A stretch of DNA of 38,421 nt. Origin: Clostridia bacterium. Its GTDB lineage: Bacteria > Bacillota > Clostridia > Oscillospirales > Acutalibacteraceae. The stretch covers positions 1 through 38,421 of the forward strand of contig JAFQKB010000060.1 of assembly GCA_017397125.1 (NCBI GenBank), in the 5' to 3' direction. Numbering within the stretch: position 1 is the stretch's first letter; each line of letters begins with the position of its first letter. The notes beneath the pieces are model-generated. The model made no database searches, was not told the DNA's origin, and saw only the letters and a list, made by a program, of their open reading frames with translations. The position numbers and the translations under genes are program-made. Of the stretch, positions 1 to 38,421 are shown one piece after another.

Positions 1-729
1 CGCCGGGAGATCCACGACCGCTATCGGGTGGACTATGCCGGTAACGGCAGCTGGGACAAGATCGTCCCCAAGTTCCAGCGGTTTGTGGAGGCCCGGGGCG
101 GCAAGAATTACTATATGCGGGGCACCTTTACCCATGCCAATCCCGATTTTCTGAAGGACATTCAGGTGATGCTGGATCTGGGCTTTACCGAATTGTCCAT
201 GGAGCCGGTGGTGTGCGCCCCCGACGACCCCTCGGCGCTGACCGCCGAGGACCTGCCTGTGGTGCTGGAGCAGTATGAAAAGTTAGCCGAGCTGATGCTG
301 CAGCGGCATAAAGAGGGCAGACCCTTTACCTTCTACCATTATATGATCGACCTGAAGGGCGGCCCCTGCATCTATAAGCGGGTGTCCGGCTGCGGCAGCG
401 GCACCGAGTATATGGCGGTGACCCCCTGGGGCGACCTGTACCCCTGCCACCAGTTTGTGGGCGAGGAGGCCTTTAAGCTGGGTGACATCTGGCAGGGCGT
501 GACCAACACCGCCACCCAGCGGGAGTTTGCCGCCTGCAACGTGTACGCCCGCCCCGACTGCGCCGACTGCTGGGCCAAGCTCTATTGCTCCGGCGGCTGC
601 GCCGCCAACGCCTACCACGCCACCGGCGCGGTCACCGGCGTGTACCAGTACGGCTGCGAGCTGTTCCGCAAGCGGATGGAGTGCGCCATTATGGTGGAGG
701 TGGCAAAAACCCTGGAGGATGAGGAATGA
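1..729 (+). CDS. scfB: Thioether-forming SCIFF peptide maturase, radical SAM/SPASM (3' part)
   Basis: The reading frame is open from base 1, so the gene begins upstream and only about 242 C-terminal residues are visible. These enzymes install Cys thioether cross-links in the SCIFF ribosomal peptide. The N-terminal radical SAM CxxxCxxC half is off the window. Visible is the distal part of the TIM barrel followed by a SPASM domain: GCGSGTEYMAVTPWGDLYPC, CHQF, then a Cys cluster ending in CADCWAKLYCSGGCAANAY, which would hold auxiliary iron-sulfur clusters. This ordering is typical of the near-universal clostridial SCIFF maturase and its close anaerobic sulfatase-maturase relatives. The SCIFF precursor gene itself is not in the window. 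The stop overlaps the next start by 4 bases (ATGA), suggesting translational coupling with the decarboxylase-family gene. Assignment to the SCIFF subgroup rests on recalled family resemblance. Confidence 0.85.
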   Translation, partial: RREIHDRYRVDYAGNGSWDKIVPKFQRFVEARGGKNYYMRGTFTHANPDFLKDIQVMLDLGFTELSMEPVVCAPDDPSALTAEDLPVVLEQYEKLAELMLQRHKEGRPFTFYHYMIDLKGGPCIYKRVSGCGSGTEYMAVTPWGDLYPCHQFVGEEAFKLGDIWQGVTNTATQREFAACNVYARPDCADCWAKLYCSGGCAANAYHATGAVTGVYQYGCELFRKRMECAIMVEVAKTLEDEE

Positions 730-2051
730 ACACCCCCATCTGTGATTTTGTAAAGACCTATGGGGAGAGCGGCACGCTGCGCCTGCATATGCCGGGGCAC
801 AAGGGTGTGTCCCGCCTGGGCTGTGAGGGCCTGGACATCACCGAGATCGAGGGTGCGGACGTGCTGTACCGCTCCGGCGGCATCATCCGTCAGAGCGAGG
901 AGAATGCCGCCGCCCTGTTTGGAACGGCCCGCACGGTGTATTCCGCCGAGGGCAGCTCCCTCGCCATCCGGGGGATGCTGTATCTGGCGCTGCAGGCCAC
1001 CGGCCGCCGCACCATTCTGGCGGGGCGCAACGCCCACAGCGCCTTTATCACCGCCGCCGCTCTGCTGGATGCGGATGTGCGCTGGCTGTTTGCTGCCGGC
1101 GGCGGGCTGACCGCCTGCCCGGTCACCCCATCGGCCCTGGAGACCGCCCTGGACGCCCTGCCCGAGCCCCCGGCGGCGGTGTACGTCACCAGCCCGGATT
1201 ATCTGGGCAACCGGCTGGACATTGCCGCCTTGGCGGATGTGTGCCACAGCCGGGGTGTGCTGCTGCTGGTGGATAACGCCCACGGGGCCTATCTGCGTTT
1301 TTTGCCGGCGGACAGCCACCCCATCACCCTGGGGGCGGACCTGTGCTGCGACTCGGCCCACAAGACCCTGCCGGTGCTCACCGGCGGCGCCTATTTGCAC
1401 GTTTCTCACCGGGCTTCTGCACTGGCGCCGGAGGCAGAGCACGCCATGAGCCTGTTTGCCTCCACCAGCCCCTCCTATCTGATCCTGCAGTCCCTGGACG
1501 CCGCCAACGCCTACCTGGCGGGGGATTTCCCCGGGGCGCTATCCGGCTATTGTGAACGGGTGGCGGCGCTGAAGGCCGCCCTGATCGCCCACGGCTATAC
1601 GCTGGCAGGGGACGAGCCCCTGAAGGTGACGGTGGCCACCAAGGAGTACGGCTACACCGGCGAGACGCTGGCGGCGTATCTGTATGAGCAGGGGATCGCC
1701 TGCGAGTTTGCGGACGCGGACTATACGGTGCTGATGCTCACCCCGGAGAATGGGGAGACGGCGCTATCCCGGCTGCAGGAGGCGCTGTGCGCTCTGCCCC
1801 GGCGGGCGGCGATCGCAGAAGCACCGCCGGCCTTGCCGGCCCCTGTGGCGGCCATGACCCCTCGGCAGGCGCTGTTCGCTCCGGCGGAGGTTTGCCCGGT
1901 GGCCGACGCCATCGGCCGGGTGCTGGCAGCCCCCACGGTGAGCTGCCCCCCTGCCGTGCCCGTCCTGGTGGGCGGTGAGGTGGTGGACGAGTCCGCCGCC
2001 GCGGTGTTCGCCTATTATGGTGTTGATACCTGCCGCATTGTAAAGGAATAA
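726..2051 (+). CDS. Orn/Lys/Arg decarboxylase-family PLP enzyme
   Basis: A 441-residue fold-type I PLP enzyme related to the short clostridial/bacillar arginine-lysine-ornithine decarboxylases (YaaO/SpeA type). The N-terminus has LRLHMPGHKG, the family start motif. EGSSLAIRGML is in the cofactor phosphate region, VDNAHGAYL holds the Asp that pairs with the pyridine nitrogen, and SAHKTLPVLTGGA carries the predicted Schiff-base Lys213. A smaller C-terminal domain follows from about residue 290. Expected chemistry is decarboxylation of a basic amino acid to a polyamine precursor, but substrate cannot be read from the sequence. It is slightly shorter than the 470-490 residues usual for the family. 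Its start overlaps the maturase stop. In Bacillus a relative sits near the holB region, and holB occurs about 11 kb downstream here. Confidence 0.88.
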   Translation: MNTPICDFVKTYGESGTLRLHMPGHKGVSRLGCEGLDITEIEGADVLYRSGGIIRQSEENAAALFGTARTVYSAEGSSLAIRGMLYLALQATGRRTILAGRNAHSAFITAAALLDADVRWLFAAGGGLTACPVTPSALETALDALPEPPAAVYVTSPDYLGNRLDIAALADVCHSRGVLLLVDNAHGAYLRFLPADSHPITLGADLCCDSAHKTLPVLTGGAYLHVSHRASALAPEAEHAMSLFASTSPSYLILQSLDAANAYLAGDFPGALSGYCERVAALKAALIAHGYTLAGDEPLKVTVATKEYGYTGETLAAYLYEQGIACEFADADYTVLMLTPENGETALSRLQEALCALPRRAAIAEAPPALPAPVAAMTPRQALFAPAEVCPVADAIGRVLAAPTVSCPPAVPVLVGGEVVDESAAAVFAYYGVDTCRIVKE

Positions 2052-2053
2052 AA

Positions 2054-2090
2054 GGAACAGCCGAGGCGTTTGCCTCGGCTGTTCCTTTTA
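2054..2090. terminator. Bidirectional intrinsic terminator between convergent genes
   Basis: Perfect 14-bp inverted repeat (2054-2067 and 2072-2085) with a 4-base loop, A-rich on the left and T-rich on the right. It can stop transcription of the decarboxylase gene on the plus strand and of ktrA on the minus strand. The ktrA stop codon lies in the flanking T tract. Confidence 0.9.
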
Positions 2091-2744
2091 TCTGTCTTTG
2101 AGTTTGTGCAGCTTGCCGGTGTCGGCCAGGACCACCAGCTTTTGCCCCTCTTCCAGAGGGGCATTGGGGTCGATGGTCACCCGGATCTTCTCGCCTTGCT
2201 GCAGGGCCACCACGTTGATGCCGTACTTTCGGCGGAGGTTCAGATCAATCAGATTGTGTCCCACCCATTCCGGCCGCACATCGATCTCAATGAGGGACAC
2301 CTTGCTGGACAGCTCGATCATATCTACAAAGCCGGAGGAGAGCAGATTTTTCGCCAGGCGCAGGCCGGATTCAAACTCTGGGATGACCACCTTGTCGGCG
2401 CCCACTTTGCTGAGGATCTTGCCGTGGGTTTCGTTGGCGCATTTGGCGATGATGGTGGGCACACCGGCCTCCTTACACAGCATCACCGCCAGGACGCTGG
2501 CCTCCAGGTTGGAGGCCATGGCAACGATGACCACGTCGATGTTGCCTACACCCAGCAGGCGGATGACCTCCGGGTCGGTGATGTCGGCGCACTTGCACAG
2601 CGGGATATCCAGGGCGGCGGAGTTGACCACCGTCTCGTTGCTGTCCACCGCCAGCACGTCTGCGCCGTCGGCCACCAATTCTTTGGCCACCGCCATACCG
2701 TAACGGCCCAGACCGAACACCGCAAAGGATTTGTTAATACTCAT
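2088..2744 (-). CDS. ktrA: Ktr/Trk potassium uptake regulatory subunit, RCK domains
   Basis: A 218-residue cytoplasmic gating subunit of a K+ channel-like transporter. The N-terminal RCK/Rossmann domain starts with FAVFGLGRYGMAVAKEL (dinucleotide-binding GxGxxG), followed by the acidic strand end VLAVDSNE. From about residue 135 a TrkA-C domain follows (SLIEIDVRPEWVGHNLIDLNLR and GQKLVVLADTGKL). It binds ATP/ADP or NAD(H) to gate KtrB. Two in-frame ATGs are present. GAGGA at 2751-2755 lies one base from the first (2750) but six bases from the second (2744), so the second is chosen. It is 17 bases downstream of ktrB on the same strand and evidently co-transcribed. Confidence 0.93.
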   Translation of the reverse strand: MSINKSFAVFGLGRYGMAVAKELVADGADVLAVDSNETVVNSAALDIPLCKCADITDPEVIRLLGVGNIDVVIVAMASNLEASVLAVMLCKEAGVPTIIAKCANETHGKILSKVGADKVVIPEFESGLRLAKNLLSSGFVDMIELSSKVSLIEIDVRPEWVGHNLIDLNLRRKYGINVVALQQGEKIRVTIDPNAPLEEGQKLVVLADTGKLHKLKDR

Positions 2745-2761
2745 AGTCATTCCTCGTTTCT

Positions 2762-4114
2762 TCAGCCGACGCTGATTTCTTCAATGGGATCCCGGATGTT
2801 GTCTGTGTGGGGACGGCGCACCCGCAGTGCCACCGCCAGAGAGATCGGGCCGATACGCCCGAAATACATAGTCGCAATGAGGATCAGCTTGCCCCCGGTA
2901 TTGAGCAGGGGCGTGAGACCCCGGGTCAGGCCCACCGTGGCGGTGGCGCTAACCGTTTCGTACAGCACGTCCGGCGCGGAGGCGCCGGTGGCGGCGGCCA
3001 ACAGCACCGTGGACAGGAACAGAATGCAGAAGGACATACAGGTCACCGCCACAGCCCGCTGCACGGCCCGGGCGGACAGCGCCCGCCGGAAGAGGGTGGC
3101 CTGTCGGTGGCCGGTGATGGTGGCCAGGGCGCTCACCGCCAGCACCGCGATGGTGACGGTCTTGATGCCGCCGGCGGTGCCCACGGGAGAGCCGCCGATG
3201 AACATCAGCAGCATACTGACAAAGAAGGAGCCGGTGGTCAGGTTTTCCTGCGGCAGGGCCGCAAAGCCGGCGGTGCGGGTGGTCACCGATTGGAACAGCG
3301 CCGCCTGGATCTTTTCGAACAGGGTCATATTCTGCAGGGTCAGGGGGTTGTTGTATTCCAGTGCCAGTATGGCGGCGCCGCCGCCCACAAGGAGGATGGC
3401 GGTGGTGGCCAGGGCGATCTTGCTGTGCAGGGTCAGGTGGCGCCAGCTCCGTTTTTGCCGGTCCCGCAGCACCCGCAGGATGTCCCACCAGACGATGTAA
3501 CCGATGCCGCCCACCACGATCAGCGCCCCGGTGACCCCCAGGATGAGGGGGTGGGTGGTGTAATCGTACAGACTGCTGTCGCCGATGATGTCCATGCCGG
3601 CGTTGCAACAGGCGGATACGGCGTTGAATACGGAGATCCAGATGCCCCGCGCCCCAAACCGGGGCACAAACACGGTCATGTACAGCGCTGCGCCTACACC
3701 CTCCACGAGAAAGGTGCCCATCACCACCTTTTTGACAAAGGTGGCCAGGCCGGAGAGGGTGCCTAGGTTAAAGGCGTCCTGCAGCAGCAGGTTGTCCCGC
3801 AGTCCCAGCTTACGGTGCATCAGCAGCATCAGCCAGGCCATCACGGTGATGACGCCCAGACCGCCCACCTGGATGAGCACCAGGATGACCGCCTGTCCGA
3901 ATCCGCTCCAGGCGGTGGCGGTGGTCAGGGTGACCAGGCCGGTCACGCAGGTGGCGGTGGTGGCGGTGAACAGGGCGTCGATATAGGACACCGCCTGTCC
4001 GTCAGCGGCGCTGACCGGCAGGGCCAGTAGGCAGCTACCCGCCAGAATGGCCAGCAGAAAGCTGAGCAGTATGATTTGAGTTGTGGTCAGGGAAATCCTC
4101 GCTTGTTTTTTCAT
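2762..4114 (-). CDS. ktrB: Ktr/Trk potassium transporter membrane subunit
   Basis: A 450-residue membrane protein with the four-fold repeated M1-P-M2 architecture of the TrkH/KtrB/HKT superfamily. The four selectivity-filter loops are visible: TATCVTGL near residue 53, SACCNAGMD, SVTTRTAGF and SATATVGLT. Each contributes the conserved glycine. The length is typical of KtrB (about 450) rather than the longer TrkH. The protein pairs with the RCK subunit encoded directly downstream to import K+ with Na+ or H+ coupling. The start ATG is preceded by GAGGT at suitable distance, and a near-consensus promoter lies 33-61 bases upstream. The order ktrB-ktrA and tight spacing indicate a two-gene operon. 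Confidence 0.93.
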   Translation of the reverse strand: MKKQARISLTTTQIILLSFLLAILAGSCLLALPVSAADGQAVSYIDALFTATTATCVTGLVTLTTATAWSGFGQAVILVLIQVGGLGVITVMAWLMLLMHRKLGLRDNLLLQDAFNLGTLSGLATFVKKVVMGTFLVEGVGAALYMTVFVPRFGARGIWISVFNAVSACCNAGMDIIGDSSLYDYTTHPLILGVTGALIVVGGIGYIVWWDILRVLRDRQKRSWRHLTLHSKIALATTAILLVGGGAAILALEYNNPLTLQNMTLFEKIQAALFQSVTTRTAGFAALPQENLTTGSFFVSMLLMFIGGSPVGTAGGIKTVTIAVLAVSALATITGHRQATLFRRALSARAVQRAVAVTCMSFCILFLSTVLLAAATGASAPDVLYETVSATATVGLTRGLTPLLNTGGKLILIATMYFGRIGPISLAVALRVRRPHTDNIRDPIEEISVG

Positions 4115-4146
4115 AGCTGACCTCGGTATCGTTCAAAGTTAATACG

Positions 4147-4175
4147 AGTATACCACATGCTGGCGAAAATTTCAA
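4147..4175 (-). promoter_or_regulatory. Sigma-A promoter for ktrBA
   Basis: On the minus strand, TTGAAA, a 17-base spacer and TATACT. This is five of six consensus at each hexamer, correctly placed upstream of ktrB. Confidence 0.75.
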
Positions 4176-4201
4176 TGGGCAATAGGGGCAGGGAAATGGT
4201 C

Positions 4202-4230
4202 TTGACAGCACGCCGTCAAATCGGTATAAT
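4202..4230 (+). promoter_or_regulatory. Consensus sigma-A promoter for ssrA
   Basis: TTGACA (4202-4207), 17-base spacer and TATAAT (4225-4230): a perfect consensus. Transcription would start near 4237, leaving a leader of about 26 bases to be removed by RNase P at the tmRNA 5' end. Confidence 0.9.
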
Positions 4231-4262
4231 GAATGAACCTGCGGTATACACTATCTCCATAT

Positions 4263-4611
4263 GGGGGCGTAAAGGTTTCGACGGGGATCGTGAGGTACGG
4301 TAAGCGAGTAGTGGCGTTGGACCACTATAAAACCGACAAACTAAACAATAAACGACAACTCTAAAGTTGCTCTGGCGGCTTAATTAAGCCGCCCGTCCTG
4401 CCCCGGAGTACCGCGACCGGGAGCGGGGCGTCGATCAGCGGTGAACGTGAACGGAGGGGTGCCACCCCCACCGTCACGGCGTAGTGGCTACCGTAGCGCA
4501 TAGCCTGCCGACCGGCGATGCGTGAGGGGAATCCCAAAAGACCGGCTGCACTCGGAGAAAGCTGTATCAAGTGGTTTTCGGACGCGGGTTCGATTCCCGC
4601 CGCCTCCACCA
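4263..4611 (+). ncRNA. ssrA: tmRNA (transfer-messenger RNA)
   Basis: A 349-base tmRNA that rescues stalled ribosomes together with SmpB. The 5' end GGGGGCGUAAAGGUUUCGAC pairs through GGGGGCG with the 3' acceptor strand CGCCTCC, followed by discriminator A and encoded CCA (4609-4611). The T arm GCGGGTTCGATTCCCGC is intact. The tag reading frame ends N-S-K-V-A-L-A-A then TAA at 4381-4383, followed by another in-frame stop. The resume codon is not an obvious GCN. GAC at 4354 after TAAAC gives DNSKVALAA, and this is my preferred reading. The pseudoknot-rich middle spans roughly 4370-4560. Minus-strand ORFs across this gene are artefacts. Confidence 0.97.
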
Positions 4612-4660
4612 AAAAGCCAAGGGGCACCCAACGGGTGCCCCTTGGCTTTTTGGTGGAGGC
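4602..4660 (+). terminator. ssrA terminator within a 28-bp perfect inverted repeat
   Basis: Arms 4602-4629 and 4633-4660 are exact reverse complements around a 3-base loop. The inner GC-rich part followed by TTTTT (4647-4651) is a standard intrinsic terminator. The outer part repeats the 3' end of tmRNA itself (GCCTCCACCA) in inverted form, which a terminator does not need. Confidence 0.9.
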
Positions 4661-4979
4661 TAGCGGACGGATCGCCCGCCGTATTTTTGTGCAGAGCACA
4701 AAAATACAAGGTTTTGTCGGCGCATTTATTTGAATGAGCATAGAAATTCGTCGACCGACAAAACCGGGGTTCAGATTCCCGCCGCCGCAGGGAGGGGACA
4801 CCCTCCCTGCGGGGGTGCTTTGAGGTTATCTGTCCCCCAAATTTGCGTTGCAAATTTCAGGTTTTGGCCGGACAATGAAACTTGAAAACATTTCAGCAAT
4901 TCAACCCCTTATTCGAATCTATCTCAAATCGTCGAGGTATTGATTTTTATGCAGTTTTGTGCTACTTTAAATTACAAGG
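4661..4979. other. Gene-free hairpin-rich stretch downstream of ssrA
   Basis: No credible gene. Three further inverted repeats follow the ssrA terminator: 4681-4692 with 4696-4707 (12 bp, 3-base loop), 4710-4720 with 4755-4765 (11 bp, 34-base loop) and 4785-4796 with 4801-4812 (12 bp, 4-base loop). Positions 4766-4787 read GGGTTCAGATTCCCGCCGCC, close to the tmRNA T-arm/acceptor strand but with two extra bases. From about 4850 the base composition turns AT-rich and stays so through the next two genes. Confidence 0.6.
4940..4968 (+). promoter_or_regulatory. Possible promoter for the 4992 gene
   Basis: TTGATT, 17-base spacer, TACTTT, ending 23 bases before the proposed start. In AT-rich DNA such matches arise by chance, so support is modest. 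Confidence 0.35.
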
Positions 4980-4991
4980 ATGGTGATTATC

Positions 4992-5357
4992 TTGACAAGC
5001 ATAGATTCTGCATTTGACGAGCTACAGTTTTTCGCAAAAGTAAAAGAGCGGCCGGCCCTTCTTTTGGGAAAGAAGTCTTTTCTGTCTTTTCGTGATGTAT
5101 TATTTGGTATGGAATATGCTTTTTCTTTTTATAACAAGGAAACACCCTTAAAGTATTTCAAGTCTTTTGTTATGTGGTATCACGAAGAAGTACTCGAAGA
5201 TAAAAACGGATATGCGTGTTGGTGGAATCATATTTTGTATACTAGCGGAAATAGTGATGATTGTGCATTAGATCTTTTCTTTAGAAAGTTCGAACAATAT
5301 TTACATGATATGCATAATGTGCGTTTACCTGAAGTGGCATCATCTTGCACATTTTGA
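4992..5357 (+). CDS. Hypothetical protein, possibly immunity-like
   Basis: A 121-residue soluble protein in markedly AT-rich DNA. I do not recognise the family securely. It is rich in Phe, Tyr and Trp, contains KERPALLLGKKS followed by a hydrophobic helix, and ends with an acidic stretch and DLFFRKFEQYL. The arrangement RP..xLGxxS, a helix, then a Trp-rich middle recalls small orphan immunity proteins of polymorphic-toxin loci. That is an impression, and no toxin gene is nearby. An upstream in-frame ATG at 4980 has no ribosome binding site of its own. TTG at 4992 follows GGTGAT at short spacing and is preferred, though ATG 4980 (125 residues) remains possible. Codon use differs clearly from the GC-rich flanking genes, suggesting acquisition. 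Confidence 0.6.
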   Translation: MTSIDSAFDELQFFAKVKERPALLLGKKSFLSFRDVLFGMEYAFSFYNKETPLKYFKSFVMWYHEEVLEDKNGYACWWNHILYTSGNSDDCALDLFFRKFEQYLHDMHNVRLPEVASSCTF

Positions 5358-5441
5358 AGTACAATTGCACTCCCGGTGCAAAACGGCGGCGCAGTTGCAT
5401 TATTTAACCCTTTATAATACACTTGCATTGAGGTGAAATAT

Positions 5442-5915
5442 ATGCAGATAATCCAACGGGACGATTTCACATTTCACGCCGATATCGAAAAAACCAAAGA
5501 ATACTATTATTCAACACAAACCCTCTGCGATTGTTGCGGTTGCCGCAATCTCTATGCGCAGATAGACACACTTTCCGAGCCCTTAGCTGCCTTCCTTTCC
5601 GAATTTGGTGTTGATATTTGCCGGCCGGATGAATGTGCCTGGATCGAGATGGACAACTATTTGGATTACTTATTCGTCGGATACACAGTCACCGGTTTTA
5701 TCGAAACCGAGGGGATCTACGAAACGGATATTGAGGGCTTCCACGTGCAAATATCCAGAGGTGATACACCAACCGATTGGTTTCCAAACCAGCAAACAGA
5801 GCCGTGCTTTTTTGTGTCGGTGACGGGGATTTCCTTGCCTTGGGTTTTGGATGAACCGTTTCCGCGTGCAGAGAGATTTGGCGACAAAATCAAATCTTTA
5901 TTCAAAAAAAGATGA
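5442..5915 (+). CDS. Hypothetical protein with CxCCxC motif
   Basis: A 157-residue soluble protein of unknown function. The N-terminal part has a cysteine cluster LCDCCGCRNLYAQ (near residue 28), then FLSEFGVDICRPDECAW and a region of alternating beta strands. The C-terminus is basic (IKSLFKKR). The cysteine cluster could bind a metal, but this is inference. The start is ATG 5442, placed six bases after GAGGTG. A GTG nine bases upstream would overlap that site. A TATAAT at 5413-5418 may be its -10 element, although no good -35 is visible. Like the preceding gene it is less GC-rich than its surroundings, and the two probably form an acquired pair. Small paired genes of this kind are common among orphan immunity genes, but nothing proves that here. 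Confidence 0.7.
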   Translation: MQIIQRDDFTFHADIEKTKEYYYSTQTLCDCCGCRNLYAQIDTLSEPLAAFLSEFGVDICRPDECAWIEMDNYLDYLFVGYTVTGFIETEGIYETDIEGFHVQISRGDTPTDWFPNQQTEPCFFVSVTGISLPWVLDEPFPRAERFGDKIKSLFKKR

Positions 5916-5962
5916 CCACTCCCATTGACACCTCCGTTTTTCGGGGGTGCTTCACCTTAATG

Positions 5963-5991
5963 TTGACAAATCTCTTTCCATACCCTATAAT
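5963..5991 (+). promoter_or_regulatory. Consensus sigma-A promoter upstream of lysine riboswitch
   Basis: TTGACA (5963-5968), 17-base spacer, TATAAT (5986-5991): perfect consensus. The expected start near 5998 lies just at the 5' edge of the aptamer. Confidence 0.93.
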
Positions 5992-5999
5992 ACCAACAA

Positions 6000-6161
6000 G
6001 CGTAGAGGTGCGGGGTGCATCAGTAGCCGGGGCAGCGTGCGGAATACACGCCGGTGAAAGGGCACTCCGCCGAAATCCGCAGACGGTTTCCGCCGGCTGG
6101 GGGTTGGGCTGCGGCAGAATATGCCGCAGACTGTCACAAGTTGTTTGTGGAGAGCTACCGC
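6000..6161 (+). promoter_or_regulatory. Lysine riboswitch (L box) aptamer
   Basis: Conserved lysine-aptamer blocks occur in the right order: GTAGAGGTGC at the 5' side of P1/P2, CAGTAGCC, GGTGAAAGGG, CGCCGAA, CCGGCTGGG, GACTGTCAC and GTGGAGAGCTACC closing P1. An exceptionally stable P5 arm (GCGGCA...TGCCGC) is present. It lies between a consensus promoter and an intrinsic terminator, so high lysine should stabilise the aptamer and promote termination before the transporter gene. Confidence 0.93.
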
Positions 6162-6178
6162 CTGTTGCCGTGCTGTTT

Positions 6179-6214
6179 GCCGCAGAGGGGGTTCCTCTGC
6201 GGCTATTTTATTTT
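6179..6214 (+). terminator. Riboswitch-controlled terminator
   Basis: 10-bp perfect stem (6179-6188 with 6194-6203) followed by TATTTTATTTT, 18 bases before the transporter start. It is the expression platform of the lysine riboswitch. Confidence 0.88.
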
Positions 6215-6231
6215 GAGGAAGGGAAAACGAC

Positions 6232-7935
6232 ATGAACAAGAAAATAATCATCCGCAACAGCATCGTGGTCGGCCTGATGCTGGTTGTGGTGGCGGTGCTG
6301 GCCTTCACGATGCAGGGCGAGCACAACCTGAAGTGCGACGAGTGCTCCGGCGCCGGCATCGTGGACGGCGCGGCCTGCGAATTCTGCGTGGACGGCGTCA
6401 CCGACACCCCCGCCGACAGCAAATACTACGGCACCGTGGTGGCTCTGGCACCTCCGGTCATTGCCATCGTGCTGGCGCTGATCACCAAAGAGGTGTACAG
6501 TTCTCTGTTCATCGGTATCGTGGCGGGCGCCCTGTTCTATTCCAATTTTGACGTGGTTGGCGCGGTCAACGCCATTGTCAACGACGGCATCATCGCCAAC
6601 GTGGCGGACACCTGGAACGCCGGTATCCTGGTATTCCTGGTGCTGCTGGGCATTATGGTGGCGCTGGTCAATTCCGCCGGCGGCTCCGCCGCCTTTGGCC
6701 GCTGGGCTCAGACCCACGTCAAGACCCGGGCCGGCGCTATGCTGGCCACCTTTGCCCTGGGCGTGCTGATCTTCATTGACGACTATTTCAACTGCCTGAC
6801 CGTGGGCAGCGTGATGCGTCCCGTCACCGACGGTCACAAGATCTCCCGTGCCAAGTTTGCCTATATCATCGACTCCACCGCGGCCCCCATCTGCATGATC
6901 GCCCCCATCTCCTCCTGGGCGGCGGCGGTGGCCGGCGTGGTGGGCGAGGAGAACGGTCTGGGTTATTTCATCCAGGCCATCCCCTATAATTTCTATTCTC
7001 TGCTGACCATCGTCACTGTGCTCGCCATTTCGGTGCTGAAGTTCGACTTTGGTCCCATGCGCCGTCACGAGCTCAACGCCCTGGCCGGGGATCTGTTCTC
7101 CGCAAACAGTCAGGTGGAGGGCGACGACGAGGCGGTCTCCTCCAAGGGCCGCGTCATCGACCTGATCCTGCCGGTGGTGGTGCTGATCGTCTGCTGCGTG
7201 CTGGGTATGATCTACACCGGCGGCTTCTTCGACGCCGAGAGCGGCGCTTATCTCAATCTGGTCACCGCCTTCAGCGGCTGTGACGCCGCCGCCGGCCTGT
7301 CCTGGGGCGCGCTGATCGCCTTGATCGCGACCGTGCTGTACCTGATGGCCCGCCGGGTGATCTCCTTTAAGACCGCTATGGAGGCCATCCCCAAGGGCTT
7401 CAAGGCCATGGTGCCCGCCATCATCATCCTGGTGTTCGCCTGGTCTCTGGGCGGCATCACCCGCGGTATGCTGGGCGCGGACATCTTTGTTAAGGAAGCC
7501 ATCGGCGCCAGCGCCGATGCCCTCCAGGCCCTTCTGCCGGCGGTCATCTTCCTGATCGCGCTGGGTCTGTCCTTTGCCACCGGTACCTCCTGGGGCACCT
7601 TCGGCATCCTGCTGCCCATCGTCATCACCGTGTTTGCCGGTGCCGGCGAGATCCTGATCATCGCCATGTCCGCCTGCCTGGCCGGTGCGGTGTGCGGCGA
7701 CCACTGCTCGCCCATCTCCGACACCACCATTATGGCGTCGGCCGGTGCCCAGTGCAACCACGTCAACCACGTGTCCACCCAGCTGCCCTATGCGCTGACG
7801 GTGGCGGGTGTGTCGGTGGTGGCCTACGTCCTGGCCGGCTTTATCCAGAACTGGCTGATCGTGCTGCCCATCGCCATCGTGCTGATGGTGGCTACGCTGC
7901 TGGTCATTAAGGCGGCTATCGCTAAAAAAGCCTAA
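6232..7935 (+). CDS. NhaC-family transporter under lysine riboswitch control
   Basis: A 567-residue polytopic membrane protein of the NhaC Na+/H+ antiporter family (COG1757), with about a dozen hydrophobic helices and the conserved patches IFIDDYFNCLTVGSVMRP and CGDHCSPISDTTIMAS. Members placed behind lysine riboswitches have been proposed to move lysine rather than only Na+/H+. Here the riboswitch makes lysine transport the best guess, import being favoured because lysine would shut the gene off. After the first helix (residues 8-27), a short loop contains CDECSGAGIVDGAACEFC (Cys35, 38, 49, 52), a rubredoxin/DnaJ-like zinc-knuckle pattern. I do not recall this as a core part of the family. 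The ATG follows GAGGAAGGG. A terminator follows 18 bases after the stop, so it is monocistronic. Confidence 0.88.
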   Translation: MNKKIIIRNSIVVGLMLVVVAVLAFTMQGEHNLKCDECSGAGIVDGAACEFCVDGVTDTPADSKYYGTVVALAPPVIAIVLALITKEVYSSLFIGIVAGALFYSNFDVVGAVNAIVNDGIIANVADTWNAGILVFLVLLGIMVALVNSAGGSAAFGRWAQTHVKTRAGAMLATFALGVLIFIDDYFNCLTVGSVMRPVTDGHKISRAKFAYIIDSTAAPICMIAPISSWAAAVAGVVGEENGLGYFIQAIPYNFYSLLTIVTVLAISVLKFDFGPMRRHELNALAGDLFSANSQVEGDDEAVSSKGRVIDLILPVVVLIVCCVLGMIYTGGFFDAESGAYLNLVTAFSGCDAAAGLSWGALIALIATVLYLMARRVISFKTAMEAIPKGFKAMVPAIIILVFAWSLGGITRGMLGADIFVKEAIGASADALQALLPAVIFLIALGLSFATGTSWGTFGILLPIVITVFAGAGEILIIAMSACLAGAVCGDHCSPISDTTIMASAGAQCNHVNHVSTQLPYALTVAGVSVVAYVLAGFIQNWLIVLPIAIVLMVATLLVIKAAIAKKA

Positions 7936-7952
7936 CCGCAAACCGTAAATAA

Positions 7953-7982
7953 AAGGCCTCCGCCGTGTGCGGAGGCCTTTTT
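7953..7982 (+). terminator. Intrinsic terminator after the NhaC-family gene
   Basis: 11-bp perfect stem (7953-7963 with 7969-7979), 5-base loop, T tract to 7982. Confidence 0.92.
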
Positions 7983-8056
7983 CTGTTGGCGCCTTTAGGC
8001 GTGGAAATAAACCCCCGGTTTACCGGGGGAAGATTAAAAAGTGGGGCGATCCCTTG

Positions 8057-8172
8057 CCTCCCCTTGTCAGGGGAGGTGGATTTTTGCCGCAGGCAAAAAG
8101 ACGGAGGGGCAGTTCCGCGATCTCTCCCTCAGTCCTCGCTAACGCTCGGACAGCTCCCTCATCAGAGGGAGC
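8057..8172. repeat. Dispersed palindromic repeat, copy 1
   Basis: Two half-units in opposite orientation. The first has stem 8057-8064/8069-8076, then GTGG, then a variable stem (TTTTTGCC-GCA-GGCAAAAA, 8081-8099), then ACGGAGG. The second reads CCCTCAGTC, a variable stem, GACAGCTCCCTC, loop, GAGGGAGC (ending 8172). The same arrangement with different variable stems recurs near 18967-19101 and 25101-25232. The rest of the 390-base intergenic gap (7983-8328) holds a small hairpin at 8013-8031 and the terminator at 8289. No gene is seen. Confidence 0.75.
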
Positions 8173-8288
8173 CACACAGGTTACTACGTCCACAACCCGT
8201 TTACGGGTAGCGGTGCGCGTGATGCGATAATAAAGTTCAGGGGCCCCTTTTAGGGGCTGAGCCGGCACAACCCCTTCCAGGGGGGAGC

Positions 8289-8313
8289 AAACCACCGGTT
8301 GTACCGGTGGTTT
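8289..8313. terminator. Bidirectional terminator downstream of GH3 gene
   Basis: Perfect 10-bp stem AAACCACCGG / CCGGTGGTTT with a 5-base loop, 16 bases past the GH3 stop codon on the minus strand. Confidence 0.75.
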
Positions 8314-8328
8314 TGATTGCGTGGGAGC

Positions 8329-10584
8329 TTATTCGAGGGTCAGGATACCCTCCAGACGGATGTCCTGCGAGCCGGCACCCACCATAATGCGGAAGTTGCC
8401 GGGCTCCACCACCCATTCGTAGTTGCGGTTCATCAGCCGAAAACTGTGATCCTGCAGCGCAAAGGTGACGGTCTTGCTTTCGCCGGCGCGCAGGTGGATA
8501 CGCGCAAAGCCCTTGAGCAGCATAACCGGGGTTACCACGGTGCTGTCGACGTCCTCTACGTACAGTTGCACCACCTCGTCGCTGTCTGCCGCGCCCACGT
8601 TCTCCACCCGACAGCGCACGACCACGTCATAGCCGCCCAGTTTTTCGATCTGCAGGTCGCTGTATGCAAAGGTGGTGTAGCTCAGACCGTGTCCAAAAGC
8701 ATAGAGCGGGCTGTGGTCGCCGTCCATATAGCCGTTGTTGGCGCCGGGGAGCATGGAATAGTAGCAGGGGATCTGCCCGATGCTGCGGGGGAAGGAGATG
8801 GGCAGGCGACCGGCGGGGGAGAACACGCCCAGCAGAGCGTCCACGATGGCGCGGGCGCCCTTTTCGCCGCCGAACCAGGTCATCATAACGGCGTTGCACA
8901 CCGCGTCCTCGCAGGAGAGATCCAGAGGACGGCCGCCCTCCAGCACCAGCACCAGAGGCTTGTTCAGCTCGGCCAGCCGCTGGATCAGCTCGCGCTGGCG
9001 GCCGTACATCGTCAGGGTGCAGCGGTCGTGTCCCTCGCCGCTGGTACGGTGGTTATCGCCACAGACGGCGACAATCACCGCGCATTCCGATGCGATGCGT
9101 ACCGCCTCGGAGATGCTGGCGTCGATGGGGTCTACCCCCTCGGAATACAGGTGCGGTTGTCCCTCCACGATCTCGGCTTGTTTTTCGCCCTCGGTGATGG
9201 CGCAGCCGTCGTATTGTCGGATGGTGACACGCTCACCCAGCGCCTTTTGCAGTTCTTTGTAAACGGAGGGGATCGGAAACTGAGGATTGGAGGAATAGCC
9301 GCCGATCTGTTGGTTGTTGGAGGAGGGGCCGATCAGGGCGATGGAGGTCACGTCGTCGCCCAGAGGCAGGATGCCGTCGTTTTTGAGCAGCGTGACCGAC
9401 TCCTTTGCCGCCCGATAGGACAGCGCCTGATGCGCCTCGCAGTGTACGATGCGATGGTGAGCCTCCTCGTCGGTATAGGGGTTGTCAAACAGCCCCAGCG
9501 CAAACTTGACCCGCAGCACCCGGGCGCACATATCGTCCAGCCGCTCCACCGGCAGGCGTCCCTCTTCCACCAGCTCGAGGAGGGTGTCGATCCAGAATGT
9601 GGGGGTGTAATCGCAGCAACCGTCCACGTCCAGACCGTTGAGGACAGCCATCTCGATGGCCGCCTTATCGGTGCTGACCAGACGGTGGTCGTAGCGGATG
9701 CGTTTGACCCCGTTCCAGTCGGCGCGGACGTAGCCCTTGAGTCCGATGCGATCCTTGAGCACCGTTTGGAGGTAGTGGGCGGAGGCCATCATCGGATCGC
9801 CGTCGATGGAGTTGTAGCTGGCCATGACGTTGTAGGCACCGCCCTCCCGGACGGCGGCCTCGAATACGGGGAGATAGCAGCTCTCCACCTCCCGCTTGCC
9901 GGCCCGGGCGGTGGAGCAGTTGAGACCCCGTTCGGGCAGACCATGGGCGCAGTAGTGCTTCGGTTCGGTGACCACCGCGTCGGAACGGCTCACGTCCCCC
10001 CGTTGCTCGCCGGATACCAGCGCCGCCGCCATACGGGAGGACAGATAGGTGTCTTCGCCAAAGGTCTCCTCGGTGCGCCCCCAGCGGGGATCCCGCGCCA
10101 CGTCCAGATTGGGGGCCAGTATCTCGTGGATGCCCAATGCCCGGGTCTCGGCGGCGATGCCCTCACCGATCTGCCGGATCAGCGGGGGATCAAAGGTGGC
10201 GCCCCAGTTGATGGGGCTGGGGAATACGGTGCCCCGCAGGCCGGCGATGCCGTGGAGCGCCTCTCCGGTAAAGATCACCGGAATACCCAGACGGGAATGT
10301 TCTACGAAATGCTTTTGGAGTTTGTTCAGTGCCGCGGGCATGGAATATACGTCGTGGACAAAACCGATGCCGGCATCCCCGAACTCCTCTATCAGCCTAT
10401 TATAGTCGAAATCGGTGTCGGCATCCACACTGCACCCGTGTTGGGCAGAGGGCTTGGTGGCGTATTCCACGCCGCGGCACATACAGGTCTGCGCCGCCTT
10501 TTCCCGCAGTGTCATACGGGACAGCAGCTCCTGCACCCGGGATTCGATGCCCGTCTCGGTTGGGATGATTTTATCCGTATTCAT
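8329..10584 (-). CDS. Glycoside hydrolase family 3 (beta-glucosidase/xylosidase type)
   Basis: A 751-residue cytoplasmic-looking GH3 enzyme with no signal peptide. The N-terminal TIM-barrel domain has RDPRWGRTEETFGED (about 165-178), the substrate-binding KHY near 209-211 and the nucleophile Asp289 in KGYVRADWNG. It is followed by the alpha/beta sandwich domain with KNDGILPLG and GGEKGARAIVDALLG. A C-terminal fibronectin type III-like domain (VVRCRVENVG to FRIMVGAGSQDIRL) completes the usual BglX-like order. Expected reaction is release of terminal beta-D-glucose or xylose from oligosaccharides. The frame extends 28 codons upstream, but ATG 10584 follows GAGGTG by seven bases and begins the recognisable sequence. 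A promoter lies just upstream and a terminator just downstream. Confidence 0.92.
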   Translation of the reverse strand: MNTDKIIPTETGIESRVQELLSRMTLREKAAQTCMCRGVEYATKPSAQHGCSVDADTDFDYNRLIEEFGDAGIGFVHDVYSMPAALNKLQKHFVEHSRLGIPVIFTGEALHGIAGLRGTVFPSPINWGATFDPPLIRQIGEGIAAETRALGIHEILAPNLDVARDPRWGRTEETFGEDTYLSSRMAAALVSGEQRGDVSRSDAVVTEPKHYCAHGLPERGLNCSTARAGKREVESCYLPVFEAAVREGGAYNVMASYNSIDGDPMMASAHYLQTVLKDRIGLKGYVRADWNGVKRIRYDHRLVSTDKAAIEMAVLNGLDVDGCCDYTPTFWIDTLLELVEEGRLPVERLDDMCARVLRVKFALGLFDNPYTDEEAHHRIVHCEAHQALSYRAAKESVTLLKNDGILPLGDDVTSIALIGPSSNNQQIGGYSSNPQFPIPSVYKELQKALGERVTIRQYDGCAITEGEKQAEIVEGQPHLYSEGVDPIDASISEAVRIASECAVIVAVCGDNHRTSGEGHDRCTLTMYGRQRELIQRLAELNKPLVLVLEGGRPLDLSCEDAVCNAVMMTWFGGEKGARAIVDALLGVFSPAGRLPISFPRSIGQIPCYYSMLPGANNGYMDGDHSPLYAFGHGLSYTTFAYSDLQIEKLGGYDVVVRCRVENVGAADSDEVVQLYVEDVDSTVVTPVMLLKGFARIHLRAGESKTVTFALQDHSFRLMNRNYEWVVEPGNFRIMVGAGSQDIRLEGILTLE

Positions 10585-10639
10585 CGGTGTACACCTCGCG
10601 TATCTGGATTGTGGCGGATGCCGTGCACCGCGCACCCTC

Positions 10640-10668
10640 ATTGTAGCATATCGTCTCCCGACGCACAA
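10640..10668 (-). promoter_or_regulatory. Promoter for GH3 gene (extended -10)
   Basis: Minus strand TTGTGC, 17-base spacer, TACAAT with a TGC extended -10. The -35 is weak (three of six), compensated by the extended -10. Confidence 0.55.
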
Positions 10669-10740
10669 GAAACAACGGGTGCAATAGCAGACAAAAGTTC
10701 AGCATGTCCCGGGGCGTACAGAAGACGGGCGACCGATGCG

Positions 10741-10778
10741 AAAAAAAAGCACCCTCTGCCGTTGGCGGCAAAGGGTGC
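10741..10778 (-). terminator. Intrinsic terminator of the SGNH/DUF1846 operon
   Basis: Stem 10749-10761 with 10766-10778 (13 positions, one C/A mismatch), loop TTGG, followed on the minus strand by eight T. It sits 14 bases past the SGNH hydrolase stop. Confidence 0.88.
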
Positions 10779-10792
10779 GTGCAATCGATTTT

Positions 10793-11452
10793 TTACAGAC
10801 TCTTGAGGAATCCGATCAGGCGGGAGGCGATGCGCTCGTGGCCGGCGTCGTTGGGGTGCAGACCGTCCGGCATAAAGGTCTCCCGGACCACCGGCAGCTC
10901 CGGATTGAGGTTGCTGACCGCATACAGATCCAGCACCGGGAAGGAGTAATAGGCGGCTACCTCCTTAATGGTTTCGGCGATGCACTTAAACGGGGCGATG
11001 ACCGGATAGCCGTGCTCGTTGATGGTGTCGTGCTCACCCACCCGGTGCAGGGGGGTCATCACCACGACGGTGGCGGTGGGATACTTCTCCCACAGGGTGC
11101 GGAACAGGGTGTGCAGTGCGCCGCAGAAGGTGGTCTCATCCCGGTCAGCGATGGTGCCCAGAGGCACGTCGCCGTGGCCGAAGTCGTTGGTGCCGCCCCA
11201 GACCACGACGACGTCCGCGTCGGGGTCCATCTCCGGCACCCGGGAGGCGAAATGTTGGCCAAATCTTTCTTCGCCGGGGCGCTCCGGGCGGATGCGGGGA
11301 GCGATGCGGGTGCCGCCGATGCCGTAGCCCCGCACGGTGGCGCCGGTCTCCCGTCCTACCCGCATCCAATAGACGTTCTGCCAGTCGGTCAGGCAGGCAC
11401 CCTCTGTGATGCTGTCACCGAGGAAAAGGATCTTTTTACCGTTCAGTTCCAT
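10793..11452 (-). CDS. SGNH/GDSL-family hydrolase
   Basis: A 219-residue SGNH hydrolase, probably an esterase or carbohydrate deacetylase. All four blocks are present: ILFLGDSITEG with catalytic Ser14, GYGIGGTRIA with the oxyanion Gly, WGGTNDFGHG with Asn89, and MPDGLHPNDAGH with Asp196 and His199 completing the triad. There is no signal peptide. The frame begins five codons further upstream at ATG 11467, but that ATG is part of the ribosome binding site GGAGGA. ATG 11452 is correctly spaced from it. The gene starts 14 bases after the DUF1846 stop and ends at a strong terminator, so the two are co-transcribed. Substrate is unknown, though the GH3 gene next door hints at glycan metabolism. Confidence 0.88.
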   Translation of the reverse strand: MELNGKKILFLGDSITEGACLTDWQNVYWMRVGRETGATVRGYGIGGTRIAPRIRPERPGEERFGQHFASRVPEMDPDADVVVVWGGTNDFGHGDVPLGTIADRDETTFCGALHTLFRTLWEKYPTATVVVMTPLHRVGEHDTINEHGYPVIAPFKCIAETIKEVAAYYSFPVLDLYAVSNLNPELPVVRETFMPDGLHPNDAGHERIASRLIGFLKSL

Positions 11453-11466
11453 GGCGATTTCCTCCA

Positions 11467-12951
11467 TTACTGATATAATACGCTCTGCTTCGGAAATTCC
11501 GGCTCGCAGGTCAGGTGCATCCGCATCTTGCGCAGGATGGACTCGTCACCGGAATGGAGTATCTGGGTGGAATGGATCTCGCAGCCCCGCAATTTGGGCA
11601 GCTGGGCCACCGCCCGGGCGGCCACCGGGTCGGTGGCGGCGCAGATGTACAGCGCCGTCAGAGCGTCGTCCAGCTTGAGGGCGCTGGAGTGGCTGCTGAG
11701 CAGATTGACCTTCAGGTCGATGACCGGCTCCAATACCGCCGGGCTCATCAGCAGGGTGGACTTGGGGATATCTGCCAGCACCTTGATGGCGTTGAGCACC
11801 GCACCGGAGCAGGCGCTCAGCAGCGAGGTAGACTTGCCGGTGATGATGCGGCCGTCCGGCAGCTGGATGGCGGCGGCGGGAGCGCCGCAGCGCTGGCGCT
11901 TGTCCAGAGCCGGCTGCACCACAGCCCGGTCGGTCTGCTTAAGACTGAGCTGCTGCATGATCTTTTTGAGCTTGTCCACCGTATTCTGGCTCTCCCGGCC
12001 CATACGCAGGTCGGTGAGCCCCTTATAATAGCGGCGGATGATCTCCTGATAGCTGGCCTGGCGGCAGACGTCGTCGTCCACAATGGCGTAGCCCGCCATG
12101 TTGACACCCATATCCGTGGGGCTGCAATAGAAATTGTCGTTGCCGGTGATGCGGGACAGGATGGTGCGCACCAGGGGAAATGCCTCCACGTCCCGGTTGT
12201 AGTTGACGGTGGTGATGCCGTAGGCCTCCAGGTGGAAGGGATCGATCATATTCACGTCCTGCAGGTCGGCGGTGGCGGCCTCATAGGCCAGGTTGACCGG
12301 GTGCTTGAGGGACAGATTCCAGATGGGGAAGGTCTCGTATTTGCCGTATCCGGCCACGTTGCCCCGGCGATGCTCGTGATACACCTGGGACAGGCAGGTG
12401 GCCAACTTGCCGCTGCCGGGACCCGGGGCGGTGACCACCACCAGGGGCTTGGTGGTCTCGATGTAGGGGTTGGCGCCGTAGCCCTGGTCGCTGACGATAT
12501 GGTCCACGTCCGCCGGATAGCCCTTGATGGGGCGGTGGATGTAGTTGCGGATGCCCAGGGCATCCAGCTTGCACTTAAACTGGTCGGCGGCGGACTGGCC
12601 GGTATAGCGGGTGATGACCACGCTGTTGACCGCGATGCCCATGCCCCGCACCATGTCGATCTGCCGCAGCAGATCCTGGTCGTAGCTCAGACCCAGGTCG
12701 GCGCGGATCTTGTTCTTTTCGATGTTGTCGGCGCTGATGCAGAAGACCAGCTCTGCCTGGTCGCCCATAGAGCGCAGCAGACGGATCTTGGCGTCCGGCT
12801 CAAAGCCGGGCAGCACCCGGGATGCGTGGTAGTCGTCAAACAGCTTGCCGCCGAATTCCAGATACAGCTTGCCCTCGAACTGAGAGATGCGCTCCAGGAT
12901 ATGCTGCTTCTGTTTTTCCATGTAAAGATTGTTGTCAAAACCGATTTTCAT
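11467..12951 (-). CDS. DUF1846 (UPF0371) protein
   Basis: A 494-residue protein of the DUF1846 family, widespread in Firmicutes and of unsettled function. The family start KIGFDNNLYMEKQ and LYLEFGGKLFDDYHASRVLPGF is unmistakable. A glycine-rich loop VVVTAPGPGSGKLATCLSQ near residues 170-185 looks like a nucleotide-binding P-loop. The N-terminal half is thus probably a nucleotide-using alpha/beta domain. The frame stays open 21 codons upstream, but ATG 12951 begins the conserved sequence and the upstream codons overlap the predicted promoter. The preceding GGGGG-rich leader offers only a weak ribosome binding site. It is transcribed divergently from holB and followed closely by the SGNH hydrolase gene. 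Confidence 0.92.
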   Translation of the reverse strand: MKIGFDNNLYMEKQKQHILERISQFEGKLYLEFGGKLFDDYHASRVLPGFEPDAKIRLLRSMGDQAELVFCISADNIEKNKIRADLGLSYDQDLLRQIDMVRGMGIAVNSVVITRYTGQSAADQFKCKLDALGIRNYIHRPIKGYPADVDHIVSDQGYGANPYIETTKPLVVVTAPGPGSGKLATCLSQVYHEHRRGNVAGYGKYETFPIWNLSLKHPVNLAYEAATADLQDVNMIDPFHLEAYGITTVNYNRDVEAFPLVRTILSRITGNDNFYCSPTDMGVNMAGYAIVDDDVCRQASYQEIIRRYYKGLTDLRMGRESQNTVDKLKKIMQQLSLKQTDRAVVQPALDKRQRCGAPAAAIQLPDGRIITGKSTSLLSACSGAVLNAIKVLADIPKSTLLMSPAVLEPVIDLKVNLLSSHSSALKLDDALTALYICAATDPVAARAVAQLPKLRGCEIHSTQILHSGDESILRKMRMHLTCEPEFPKQSVLYQ

Positions 12952-12985
12952 ACACGCCCACGCCCCCAAATAAAATACACCATAA

Positions 12986-13014
12986 AGGATAGCACAATTT
13001 TGCCCCCGGCACAA
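12986..13014 (-). promoter_or_regulatory. Promoter for DUF1846-SGNH operon
   Basis: Minus strand TTGTGC, 17-base spacer, TATCCT with TGC extended -10. Its -35 hexamer and spacing equal those of the GH3 promoter. Confidence 0.5.
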
Positions 13015-13083
13015 GGGAAAAGTGGAATTTCGGGCAACTTTTTTTGCCAGATGCGGCAGATGATTTCCATTCGCAAAAAAAAC

Positions 13084-13112
13084 TTGTCACCGGCGGGATA
13101 TTCGTGTATAAT
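13084..13112 (+). promoter_or_regulatory. Sigma-A promoter for holB
   Basis: TTGTCA, 17-base spacer, TATAAT, ending 36 bases before the holB start. Confidence 0.85.
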
Positions 13113-13147
13113 GGATGTGTATATGTGCCGGGAAGGGAGGGCGTCGG

Positions 13148-14128
13148 ATGCAGTTCGGTGATTTTGCCGGTAATGAACCCATCAAGAGGCAGCTGGCTGC
13201 GGAGATCGACGCCGGTCATTTCCCCCACGCGCTGCTGCTGGAGGGCGCCGCCGGTACGGGGCGCCGCACCCTGGCCCGGCAGATCGCCCGGGCGGCTCTG
13301 TGCCGCAGCGGGGAGCACCCGGCCCGTCCCTGCGGCGTGTGCGCCGCCTGCCAGAAGAGCGCCCATCCGGACCTGACCGAGCTGGGCGGGGACGGCACCG
13401 CCCTGTCGGTGGATACCATCCGCCGCCTGCGGGAGGACGCCTTTTTGCTCCCCAACGAGTCGGCCTATCGGGTGGTCATCCTGGCAGAGGCCCAGACCAT
13501 GACCCCCCAGGCCCAGAACGCTCTGCTCAAGATCCTGGAGGAGCCACCGGCCTACCTGCTGTTTATCCTCACCTGCGATAAGCGCACCTCTCTGCTGGAG
13601 ACCATCCGGTCCCGGTGCGTGTGTCTGGCCCTGTCCCCGGTGGAGTGGGACCTGGCCGCCCCGGTGCTGGCGGCCCGTCTGCCCCGGGTGCCGGAGGAGG
13701 AGCTGCGCCGGGCTCACAGCCTGTTTGGCGGCTGCATCGGCCAGGTCATCGACGGCGTGTCGGACGGCACCTTTCGCCAGGTGCTGGAGCTGGTGCCCCG
13801 GATGGCCGCCGCAGTGGTCGCCCCGAGCGAGCTGGAGCTGCTACGGCTCACCGGCCCGCTGGAAAAGGAAAAGCAGCTCACCGCCGGCGTGCTGGCGGGG
13901 CTGATGCTGGTGTTCCGGGACGCCCTTATACACAAATACGGCGGTGCTACCGCCCTGTCCACCGCGCCGGAGGCGGCCCGGCAGCTGGCGGCCCGATTGA
14001 CCGGCGCCCGGCTGACGGCGCTGATGGAGCAGGTGGAACAGCTGCAGAACGCCCTGACCCGCAATATGAACAATACGCTGCTGCTGACCCGGCTGTGCGC
14101 CTGTCTGCGGCAGGGGGCCGGTATGTAA
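13148..14128 (+). CDS. holB: DNA polymerase III delta-prime subunit
   Basis: A 326-residue clamp-loader subunit. The AAA+ domain begins FGDFAGNEPIKRQL and has GAAGTGRRTLA at residues 33-43, where the Walker A lysine is replaced by arginine, consistent with a non-ATP-binding delta-prime. Four cysteines (52, 62, 65, 68) form the zinc module. VVILAEAQTMTPQAQNALLKILEEPP and TIRSRC are the family's best-conserved blocks, and the C-terminal collar domain follows. The start is ATG 13148 after GGGAGGG; upstream in-frame codons overlap the promoter. holB followed by ricT matches the Bacillus order holB-yaaT. Confidence 0.93.
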   Translation: MQFGDFAGNEPIKRQLAAEIDAGHFPHALLLEGAAGTGRRTLARQIARAALCRSGEHPARPCGVCAACQKSAHPDLTELGGDGTALSVDTIRRLREDAFLLPNESAYRVVILAEAQTMTPQAQNALLKILEEPPAYLLFILTCDKRTSLLETIRSRCVCLALSPVEWDLAAPVLAARLPRVPEEELRRAHSLFGGCIGQVIDGVSDGTFRQVLELVPRMAAAVVAPSELELLRLTGPLEKEKQLTAGVLAGLMLVFRDALIHKYGGATALSTAPEAARQLAARLTGARLTALMEQVEQLQNALTRNMNNTLLLTRLCACLRQGAGM

Positions 14129-14198
14129 CGGCTGTGCGGATGCTTTTATGATGAAATTACTGGGTGAAAACCCATTATGAAATAAGGAGATTTACGTT

Positions 14199-15206
14199 AT
14201 GGCTATGACCGTAGGAGTCCGTTTTCACGCAAACGGAAAGATATACGATTTTGACCCCGGAGATATGACCCTGCTGCCGGGCGAGATGGTGGTGGTGGAG
14301 ACCGCCCGGGGTGTGGAGTGCGGCGAGGTCGCCCGCGCCAACCGTACCTGCAAGGAGGAGCGCCCCGACCTGAAGCCGGTGCTGCGCCGCGCCAACGCCG
14401 AGGACCGCCGCCGGGCCGAGGAGAACGCCCGCAAGGCCCGTGAGGCCATGCGGATCTGCCAGGAGCGCATCGCCGCCCACAAGCTGGAGATGAAGCTGGT
14501 GGACGCAGAGTACGCCTTTGACAATTCCAAGATCACCTTCAATTTCACCGCCGACGGGCGGGTGGACTTCCGCAACCTGGTCAAGGACCTGGCGGCCACC
14601 CTGCACACCCGCATCGAGCTGCACCAGATCGGTGTCCGGGACGAGGCTAAGAAGCTGGGCGGCGTGGGCATCTGCGGCCAGCCCTTCTGCTGCTCCCGCT
14701 TTCTGCACGATTTTCAGCCGGTGAGCATCAAGATGGCCAAGGAGCAGGGCCTGTCCCTCAACCCCACCAAGATCTCCGGCTCCTGCGGCCGCCTGATGTG
14801 CTGTCTGAAATACGAGCAGGACACCTATGAGGAGCTGATTAAGCTCAGCCCCAAGGTGGGTGCTGTGGTGATGACCCCGGAGGGCCGTGGCGTGGTTACC
14901 GACAGCAACATCCTCACCGGCAAGCTGAAGGTGCGCCTGGATAAAAACCCCGACTCTCCGGCGGTGGATATGCACCGGGACGACGTGTCGGCGGTCATCC
15001 GCGGCAGCAAGCCCAAGGAGGAGGCCGCCCAGGCTGCACCGGATATGGAGGTGGCCGCCGAGCCGGCACCCCTTGCGGAGCAAAAACCCCAAAAGCCGGC
15101 GGAAAAGCCGGCCCAGAACAATCGGCCCGCCGATAAAGGTAGCAAGAACGGCAAGCCGGACCACCGTCCCCGCCGTCACAGCCCCCGGAATAAGCGGCAG
15201 GGCTGA
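14199..15206 (+). CDS. ricT: RicT (YaaT) PSP1-domain protein, Y-complex subunit
   Basis: A 335-residue PSP1-domain protein. In Bacillus subtilis RicT joins RicA and RicF (YmcA, YlbF) in a complex that carries iron-sulfur clusters and directs RNase Y processing of polycistronic mRNAs. Conserved landmarks are ELHQIGVRDEAKKLGG, GICGQPFCCSRFL and SGSCGRLMCCLKYE, with paired cysteines that could contribute cluster ligands. After residue 280 the tail is Pro/Lys/Ala-rich and strongly basic (RRHSPRNKRQG), likely disordered and possibly RNA-contacting. The start ATG follows AAGGAG. It lies 70 bases after holB with no terminator between. rny is encoded about 10 kb away on the other strand. Confidence 0.92.
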   Translation: MAMTVGVRFHANGKIYDFDPGDMTLLPGEMVVVETARGVECGEVARANRTCKEERPDLKPVLRRANAEDRRRAEENARKAREAMRICQERIAAHKLEMKLVDAEYAFDNSKITFNFTADGRVDFRNLVKDLAATLHTRIELHQIGVRDEAKKLGGVGICGQPFCCSRFLHDFQPVSIKMAKEQGLSLNPTKISGSCGRLMCCLKYEQDTYEELIKLSPKVGAVVMTPEGRGVVTDSNILTGKLKVRLDKNPDSPAVDMHRDDVSAVIRGSKPKEEAAQAAPDMEVAAEPAPLAEQKPQKPAEKPAQNNRPADKGSKNGKPDHRPRRHSPRNKRQG

Positions 15207-15222
15207 TGGTTGCAAAAAACAG

Positions 15223-15250
15223 TTGCAATTTTCAAATTCTGTGATATGAT
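15223..15250 (+). promoter_or_regulatory. Promoter for ferredoxin gene
   Basis: TTGCAA, 16-base spacer, TATGAT, 31 bases upstream of the ferredoxin start. Confidence 0.65.
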
Positions 15251-15281
15251 AGAAGGTACAAAGCGACAGGAGGTGTAAACC

Positions 15282-15452
15282 ATGGCATATGTTATCAATG
15301 ATTCTTGCATCGCTTGCGGCGCTTGCGCCGAGGGTTGCCCCGTTGAGGCGATCACCGAGGGCGATGGCAAGTACGTCATCGATGCGGACACCTGCATCGA
15401 TTGCGGCGCTTGTGCCGATGCTTGCCCGGTGGGTGCTGCCAACGCGGAATAA
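15282..15452 (+). CDS. 2[4Fe-4S] ferredoxin
   Basis: A 56-residue clostridial-type ferredoxin starting MAYVIND. Two cluster motifs, CIACGACAEGCP and CIDCGACADACP, provide the eight cysteines for two [4Fe-4S] clusters. The spacing CxxCxxCxxxCP is canonical, and the two halves show the ancient internal duplication. It is a low-potential electron carrier. The start follows a near-perfect GGAGGTG. It has its own promoter and terminator, so it is probably monocistronic, although read-through from ricT is possible. It occupies the place where Bacillus has yabA. Confidence 0.95.
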   Translation: MAYVINDSCIACGACAEGCPVEAITEGDGKYVIDADTCIDCGACADACPVGAANAE

Positions 15453-15464
15453 TGTAAGCCGCAG

Positions 15465-15493
15465 AGCCGGACAGTTCTACTGTCCGGCTTTTT
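15465..15493 (+). terminator. Intrinsic terminator after ferredoxin
   Basis: Perfect 11-bp stem (15465-15475 with 15479-15489), 3-base loop, T tract. Confidence 0.93.
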
Positions 15494-15579
15494 CTTTAGT
15501 GGGGTGATATGCGGCACCCCCAATGCTATGATTATAAGTGTCGTTTTTTGAGACGAAACAGGATAGGGAGGCGTAGTGA

Positions 15580-16305
15580 ATGGAGTATATTCCCGTATAC
15601 GGACCGGTGCAGGCGGCGGTATCGGATACCCACCGCTTTGGCACCGACGCCATACTGCTCTCCCATTTTGCTATGCCCTGTGCCGGCGAGCGGGTGTGCG
15701 AGCTAGGCACCGGCTGCGGTGCCATCGCCCTGCGGCTGGCGGCCGGGGGCCGCCCGGCGGCGGTGCACGGGGTGGATATCGCCCCCGAGGCCATCGAATT
15801 AGCCCGGCAGGGCGCCGACCGGTTCCCTGGTGAGCCGAAGCCCGCCTTTGCGGTGGGGGATTGGCGCAACCCCCGGCAGATCGCCCCCGCCGGCTCCTTT
15901 CGCCGGGTGGTGTGTAATCCGCCCTATTTTCCGCCGGACAGCGGCGCCACCAATGCCGACCTGACGGTGCGCCTGGCCCGGCACGAGCAGCCGGACACCC
16001 TGGACAGCCTGTGCGCCGCGGCGGCCTGGCTATTGTGCAGCGGCGGCCGCTTCTTTCTCTGCCACCGGCCGGAGCGTCTGCCGGCGGTGCTGGCGGCGCT
16101 GGGCGCTCATCGCCTGGAGCCCAAGCGGCTGCAGCCGGTGCAGAAGCGGGCGGATACCGCCCCCTGGCTGTTTCTGCTGGAGGCCCGCCTGGACGGGCGT
16201 CCCGGACTGACGTGGCTGCCGCCCCTGGTGCTATACACCGCGGATGGACAGCCGTCCCCGGCCATGCAGGAGATCTATCGTGAGATACAAACAGAAAGCA
16301 GGTGA
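15580..16305 (+). CDS. yabB: YabB-type tRNA (adenine-N6) methyltransferase
   Basis: A 241-residue class I SAM methyltransferase. Motif I is ELGTGCGAIAL (41-51), the acidic strand is GVDIAPEAIELA, and the catalytic NPPYF (113-117) is the adenine N6-methyltransferase signature. It corresponds to the YabB/TrmN6 family that modifies tRNA position 37. The C-terminus, WLFLLEARLDGRPGLTWLPPLVLY, is typical of the family. The ATG follows GGGAGGCG. The stop is followed after five bases by the rsmI start, and yabB next to rsmI is conserved in Firmicutes, which supports the call. The small yazA gene that often sits between them is missing. Confidence 0.88.
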   Translation: MEYIPVYGPVQAAVSDTHRFGTDAILLSHFAMPCAGERVCELGTGCGAIALRLAAGGRPAAVHGVDIAPEAIELARQGADRFPGEPKPAFAVGDWRNPRQIAPAGSFRRVVCNPPYFPPDSGATNADLTVRLARHEQPDTLDSLCAAAAWLLCSGGRFFLCHRPERLPAVLAALGAHRLEPKRLQPVQKRADTAPWLFLLEARLDGRPGLTWLPPLVLYTADGQPSPAMQEIYREIQTESR

Positions 16306-16310
16306 ACGCC

Positions 16311-17156
16311 GTGACCCAACCCAACAGCGGCCGACTGACCCTGGTGGGCACCCCCATCGGCAATCTGTCGGATTTTTCACCCCGGGCCATTGAGGCCCTG
16401 GAGCAGTGCGATTTCATCGCCGCCGAGGATACCCGAGTGACCTTAAAGCTGCTCAACCACTTCGGCATCACGAAGCCCTTGGTCAGCTACCACGAGCATA
16501 ATAAGCGGGAGCGGGGCGAGCAGCTGTGCGCCCGTCTGCTGGCGGGGGAGAACGGTGTGCTGGTCAGCGATGCGGGTATGCCCGCCATCTCCGACCCCGG
16601 CGAGGACCTGGTGGCCCTGTGTCACCGGCGGGGCATCCCGGTGGGGGTGGTGCCCGGCCCCACGGCGGTGACGGCGGCCCTGGCCCTGGCGGGTCTGCCC
16701 ACCGGGCGCTTTACCTTTGAGGGTTTTCTCAGCGTGAATAAGCGCTCCCGTCGCACCCACCTGGACAGCCTGCGGGGAGAGACCCGCACCATGGTGTTCT
16801 ATGAGGCACCCCACAAGCTGAAATACACCCTCTGCGACCTGCTGGCGGCGCTGGGAGATCGGCGCATCGCCCTGGTGCGGGAGATCACCAAGATCCATGA
16901 GGAGGTCATCCGCACCACCCTGGCGGCGGCGGTGGCCCGGTATGAGGAGGAGAATCCCCGGGGCGAGTTTGTGCTCATCGTAGAGGGCGCCGCCCCGGCC
17001 GAAAAAGAGGTCGCCACCCCGGAGGTGGCCGCCGATCTGGCCCGCAGCTATATGGAGGAGGGCATGTCCCCCTCCGAGGCGGCTAAGACAGCCGCCGCCG
17101 AAACGGGACTGAAAAAAGGAGACATCTACCGTCTGCTGACGGCAAAGGAGGAATAA
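16311..17156 (+). CDS. rsmI: 16S rRNA (cytidine-1402-2'-O)-methyltransferase
   Basis: A 281-residue RsmI that 2'-O-methylates C1402 in the decoding centre of 16S rRNA. The tetrapyrrole-methylase fold shows LTLVGTPIGNLSDFSPRA at the N-terminus, then AAEDTRVT, LVSDAGMPAISDPGE, VPGPTAVTAALALAG and GRFTFEGFL. A C-terminal helix-turn-helix-like region, SPSEAAKTAAAETGLKKGDIYRLL, completes the normal architecture. GTG 16302 lacks a binding site. GTG 16311 is five bases after AGGTGA and leads directly into the conserved start, so it is chosen. Downstream, only three bases separate it from the next gene. Confidence 0.95.
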   Translation: MTQPNSGRLTLVGTPIGNLSDFSPRAIEALEQCDFIAAEDTRVTLKLLNHFGITKPLVSYHEHNKRERGEQLCARLLAGENGVLVSDAGMPAISDPGEDLVALCHRRGIPVGVVPGPTAVTAALALAGLPTGRFTFEGFLSVNKRSRRTHLDSLRGETRTMVFYEAPHKLKYTLCDLLAALGDRRIALVREITKIHEEVIRTTLAAAVARYEEENPRGEFVLIVEGAAPAEKEVATPEVAADLARSYMEEGMSPSEAAKTAAAETGLKKGDIYRLLTAKEE

Positions 17157-17159
17157 ACC

Positions 17160-17732
17160 ATGCCCTGGAAAGAAATAGGCCTGTTGGCCGCGCTGCTGAT
17201 CTGCATTCTGCTGATACGCAGGTTTGGCAAGCGGCACGGCGAGGATAGCCGCTCCGCCCGCCTAATGAAAAAATACGCCACCCTCACCCCGGAGCTGCTG
17301 GAGGGCACCCCTGACGAGGAGCTGGTGGAGGCGGTGGTCAGCCACGTGCTGGCCAAGGCCGCCGATAGCCGCCGTCCCGATCCGGTGATGGTGCTGTCCG
17401 GGCTGCCCCAGCCCTTTACGGTGGTGTACAGCATCTGGGCGGTGTGCAAGGAGCTGGCTCGTGGCAGCTATAAGTCGCTGACCCATACCGCCACCCGGGA
17501 GGTGCTGGAGCCGGCCGTGGACGCTCTGCCGGTGGTGGGTGCCCCCGCCACGGCGGAGGCCCTGACCGCCCTGCGGGCGGCCCACGCCGCCAAGGAGGAC
17601 ACCGAGGAGGCAGAAAAAGCCTTCCACCGGGCGGTGGAGCAGGAGTGCCCCCTGACCCTGTGTGCGGCCTACGTGCGGGATCACATCCCCCAGCTGACCG
17701 GCACCGACGAGGTGGACAGCCTTGAAGCGTGA
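17160..17732 (+). CDS. Unknown single-pass membrane protein
   Basis: A 190-residue protein I do not recognise. It starts with one hydrophobic helix (residues 5-20, IGLLAALLICILLIRR) followed by Arg/Lys, giving a short outside tail and a cytoplasmic body. The body is alpha-helical and Ala/Glu-rich (AHAAKEDTEEAEKAFHRAVEQ) without cysteine clusters or catalytic motifs. The ATG follows AAAGGAGG embedded in the end of rsmI. The gene overlaps mnmM by 11 bases, so it is firmly part of the rsmI-mnmM operon. Base composition matches its neighbours, so it looks native rather than acquired. A link to rRNA/tRNA modification would be inference from position only. Confidence 0.8.
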   Translation: MPWKEIGLLAALLICILLIRRFGKRHGEDSRSARLMKKYATLTPELLEGTPDEELVEAVVSHVLAKAADSRRPDPVMVLSGLPQPFTVVYSIWAVCKELARGSYKSLTHTATREVLEPAVDALPVVGAPATAEALTALRAAHAAKEDTEEAEKAFHRAVEQECPLTLCAAYVRDHIPQLTGTDEVDSLEA

Positions 17733-18294
17733 GTATCCCCTCAATGCCCTGGGGCTGTCCCACCAGTTTATGGCGGCGCATATCCGTCCCGGTGATTTCT
17801 GTATTGACGCCACCGCCGGCCGGGGGCGGGACGCCCTGTTTCTCTGCGGTTTGGTGGGGGAGAGCGGCCGGGTGCTGGCTATGGACATCCAGGCGGACGC
17901 CGTGACCGAGACCCGCGCCCTGCTGACCGCCGAGGGCTGCGCCCACCGGGCGCAGGTGGTGCAGGATTGCCACAGCCGGATGGGGCAGTACGCCGACCCC
18001 GGCACGGTGGACGGTATTATGTTCAATTTCGGTTGGCTGCCCGGCGGGGATCACCATACCTTTTCCCACGCCGATACCAGTGTGGCGGCGGTACAGGCGG
18101 GCCTAGACCTGCTGCGCCCCGGCGGGGTGATGACCCTGTGCATCTATTACGGTCGGGAGAACGGCACCGCCGAGCGGGACGCCCTGCTGGCCTTTTTGCC
18201 CACGGTGGACAGCCGGCGGTATACGGTTATCCGGGGTGATTTTGCCAACCGCACCGGCGACGTCCCCATTCCGGTGTTTATCCTCAAGGAGTAA
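17722..18294 (+). CDS. mnmM: MnmM (YtqB) tRNA-U34 wobble methyltransferase family
   Basis: A 190-residue class I SAM methyltransferase of the YtqB family, shown in Gram-positive bacteria to finish mnm5(s2)U34 in tRNA by methylating nm5U. Key blocks are FCIDATAGRGRDALFL (motif I, about 26-41), VLAMDIQ, the family-specific FNFGWLPGGDHHTF (usually NLGYLPGGDK) and the C-terminal SRRYTVIRGDFANR. The start is TTG 17722, seven bases after GAGGTG and overlapping the previous gene, indicating coupling. It is the last gene of the operon; no clear terminator is seen in the 45 bases before the next start. The MnmC-independent pathway it belongs to is normal for Firmicutes. Confidence 0.87.
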   Translation: MKREYPLNALGLSHQFMAAHIRPGDFCIDATAGRGRDALFLCGLVGESGRVLAMDIQADAVTETRALLTAEGCAHRAQVVQDCHSRMGQYADPGTVDGIMFNFGWLPGGDHHTFSHADTSVAAVQAGLDLLRPGGVMTLCIYYGRENGTAERDALLAFLPTVDSRRYTVIRGDFANRTGDVPIPVFILKE

Positions 18295-18339
18295 AAAGCC
18301 GAGATAACAGGCGGTAATCGTGCATTTGTGGAGGTATTA

Positions 18340-18786
18340 ATGGTAGAACTTAGAGCAATAACAGAGGAAAACTTCATTGACGCATTTAATCTCAAGTTGT
18401 CGTCGGAGCAGGAGAGTTTTGTGTCGCACCCGATTCGAAGTCTCGCGCAGGCGTATGTTTATAGAGATCAGTGTCAACCATTCGGAATCTATGCGGCAGG
18501 AAAAATGATCGGGTATGTCATGGTGATCTATGACTATGATGTTCCTGAATATGATATATGGCATATGATGATTGATAAAGAGGAGCAAGGGCGCGGTTAT
18601 GGCAGAGAAGCTCTGGATCGAATTGTTGAATACATTGCGACGAAACCATTTGGTGATTCGAATAGAATTGCCTTAACCTGCAACAAATATAATTCTATTG
18701 CGAGAAAAATGTATGAGAACAAGGGCTTTTTTGCGACTGGAAATGAGGACGAGGACGAGATAGAACTTGTTATGACAGTTCAATGA
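18340..18786 (+). CDS. GNAT acetyltransferase, spermidine acetyltransferase-like
   Basis: A 148-residue GNAT-fold N-acetyltransferase. The N-terminal VELRAITEENF, LSSEQESFV and PFGIYAAGKMIGYVMV resemble BltD-type spermine/spermidine acetyltransferases. WHMMIDKEEQGRGYGREAL carries the acetyl-CoA pyrophosphate loop QGRGYG, and CNKYNSIARKMYENKGF is the typical C-terminal block. Acetylation of a polyamine is plausible but not proven. The start is ATG 18340 after GGAGGT; the frame reaches GTG 18328, which overlaps that site. The gene is clearly more AT-rich than its neighbours, suggesting recent acquisition. A strong terminator follows 70 bases downstream. Confidence 0.85.
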   Translation: MVELRAITEENFIDAFNLKLSSEQESFVSHPIRSLAQAYVYRDQCQPFGIYAAGKMIGYVMVIYDYDVPEYDIWHMMIDKEEQGRGYGREALDRIVEYIATKPFGDSNRIALTCNKYNSIARKMYENKGFFATGNEDEDEIELVMTVQ

Positions 18787-18855
18787 AAATTTCCTTTTTT
18801 TAAACCAGCAAAGAGCATTTCTATACATAGCACCTTGTTATGTGGAGCGAACGAT

Positions 18856-18894
18856 AAAAACGCCAAGCCGCAAAGATGCAGCTTGGCGTTTTTT
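18856..18894 (+). terminator. Intrinsic terminator after GNAT gene
   Basis: 13-bp stem AAAAACGCCAAGC / GCTTGGCGTTTTT around a 12-base loop, ending in six T. A-rich on the other side, so it may work in both directions. Confidence 0.88.
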
Positions 18895-18966
18895 GCGTTG
18901 TTTCAACAAAGGCAACCCCTGCTTATTGGGGAAAATAGCTTATAGCGAGGAGTAAAGTGGACAAAA

Positions 18967-19101
18967 CCTTTCCCTCGAGGGGAAGGTGGCACGGCGTCAG
19001 CCGTGACGGATGAGGTGGCGTGGGACACGTCTTTGATATAGCCGCTCCGCGGAACACCTCATCAGTCACCTTCGGTGACAGCTTCTCCTCAAGGAGAAGC
19101 T
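18967..19101. repeat. Dispersed palindromic repeat, copy 2
   Basis: Two half-units in opposite orientation. Left: palindrome 18967-18986, GTGG, variable stem CACGGC-GTCA-GCCGTG, ACGGATGAGG. Right: CACCTCATCAGTC, variable stem, GACAGCTTCTCCT-CA-AGGAGAAGCT (19080-19101). The framework equals copy 1 but the variable stems differ. It fills most of the gap 18895-19130, in which I see no gene. Confidence 0.75.
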
Positions 19102-19130
19102 TATCGCTGCATTTGCCTCGGCTCTTTTCG

Positions 19131-20054
19131 TTATTTATGATACACGCTGTCTCCGATGAACTCCCGGATGAGGGCGGTGTCGGGCACGGCAGCGGCATCC
19201 AGGGGGTCGGCGGCGGTCAGCACCGGCAGCATGCCGGCGATCTCCGGCCGGTCGGCCAGAGCCTGCAGATCCCCCAGCAGATACTTTGCGTATACGTTGA
19301 TCTCGTAGGGGAAGAAGGTGTCCACGTCAAAGGTGGAGCGGTGCTTGTAGGGCATGATGAAATTGTCCTCGCCCCGGTTGACGCTGTGGAACATCTGGAG
19401 GGTGTCCGCCGCCTGGCGGCCCCGATGCTGCACGTCCCGGAGCATCCGCCGCAGCAGCCGGATGTACTTGGGGTGCAGGACGGTGCCGTCCGGACCCTCC
19501 ACCCGGGTGCGCACGCTGACGTACAGCCGCACCGTCTGCTCCGGCGGCAGGGTGATCACCGCCGGGTTGAGGGCGTGGATGCCCTCCAGCACCACCACCT
19601 CGCCCGGCTTGCGATGCAGTATCTTGCCGGACATCTCCCGGGTGTGGGTGCGGAAGTTGAATACCGGCAGCTCCACCGGCTCGCAGGCGATGATGGCCCG
19701 CAGCTGCTCGGTGAGCAGCTCGCCGTCCACCCGGTCGGGGGACTCCAGGTCCAGCTTTTCCTCTGCCACCAGGGCGTGCTGCTCCGGGGTGAGGGTGCGG
19801 AAATAATTGTCCATAGACAGGGTGTGGGTCTCCAGCCCGCGCCGGTCCAGCTTATCCTCCAGGATCAGGGCGGAGGTGGTCTTTCCGGACCCGGAGGGGC
19901 CGGAGAGCAGCACCAGCGGGCACTGCCGGCTGTGGGCGGCTACGAAATCGGCGATGTCGGACAGCTGCCGGTGATAGTTCTTTTCCGCCCCGTCGATGAA
20001 GCCGGCGGCATCCGCCGCCAGGCTGCGGTTGATATCGGTCATTTTACGGATCAT
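19131..20054 (-). CDS. Nucleoside (uridine kinase-like) kinase
   Basis: A 307-residue P-loop kinase of the uridine kinase/phosphoribulokinase superfamily. Walker A is LLSGPSGSGKTTSALIL (about 50-66). SMDNYFR and the lid-like HTREMSGKILHRKPGEVVVLEGIHALNP are characteristic of Udk-like nucleoside kinases. The protein is longer than Udk itself (about 210 residues) and lacks the TGS/threonyl-tRNA-synthetase-like N-terminus of the 550-residue clostridial form. It resembles the shorter clostridial nucleoside kinase. Expected role is salvage phosphorylation of a pyrimidine nucleoside. ATG 20054 follows AAAGGAGTG; the frame's earlier codons overlap the end of the preceding RNase gene. It is 16 bases downstream of that gene and co-transcribed. 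Confidence 0.85.
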   Translation of the reverse strand: MIRKMTDINRSLAADAAGFIDGAEKNYHRQLSDIADFVAAHSRQCPLVLLSGPSGSGKTTSALILEDKLDRRGLETHTLSMDNYFRTLTPEQHALVAEEKLDLESPDRVDGELLTEQLRAIIACEPVELPVFNFRTHTREMSGKILHRKPGEVVVLEGIHALNPAVITLPPEQTVRLYVSVRTRVEGPDGTVLHPKYIRLLRRMLRDVQHRGRQAADTLQMFHSVNRGEDNFIMPYKHRSTFDVDTFFPYEINVYAKYLLGDLQALADRPEIAGMLPVLTAADPLDAAAVPDTALIREFIGDSVYHK

Positions 20055-20070
20055 ACAGACACTCCTTTCC

Positions 20071-21678
20071 TCAGCGATCCCATTTATCGGCCAGCGACTG
20101 GACCTGACTGGCAAAGCGGGCCAGGTCCTTGTTGGTGCCGCCGCGGTTTTTCTCGATGACCGCCATCAGTCGGCGGCCGGCATCCAGCAGCCGCTGGAAC
20201 ACAGCGGACACAGAGCCGGCCTGGGTCCGCTTGGCGGCCCGGGCCATCCGGGTGGTGAAGCCCTCCTGCAGGCACACCCCGGTGGCCAGGTCGTAAATAG
20301 CGTTGTTATAGGGCGCCACGGTGTCCAGCCCCAGGGTGCCGGCGATGGTGGCGGCAAAGGTGTCGCACACCGTGTCGCCGCCGTGGTTGACAAACACCCG
20401 GCGGGGCTTGGCCGGCAGGTCCCGCAGCCACGCCAGCATCCTGTCCCGGTCGGCGTGACCGCTGATGCCGTTGAGGTTCTCAATGTGGGCGTGCACCTGG
20501 ATCTCCTCGCCGAACAGCTTGACGGTGGGGGCGCCGTCGATGAGCTTGCGGCCGATGGTGCCCTCGGACTGGTAGCCCACAAAGAGGACGGTGCTCTCCG
20601 GCCGCCACAGATTGTGCTTGAGATGGTGGCGGATGCGGCCCGCCTCGCACATGCCGGAGGCGGACAGGATCACCTTGGGCGTCTTGTCAAAATTGATGGC
20701 CCGGGAATCGTCGCTGGTGACCGACAGATTCAGATTGGGCAGGCGGATGGGGTTCTCCCCTGCCACCAGCAGGGCCAGGGTCTCCTCGTCGTAATAGTCG
20801 GTCAGGCCGGCGGAATAGATGTTGGTGGCCTCCACCGCCAGGGGGCTGTCCACCCATACGGGAAAATCTCCGTGGCCGTGGACGAGTCCCTCCTTTTTGA
20901 TCTGCCGCAGCAGATACAGCAGCTCCTGGGTGCGGCCCACCGCAAAGGCGGGGATCACCACGTTGCCGCCCCGGTCAAAGGTCTCCTGCAGGATGCGGGT
21001 CAGCTGGGCCACGTAGTCCGGGCGCTCCCCGTGGAGCCGGTCGCCGTAGGTGGACTCGATGACCACGTAGTCGGCGGCGGGCGGGGTCTGGGGGTCCCGG
21101 ATGAGGGGACGGGTGACGTTGCCCAGGTCGCCGGAGAACAGCACCGTCTCGCTCTGTCCGTCCTCGGTGACGGTGACCGAGATGGAGGCGGAGCCCAGCA
21201 GATGCCCCGCATCGGTAAAGCGCACCGTCACGTCGTCAAAAAGGCGGTATTCGGTATCGTAGTCGCAGGGGTTTAGCTGGGTCAGGGTGCGGCTCACGTC
21301 CTCGGCGGTGTACAGGGGCACGTAGGGGTCGCCGCCGTTACGCTTGGCCTTGCGGTTGCGCCACTCCGCCTCAAACTCCTGGATGTGGGCGGAGTCCATC
21401 AGCATGATGCGGCACAGGGCGGCGGTGGCGGCGGTGGTGTAGATGGGTCCCGTAAAGCCCCGGGCCACCAGCATGGGGATGCGGCCGGAGTGGTCGATGT
21501 GGGCGTGGGTGAGCAGCACCGCGTCGATGTCCCCGGGCAGCAGGGGCAGGTCGGGGTTTTCATACATATCCGCCCCCTGCTCCATACCGCAGTCGACGAG
21601 GATGCGGTGGTGCCGGGTGGTCAGCAGGGTGCAGGAGCCGGTCACCTCGTGGGCAGCGCCTAAAAAGTGCAGTTTCAT
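20071..21678 (-). CDS. Beta-CASP metallo-beta-lactamase RNase
   Basis: A 535-residue two-domain RNase of the YSH1/CPSF73-like bacterial group. The metallo-beta-lactamase core has THAHIDHSG (58-65) for two zinc ions, the Asp/His pair LFSGDLGN, and FTDAGHLLGSASI. The beta-CASP insert shows VWVDSPLAVEAT, SASGMCEAGRIRHHL and the terminal ISGHADRDRML. It lacks the RNase J C-terminal domain. These proteins degrade or process RNA; the exact target is unknown. The ATG at 21678 follows AAAGGGG and starts the conserved MKLHFLGAAHEVTGS; 34 upstream codons of open frame are discarded because they run through the predicted promoter. It is divergent from the dehydrogenase gene. Confidence 0.93.
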   Translation of the reverse strand: MKLHFLGAAHEVTGSCTLLTTRHHRILVDCGMEQGADMYENPDLPLLPGDIDAVLLTHAHIDHSGRIPMLVARGFTGPIYTTAATAALCRIMLMDSAHIQEFEAEWRNRKAKRNGGDPYVPLYTAEDVSRTLTQLNPCDYDTEYRLFDDVTVRFTDAGHLLGSASISVTVTEDGQSETVLFSGDLGNVTRPLIRDPQTPPAADYVVIESTYGDRLHGERPDYVAQLTRILQETFDRGGNVVIPAFAVGRTQELLYLLRQIKKEGLVHGHGDFPVWVDSPLAVEATNIYSAGLTDYYDEETLALLVAGENPIRLPNLNLSVTSDDSRAINFDKTPKVILSASGMCEAGRIRHHLKHNLWRPESTVLFVGYQSEGTIGRKLIDGAPTVKLFGEEIQVHAHIENLNGISGHADRDRMLAWLRDLPAKPRRVFVNHGGDTVCDTFAATIAGTLGLDTVAPYNNAIYDLATGVCLQEGFTTRMARAAKRTQAGSVSAVFQRLLDAGRRLMAVIEKNRGGTNKDLARFASQVQSLADKWDR

Positions 21679-21738
21679 ACAGATTTCCCCTTTCCGTGTA
21701 GTGTATGTAGTCCCGGTGGGCATTAGTCCTTTGGTGAT

Positions 21739-21767
21739 AGTATAGCATATTTTTTCCGTGGTGAAAA
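21739..21767 (-). promoter_or_regulatory. Promoter for RNase-kinase operon
   Basis: Minus strand TTTTCA, 17-base spacer, TATACT with TGC extended -10. It is back-to-back with the dehydrogenase promoter, the two -35 elements being 7 bases apart. Confidence 0.65.
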
Positions 21768-21774
21768 GAGGGAA

Positions 21775-21803
21775 TTGCATCGAGGGTAAAAATGTGGTAT
21801 GCT
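21775..21803 (+). promoter_or_regulatory. Promoter for D-2-hydroxyacid dehydrogenase gene
   Basis: TTGCAT, 17-base spacer, TATGCT, 24 bases before the start codon. Confidence 0.65.
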
Positions 21804-21827
21804 ACCTAGTGAAATGGAGGGATGTGC

Positions 21828-22772
21828 ATGCATATCGTAGTGACCGATGCCGAGACCGTGGTGGGTGGCGGCATCGACGTAGAGTTTCTGAAAGAATTCG
21901 GCCAGGTGACGGTGTACGACCTGACCGTCCCGGAGCAGCTGATCCCCCGTCTGCAGGATGCGGACGCGGTGGTCTGCAACAAGACCCGCATCACCGCCGA
22001 TGTGATGGCGGTCTGCCCGCGGCTTAAATACATCGGTCTGTTTGCCACCGGATTTAATAACATCGACGTAGCCTATGCCGCCGCCCACGGGGTGACGGTG
22101 TGCAACGTGCCGGGCTATTCCACCGAGGCGGTGGCCCAGCACACCTTTGCGCTCTTGTTGGCCATCACCGATCGGGTGCACGAGTATAACGACACCGTGG
22201 CCCAGGGGGACTGGGTCCGCAGCCGCACCTTTGCCTATTTTCCCATCCCTCTCACCGAATTATGCGGCAAGACCATGGGCATCGTGGGCTACGGCGCCAT
22301 CGGCCGCCGGGTGGGGGATATGGCCCGGGCCTTTGGGATGCGGGTGCTGGTTCATGGACGCCGTCCCATCCCGGATACGGACGTGGAGCAGGTGCCTTTT
22401 GAGCAGCTGCTGGAGCGGGCGGACGTGGTCAGCATGCACTGTCCCCTCAATGCCGACAGCGAGGGCATGATGGACGCCGCCGCCTTTGCCAGAATGAAGA
22501 AGGGGGCTATATTCATCAACACCTCCCGGGGCGGACTGGTGGACGAGCAGGCTCTGCGGGCGGCGCTGGACAGCGGCCACCTGATGGGAGCCGGTGTGGA
22601 CGTGCTGCAGGTGGAGCCCATGACCGAGGATTGTCCCCTGTACGGTGCGCCTCGGTGTGTCATCACTCCCCATATCGCCTGGGCGGGGGTGGAGACCCGC
22701 CGCCGCCTGATGGGGGTGGTGGCGGAGAATATCCGCCGCTATCTGGCAGGAGATCCAATTAATCGGGTGTAA
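21828..22772 (+). CDS. D-2-hydroxyacid dehydrogenase (glycerate dehydrogenase-like)
   Basis: A 314-residue NAD(P)-dependent D-2-hydroxyacid dehydrogenase. The Rossmann loop is GIVGYGAIGRRVG (151-163). The catalytic triad is visible: Arg234 in INTSRGGLVDE, Glu263 in DVLQVEPM, His282 in ITPHIAW. It reduces a 2-keto acid such as hydroxypyruvate or glyoxylate to the D-hydroxy acid; substrate is not determinable. ATG 21828 is six bases after GGAGGG, while ATG 21822 abuts it. Codons 307-313 end in A or T, unlike the strong GC3 bias of the rest of the gene. A second copy of codons 292-314 with GC3 codons occurs at 25004-25075, implying that the present 3' end arrived with an insertion. Confidence 0.93.
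   Translation: MHIVVTDAETVVGGGIDVEFLKEFGQVTVYDLTVPEQLIPRLQDADAVVCNKTRITADVMAVCPRLKYIGLFATGFNNIDVAYAAAHGVTVCNVPGYSTEAVAQHTFALLLAITDRVHEYNDTVAQGDWVRSRTFAYFPIPLTELCGKTMGIVGYGAIGRRVGDMARAFGMRVLVHGRRPIPDTDVEQVPFEQLLERADVVSMHCPLNADSEGMMDAAAFARMKKGAIFINTSRGGLVDEQALRAALDSGHLMGAGVDVLQVEPMTEDCPLYGAPRCVITPHIAWAGVETRRRLMGVVAENIRRYLAGDPINRV
22701..22772 (+). repeat. 72-bp direct repeat, left copy (inside dehydrogenase gene)
   Basis: Matches 25004-25075 at 65 of 72 positions. A 34-base identical core (22717-22750) holds the dyad GGCGGA-GAATA-TCCGCC. Differences to the right of the core are five synonymous third-position changes plus TAA versus TGA. Confidence 0.95.
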
Positions 22773-22775
22773 TGC

Positions 22776-22800
22776 GTAGGGGCGGCAGGGTCGCCCCTAC
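22776..22800. terminator. Hairpin after dehydrogenase gene
   Basis: Perfect 9-bp stem GTAGGGGCG / CGCCCCTAC with a 7-base loop, 3 bases after the stop codon. There is no clean T tract directly after it, so termination is uncertain; it may be a dispersed palindrome. Confidence 0.5.
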
Positions 22801-22907
22801 ATTCTTGTTTTCAATGCTATGTGAATTCACAGGGGTCCTCGTAATCAAGCAAACGGATCGTTCAACAGAAATAAACCAATGGTTGACGACACTTTTCCTG
22901 TTATGCG

Positions 22908-22935
22908 TTGACAATTGGTCGGTTTATGCTATACT
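22908..22935 (+). promoter_or_regulatory. Strong promoter for the ATPase transcription unit
   Basis: TTGACA (22908-22913), 16-base spacer, TATACT (22930-22935) with a TGC extended -10. The upstream part of the gap (22801-22907) is AT-rich and shows nothing else. Confidence 0.85.
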
Positions 22936-22980
22936 GGTTACATAATTTCCTACCCATTTTTGTAAAAGGAGGCGATGACT

Positions 22981-23034
22981 ATGACCATCACTTATATTTA
23001 TCGGATGTGGTCTGCATCGCCTGCTGTGCGCTGA
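22981..23034 (+). CDS. Leader peptide ORF (17 residues)
   Basis: A 17-codon ORF, MTITYIYRMWSASPAVR, with an excellent ribosome binding site (AAAAGGAGGCGATGACT before ATG), better than that of the downstream gene. Codons 7-10 (TAT CGG ATG TGG) cover the segment 23000-23009, which is exactly complementary to the 5' arm of the following terminator. Ribosome position on this ORF should therefore decide whether the terminator or the antiterminator forms. There is no run of one amino acid, so sensing of a single charged tRNA is unlikely. Ribosome stalling by an inhibitor or a general slowdown fits better. Confidence 0.65.
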   Translation: MTITYIYRMWSASPAVR

Positions 23035-23086
23035 GCTCAATAGGTTTATCGTTTATGAAACACATCCGATCTCGGGTGTGTTTTTT
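23000..23086 (+). promoter_or_regulatory. Attenuator: antiterminator/terminator switch
   Basis: Segment 23000-23009 (ATCGGATGTG) is a perfect complement of 23061-23070 (CACATCCGAT). The latter also forms the 5' arm of an intrinsic terminator, 23058-23068 with 23073-23083 and a 4-base loop, ending in a T tract. The two structures exclude each other. Confidence 0.7.
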
Positions 23087-23105
23087 CTTTTGCTGTTTTA
23101 GAGGG

Positions 23106-23131
23106 GCACCCGTAGGGGTGCTTTTTGTTTT
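23106..23131 (+). terminator. Second leader terminator-like hairpin
   Basis: Stem GCACCC / GGGTGC (23106-23111 with 23116-23121) followed by TTTTTGTTTTT. Weaker than the attenuator terminator but in tandem with it, upstream of the ATPase start. Confidence 0.6.
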
Positions 23132-23191
23132 TCGTGGAGAGTTCTCGAATATGAGTAAAACGGAAAATTCACAACGAAAGAGGGAATTCTT

Positions 23192-25003
23192 ATGAAACGA
23201 TTAAAATGCAAATTGTTATCGATGGACACCACCACCACTACGTATAACGCCATCTACGAGGGCAGTATGTTGGTTCAAGATCCGTCCCATCCGTCTTTGG
23301 AACCCTATATGGATTATAACGCCACCTACTATTATGAGGATGTGGGCTTTGAGATCACTACTACCCATAAACTGGCACAGGACAGACCCACGGTCGTCAT
23401 TAATATACCGTGCGAAAAAATAGGGTTGGACTTGCCTGAAAAACCGGTGCGAAACGCAGTGGCGGACTTTTGCTTGCGCACGTTCCGGAAGCATATCGAT
23501 GAGTTAAACGCAGATCTTTATAATCGTAGCCGCCCCGATAACGAAAGCGGAAAGTATTACTTTTGCACTCCTGGTGGAGAGGTTTTGCAACGCAACACAG
23601 CCTTTTTTGCTTTGTGCCCGCCAAAGGACTATGAGAACGGGTCAGGTTTTACCGTTTCTTTGTTACCTGAGGGGGTAGCCGGGCCGCCTCGTTGGTGTCT
23701 TTGTTTTCGGGTGCAGGTGCAATTGCCGCGGCGCAATCTCCGCAAGGCGGTGCAGATGATGTGCCGTGACCTGCCGGATGCGGTGGAACGGTTTGTAAAG
23801 CATCTGAACAGGAACGAATTGGAGCAGACTGTTCAACTCGCACACAAACAGGCGGCTATTCGCACATGGTTGAAGGATAGTAACTATTGCGCATTTGTGG
23901 CCAATGGTAGCATTCTCCCTCGGGCAAAAGAAGGTGACAAGCCAATGGCAGGTGCAGTTCCGTTCCGATCCACAGCGGAGGATGAGATTGAGATTTGCGG
24001 TGTGAAGGGAATGGGTTTCAAAAGAGGTGTTACCGTTATTACCGGCGGCGGCTACTCAGGAAAATCCACCTTGTTAGATGCGCTGTCCGCCGGTATCTAC
24101 GACCACGCCCTCGGTGATGGACGGGAGCTGTGTATTACCGATAGCACTGCGGCCACCATCTCTGCCGAGGACGGACGGAGCGTAAAGCATGTTAATATTT
24201 CTCCTTTTATTCGCTGGTTGCCCGGTGGCGATACGCACGATTTCTCTACTGCACACGCCTCAGGTTCCACCTCTCAGGCGACCAATATCATGGAGGCGGT
24301 GGAAAGCGGCGCCAAGTTGTTGCTTATTGATGAGGACAGAAGCGCTACCAATTTTATGATACGAGACGGGATGATGAAAGAGTTGATTGAAAAAGAGCCC
24401 ATTACCCCTTTCACCGATCGCGTGAGAGAACTGTGCCGACACAGTGGTGTGTCCACCATCTTGGTCATCGGCGGTAGCGGTGAGTATCTGTCGGTGGCAG
24501 ACAAAATTTACAAGATGGAGGATTATCGTGTCTATGATGTTACTCAAAAGGCCAAATGCATCTGCGCCTCCCACGGCGTTGCCGTTGATCCGCCCATACA
24601 GGCGGATTGGGCACAGCGTCGATGCTTGTATGCGGACGGATTTTCTTCCTTTCCTGCAGGGAGTGGGACGGAACGGCTGTCGGTATCGGATATGGGGATG
24701 ATCTCGATTGGAGATGAGAGAATCGACGTTCGAGGACTGCATGACATTATTTCTTTCCGCCAGTTGGAAACCTTGGGCTTTATGTTGCGTCATTTGGAGA
24801 TCACCAACAAGGACAGAAAAATAGATATCCACAAGAGAATAGACGATCTGTACGCTCGCGTTGAGAAGGATGGATTAGACTTTCTGTACTCCTCATTTTT
24901 CACCACCTGTGGCAGGTTTCTTGACCTCCCCCGTAAGCAGGAGTTGTTGGCAGTGATTTATCGCATGCGAAACATTCATATAGCAAAGAAAAAGGAGGCG
25001 TAG
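23192..25003 (+). CDS. ABC-class ATPase (PF09818/COG3044-like)
   Basis: A 603-residue soluble protein matching the predicted ATPases of the ABC class. An N-terminal domain of about 250 residues (with DYNATYYYEDVGFEI and a helical part to YCAFVANGSILPR) precedes the ATPase core. Walker A is TGGGYSGKSTLLDAL near residue 285, a signature-like ASGSTSQATN lies near 355, and Walker B LLLIDEDRSATNFMIRD near 377. The C-terminal 100 residues form a helical domain. There are no membrane segments, so this is not a transporter subunit. Function is uncharacterised as far as I know; COG3044 was only ever a predicted ATPase. ATG follows AAAGAGGG. It is the only large gene of the inserted segment and its TAG abuts the right direct repeat. 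Confidence 0.9.
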   Translation: MKRLKCKLLSMDTTTTTYNAIYEGSMLVQDPSHPSLEPYMDYNATYYYEDVGFEITTTHKLAQDRPTVVINIPCEKIGLDLPEKPVRNAVADFCLRTFRKHIDELNADLYNRSRPDNESGKYYFCTPGGEVLQRNTAFFALCPPKDYENGSGFTVSLLPEGVAGPPRWCLCFRVQVQLPRRNLRKAVQMMCRDLPDAVERFVKHLNRNELEQTVQLAHKQAAIRTWLKDSNYCAFVANGSILPRAKEGDKPMAGAVPFRSTAEDEIEICGVKGMGFKRGVTVITGGGYSGKSTLLDALSAGIYDHALGDGRELCITDSTAATISAEDGRSVKHVNISPFIRWLPGGDTHDFSTAHASGSTSQATNIMEAVESGAKLLLIDEDRSATNFMIRDGMMKELIEKEPITPFTDRVRELCRHSGVSTILVIGGSGEYLSVADKIYKMEDYRVYDVTQKAKCICASHGVAVDPPIQADWAQRRCLYADGFSSFPAGSGTERLSVSDMGMISIGDERIDVRGLHDIISFRQLETLGFMLRHLEITNKDRKIDIHKRIDDLYARVEKDGLDFLYSSFFTTCGRFLDLPRKQELLAVIYRMRNIHIAKKKEA

Positions 25004-25075
25004 CGCCGCCTGATGGGGATGGTGGCGGAGAATATCCGCCGCTATCTGGCAGGGGACCCCATCAACCGGGTGTGA
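25004..25075 (+). pseudogene. Displaced 3' end of the dehydrogenase gene (right repeat)
   Basis: Encodes RRLMGMVAENIRRYLAGDPI and then NRV-stop, the last 23 codons of the dehydrogenase with a single V-to-M change. There is no start codon of its own. Its final codons end in G or C (GGG GAC CCC ATC AAC), matching host codon bias, which marks it as the original gene end. It begins directly after the ATPase stop codon. Confidence 0.9.
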
Positions 25076-25100
25076 GAAAGCACCTCAAGCTGCGCAAAGG

Positions 25101-25232
25101 CCCCCTCCTTGAGGGGGCTGTCAGCCGCCAGGCTGACTGGGGGGGTTGCCTTCTCCGTCACGCTTTGCGTGCCACCTTCTCCGGAGGGCTAACTCCCTCC
25201 GTCTGTGGCTGGCGCCACAGCCACCTCCCTTT
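25101..25232. repeat. Dispersed palindromic repeat, copy 3
   Basis: Three half-units: GGGGGCTGTCAGCC-GCCA-GGCTGACTGG with a flanking CCCCCTC/GAGGGGG stem, then GTCACGC-TTT-GCGTGCCACC, then CTCCCTCCGTCT with the stem GTGGCTG/CAGCCAC and CCTCCCTT. It shares the framework of copies 1 and 2. The rest of the gap 25076-25313 contains only the rny terminator. Confidence 0.7.
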
Positions 25233-25268
25233 GTCCGCCTTTAGCAAATGACGTCGCGCATAGCAACG

Positions 25269-25303
25269 AAAAAGCCGACCCAACGATTGTTGGGCCGGCT
25301 TTT
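25269..25303 (-). terminator. Intrinsic terminator of rny
   Basis: Stem of 15 pairs with one mismatch (25269-25284 with 25289-25303), loop GATT, T-rich 3' side on the minus strand, 10 bases past the rny stop. Confidence 0.9.
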
Positions 25304-25313
25304 ACAATGCCTG

Positions 25314-26894
25314 TTATTTCGCGTAGTCCACGGCGCGGTTCTCGCGGATGAGGTTGACCTTGATCTGACCGGGATAGTCCATATTGGTCTCGATCTTCTG
25401 GGCGATCTCCCGGGCGAGAATGATCATCTGGTCGTCGTTGACCTTGTCGGGACGGACGATGATGCGCACCTCGCGTCCGGCCTGGATGGCGAAGGAGTTC
25501 TCCACGCCCTCAAAGCTGTTGGCCAGCTCCTCCAGTTTCTCCAGACGCTTGATGTAGTTCTCCAGGTTCTCGCGGCGGGCGCCGGGGCGGGCGGCGGAGA
25601 TGGCGTCGGCCGCCTGTACCAGGCAGGCCACCACCGTCTGGGCCTCCACGTCGCCGTGGTGGGCCTGGATGGCGTGCACCACAGCCTCGCTCTCTTTATA
25701 CTTGCGGGCGATGTCCACACCGATCTCGATGTGGCTGCCTTCCACCTGGTGGTCCACCGACTTACCGATGTCGTGCAGCAGACCGGCGCGGCGGGCGATC
25801 TCGGGGTCAATGCCCAGCTCGCTGGCCATGATGCCGGAGAGGAAGGCCACCTCCATAGAGTGCTGCAGCACGTTCTGACCGTAGCTGGTGCGGTAGTGCA
25901 GACGACCCAGCAGCTTGACGATCTCGGGATTGATGCCCCGCAGACCGGTCTCCAGAATGGCGCGCTCGCCCTCTGCCTTGATGGTCTGTTCCACGTCGCG
26001 GCGGGCCTTGTTGACCATCTCCTCGATGCGGGCGGGGTGGATACGGCCGTCGGCGATCAGCCGCTCCATGGCGATGCGGGCGATCTCGCGGCGCACCGGG
26101 TCAAAGCCGGAGAGGGTGATGGCCTCGGGGGTATCGTCGATGATGAGGTCGATGCCGGTCAGGGTCTCGATGGCCCGGATGTTGCGGCCCTCGCGGCCGA
26201 TGATGCGGCCCTTCATCTCGTCATTGGGCAGCGGCACCACCGATACGGTGGTCTCGGCCACCTGGTCGGCGGCCACCCGCTGGATGGCGTGGGAGATCAG
26301 GGTGCGGGCGCGCTGGTCGGCGTCCGCCTTGAGCTGGGTCTCGAATTCCGCCATCTTGACGGCCTTTTCGTGCTCCAGCTCCTGGCTCAGGCTGTTGAGC
26401 AGGTATTCCTTAGCCTGTTCCTGGGTAAAGCCGGACAGGCGCTCCAGCAGCTCGTACTGGCTCTTCTTGAGGGCCTCGGCATCCGCCATGCGGGCCTCCA
26501 CCTCTTTGATGCGGTCAGCCAGCTTTTCTTCTTTTTTCTCGTAGTTTTCGATCTTGCGGTCCAGAGACTCCTCTTTCTGGTGCAGACGGTTCTCCTGGCG
26601 CTGCACGTCGGCGCGGCGCTCTTTGATCTCCTTGTCCGACTCGTTGCGCAGACGGTAGATCTCGTCCTTAGCCTTGACCAGAGCCTCTTTCTTGCTGGAT
26701 TCGGCCTGCTGCCGGGCGTCCTTGAGGATGCGCTCGGCCTCCGCCTCGGCAGAGCCGATGGCGGCCTCAGCCACCTTTTTGCGGTGGTTGATACCGGCGC
26801 GATAGGCGACCAGGCCGGCGACCAATGCGCCGATAGCCAATGCGCCCACACCGATGCCCAATGCCACCAGCAAGGAAACAGTCATCGTTAACAT
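25314..26894 (-). CDS. rny: Ribonuclease Y
   Basis: A 526-residue RNase Y, the membrane-anchored endonuclease that initiates mRNA decay in Firmicutes. Order: N-terminal transmembrane helix (about 5-29), a long coiled coil (about 35-200, rich in Glu/Lys/Arg/Gln), the KH domain with [15 protein letters not shown], then the HD domain with [11 protein letters not shown] metal ligands, and the C-terminal domain ending [14 protein letters not shown]. Length matches the usual 510-530. ATG 26894 lies six bases after GGAGGTG and starts the membrane helix; 22 upstream open codons are not used. A long hairpin-rich leader with an internal terminator precedes it. RicT, a specificity factor for this enzyme, is encoded at 14199. 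Confidence 0.96.
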
Positions 26895-27157
26895 GGGATA
26901 CACCTCCGTTTTTTGTTCGTTTGCGGTACAAAAGGCGATCCCGTGGGGGACTTTTTTCAATTTTCAAAGCACAGATACACCCGTATGTGGACGGGCAGGC
27001 GTATGTCCATATCAAAAAAAGCACGTAGCCCCCGTGGGGCCGCCATGAAACGATTAACAATCTCTACCGCAGAGTCTGCGGTACAAAATGCCCACCGGCT
27101 GTGCAGCCGGGGATGGTGCAGGCATAGGGTATGCCTCGAAATGCCTAAATACCACCG
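26895..27157 (-). promoter_or_regulatory. Structured rny 5' leader
   Basis: The untranslated leader of about 260 bases holds, in transcription order, AGGCATA/TATGCCT (27120-27136), CCGGCT/AGCCGG (27095-27110), ACCGCAGA/TCTGCGGT (27066-27082) and a terminator (27047 down to 27014). None matches a riboswitch class I can name. No T-box AGGGTGGNACCGCG element is present. Confidence 0.6.
27014..27047 (-). terminator. Intrinsic terminator inside rny leader
   Basis: On the minus strand, an outer CATG/CGTG and inner GGCCCC/GGGGCT stem around ACG, followed by C and seven T (27014-27020). It lies 120 bases upstream of the rny start, so it can only act as an attenuator. Confidence 0.65.
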
Positions 27158-27163
27158 CATACT

Positions 27164-27193
27164 ATATTACACCATTTGATAAGTATTTGTCAA
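27164..27193 (-). promoter_or_regulatory. Promoter for rny
   Basis: Minus strand TTGACA (perfect), 18-base spacer, TAATAT. Confidence 0.75.
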
Positions 27194-27316
27194 GTGCAAT
27201 TACCAAAATTTGAGAGTTCTGCCTGGGTTTGCCGGGTGGGAAATGCCGCACCCCGGGTGACGGAGCGCATACATTGTTAAAAGGAGAGCGATACGCGGCA
27301 GAAAGGGTGTAGGACA

Positions 27317-28138
27317 ATGGCGGTATTGAGCGTAGAGGGCGTGCGGCAGGTGTACCAGTCTCCGGCGGGGGAGACGGTGGCCCTGCAGGATATCAGTTTT
27401 ACAATGGAAAAGGGGGATTTCTTCAGCCTGGTCGGCCCCAGCGGCTGTGGAAAATCCACCCTGCTGTCCATCATCGCCGGCACCCTGCGGCCCACCGCCG
27501 GCCGGGTGACGGTGGCCGGAGAGGAGGTCACCGGCCCCAACCCCCACATCGGGTATATGCTGCAGCAGGACAATCTGCTGGAGTGGCGCAGCATCCGGCA
27601 GAACGTGCTGTTCGGCCTGGAGATCCGCCACCAGCTGACCCCGGAGCTGCGGGACCGGGCGGACCATCTGCTGGAGACCTACGGCCTGGCGGAGTTTGCA
27701 AACAGCCGTCCCTCCCAGCTGTCCGGCGGCATGCGGCAGCGGGTGGCACTGATCCGTACCCTGGCGGTGGGGCCGGACATCCTGCTGTTGGACGAGGCCT
27801 TTTCCGCCCTGGACTACCAGACCCGGATGGAGGTCACCGAGGACGTCTACGGCATCATCCGGCGGGAACAGGTCACCGCCCTGATGGTCACCCACGACAT
27901 TGCCGAGAGCATCTGTATGGGGGATCAGGTGCTGATCCTGTCCCCCCGCCCCGCGGTGATACGGGAGACCCTGCCCATCACCTTTGACCTGCCGGTGCGC
28001 ACCCCGTTGCGCTGCCGGGGCTGCCCCGCATTCGCCTCCTATTTCGATCATATATGGAAGGAATTGGGGATGCATGAAACAGACAGCGATCCATCCGGCT
28101 CTCTCGCCGGAGAGAGCCCTGTATCTGCGGCAGAATAG
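27317..28138 (+). CDS. ABC importer ATPase (SsuB/TauB/ThiZ type)
   Basis: A 273-residue ABC ATPase. Walker A is VGPSGCGKSTLL (39-50), the Q loop is YMLQQDNLL, the signature is LSGGMRQRVALIRTLA, Walker B is ILLLDEAFSALD and the switch His is in VTHDIAESI. Sequence features such as ADHLLETYGLAEF and ILSPRPAVIRETLPI place it with nitrate/sulfonate/taurine and thiamine-precursor importers. It energises the permease and binding protein encoded next. The ATG has only a weak AGG upstream. The 3' end overlaps the permease start by 65 bases, implying coupling. The gene is divergent from rny, and no convincing promoter could be identified for it. Confidence 0.92.
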   Translation: MAVLSVEGVRQVYQSPAGETVALQDISFTMEKGDFFSLVGPSGCGKSTLLSIIAGTLRPTAGRVTVAGEEVTGPNPHIGYMLQQDNLLEWRSIRQNVLFGLEIRHQLTPELRDRADHLLETYGLAEFANSRPSQLSGGMRQRVALIRTLAVGPDILLLDEAFSALDYQTRMEVTEDVYGIIRREQVTALMVTHDIAESICMGDQVLILSPRPAVIRETLPITFDLPVRTPLRCRGCPAFASYFDHIWKELGMHETDSDPSGSLAGESPVSAAE

Positions 28139-28895
28139 GCGGCAGGCCCGGACCGTGCAGATATGCCGTTGGGGACTGCTTTTCTTTCTTCTGCTGGCGT
28201 GGGAGGTGGCGGCACGGCTGGGGTGGATCGACAGCTTCATCTTCAGCCAGCCTTCCCGGATCCTGCGTACCTATTGGACCATGGCACAGAGCGACCTGCT
28301 CTACCACATGCAGGTCACCGTAGGGGAGACGCTGGCCGGCTTTTTGCTGGGTGCGGCGGCAGGGGTGCTGCTGGCGATCCTCCTGTGGTGGAGCCCCTTT
28401 GTGTCCAGGGTCAGCGAGCCCTATCTGGTGGTGCTCAACAGCCTGCCGAAGATCGCCCTGGGGCCGGTGATCATCATTCTGGCGGGTGCGGGCACCCGGG
28501 CCATCGTCTTTATGGCGCTGGCCATTTCGCTGGTGGTGACGGTGCTGGAGATGCTCAGCGGATTCCGGGATACCGACCCGGGTGCCATCCGCATGGCCCA
28601 CACCTTTGGCGCCACCAAGGGGCAGTTGTTTTGCAAGATCGTACTGCCCTACAACATTCCCACCCTGTTCGACTCGCTGAAGGTGAATATCGGCCTGTCG
28701 CTGGTGGGGGTCATCGCCGGCGAGTTTCTGGTGTCCCGGGCAGGTCTGGGATACCTCATCGTGTACGGCGGCCAGGTCTTTAAGATGGACCTGGTGATGG
28801 CCAGCGTCATCATCCTGGCGGTGGTGGCGGCGCTGCTGTACGAGAGCGTGGTGCTGGTACAGCGGCTGGTGGGCCGGCGGTTCGGCCACACCTGA
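28074..28895 (+). CDS. ABC importer permease (SsuC/ThiX type)
   Basis: A 273-residue inner-membrane permease with about six hydrophobic helices, the first at residues 33-50. The coupling-loop (EAA) motif reads HTFGATKGQLFCKIVLPYNIPTL, as expected for the BPD_transp_1 family. Together with the ATPase and the lipoprotein it makes an importer for a small anionic or heterocyclic solute. The start is ATG 28074, within the end of the ATPase gene; the frame is open a further 30 codons upstream, but that part is the shadow of the ATPase and has no binding site. The N-terminal 30 residues are polar and charged, likely cytoplasmic. Confidence 0.9.
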   Translation: MKQTAIHPALSPERALYLRQNRRQARTVQICRWGLLFFLLLAWEVAARLGWIDSFIFSQPSRILRTYWTMAQSDLLYHMQVTVGETLAGFLLGAAAGVLLAILLWWSPFVSRVSEPYLVVLNSLPKIALGPVIIILAGAGTRAIVFMALAISLVVTVLEMLSGFRDTDPGAIRMAHTFGATKGQLFCKIVLPYNIPTLFDSLKVNIGLSLVGVIAGEFLVSRAGLGYLIVYGGQVFKMDLVMASVIILAVVAALLYESVVLVQRLVGRRFGHT

Positions 28896-28920
28896 TTTTG
28901 TGAGAAAGGGAGTAGTTACA

Positions 28921-29922
28921 TTGAACAAACGATTGCAAAGGGGCGTGGCCCTGCTGGCGGCGGCGGTGCTTCTGCTGCTGGGCTGTGCCGGCTGTGCCAA
29001 GGACACCGACCTGGACCGGGTGCGGGTGTGCGAGGTCACCCACTCCATCTTCTACGCGCCCCAGTATGCGGCCATTGCCCTGGGCTTTTTTGAGGAGGAG
29101 GGCATCCAGATCGAGCTGTCCAACGGCCAGGGCGCCGACGCGGTGATGGCGGCGGTGCTGTCCGGAAATATCGACATCGGCTTTGCCGGGCCGGAGGCCT
29201 CCATCTACGTGTACAACGAGGGCAAGGAGGACTATACCCAGGTCTTTGCCCAGATCACCCGGCGGGACGGCTCCTTTCTGGTGGGGCGTGAGCCGGATGA
29301 CGACTTTACCTGGGATAAGGTCAAGGGCAAGGTGGTGCTGCCCGGGCGCAAGGGCGGCGTGCCCTATATGGCGCTGGAATACGTGCTGCGGCACAATGGG
29401 GTGGACCCCTTTGCAGACACCACCCTGGACAACAGCGTGCAGTTCTCCATGATGACGGCGGCCTTTACCGGCGGCACCGGGGATTATGTGACCGCCTTCG
29501 AGCCCACCGCCTCCATGCTGCAGCAGGAGGGCAAGGGCTACATCGTGGCTTCGGTGGGCGCCGCGGCGGGGGACATTCCCTACACCGCCTATTTCGCCAA
29601 AAAAAGCTATATCGAGGAGAACAGCGACCTGGTCCAGCGGTTCACCAACGCGGTGTATAAGGGCCAGCAGTGGGTGGCCACCCACACCGCCGCCGAGGTG
29701 GCCGAGGTGGTGGCAGACAGCTTTCCGGACACCTCGCTGGAGCTGCTGACCCGTTCGGTAGAAAGCTACCGGTCCATCGACGCCTGGAATACCGACCCGG
29801 TGATGAGCGAGGAGAGCTTTAACCGCCTGCAGTCGGTGATGACCGAGGCAGGGGAGCTGACCCAGATCGCCGACTATGGCAAGGTGGTCAACAACACCTT
29901 TGCGCAAGAAGCTATGCAGTAA
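28921..29922 (+). CDS. ABC importer substrate-binding lipoprotein (SsuA/ThiY-like)
   Basis: A 333-residue extracellular lipoprotein. The N-terminal signal peptide ends in the lipobox LLLLGC, with Cys22 as the lipidated residue. The mature part has the NMT1/SsuA-like pattern: FYAPQYAAIALGFFEEEGI near the N-terminus, GADAVMAAVLSGNIDIGFAGPE, the hinge KGKVVLPGRKGGVPYMALEY, and EPTASMLQQEGKGY. Ligand could be a sulfonate, a pyrimidine thiamine precursor or similar; the sequence does not decide. The start is TTG 28921, eight bases after GGGAG; GTG 28900 would overlap that binding site. Third gene of the operon; a large hairpin follows. Confidence 0.9.
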   Translation: MNKRLQRGVALLAAAVLLLLGCAGCAKDTDLDRVRVCEVTHSIFYAPQYAAIALGFFEEEGIQIELSNGQGADAVMAAVLSGNIDIGFAGPEASIYVYNEGKEDYTQVFAQITRRDGSFLVGREPDDDFTWDKVKGKVVLPGRKGGVPYMALEYVLRHNGVDPFADTTLDNSVQFSMMTAAFTGGTGDYVTAFEPTASMLQQEGKGYIVASVGAAAGDIPYTAYFAKKSYIEENSDLVQRFTNAVYKGQQWVATHTAAEVAEVVADSFPDTSLELLTRSVESYRSIDAWNTDPVMSEESFNRLQSVMTEAGELTQIADYGKVVNNTFAQEAMQ

Positions 29923-29927
29923 TCACA

Positions 29928-29958
29928 GGCCGCCCCTGAGCGTTGCTCAGGGGCGGCC
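29928..29958 (+). terminator. Terminator-like hairpin after ABC importer operon
   Basis: Perfect 14-bp stem (29928-29941 with 29945-29958), 3-base loop, but only TT directly after it. Termination without a good T tract is less certain. Confidence 0.65.
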
Positions 29959-29988
29959 TTGCTATGGCCGGCGCCGGGTCGCCGGATA

Positions 29989-30017
29989 TTGACAAAAAAG
30001 TCTTTATATGGTAGTAT
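29989..30017 (+). promoter_or_regulatory. Promoter of the polysaccharide operon
   Basis: TTGACA, 17-base spacer, TAGTAT, about 60 bases before the first glycosyltransferase gene. Confidence 0.75.
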
Positions 30018-30075
30018 TAGTGCTAAGAATGGGCAAAAATAGACTCAACTTAGTAATATCCGAGGTGACGTAGCT

Positions 30076-31065
30076 GTGGAACACTCTGCTTTCCGATTGT
30101 CCGTTATCGTTCCGGCGCATAATGCGGCGGCGTTTTTAGAGCGTTGCGCTGACAGCGTCCGCGCACAGACGATGCCGGATTGGGAATTGCTTATCGTAGA
30201 AAACGGTTCCACCGACGATACCCGACAGATTGCCGCCCGCCTGGAGCAGGAGGACCCCCGCATCCGTTTGTTGACCAGCGAAAAGGGGGTTTCTCACGCC
30301 CGCAACGAGGGCGTCCGGTGCGCCACCGGGGAGTATATCACGTTTCTGGATGCAGACGATTGGCTGCTGCCGGATGCCTTTGCTTTTTTTGCGGCGATGG
30401 TGCGTGAGCATCCCGCCTGCGATATGGTGACCGCCACCACCGACCGCCTGGGCCGTGAGGGAGAGGTCACCGTGTATGAACAGGCGGATATGGAGGCGGC
30501 TCTCTGCCGCTTTTTGCAGCAGCCCACCGCCTATCTCACCGTGTGGGGAAAGCTGTACCGCACCGCCTTTTTGCGGGACAGCGGCGTATCTTTCGATCCC
30601 CGGCTGACCCACGCCGAGGACAGCGACTATCTCATCCGCCTGCTGGGCGGGTGCCGGCAGCTGGTGGTCACCGCCCAGCCGCTGTATCACTATTACATCA
30701 ACCCCACGTCGGCTGTCCACGGCGGACAGAGCGGCCTGGAGGAGAAATACCGGGTCTCCCTGGAGACCACCGCCGACCGGGTCCCCTTTGGTGCGGCGGC
30801 CCGGCGGGCCTACGATTACTACGTCCTGGACAACCTTTTGGTGCTGCTGGTGCACGACACCTTCCGCCCCGGGCGGCACGCCCCTCGCCGGCAGGCGGCA
30901 GCGGTGCTGGATATCCCCGTGTTCCGCCGGGCGCTGGAGCGGGCGGACCTGAGCTGTGTGGGCACGGTCAAGCGGGTGGTCTTCACCCTGGCCAAAAAGC
31001 GGATGCTGCTTCCCCTGGAGTGGGCCATCCGGGTGCGCCAGTGGCAGAACCGCCACCGCAAATGA
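30076..31065 (+). CDS. Family 2 glycosyltransferase
   Basis: A 329-residue GT-A fold glycosyltransferase. LSVIVPAHNAAAFLERCADSV is the family start, ENGSTDDT follows, GVSHARNEGV is typical of GT2, and FLDADDWL (92-95 DADD) is the metal/nucleotide-sugar binding DXD. TVWGKLYRTAFL and HAEDSDYLIRL make up the acceptor-side motifs. The C-terminus is basic and amphipathic (KRMLLPLEWAIRVRQWQNRHRK), probably membrane-associated. It adds a sugar to the lipid-linked repeat unit. GTG 30076 is seven bases after GAGGTGA. First gene of the polysaccharide operon. Confidence 0.92.
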   Translation: MEHSAFRLSVIVPAHNAAAFLERCADSVRAQTMPDWELLIVENGSTDDTRQIAARLEQEDPRIRLLTSEKGVSHARNEGVRCATGEYITFLDADDWLLPDAFAFFAAMVREHPACDMVTATTDRLGREGEVTVYEQADMEAALCRFLQQPTAYLTVWGKLYRTAFLRDSGVSFDPRLTHAEDSDYLIRLLGGCRQLVVTAQPLYHYYINPTSAVHGGQSGLEEKYRVSLETTADRVPFGAAARRAYDYYVLDNLLVLLVHDTFRPGRHAPRRQAAAVLDIPVFRRALERADLSCVGTVKRVVFTLAKKRMLLPLEWAIRVRQWQNRHRK

Positions 31066-31084
31066 CAGCCATAAGGAGATAGCT

Positions 31085-32188
31085 ATGACACACATTCTGA
31101 TCTTTGGTATGAACGAAAACCCCGGCGGTATGGAGAGCTTTATTATGAGCTACTACCGCCAGGTGGATCGCAGCCGCTTTCAGTTTGATTTTCTCACCAA
31201 CTGTGAGCGCATCGCCTATGAGGATGAGATCGGCGCCCTGGGCGGACGGGTCTATAAGATCTGCGCCCGCAGCCGCAATTATAAGCTGTACCGGGAGCAG
31301 CTGACCGCCTTCTTCCGTCAGCATGCGGCCGAATACCAGGCGGTGTGGATGAACACCTGCTCGCTGGCCAACATCGACTATCTCAAGATGGCGGCGGCCT
31401 ACGGCATCCCCTGCCGGATCATCCACAGCCACAATTCCCAGAATATGGACAGCCGCCTTCGGGGCGTTCTGCATCGGCTCAACAAGCGGGTCATCGAAAA
31501 ATACGCCACCCATTTCTGGGCTTGTTCCCGCTTGGCGGGCGAGTTTTTCTTCTCCCCGGCGGTGATCGCCGGCCCCCGGTATCAGGAGATCCCCAACGCC
31601 ATCGACTGCGACCCCTATCGGTTCGATGGGGCGGTGCGGGATGCGGTGCGCCGGGAGCTGGGGGTAGAGGACAAGCTGGTGGTGGGCCACGTGGGCCGAC
31701 TGCATTTTCAAAAGAATCAGTCCTTTTTGCTGGACATTTTCCGCGTGGTACACGACCGGCGTCCCGATGCGTGCCTGCTGCTGGTGGGCCAGGGCGAGGA
31801 TGAGGCCATGCTGCGGCAAAAGACCGAGGCCCTGGGCTTGACCGACTGCGTACATTTTTTGGGTGTGCGTGGCGACGTGCCCCGCTTGATGCAGGCCATG
31901 GACGTGTTTTTGTTCCCCTCCCTGTTCGAGGGTCTGGGCATCGTGCTCATCGAGGCGCAGGCGGCCGGCCTGGGCTGTGTGACCTCCTCTGAGGTGCCGG
32001 CGGACGCCAAGGTGACCGATCTGCTCACCTATCTGCCGCTGACGGCGGCACCGGAGGTGTGGGCAGACGCCGTAGAGGCGGCGATCGTGTCTCAGCGTAC
32101 CGACCGCAAGGCGGAGATCGCCGCAGCCGGGTATGAGATCCGGTCCCAGGTTAAGCGCCTGGAGACACTGCTGGAGGAGTTTGTATGA
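31085..32188 (+). CDS. Family 4 glycosyltransferase (EpsF-like)
   Basis: A 367-residue GT-B fold glycosyltransferase. The N-terminal domain starts ILIFGMNENPGGMESFIMSYY, containing the GGxE acceptor-site motif of EpsF-type enzymes. The C-terminal domain has VGHVGRLHFQKNQSFLLDIF, then FLFPSLFEGLGIVLIEAQAAGL with the EX7E nucleotide-sugar motif. Expected to transfer a sugar from a nucleotide donor to the growing repeat unit on the inner membrane face. ATG follows AAGGAG, 19 bases after the previous stop, and the stop overlaps the next start (ATGA). Confidence 0.92.
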   Translation: MTHILIFGMNENPGGMESFIMSYYRQVDRSRFQFDFLTNCERIAYEDEIGALGGRVYKICARSRNYKLYREQLTAFFRQHAAEYQAVWMNTCSLANIDYLKMAAAYGIPCRIIHSHNSQNMDSRLRGVLHRLNKRVIEKYATHFWACSRLAGEFFFSPAVIAGPRYQEIPNAIDCDPYRFDGAVRDAVRRELGVEDKLVVGHVGRLHFQKNQSFLLDIFRVVHDRRPDACLLLVGQGEDEAMLRQKTEALGLTDCVHFLGVRGDVPRLMQAMDVFLFPSLFEGLGIVLIEAQAAGLGCVTSSEVPADAKVTDLLTYLPLTAAPEVWADAVEAAIVSQRTDRKAEIAAAGYEIRSQVKRLETLLEEFV

Positions 32189-33204
32189 AGCCCTATTTGC
32201 TGACCGAGGTCCCCAAGGACATCTTCAACGCCGGATTCAAGGCCAAAAACGATATCCGGGTGGCGTTGCAGGCGGAGGTGGAGGACCTGACCGTCCCCGA
32301 GAGCTTTCGCTTTGATAAGATCCCCGCTTTTTTGCGGCTGATGTGGCAGCTTGGCCGCATCCCCCAGGGGAGCCGGCTGTATATCCAGTGCCCCATCTAC
32401 AGCTTTTTCAATCAGCGGTTTATGTCCCGCCTGTGTGACAAACTGGAGCGGGGTCATTTTCGCATCACGCTGATATTGCACGACGTGGATTCTCTGCGCT
32501 ATCCCGACCGGGCGGAGTGGCTCGGTCCTCTGGAGCGGCGGCTGTACCATATGGCCGAGACGGTGATCGTCCACAACGAGAGTATGAAGGAGATCCTGCA
32601 GCAGACCCACGGTCTCTCCCCGGACAAGATGGTGACGCTGGGCATCTTCGATTATCTGTACGACCGCGACCCGGCGGGTGCGGATACGGATTACACCCGC
32701 ACCGTGTTTGTGGCGGGCAATCTGGACCCGGAAAAATCCGGTTATATCTACGGCCTGGGCCGCCTGGCGGACACTCTGACCATCAACCTGTACGGCGGCC
32801 ATTTCCGCCGGGAGGCGGCGCCGGACACCCTCCGGTATCAGGGTTCTTTTCCCCCGGACGAGCTGCCCCGCCATCTGCAGGGCAATTTCGGCCTGATCTG
32901 GGATGGCACCTCCGTGACCGAGTGCGCCGGACAGACCGGCGAGTACCTGCGCATCAACAACCCCCACAAGACCTCGCTGTATCTGGCGGCCGGGTTCCCG
33001 GTTATCATCTGGAAGCAGGCGGCCCTGGCGCCCTTTATCGTCGAGAACGGGCTGGGCCTGGCGGTGGATTCGCTGGAGGAGCTGCCCCAGTTGCTGGAAC
33101 AGCTCACTGATGAGGAGTATCGCCGCTTTGTGGCTAACGTGGCCGCTTTCGGTGCGCTGCTGCGCCGGGGCGCCTACATTCGTAAGGCGCTGGAAATTGA
33201 GTAA
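32185..33204 (+). CDS. Galactofuranosyltransferase-like sugar transferase
   Basis: A 339-residue GT-B type protein resembling the beta-1,6-galactofuranosyltransferase group (WbbI/GlfT-like, found in Streptococcus and Lactobacillus EPS clusters). Recognisable parts are KAKNDI near the start, the hydrophobic strand RLYIQCPIYSFF, LILHDVDSLRY, VIVHNESMKEIL, TVFVAGNLDPEKSGYIY, FGLIWDGTSV, GEYLRINNPHKTSLYLAAG and FPVIIWKQAALAPFI. Specificity for Galf is inferred from family memory; no UDP-galactopyranose mutase gene is in the window. Its start overlaps the previous stop by four bases, so translation is coupled. Confidence 0.82.
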   Translation: MKPYLLTEVPKDIFNAGFKAKNDIRVALQAEVEDLTVPESFRFDKIPAFLRLMWQLGRIPQGSRLYIQCPIYSFFNQRFMSRLCDKLERGHFRITLILHDVDSLRYPDRAEWLGPLERRLYHMAETVIVHNESMKEILQQTHGLSPDKMVTLGIFDYLYDRDPAGADTDYTRTVFVAGNLDPEKSGYIYGLGRLADTLTINLYGGHFRREAAPDTLRYQGSFPPDELPRHLQGNFGLIWDGTSVTECAGQTGEYLRINNPHKTSLYLAAGFPVIIWKQAALAPFIVENGLGLAVDSLEELPQLLEQLTDEEYRRFVANVAAFGALLRRGAYIRKALEIE

Positions 33205-33230
33205 AAAACATAGGGTAGGAAGGACAGGCT

Positions 33231-34457
33231 ATGACCATACGTTTGCGGCGACCCACCCCACAACTGAATATCGTTGCGGTGCTGGAGTACGTGCTGATGG
33301 CTCTGATCCTGTTGTACAACAGCATGTGGTGCCAGTTCGTGTCGGCCCAGAGCAACACCTTTATGCGTCTGGCGTATCCGGTGCTGATCCTGCTGCTGTT
33401 GCTGCGGCTGCGGGTGATCCCCATCCGGCGTTTCAACCGGCTGGTGATCCTGCTGGCGCTGTTGGCGCTGTATCTGGCGGGCACCCGGTTCAATACGGTG
33501 CGCTATCTCCTCTATTACGTGGGGCCGCTGATGCTGTTGCTGCTGTATCTCGGTGTCAAGGATAACCAAGGTGAACCCTTTGACCTGCTGTTCAAGCTGG
33601 ATGACATCGTGTGCGTGCTGACCGTCATCTCGCTGGTGTGCTTTGTGTTCGGCACATGCCTGGACGTGCTGCCCGGCGCGCGGACGGTAGAGTATTATTT
33701 TGCCAATCAGGATCGCTCCTGCACTACCTATTTTCATCTGTATTACGCCGCTCAGACCATGCTGATGTTCGGCCGGGATTTTGTGCGTAACTGCGGCATC
33801 TTTGCGGAGGCTCCCGGCTTTGCTATCTATCTCATCATCGCTTTTGCGGTGGAGATGTTCCTGCGGGACAAGCCCCGTCTGTGGCGGTGTATTGCCATCT
33901 GTCTGGCGGCGCTGACCACCTTCTCCACCAAGGCCATCCTGTTGGTGCTGCTGGTGATCGGGCTTAAGTTCCTGATCTCGCCCAACAAGAGCGTGGTTAT
34001 GTTCCGCTTCAAGGTGGTGGTGCTGCCGGTGGTGGCGGTGGTGCTGCTGGCGGCCGCCTTTATCCTGCTGAAGGATAAGATGAATACCGACTCTTTCTTC
34101 ATCCGTCTGGACGATCTGTTCGCCTCGGCAAAGGCGTTCCGCACCTCGCCCCTGTTCGGCACCGGCTATTATAACGACCAGTCCATCATCGACCAGTTCA
34201 ATTATTCCCGCCCCAACGAGGGCCTGAGTATGGGCCTGGCGGTGCTACTGGCGCAGGGCGGCCTGTTTATGATGGCGCTGTATCTGGTGCCGATGGTGTG
34301 GTGCATCCTCCGCTTTCCCAAAGAGCAGCGTCTGCGGATGCTGGCCTTCTTTATTTCCTATCTGGGCCTGTTGTTTGTCACCAATATGCCCTTTAGCTTC
34401 CTGGCCCTGTTCCTGTTGGCCTTTTCGTTCGAGGCGGGCTTTCACGCCCGCCGCTGA
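33231..34457 (+). CDS. Wzy-like O-antigen/EPS polymerase
   Basis: A 408-residue multi-spanning membrane protein with about ten or eleven hydrophobic helices, consistent with a polysaccharide-repeat polymerase. Wzy proteins share little sequence. Supporting features are position between glycosyltransferases and a flippase, the large extracellular loop with FANQDRSCTTYFHLYY and IFAEAPGFAIYLI, and the conserved-looking FGTGYYNDQS. It would join undecaprenyl-linked repeats on the outer membrane face of the cytoplasmic membrane. ATG follows GGAAGGA. It is 26 bases after the previous gene. Confidence 0.82.
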   Translation: MTIRLRRPTPQLNIVAVLEYVLMALILLYNSMWCQFVSAQSNTFMRLAYPVLILLLLLRLRVIPIRRFNRLVILLALLALYLAGTRFNTVRYLLYYVGPLMLLLLYLGVKDNQGEPFDLLFKLDDIVCVLTVISLVCFVFGTCLDVLPGARTVEYYFANQDRSCTTYFHLYYAAQTMLMFGRDFVRNCGIFAEAPGFAIYLIIAFAVEMFLRDKPRLWRCIAICLAALTTFSTKAILLVLLVIGLKFLISPNKSVVMFRFKVVVLPVVAVVLLAAAFILLKDKMNTDSFFIRLDDLFASAKAFRTSPLFGTGYYNDQSIIDQFNYSRPNEGLSMGLAVLLAQGGLFMMALYLVPMVWCILRFPKEQRLRMLAFFISYLGLLFVTNMPFSFLALFLLAFSFEAGFHARR

Positions 34458-34520
34458 CCGCCTGCGCTGCCTGTAGTGGGGCGGCCCCGGATACCGCAAG
34501 TAGATGTAGGAGAGTTTTTT

Positions 34521-35957
34521 ATGGGTAACGATCTCAGAAAAAACTATATCTATAACGTCAGTATACAGATCGTTTCGTTGCTGACCCCGCTGATCACCGC
34601 GCCCTATCTGTCCCGTATATTGGGCGAAGAGGGCGTGGGCACCTTCAGCTACGTGCATTCCATCGCCACCTATTTTGCGCTGCTGGCGGCGCTGGGTATG
34701 TCCTCCTACGGTCTGCGGGAGGTGTCCCGGGTGCGGGACAATCGGGTGCAGACCTCCCGGCTGTTTTGGGAGCTGAGCGTCATCCGCATCGTCAATACCC
34801 TGCTCAGCTTTTTGCTGTACGTGGTCTTTATCTGGGGCACCGGCAGCGACTGGAGGGTGTATCTGGCCACCGGCTTTACCATTCTGGCGGTGGGTGTGGA
34901 CTGCACCTGGTTCTTCCAGGCCATGGAGAACTTTAAGTCTCTGATGGTGCGCAACCTGATGATCAAGCTGGTCAGCGTGGTGCTGATCTTCGCCCTGGTC
35001 CACGATGCGGGCGACGTGCCGCTGTACTGCGCCATCCAGACCGGCAGCATCTTCCTCTCCAACCTGGTCATGTGGCCTCAGCTCAAAAAGATGGTGCGTC
35101 CTATGCGGCTGCGCCGGCTGAAGTTTACCCGGCACATCCGGGAGGCGCTGGTGTATTTTGTGCCCACCATCGCCACCTCGGTGTACACGGTGCTGGACAA
35201 GACCATGATCGGCGCCATCACCCACAGCATGGCCCAAAACGGCTATTACGAGAGCGCTCACAAGATCGTCAACATTCTGCTGACGGTGATCACCTCGCTG
35301 AACGTGGTGGTGGGCGTGCGCACCTCCTATTTATTCGGACAACACAAGGACGAAGAGGTGCGGGATCATATCCGCAACACCTCTCGCTTTATGTATATGA
35401 TCTCCTTCCCCATGTGCGCAGGACTGGTGGCCTGTGGCTATAGTTTTGCGCTGGAGTTTTACGGCGGCAATTTCGCCGAGGCCGGCGTGATGCTGATGAT
35501 GTTCTCCCCGCTTTTGTTCACCATCGGCACCAGCAACGTCTTGGGCTCTCTGTATCTGACCCCCAGCGGCCAGCGTGCCCGCAGCAACCGGGCTATCATC
35601 GCCGGTGCAGCCACCAACCTGGTGCTGAATCTGGTGCTGATTCCCCGGCTTGGGGCGTATGGTGCGGTGGTCGCATCGGTACTGGCCGAGGTGGTCATCT
35701 CCGGTCTATATCTGTGGTTCTCCCACTCCTTTGTTTCTGCCTGGCAGCTGCTGGGGATGGCGGCCCGTTATGCCGGATTCTCTTTCATAATGTTTATCCC
35801 CATTTACTGGATGGGGCGGGTGATGCCGGTGGAGGCCTTCACCATCCTGTCCCAGATCGCCGTGGGGGCGATCCTGTATGCGCTGCTGCTGATCCTGTTC
35901 CGGGATCCCGCCTGGCAGACCTGCAAAGAGATCCTGCGAAAAAAGCTTAAAAAGTAA
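34521..35957 (+). CDS. Wzx-type oligosaccharide flippase
   Basis: A 478-residue polysaccharide transporter of the MOP superfamily, with about 12-14 predicted membrane helices. The N-terminus LRKNYIYNVSIQIVSLLTPLITAPYLSRILG, then GVGTFSYVHSIATYFALLAALGMSSYGLREV, is the textbook Wzx start. It flips lipid-linked repeat units across the membrane for the Wzy protein. ATG 34521 is spaced correctly from TAGGAGAG; the frame is open 15 codons upstream with no binding site. The C-terminal tail is basic. It sits 63 bases after the Wzy-like gene. Confidence 0.93.
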   Translation: MGNDLRKNYIYNVSIQIVSLLTPLITAPYLSRILGEEGVGTFSYVHSIATYFALLAALGMSSYGLREVSRVRDNRVQTSRLFWELSVIRIVNTLLSFLLYVVFIWGTGSDWRVYLATGFTILAVGVDCTWFFQAMENFKSLMVRNLMIKLVSVVLIFALVHDAGDVPLYCAIQTGSIFLSNLVMWPQLKKMVRPMRLRRLKFTRHIREALVYFVPTIATSVYTVLDKTMIGAITHSMAQNGYYESAHKIVNILLTVITSLNVVVGVRTSYLFGQHKDEEVRDHIRNTSRFMYMISFPMCAGLVACGYSFALEFYGGNFAEAGVMLMMFSPLLFTIGTSNVLGSLYLTPSGQRARSNRAIIAGAATNLVLNLVLIPRLGAYGAVVASVLAEVVISGLYLWFSHSFVSAWQLLGMAARYAGFSFIMFIPIYWMGRVMPVEAFTILSQIAVGAILYALLLILFRDPAWQTCKEILRKKLKK

Positions 35958-35986
35958 ACCGATCGCTATAAACGAGGAGGATACCT

Positions 35987-36859
35987 ATGGAGTTTCCAAA
36001 CGGGTTTTATCAGGAGGAGGAACGGTGCGGCTATACCGTCCCCGCCGCTATGAAGCGGGTGTGGGCGGTGGAGCTGGATCTGCTGGAAAAGCTGCAGGAC
36101 GTCTGCGAGCGCCACGGGCTGCGGTATTTTGCCTGCGGCGGCACCCTGCTGGGCGCCATCCGGCACAAGGGCTTTATCCCCTGGGACGACGACATCGACG
36201 TGGTGATGTTCCGGGAGGATTATGAGAAGCTGCTGGAGATCGCACCCCAGGAGTTTGCAGAGCCTTATTTTTTCCAGACCGCCTTCAACGATCAAAAATA
36301 CAGCCGTGGACACGCCCAGCTGCGCAACAGCAACACCACGGCGATCCTCCATACGGAGAAGGGGTGCTACTCTTTCAACCAGGGCATCTTTCTGGACATC
36401 TTTCCGCTGGATGCGGTGCCGGACGAACCCGCCGACCAGGCGGCTCACCGCCGGCAGGTGAATTTCTGGAACCGGCTGCTGGCTCTGTCGGTGCAGTATC
36501 CCTCCAACCCCCACAAGAATAAGATCAAGGATATTGTCCACGTGTTTGCCTCGCTGGTGCCGTACCGGTGGTTCTACCGGGGGATGGAGCGGGCCTGCCG
36601 CAAGCACAACGGAAAGGACACCGCACGGGTGGCGATGATCAGCTTCGACACCTTCTGCGACCGGTGGGTGTTCCCCCGCCACTGCTTTGACGAGGTGCTC
36701 ACAGTCCCCTTTGAGCACACACAGATCGCCATCCCCGGAGGGTACGAAGAGGTGCTCACCACCGCCTACGGCGACTATATGACCATGAAGCAGGAAAACA
36801 GTTATCACGCCGGACTGCACTTTGACACCGAGCGCAGTTACGTGGATTATATAAAGTGA
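35987..36859 (+). CDS. LicD-family phosphotransferase
   Basis: A 290-residue LicD protein, a nucleotidyltransferase-fold enzyme that transfers phosphocholine or another phospho-alditol from a CDP donor to a glycan. The hallmark FACGGTLLGAIRHKGFIPWD followed by DDIDV (residues 48-71) has the catalytic aspartates. FLDIFPLDAVPD and the closing IPGGYEEVLTTAYGDYM are also typical. No lic choline uptake or CDP-choline synthesis genes are in the window, so the actual substituent is unknown. ATG follows GAGGAGG. It is co-directional with the rest of the polysaccharide operon. Confidence 0.92.
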   Translation: MEFPNGFYQEEERCGYTVPAAMKRVWAVELDLLEKLQDVCERHGLRYFACGGTLLGAIRHKGFIPWDDDIDVVMFREDYEKLLEIAPQEFAEPYFFQTAFNDQKYSRGHAQLRNSNTTAILHTEKGCYSFNQGIFLDIFPLDAVPDEPADQAAHRRQVNFWNRLLALSVQYPSNPHKNKIKDIVHVFASLVPYRWFYRGMERACRKHNGKDTARVAMISFDTFCDRWVFPRHCFDEVLTVPFEHTQIAIPGGYEEVLTTAYGDYMTMKQENSYHAGLHFDTERSYVDYIK

Positions 36860-36876
36860 TTTGAGGAGTGTGGATC

Positions 36877-38244
36877 ATGAAAGAGAATTCTGAATTCAAG
36901 CCCCAGGATCTATGGATCAATTTCCGCGACCTTTTCTTGTACGTACTGCTGCGGTGGCGCAGCATCCTTGTGGTTGCTCTGGCGGGCGCCGTGCTGCTGT
37001 GCGGCGTCAAGTACCTGAAGGATTTCATGGACTACAAAAATGATGCCGGCACCGCTGTCGTGGACGAGAGCGAGCTGGACGTGGACGCCAAGGCGCACGT
37101 GGCGCTGGCGGTGGGCTATCGCGGCATCTACGAAAAGCACGCCACCTACAACGCCAATGCGCTGTATATGAAGATCGACGCCGATGCGGTGCCCACCTGG
37201 AATCTGTCCTATTTGATCGCCGGTGAGGACAGCTATGCGGTGGCTTCTCTGTACCGCAAGCACCTCAGCTCCCAAAATCTGTACGAGGGGCTGACCGGTC
37301 AGCTGGAGCAGAAGAACGATGAGTATCTGTCCGCCTATCTGGCGGAGCTGGTCTCCTTTAGTCTTGACTATGAGTCCAACGATGCACCCAGCGAAAAGGT
37401 GTTCCTGGACATCAAGGTGGTGGCTCCCACCCAGGAGCTGTGCGAGCAGGTGACCGAGCTGATGCGGGAGAGTATGAACTCTCTGCTGGATGAGGTGGCG
37501 GCGGCCACCGGTACCCATACTAGCAAGCTGGTGTACGACCACTATGCGGTGCGTCTGACCGAGAGCGTCCGCACCTTCCAGCAGAACAGCCTGCGCGCGC
37601 AGGACAATGCCTTGAAGGACCTGGAGGAGGCCGAGGGCCAGCTGACTGCGGCGGAAAAAGAGTATCTCAATCAGCTCACCGACGGGGAGAATACGGCCCC
37701 GGCAGCGCCCCCTTCTGTCCGTAAAAAGTATATGGTGCTGGGCTTTTTGTTGGGCGGCGTTCTGATGGTCGCCTGGTACGCTCTGCGGTATATCTTCTGC
37801 GGCCGTGTGCTGTCTGAGTCGGATGTGGCGCTGCGCTACGGCATCCACGTGTTCGGCTCGTTGGCCTCGGACAAAAAGCGCTTTTTCATCGATCGTTGGC
37901 TGCTCAACTGGCTGCAGGATAAGAGCGCGCAGCTGCCTCTGATGCAGCGGCAGATCGCTCTGGTCGCCAAGGCGGCGGAGAGCCGTGCGGTGTATCTCAT
38001 TGGCTGCGGCGGTGCCGCCGATCGACTGCCGGATCTGGCAAAAGAGCTGCAGACGCTGGATATCTCCCTGCAGATGGGTGACGGCCCCCTGACCAGCGAC
38101 GAGGGCGTGGCCGGTATGGCGGCTGCGGATGCGGTGCTGCTGGTCAAGCAGATCGGCGTGTCCACCCACAAGGATATCATCCGCGAGCTGGCGCTGGCAC
38201 AGCAGCTGGGCCAGACGGTGCTGGGCGTCATACTACTGAAATAA
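36877..38244 (+). CDS. Wzz-like chain-length protein with kinase-like C-terminal domain
   Basis: A 455-residue membrane protein. Helix 1 (about 26-43, SILVVALAGAVLLCGVKYL) and helix 2 (about 287-303, MVLGFLLGGVLMVAWYA) flank a mostly helical extracellular domain of about 240 residues with a coiled coil (LRAQDNALKDLEEAEGQL), the plan of polysaccharide co-polymerases. The cytoplasmic tail of about 150 residues resembles a BY-kinase core: SRAVYLIGCGGAADRLPDLA takes the place of the P-loop strand, and ADAVLLVKQIGVSTHKDII and LGQTVLGVILL match the last strands. It lacks the GxxGxGKS/T Walker A, so it is probably catalytically dead. Start ATG 36877 is eight bases after GAGGAG. Last gene of the cluster. 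Confidence 0.8.
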   Translation: MKENSEFKPQDLWINFRDLFLYVLLRWRSILVVALAGAVLLCGVKYLKDFMDYKNDAGTAVVDESELDVDAKAHVALAVGYRGIYEKHATYNANALYMKIDADAVPTWNLSYLIAGEDSYAVASLYRKHLSSQNLYEGLTGQLEQKNDEYLSAYLAELVSFSLDYESNDAPSEKVFLDIKVVAPTQELCEQVTELMRESMNSLLDEVAAATGTHTSKLVYDHYAVRLTESVRTFQQNSLRAQDNALKDLEEAEGQLTAAEKEYLNQLTDGENTAPAAPPSVRKKYMVLGFLLGGVLMVAWYALRYIFCGRVLSESDVALRYGIHVFGSLASDKKRFFIDRWLLNWLQDKSAQLPLMQRQIALVAKAAESRAVYLIGCGGAADRLPDLAKELQTLDISLQMGDGPLTSDEGVAGMAAADAVLLVKQIGVSTHKDIIRELALAQQLGQTVLGVILLK

Positions 38245-38297
38245 GAATAGATAGCAAAAAACCGCTGTCCCCACAGGTGGACTGCATCTGGTAAGAT

Positions 38298-38336
38298 AAA
38301 AGTAGACACTCACAAAAAACGTGAGTGTCTACTTTT
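38298..38336. terminator. Strong bidirectional terminator at end of polysaccharide operon
   Basis: 16-bp perfect stem AAAAGTAGACACTCAC / GTGAGTGTCTACTTTT with a 7-base loop, A- and T-rich flanks. It may also be part of an insertion sequence end. Confidence 0.85.
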
Positions 38337-38371
38337 TTATGTGTTAAAATGAAATAGGAGGTGAACAGAGC

Positions 38372-38421
38372 ATGGGAAGTAAGAAGGGTGTACCCCATCG
38401 CAAGTGGACAAAAGAGGAAAA
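38372..38421 (+). CDS. Start of a probable IS3-type transposase OrfA (partial)
   Basis: ATG at 38372 after a perfect AGGAGGTG binding site. Only 16 codons are visible, MGSKKGVPHRKWTKEE then K, and the gene leaves the window. The basic start followed by RKWTKEEK is typical of the helix-turn-helix OrfA of IS3-family elements, but so short a stretch cannot settle the family. AT-rich DNA starts about 100 bases upstream. Confidence 0.45.
   Translation, partial: MGSKKGVPHRKWTKEE

Follow-up and report, generated by a model that had tools for sequence, protein, structure and literature searches.

The leader described below is best compared with that of vmlR in Bacillus subtilis, which combines, in the parts of its report relevant here, a short upstream open reading frame (uORF) with its own Shine-Dalgarno (SD) sequence, a 5' anti-antiterminator hairpin, an antiterminator and an intrinsic terminator, and is induced by ribosome arrest at uORF initiation (PMC9226507). 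According to the same sections, once the antiterminator has formed, another rearrangement further downstream is promoted as well. As far as the cited portion of the report on Listeria monocytogenes hflXr/rli80 extends, an attenuator with a short uORF and an anti-antiterminator controls a ribosome-acting target which is not an ABC-F protein (PMC6310831). In cplR of C. difficile, as outlined in the pertinent sections of its report, a 5' hairpin sequesters the uORF, arrest is likely to occur just after initiation, and transcription terminates prematurely (PMC10201436).

A leader of related design was analysed in a 38,421-nt stretch of DNA (the window; contig JAFQKB010000060.1 of assembly GCA_017397125.1) from a Clostridia bacterium of the Acutalibacteraceae, in which the locus under study occupies the piece 22,981–25,003. 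The leader very probably acts as a vmlR-type transcription attenuator mediated by the ribosome, in which arrest on the first uORF codons would lead to synthesis of a PF09818 ATPase, and the induction logic of vmlR is thus proposed for a gene outside the ABC-F family to which the vmlR target belongs (PMC9226507).

All features lie on the forward strand. The consensus-like promoter claimed in the initial annotation was found at 22908–22935 as a sigma-A-type site (TTGACA-16 nt-TATACT, 11 of 12 matches) with an extended TG ahead of the second hexamer, and similar boxes are visible by eye upstream of homologous leaders. The short ORF with a better ribosome binding site than that of the main gene was likewise recovered: a uORF of 17 codons (MTITYIYRMWSASPAVR, 22981–23034) extends from ATG 22981 to a stop at 23032–23034, and by eye the SD of the main gene looks weaker than that of the uORF (AAAGGAGG; SD region 22965–22977). 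A second in-frame ATG is present at 22975; position 22981 is the one common to the uORF starts of most homologues. Placement of an SD-bearing uORF ahead of the terminator and behind the promoter, seen here from sequence and conservation, is characteristic of ARE-ABCF-type attenuators (vmlR/hflXr/msrD). Part of the SD region (AGGCGATG, 22970–22977) forms the 5' strand of a helix, H0, whose 3' strand is an anti-SD segment within the uORF (23015–23022; duplex −18.1 kcal/mol). From the folding model, H0 should act as an anti-antiterminator that hides the uORF's own SD and holds an untranslated leader OFF, whereas the uORF SD of vmlR is placed outside SL-1 in the consulted sections of its report (PMC9226507).

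Segment A (ATCGGATGTG, 23000–23009) is the exact 10-base reverse complement of segment B (CACATCCGAT, 23061–23070), and B also serves as the 5' arm of terminator T1 (23057–23084), as had been claimed; T1 was identified by a terminator scan and is supported by the pairs of the covariance model. Antiterminator (A:B) and terminator (B:C, with segment C as the T1 3' arm) hence have a strand in common, an arrangement which is typical of ARE-ABCF attenuators and is supported here in silico and by covariation. The scan also located the second terminator-like hairpin of the initial annotation, T2, at 23101–23126. Its 5' arm, segment D (about 23101–23113), is complementary to C (C:D duplex −15.0 kcal/mol), and this pairing possibly relays the switch onto the second terminator. 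In vmlR it is the main SD that is released by the second layer, not a terminator that is disarmed, and in cplR the main SD is additionally concealed by the terminator hairpin, as set out in the corresponding parts of both reports (PMC9226507, PMC10201436). Promoter, leader and gene (22771–25003) are bracketed by a direct repeat, of which copy 1 (22701–22770) forms the 3' end of a 2-hydroxyacid dehydrogenase gene (assigned by Pfam) and is 91% identical to the 70-bp copy 2 (25004–25073). Within this unit the GC content is about 42–53%, compared with 57–68% at 20000–22749 and 57–67% at 25250–26999. H0, the C:D pairing and the 70-bp direct repeat were absent from the initial annotation.

Terminator-like hairpins are common in this region. 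The scan of 2.8 kb on both strands returned 6 sites against 2.9 expected (sd 1.7) from shuffles, so that the terminators by themselves are weak evidence; their abundance would suit an arrangement of two ordinary terminators with chance complementarity and no regulation. This explanation is extremely improbable, since the terminators are separated from the upstream gene by a promoter-like site, the direct repeat brackets the unit, and covariation is seen for H0 and A:B over 28 leaders each and for C:D over 25. Folding of the 194-nt leader is 4.9 sd better than that of shuffled sequences, and none of 300 uORF shuffles matched the native pairing with the T1 5' arm; the part of the leader ending at 23070 is unremarkable (z −1.2, 24 of 200 shuffles equally good). 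A search of Rfam returned no match to the leader at gathering score; among 11 matches with E≤10, the strongest scored 20.4 bits, the cut-off being 50.

The initial annotation had named conservation of the complementary segments before PF09818 homologues as a check, and these segments proved to be conserved and to covary with compensatory changes. One survey covered 26 homologous genes for which upstream DNA was available. Covariance model R1 (E<0.02) found the leader ahead of 20 of them; in the remaining six, uORF and terminator were found by hand, and model R2 weakly detected four of them (E 0.001–0.03). The leader was also present in all 11 testable GTDB loci. The window and loci L013, L014, L021 and L024 match the leader model by construction. 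Restriction of the leader to the close PF09818 branch was considered and rejected, as three more distant PF09818 genes also carry it. L005, L006 and L010 gave no match with R1 or R2, and L066 gave weak matches on the opposite strand only. Ten weak matches of the first model (29–34 bits) resemble ordinary terminators by eye. A search for the leader by a strict DNA pattern yielded no match in 291 genomes and missed even the window; the pattern was therefore mis-specified.

Pairing was assessed in 28 deduplicated leaders, from which L024, L040, L053, L054, L056 and also L016 had been dropped as near-identical; L020 and L023, excluded from R2, were retained. By statistics that ignore kinship among the leaders, none of 20,000 random re-pairings reached the native mean, whether for H0 (28 leaders), A:B (28 leaders) or C:D (25 leaders); when the sets were reduced to 17, 17 and 15 leaders, the native value was equalled by 0, 0 and 1 of 20,000 re-pairings, respectively. 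Among the model pairs, double changes were scored in 7 of 7 cases for H0 and 7 of 9 for T1, a total (14 of 16) as high as which was seen in none of 500 shuffles. A second terminator is annotated in 25 of the 28 leaders, and the C:D signal may partly reflect that T2 is a copy of T1. The swap test holds on average only: in L013, L023 and L028 the native H0 pairing is surpassed by that of many other partners, as is native A:B in L028 and L048 and native C:D in L041, L042 and L049. H0 is equalled by 41% of shuffles in L023 and by 10–20% in L013, L028, L043 and L049, and L020 is devoid of a convincing A:B pairing (−6.4 kcal/mol, 66% of shuffles equally good).

Counted from the first base of the start codon, the antiterminator element begins at a distance of 17–21 nt in 25 of the 27 leaders in which a pattern located it. 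Start-codon-arrested ribosomes end at +16 to +18 in the cited part of a study of E. coli toiL (PMC12121999), which places segment A, as read from the sequence, just past the edge of such a ribosome. All three reading frames are used by the element (16, 5 and 6 of 27 leaders), indicating that the RNA and not the peptide is kept. The uORFs span 16–25 codons in the 28 leaders, in contrast to the three codons (MIN) reported in the relevant section for vmlR (PMC9226507) and to the tri- or tetrapeptides (MRI; MAGN for LsaA) given for cplR and LsaA in the portion of the report cited (PMC10201436). A fixed start-codon distance takes the place of a conserved peptide motif, whereas the 14-aa peptide of hflXr/rli80 is described in the cited section as carrying an RLR macrolide-arrest motif (PMC6310831).

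For the window, folding calculations predict antitermination only when a ribosome sits on codons 1–3 or near the stop. For window RNA ending at the T1 5' arm, the probability that B is paired upstream was 0.05 without a ribosome, 0.78, 0.78 and 0.71 with the P site on codons 1, 2 and 3, 0.03–0.14 on codons 4–13, and 0.59–0.75 from codon 15 to the stop. The claim that a ribosome halted early on the ORF frees 23000–23009 thus holds for codons 1–3 and not for just any position, and arrest near the stop is also favoured. With a ribosome at the start codon, this probability was at least 0.5 in 26 of 28 leaders, compared with 27% of 336 shuffled-interior controls, a comparison that leaves out the divergent leaders L058, L059, L060, L064 and L147. 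These profiles bear on amino-acid starvation as the signal, with slow decoding of Tyr or Ile codons in the uORF permitting read-through. Tyr is indeed found at codon 5 in 17 of 28 uORFs and Ile at codon 6 in 10 of 28; however, a ribosome on codons 4–8 covers A and leaves B paired upstream with a probability of only about 0.05 in the window, the gene, judging from Pfam domains, is not a biosynthetic one, and most uORF codons are not kept because the element is read in three frames. Starvation control is therefore very improbable.

Attenuation by a ribosome arrested at the start would operate as follows. Without arrest, the uORF would be translated or its SD folded into H0, and A would be covered or trapped; T1 and then T2 would form and transcription would stop. 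A ribosome held on the first uORF codons would block H0 and leave A free just past its leading edge, and pairing of A with B would prevent T1. Since the freed T1 3' arm could then pair with the T2 5' arm, both terminators would be disarmed and the ATPase would be made. Displacement of the anti-antiterminator H0 by the arrested ribosome, a further feature of ARE-ABCF attenuators, is reproduced in silico and is weak in some leaders. In several leaders B is paired upstream even without a ribosome (mean 0.43; 0.89 in L019, 0.85 in L004). At equilibrium, T1 and T2 outcompete A:B in most leaders, the window included, despite a ribosome on the start codon, and a switch of this type must consequently be kinetic. 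It is seen in the folding of RNA before the T1 3' arm is made and mostly not at the end of T1; a clear flip at equilibrium is confined to L014, L015, L017 and L018 (in L018 with or without a ribosome), with partial flips in L039 and L055.

The expected inducers would be drugs trapping ribosomes while initiation is under way or immediately afterwards, likely pleuromutilins, lincosamides and streptogramin A, and possibly tetracyclines; stalling at initiation is described for PLSA drugs in the section cited (PMC8196190). Related leaders are also associated with ABC-F genes. In genome G780 such a leader lies 60 nt upstream of an Lsa-family ABC-F ribosome-protection gene, but without the 17–21-nt spacing: its A-like segment is 39 nt from the start codon, as compared with 37 nt in the distant PF09818 leader of G794, and both leaders show a weaker ribosome effect. 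G840, a less certain case, has an Lsa-like ABC-F gene about 460 nt downstream of a related leader and also contains a PF09818 version. In G839, A:B amounts to only −6.0 kcal/mol. Among 30 Lsa-type loci, two of which have too little upstream DNA, the leader was found in one. The presence, in two genomes, of leaders belonging to this model family ahead of Lsa-type ABC-F genes, a trait that supports without strictly defining an ARE-ABCF attenuator, provides independent support for the link between ATPase and translation stress suggested in the initial annotation and favours, short of proof, a response to ribosome-arresting antibiotics; action on the ribosome itself, also suggested there, would go a step further. 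As the logic needs only a ribosome parked at the first codons, the leader could instead sense slow initiation in general (tetracycline, initiation-factor or cold stress), with the ATPase as a general translation-stress factor and not a PLSA-type answer. For E. coli toiL, the cited part of the report describes induction by several drug classes, with tetracycline and retapamulin acting at the start codon (PMC12121999). Although they occur in two genomes only, the leaders on Lsa-type genes favour PLSA drugs, and a general sensor is rather unlikely while still a serious contender.

The gene at 23192–25003 encodes a 603-aa ABC-class ATPase with PF09818 (341.9 bits, cut-off 23.2) and MRB1590_C (47.4 bits, cut-off 27) domains. 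GGGYSGK[ST]T, DED.SATNFM and ASGS[TV]SQA, presumably the Walker A/B and signature motifs, are present in 20 of 20 aligned proteins. Residues 184–529 match PDB entries 4yj1, 4yix and 4yiy, a kRNA editing protein which we take to be MRB1590 (E 6e-73 to 2e-72). In the cited sections, MRB1590 of T. brucei is likewise an ABC-class ATPase with N- and C-terminal domains, but acts as a mitochondrial RNA-editing factor with two invariant arginines in its RNA pore (PMC4538832). The N-terminal part lies outside the sequence match, and the pore arginines appear to be replaced here by a variable basic patch, the pore position being deduced from the sequence match. In the 19 members of this branch the patch comes directly after Q[LF]P, with Arg-Arg in few; in L046 the pattern picked another QLP. 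An N-terminal copy as a separate gene was rejected, the module being in tandem within one ORF. ABC-F resistance models gave no NCBIfam family for the protein at E≤1e-10, PADLOC gave no match, and plasmid and phage searches returned only relatives below 60% identity, two loci of which offered no lead. Among the open-access papers surveyed, MRB1590 is the only PF09818 member with a described role. That it binds RNA, according to the part of the report used (PMC4538832), would be in keeping with control of termination by a leader-bound protein or ligand, for which the ATPase itself is a candidate, the uORF being incidental. Such control is very improbable, since conservation extends to the uORF, its SD and the spacing between start codon and A but not to loops and peptide, and since related leaders are used by unrelated ABC-F proteins.

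Under attenuation by start-codon arrest, the ATPase likely serves in the response to such arrest. A wider proposal, to which we assign somewhat less than an even chance, is that this PF09818 branch represents a class of ATPases so far unrecognised in Clostridia, induced by antibiotics and serving to protect or rescue ribosomes. These ATPases would be non-ABC-F and possibly RNA-binding, and would travel from genome to genome as a self-contained unit equipped with a start-codon-arrest sensor of its own, of a kind shared with Lsa-type ABC-F genes; the sensor would be a five-segment relay (A:B and C:D versus B:C and D:E) in which two terminators are switched by one ribosome. The double-terminator relay, if real, would be a compact route to a sharper OFF state. 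The leader, lacking an Rfam match, could be used for finding more arrest-induced genes. Being of the drug-responsive type and related to leaders of ribosome-protection genes, it provides the bacterial PF09818 family with a function that can be put to the test, and suggests that Clostridia may have an as yet unrecorded answer to drugs acting on the ribosome.

The leader of the PF09818 ATPase gene occupies the forward strand and comprises a sigma-A-type promoter detected by sequence scan (22908–22935), a 17-codon upstream ORF (uORF) with the Shine-Dalgarno (SD) sequence AAAGGAGG and its ATG at 22981, and two terminators assigned by a terminator scan, T1 (23057–23084) and T2 (23101–23126); the gene itself, encoding 603 amino acids, follows at 23192–25003. 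Segment A within the uORF (23000–23009) had been described in the initial annotation as an exact 10-base complement of segment B (23061–23070), the 5′ arm of T1, and a check of the sequence bears this out. An Rfam search gave no match for the leader. A further stretch downstream of T2 (about 23127–23192 and its equivalents in homologues) appears conserved by eye, GTTTTTCGTGG ... GAATATAAGT ... ACGGAAAAT, and could form an additional hairpin. Elsewhere in the window, Rfam recognizes a tmRNA gene (4263–4611) and a lysine riboswitch aptamer (5995–6165).

Three helices were compared in the 28 leaders that remained of 33 once 5 near-identical ones had been set aside; in some of them the terminators were positioned by hand. 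In the anti-antiterminator H0, a stretch inside the uORF base-pairs with the uORF's own SD; in the antiterminator A:B, another uORF segment (A) pairs with the 5′ arm of T1; and in the 25 leaders having an annotated second terminator, the 3′ arm of T1 (C) pairs with the 5′ arm of T2 (D). Compensatory changes are visible in A:B (CGGATGT/ACATCCG in the window, CAGGTGT/ACACCTG in locus L013, CGGATAT/ATATCCG in locus L051) as well as in C:D (CGGGTGT/GCACCCG in the window, CGGATGTGC/GCACATCCG in L051). With leaders treated as independent, the native pairing of each helix was on average better than any of 20,000 random re-pairings, and in reduced sets of visibly distinct leaders, picked by us (17, 17 and 15 for H0, A:B and C:D), it was equalled by 0, 0 and 1 of 20,000 re-pairings. 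The complementary segments are therefore conserved at homologous loci, as the proposed attenuator demands, with A:B covarying over the 28 leaders. In individual leaders many partners beat the native one (H0 in L013, L023 and L028; A:B in L028 and L048; C:D in L041, L042 and L049), and comparison with shuffled sequences is weak for H0 in L023 (41% equally good) and in L013, L028, L043 and L049 (10–20%), and for A:B in L020 (66%). H0 and T1 display double changes in 14 of 16 pairs with 93.9% of cells pairing, a level reached by none of 500 shuffles, in an alignment that was fitted to the structure and is thus biased in their favour. Duplication of T1 into T2 may account for part of the C:D signal.

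The uORF element could be located in 27 of the 28 leaders, L020 being the exception, by a pattern spanning the visible variants. In 25 of them it begins 17–21 nt past the first base of the start codon; the outlying distances are 25 nt in L023 and 56 nt in L046, the latter probably a wrong pick. Since the element occurs in all three reading frames (16, 5 and 6 leaders, L046 in the last group), it is the RNA rather than the peptide that is kept. For ribosomes stalled on start codons, PMC12121999 places the downstream edge at +16 to +18, and PMC9226507 gives a toeprint 16 nt from the start-codon A for vmlR of Bacillus subtilis.

RNA ending at the 5′ arm of T1 was folded with the ribosomal P site set codon by codon. 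In the window, the probability that B is paired upstream is 0.05 without a ribosome, 0.78, 0.78 and 0.71 with the P site at codons 1, 2 and 3, 0.03–0.14 at codons 4–13, 0.23 at codon 14 and 0.59–0.75 from codon 15 to the stop. The folding is consistent with the switch envisaged initially, in which a ribosome halted early would leave A free and free translation would cover it, and in the window it favours arrest on codons 1–3 or near the stop. The mean over the 28 leaders is 0.43 without a ribosome, 0.78, 0.76, 0.45 and 0.26 at codons 1–4, and 0.12–0.16 at codons 9–13. A ribosome on the start codon yields at least 0.5 in 26 of 28 leaders, versus 27% of 336 controls with shuffled interior, and a fall of at least 0.4 from the start codon to codon 8 or 10 is found in 21 of 28, versus 12% of controls. 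Equilibrium folding with T1 complete lets the terminators prevail in most leaders, so that the order of formation must matter, as is likewise argued for vmlR in PMC9226507.

Scanning exact peptide patterns over 84,980 species, one genome each, gave 12 loci, in one of which (L022) the start lies too near the contig end for a leader test. The covariance model R1, built from the window, L004, L013, L014, L021 and L024 (the last four among the testable loci), matches upstream of the gene in all 11 others, weakly in L019, L020 and L023 (25–33 bits). When 394 genomes of the order were searched for the protein, 40 gave matches at E≤1e-30; 27 places belong to the PF09818 branch of the window, and 26 of these are testable, L044 having almost no upstream DNA. 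The search of PF09818 homologues suggested in the initial annotation proved productive, with R1 detecting the leader (E<0.02) in 20 of these 26 loci, window included. At the other six (L058–L062, L064), a uORF and a terminator were found by hand; R2, a covariance model built from 26 leaders, matches L064, L058, L059 and L060 weakly (E 0.001–0.03) and L062 at E 0.8, with no match at the right place in L061. For L058, L059, L060 and L064, calculations run without a control give an SD helix and an A:B helix at −9.8 kcal/mol or below. Among canonical-type PF09818 loci, neither model matches a leader in L005, L006 and L010, L066 has only weak matches on the opposite strand, and three others do have a leader.

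Run on the 394 genomes at E≤5e-4, R2 found 31 places in 30 genomes, 20 of which are the branch leaders already found, most of them contained in the model. Of the other 11, two precede more distant PF09818 genes (G839, 44%, and G794, 42% to the window protein), two stand before genes for ABC-F ribosome-protection proteins (G780, G840), and five have no intact target: G689 retains a PF09818 remnant detected by profile, G725 one seen by eye and missed by the profile, G876 and G757 none, and G050 is leader-like at a contig end. The matches in G637 and G659 look false on inspection. The leaders lacking an intact PF09818 gene include those of L084, L085, L088 and L092, with a remnant in L085 (profile) and L088 (by eye only). 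In 157 genomes of the class, R2 gave one further match, before a distant PF09818 gene in a genome of another family (G248).

The G780 leader (45.7 bits) ends 60 nt upstream of an ABC-F gene whose product exceeds the NCBIfam cut-off for the Lsa family (762 versus 750 bits). It is similar to the leaders of G839, which has little A:B pairing (−6.0 kcal/mol), and G794. This subtype stands apart: start codon and A-like segment are separated by 39 nt in G780 and by 37 nt in G794, and the ribosome effect is weaker (in G780, 0.50 without a ribosome, about 0.76 at codons 1–6, 0.10 at codons 14–16). The G840 leader scores 80.4 bits, has its element 22 nt past the start codon and precedes an Lsa-like ABC-F whose 702.9 bits fall below the Lsa cut-off but exceed the general one for ribosomal protection. 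Two features weaken this case, the distance of about 460 nt and a promoter-like sequence, seen by eye, directly before the ABC-F gene. G840 also carries a leader-PF09818 unit on a different contig. Lsa-type genes are present in 60 of 245 genomes of the order and rarely use the leader, which was found at one (G780) of the best 30 loci, two of which (L125, L132) have less than 60 nt before the open frame. Many other Lsa-type loci (for example L105, L107, L109, L111, L114, L115 and L118) show, by eye, a different short uORF leader (MRNFSC*, MINFSCK* and alike).

Promoter, leader and gene are bracketed by a 70-bp direct repeat (22701–22770 and 25004–25073, 91% identical), the first copy coinciding with the 3′-terminal part of a gene for a 2-hydroxyacid dehydrogenase. 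The GC content is about 42–53% inside the unit, 57–68% at 20000–22749 and 57–67% at 25250–26999, dropping again to 53–55% at 26750–27499. The same-genus genome G520 has both flanking genes (75% and 83% identity), the right-hand one presumably RNase Y-like as judged by eye, with different DNA in between. Two same-genus genomes lack such an ATPase protein, and R1 found no leader in four. Neighbours at ten other loci, compared by eye, are partly shared among L015, L016 and L018 and between L021 and L024, and differ otherwise. Together, these features give leader and gene the look of a transferable single-gene module. Locus L023 contains ten overlapping repeat copies with 48-nt spacing within a predicted ORF (6754–7423).

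The window protein scores 341.9 bits with PF09818 and 47.4 bits with MRB1590_C in Pfam, and matches no NCBIfam family at E≤1e-10. Its PDB matches (E 6e-73 to 2e-72) are 4yj1, 4yix and 4yiy, which are annotated as kRNA editing protein and presumably represent MRB1590 of T. brucei, together with 5d6a, annotated as 'predicted ATPase of the ABC class'. The basic patch of the window ATPase differs from the invariant Arg-Arg that PMC4538832 describes for MRB1590. Of 40 loci scanned, 14 (L014, L019, L020, L023, L041, L043, L045, L046, L050, L051, L057, L060, L062 and L064) carry, within a single ORF, a tandem duplication of an N-terminal module of about 85 residues that is single in the window. In L019, the weakly scoring leader is followed first by a PF09818-like paralogue recognized by eye (1250–2974) and then directly by the full-length gene. 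Within the open-access literature, where absence is weak evidence, no published function for PF09818 is apparent from titles, MRB1590 titles are mostly kinetoplastid, and the terms 'ABC-ATPase domain-containing protein' and 'MRB1590_C' do not occur; ABC-class ATPases come up alongside antibiotics and ribosomes in one paper, on Bifidobacterium genes induced in mice.

The anatomy of the leader matches that of vmlR, which combines an anti-antiterminator, uORF, antiterminator and terminator and is triggered by arrest at initiation (PMC9226507); it differs in the length of the uORF, in the masking of the uORF's own SD by H0 and in the second terminator. Attenuators of this kind can govern factors other than ABC-F proteins, as hflXr of Listeria monocytogenes illustrates (PMC6310831). 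LsaA is modelled in PMC8196190 to act on initiation complexes stalled by pleuromutilin, lincosamide and streptogramin A drugs, which fits a leader tuned to arrest at the start codon. On the analogy with these systems, we propose that the PF09818 ATPase may belong to the response to drugs that arrest ribosomes on start codons.
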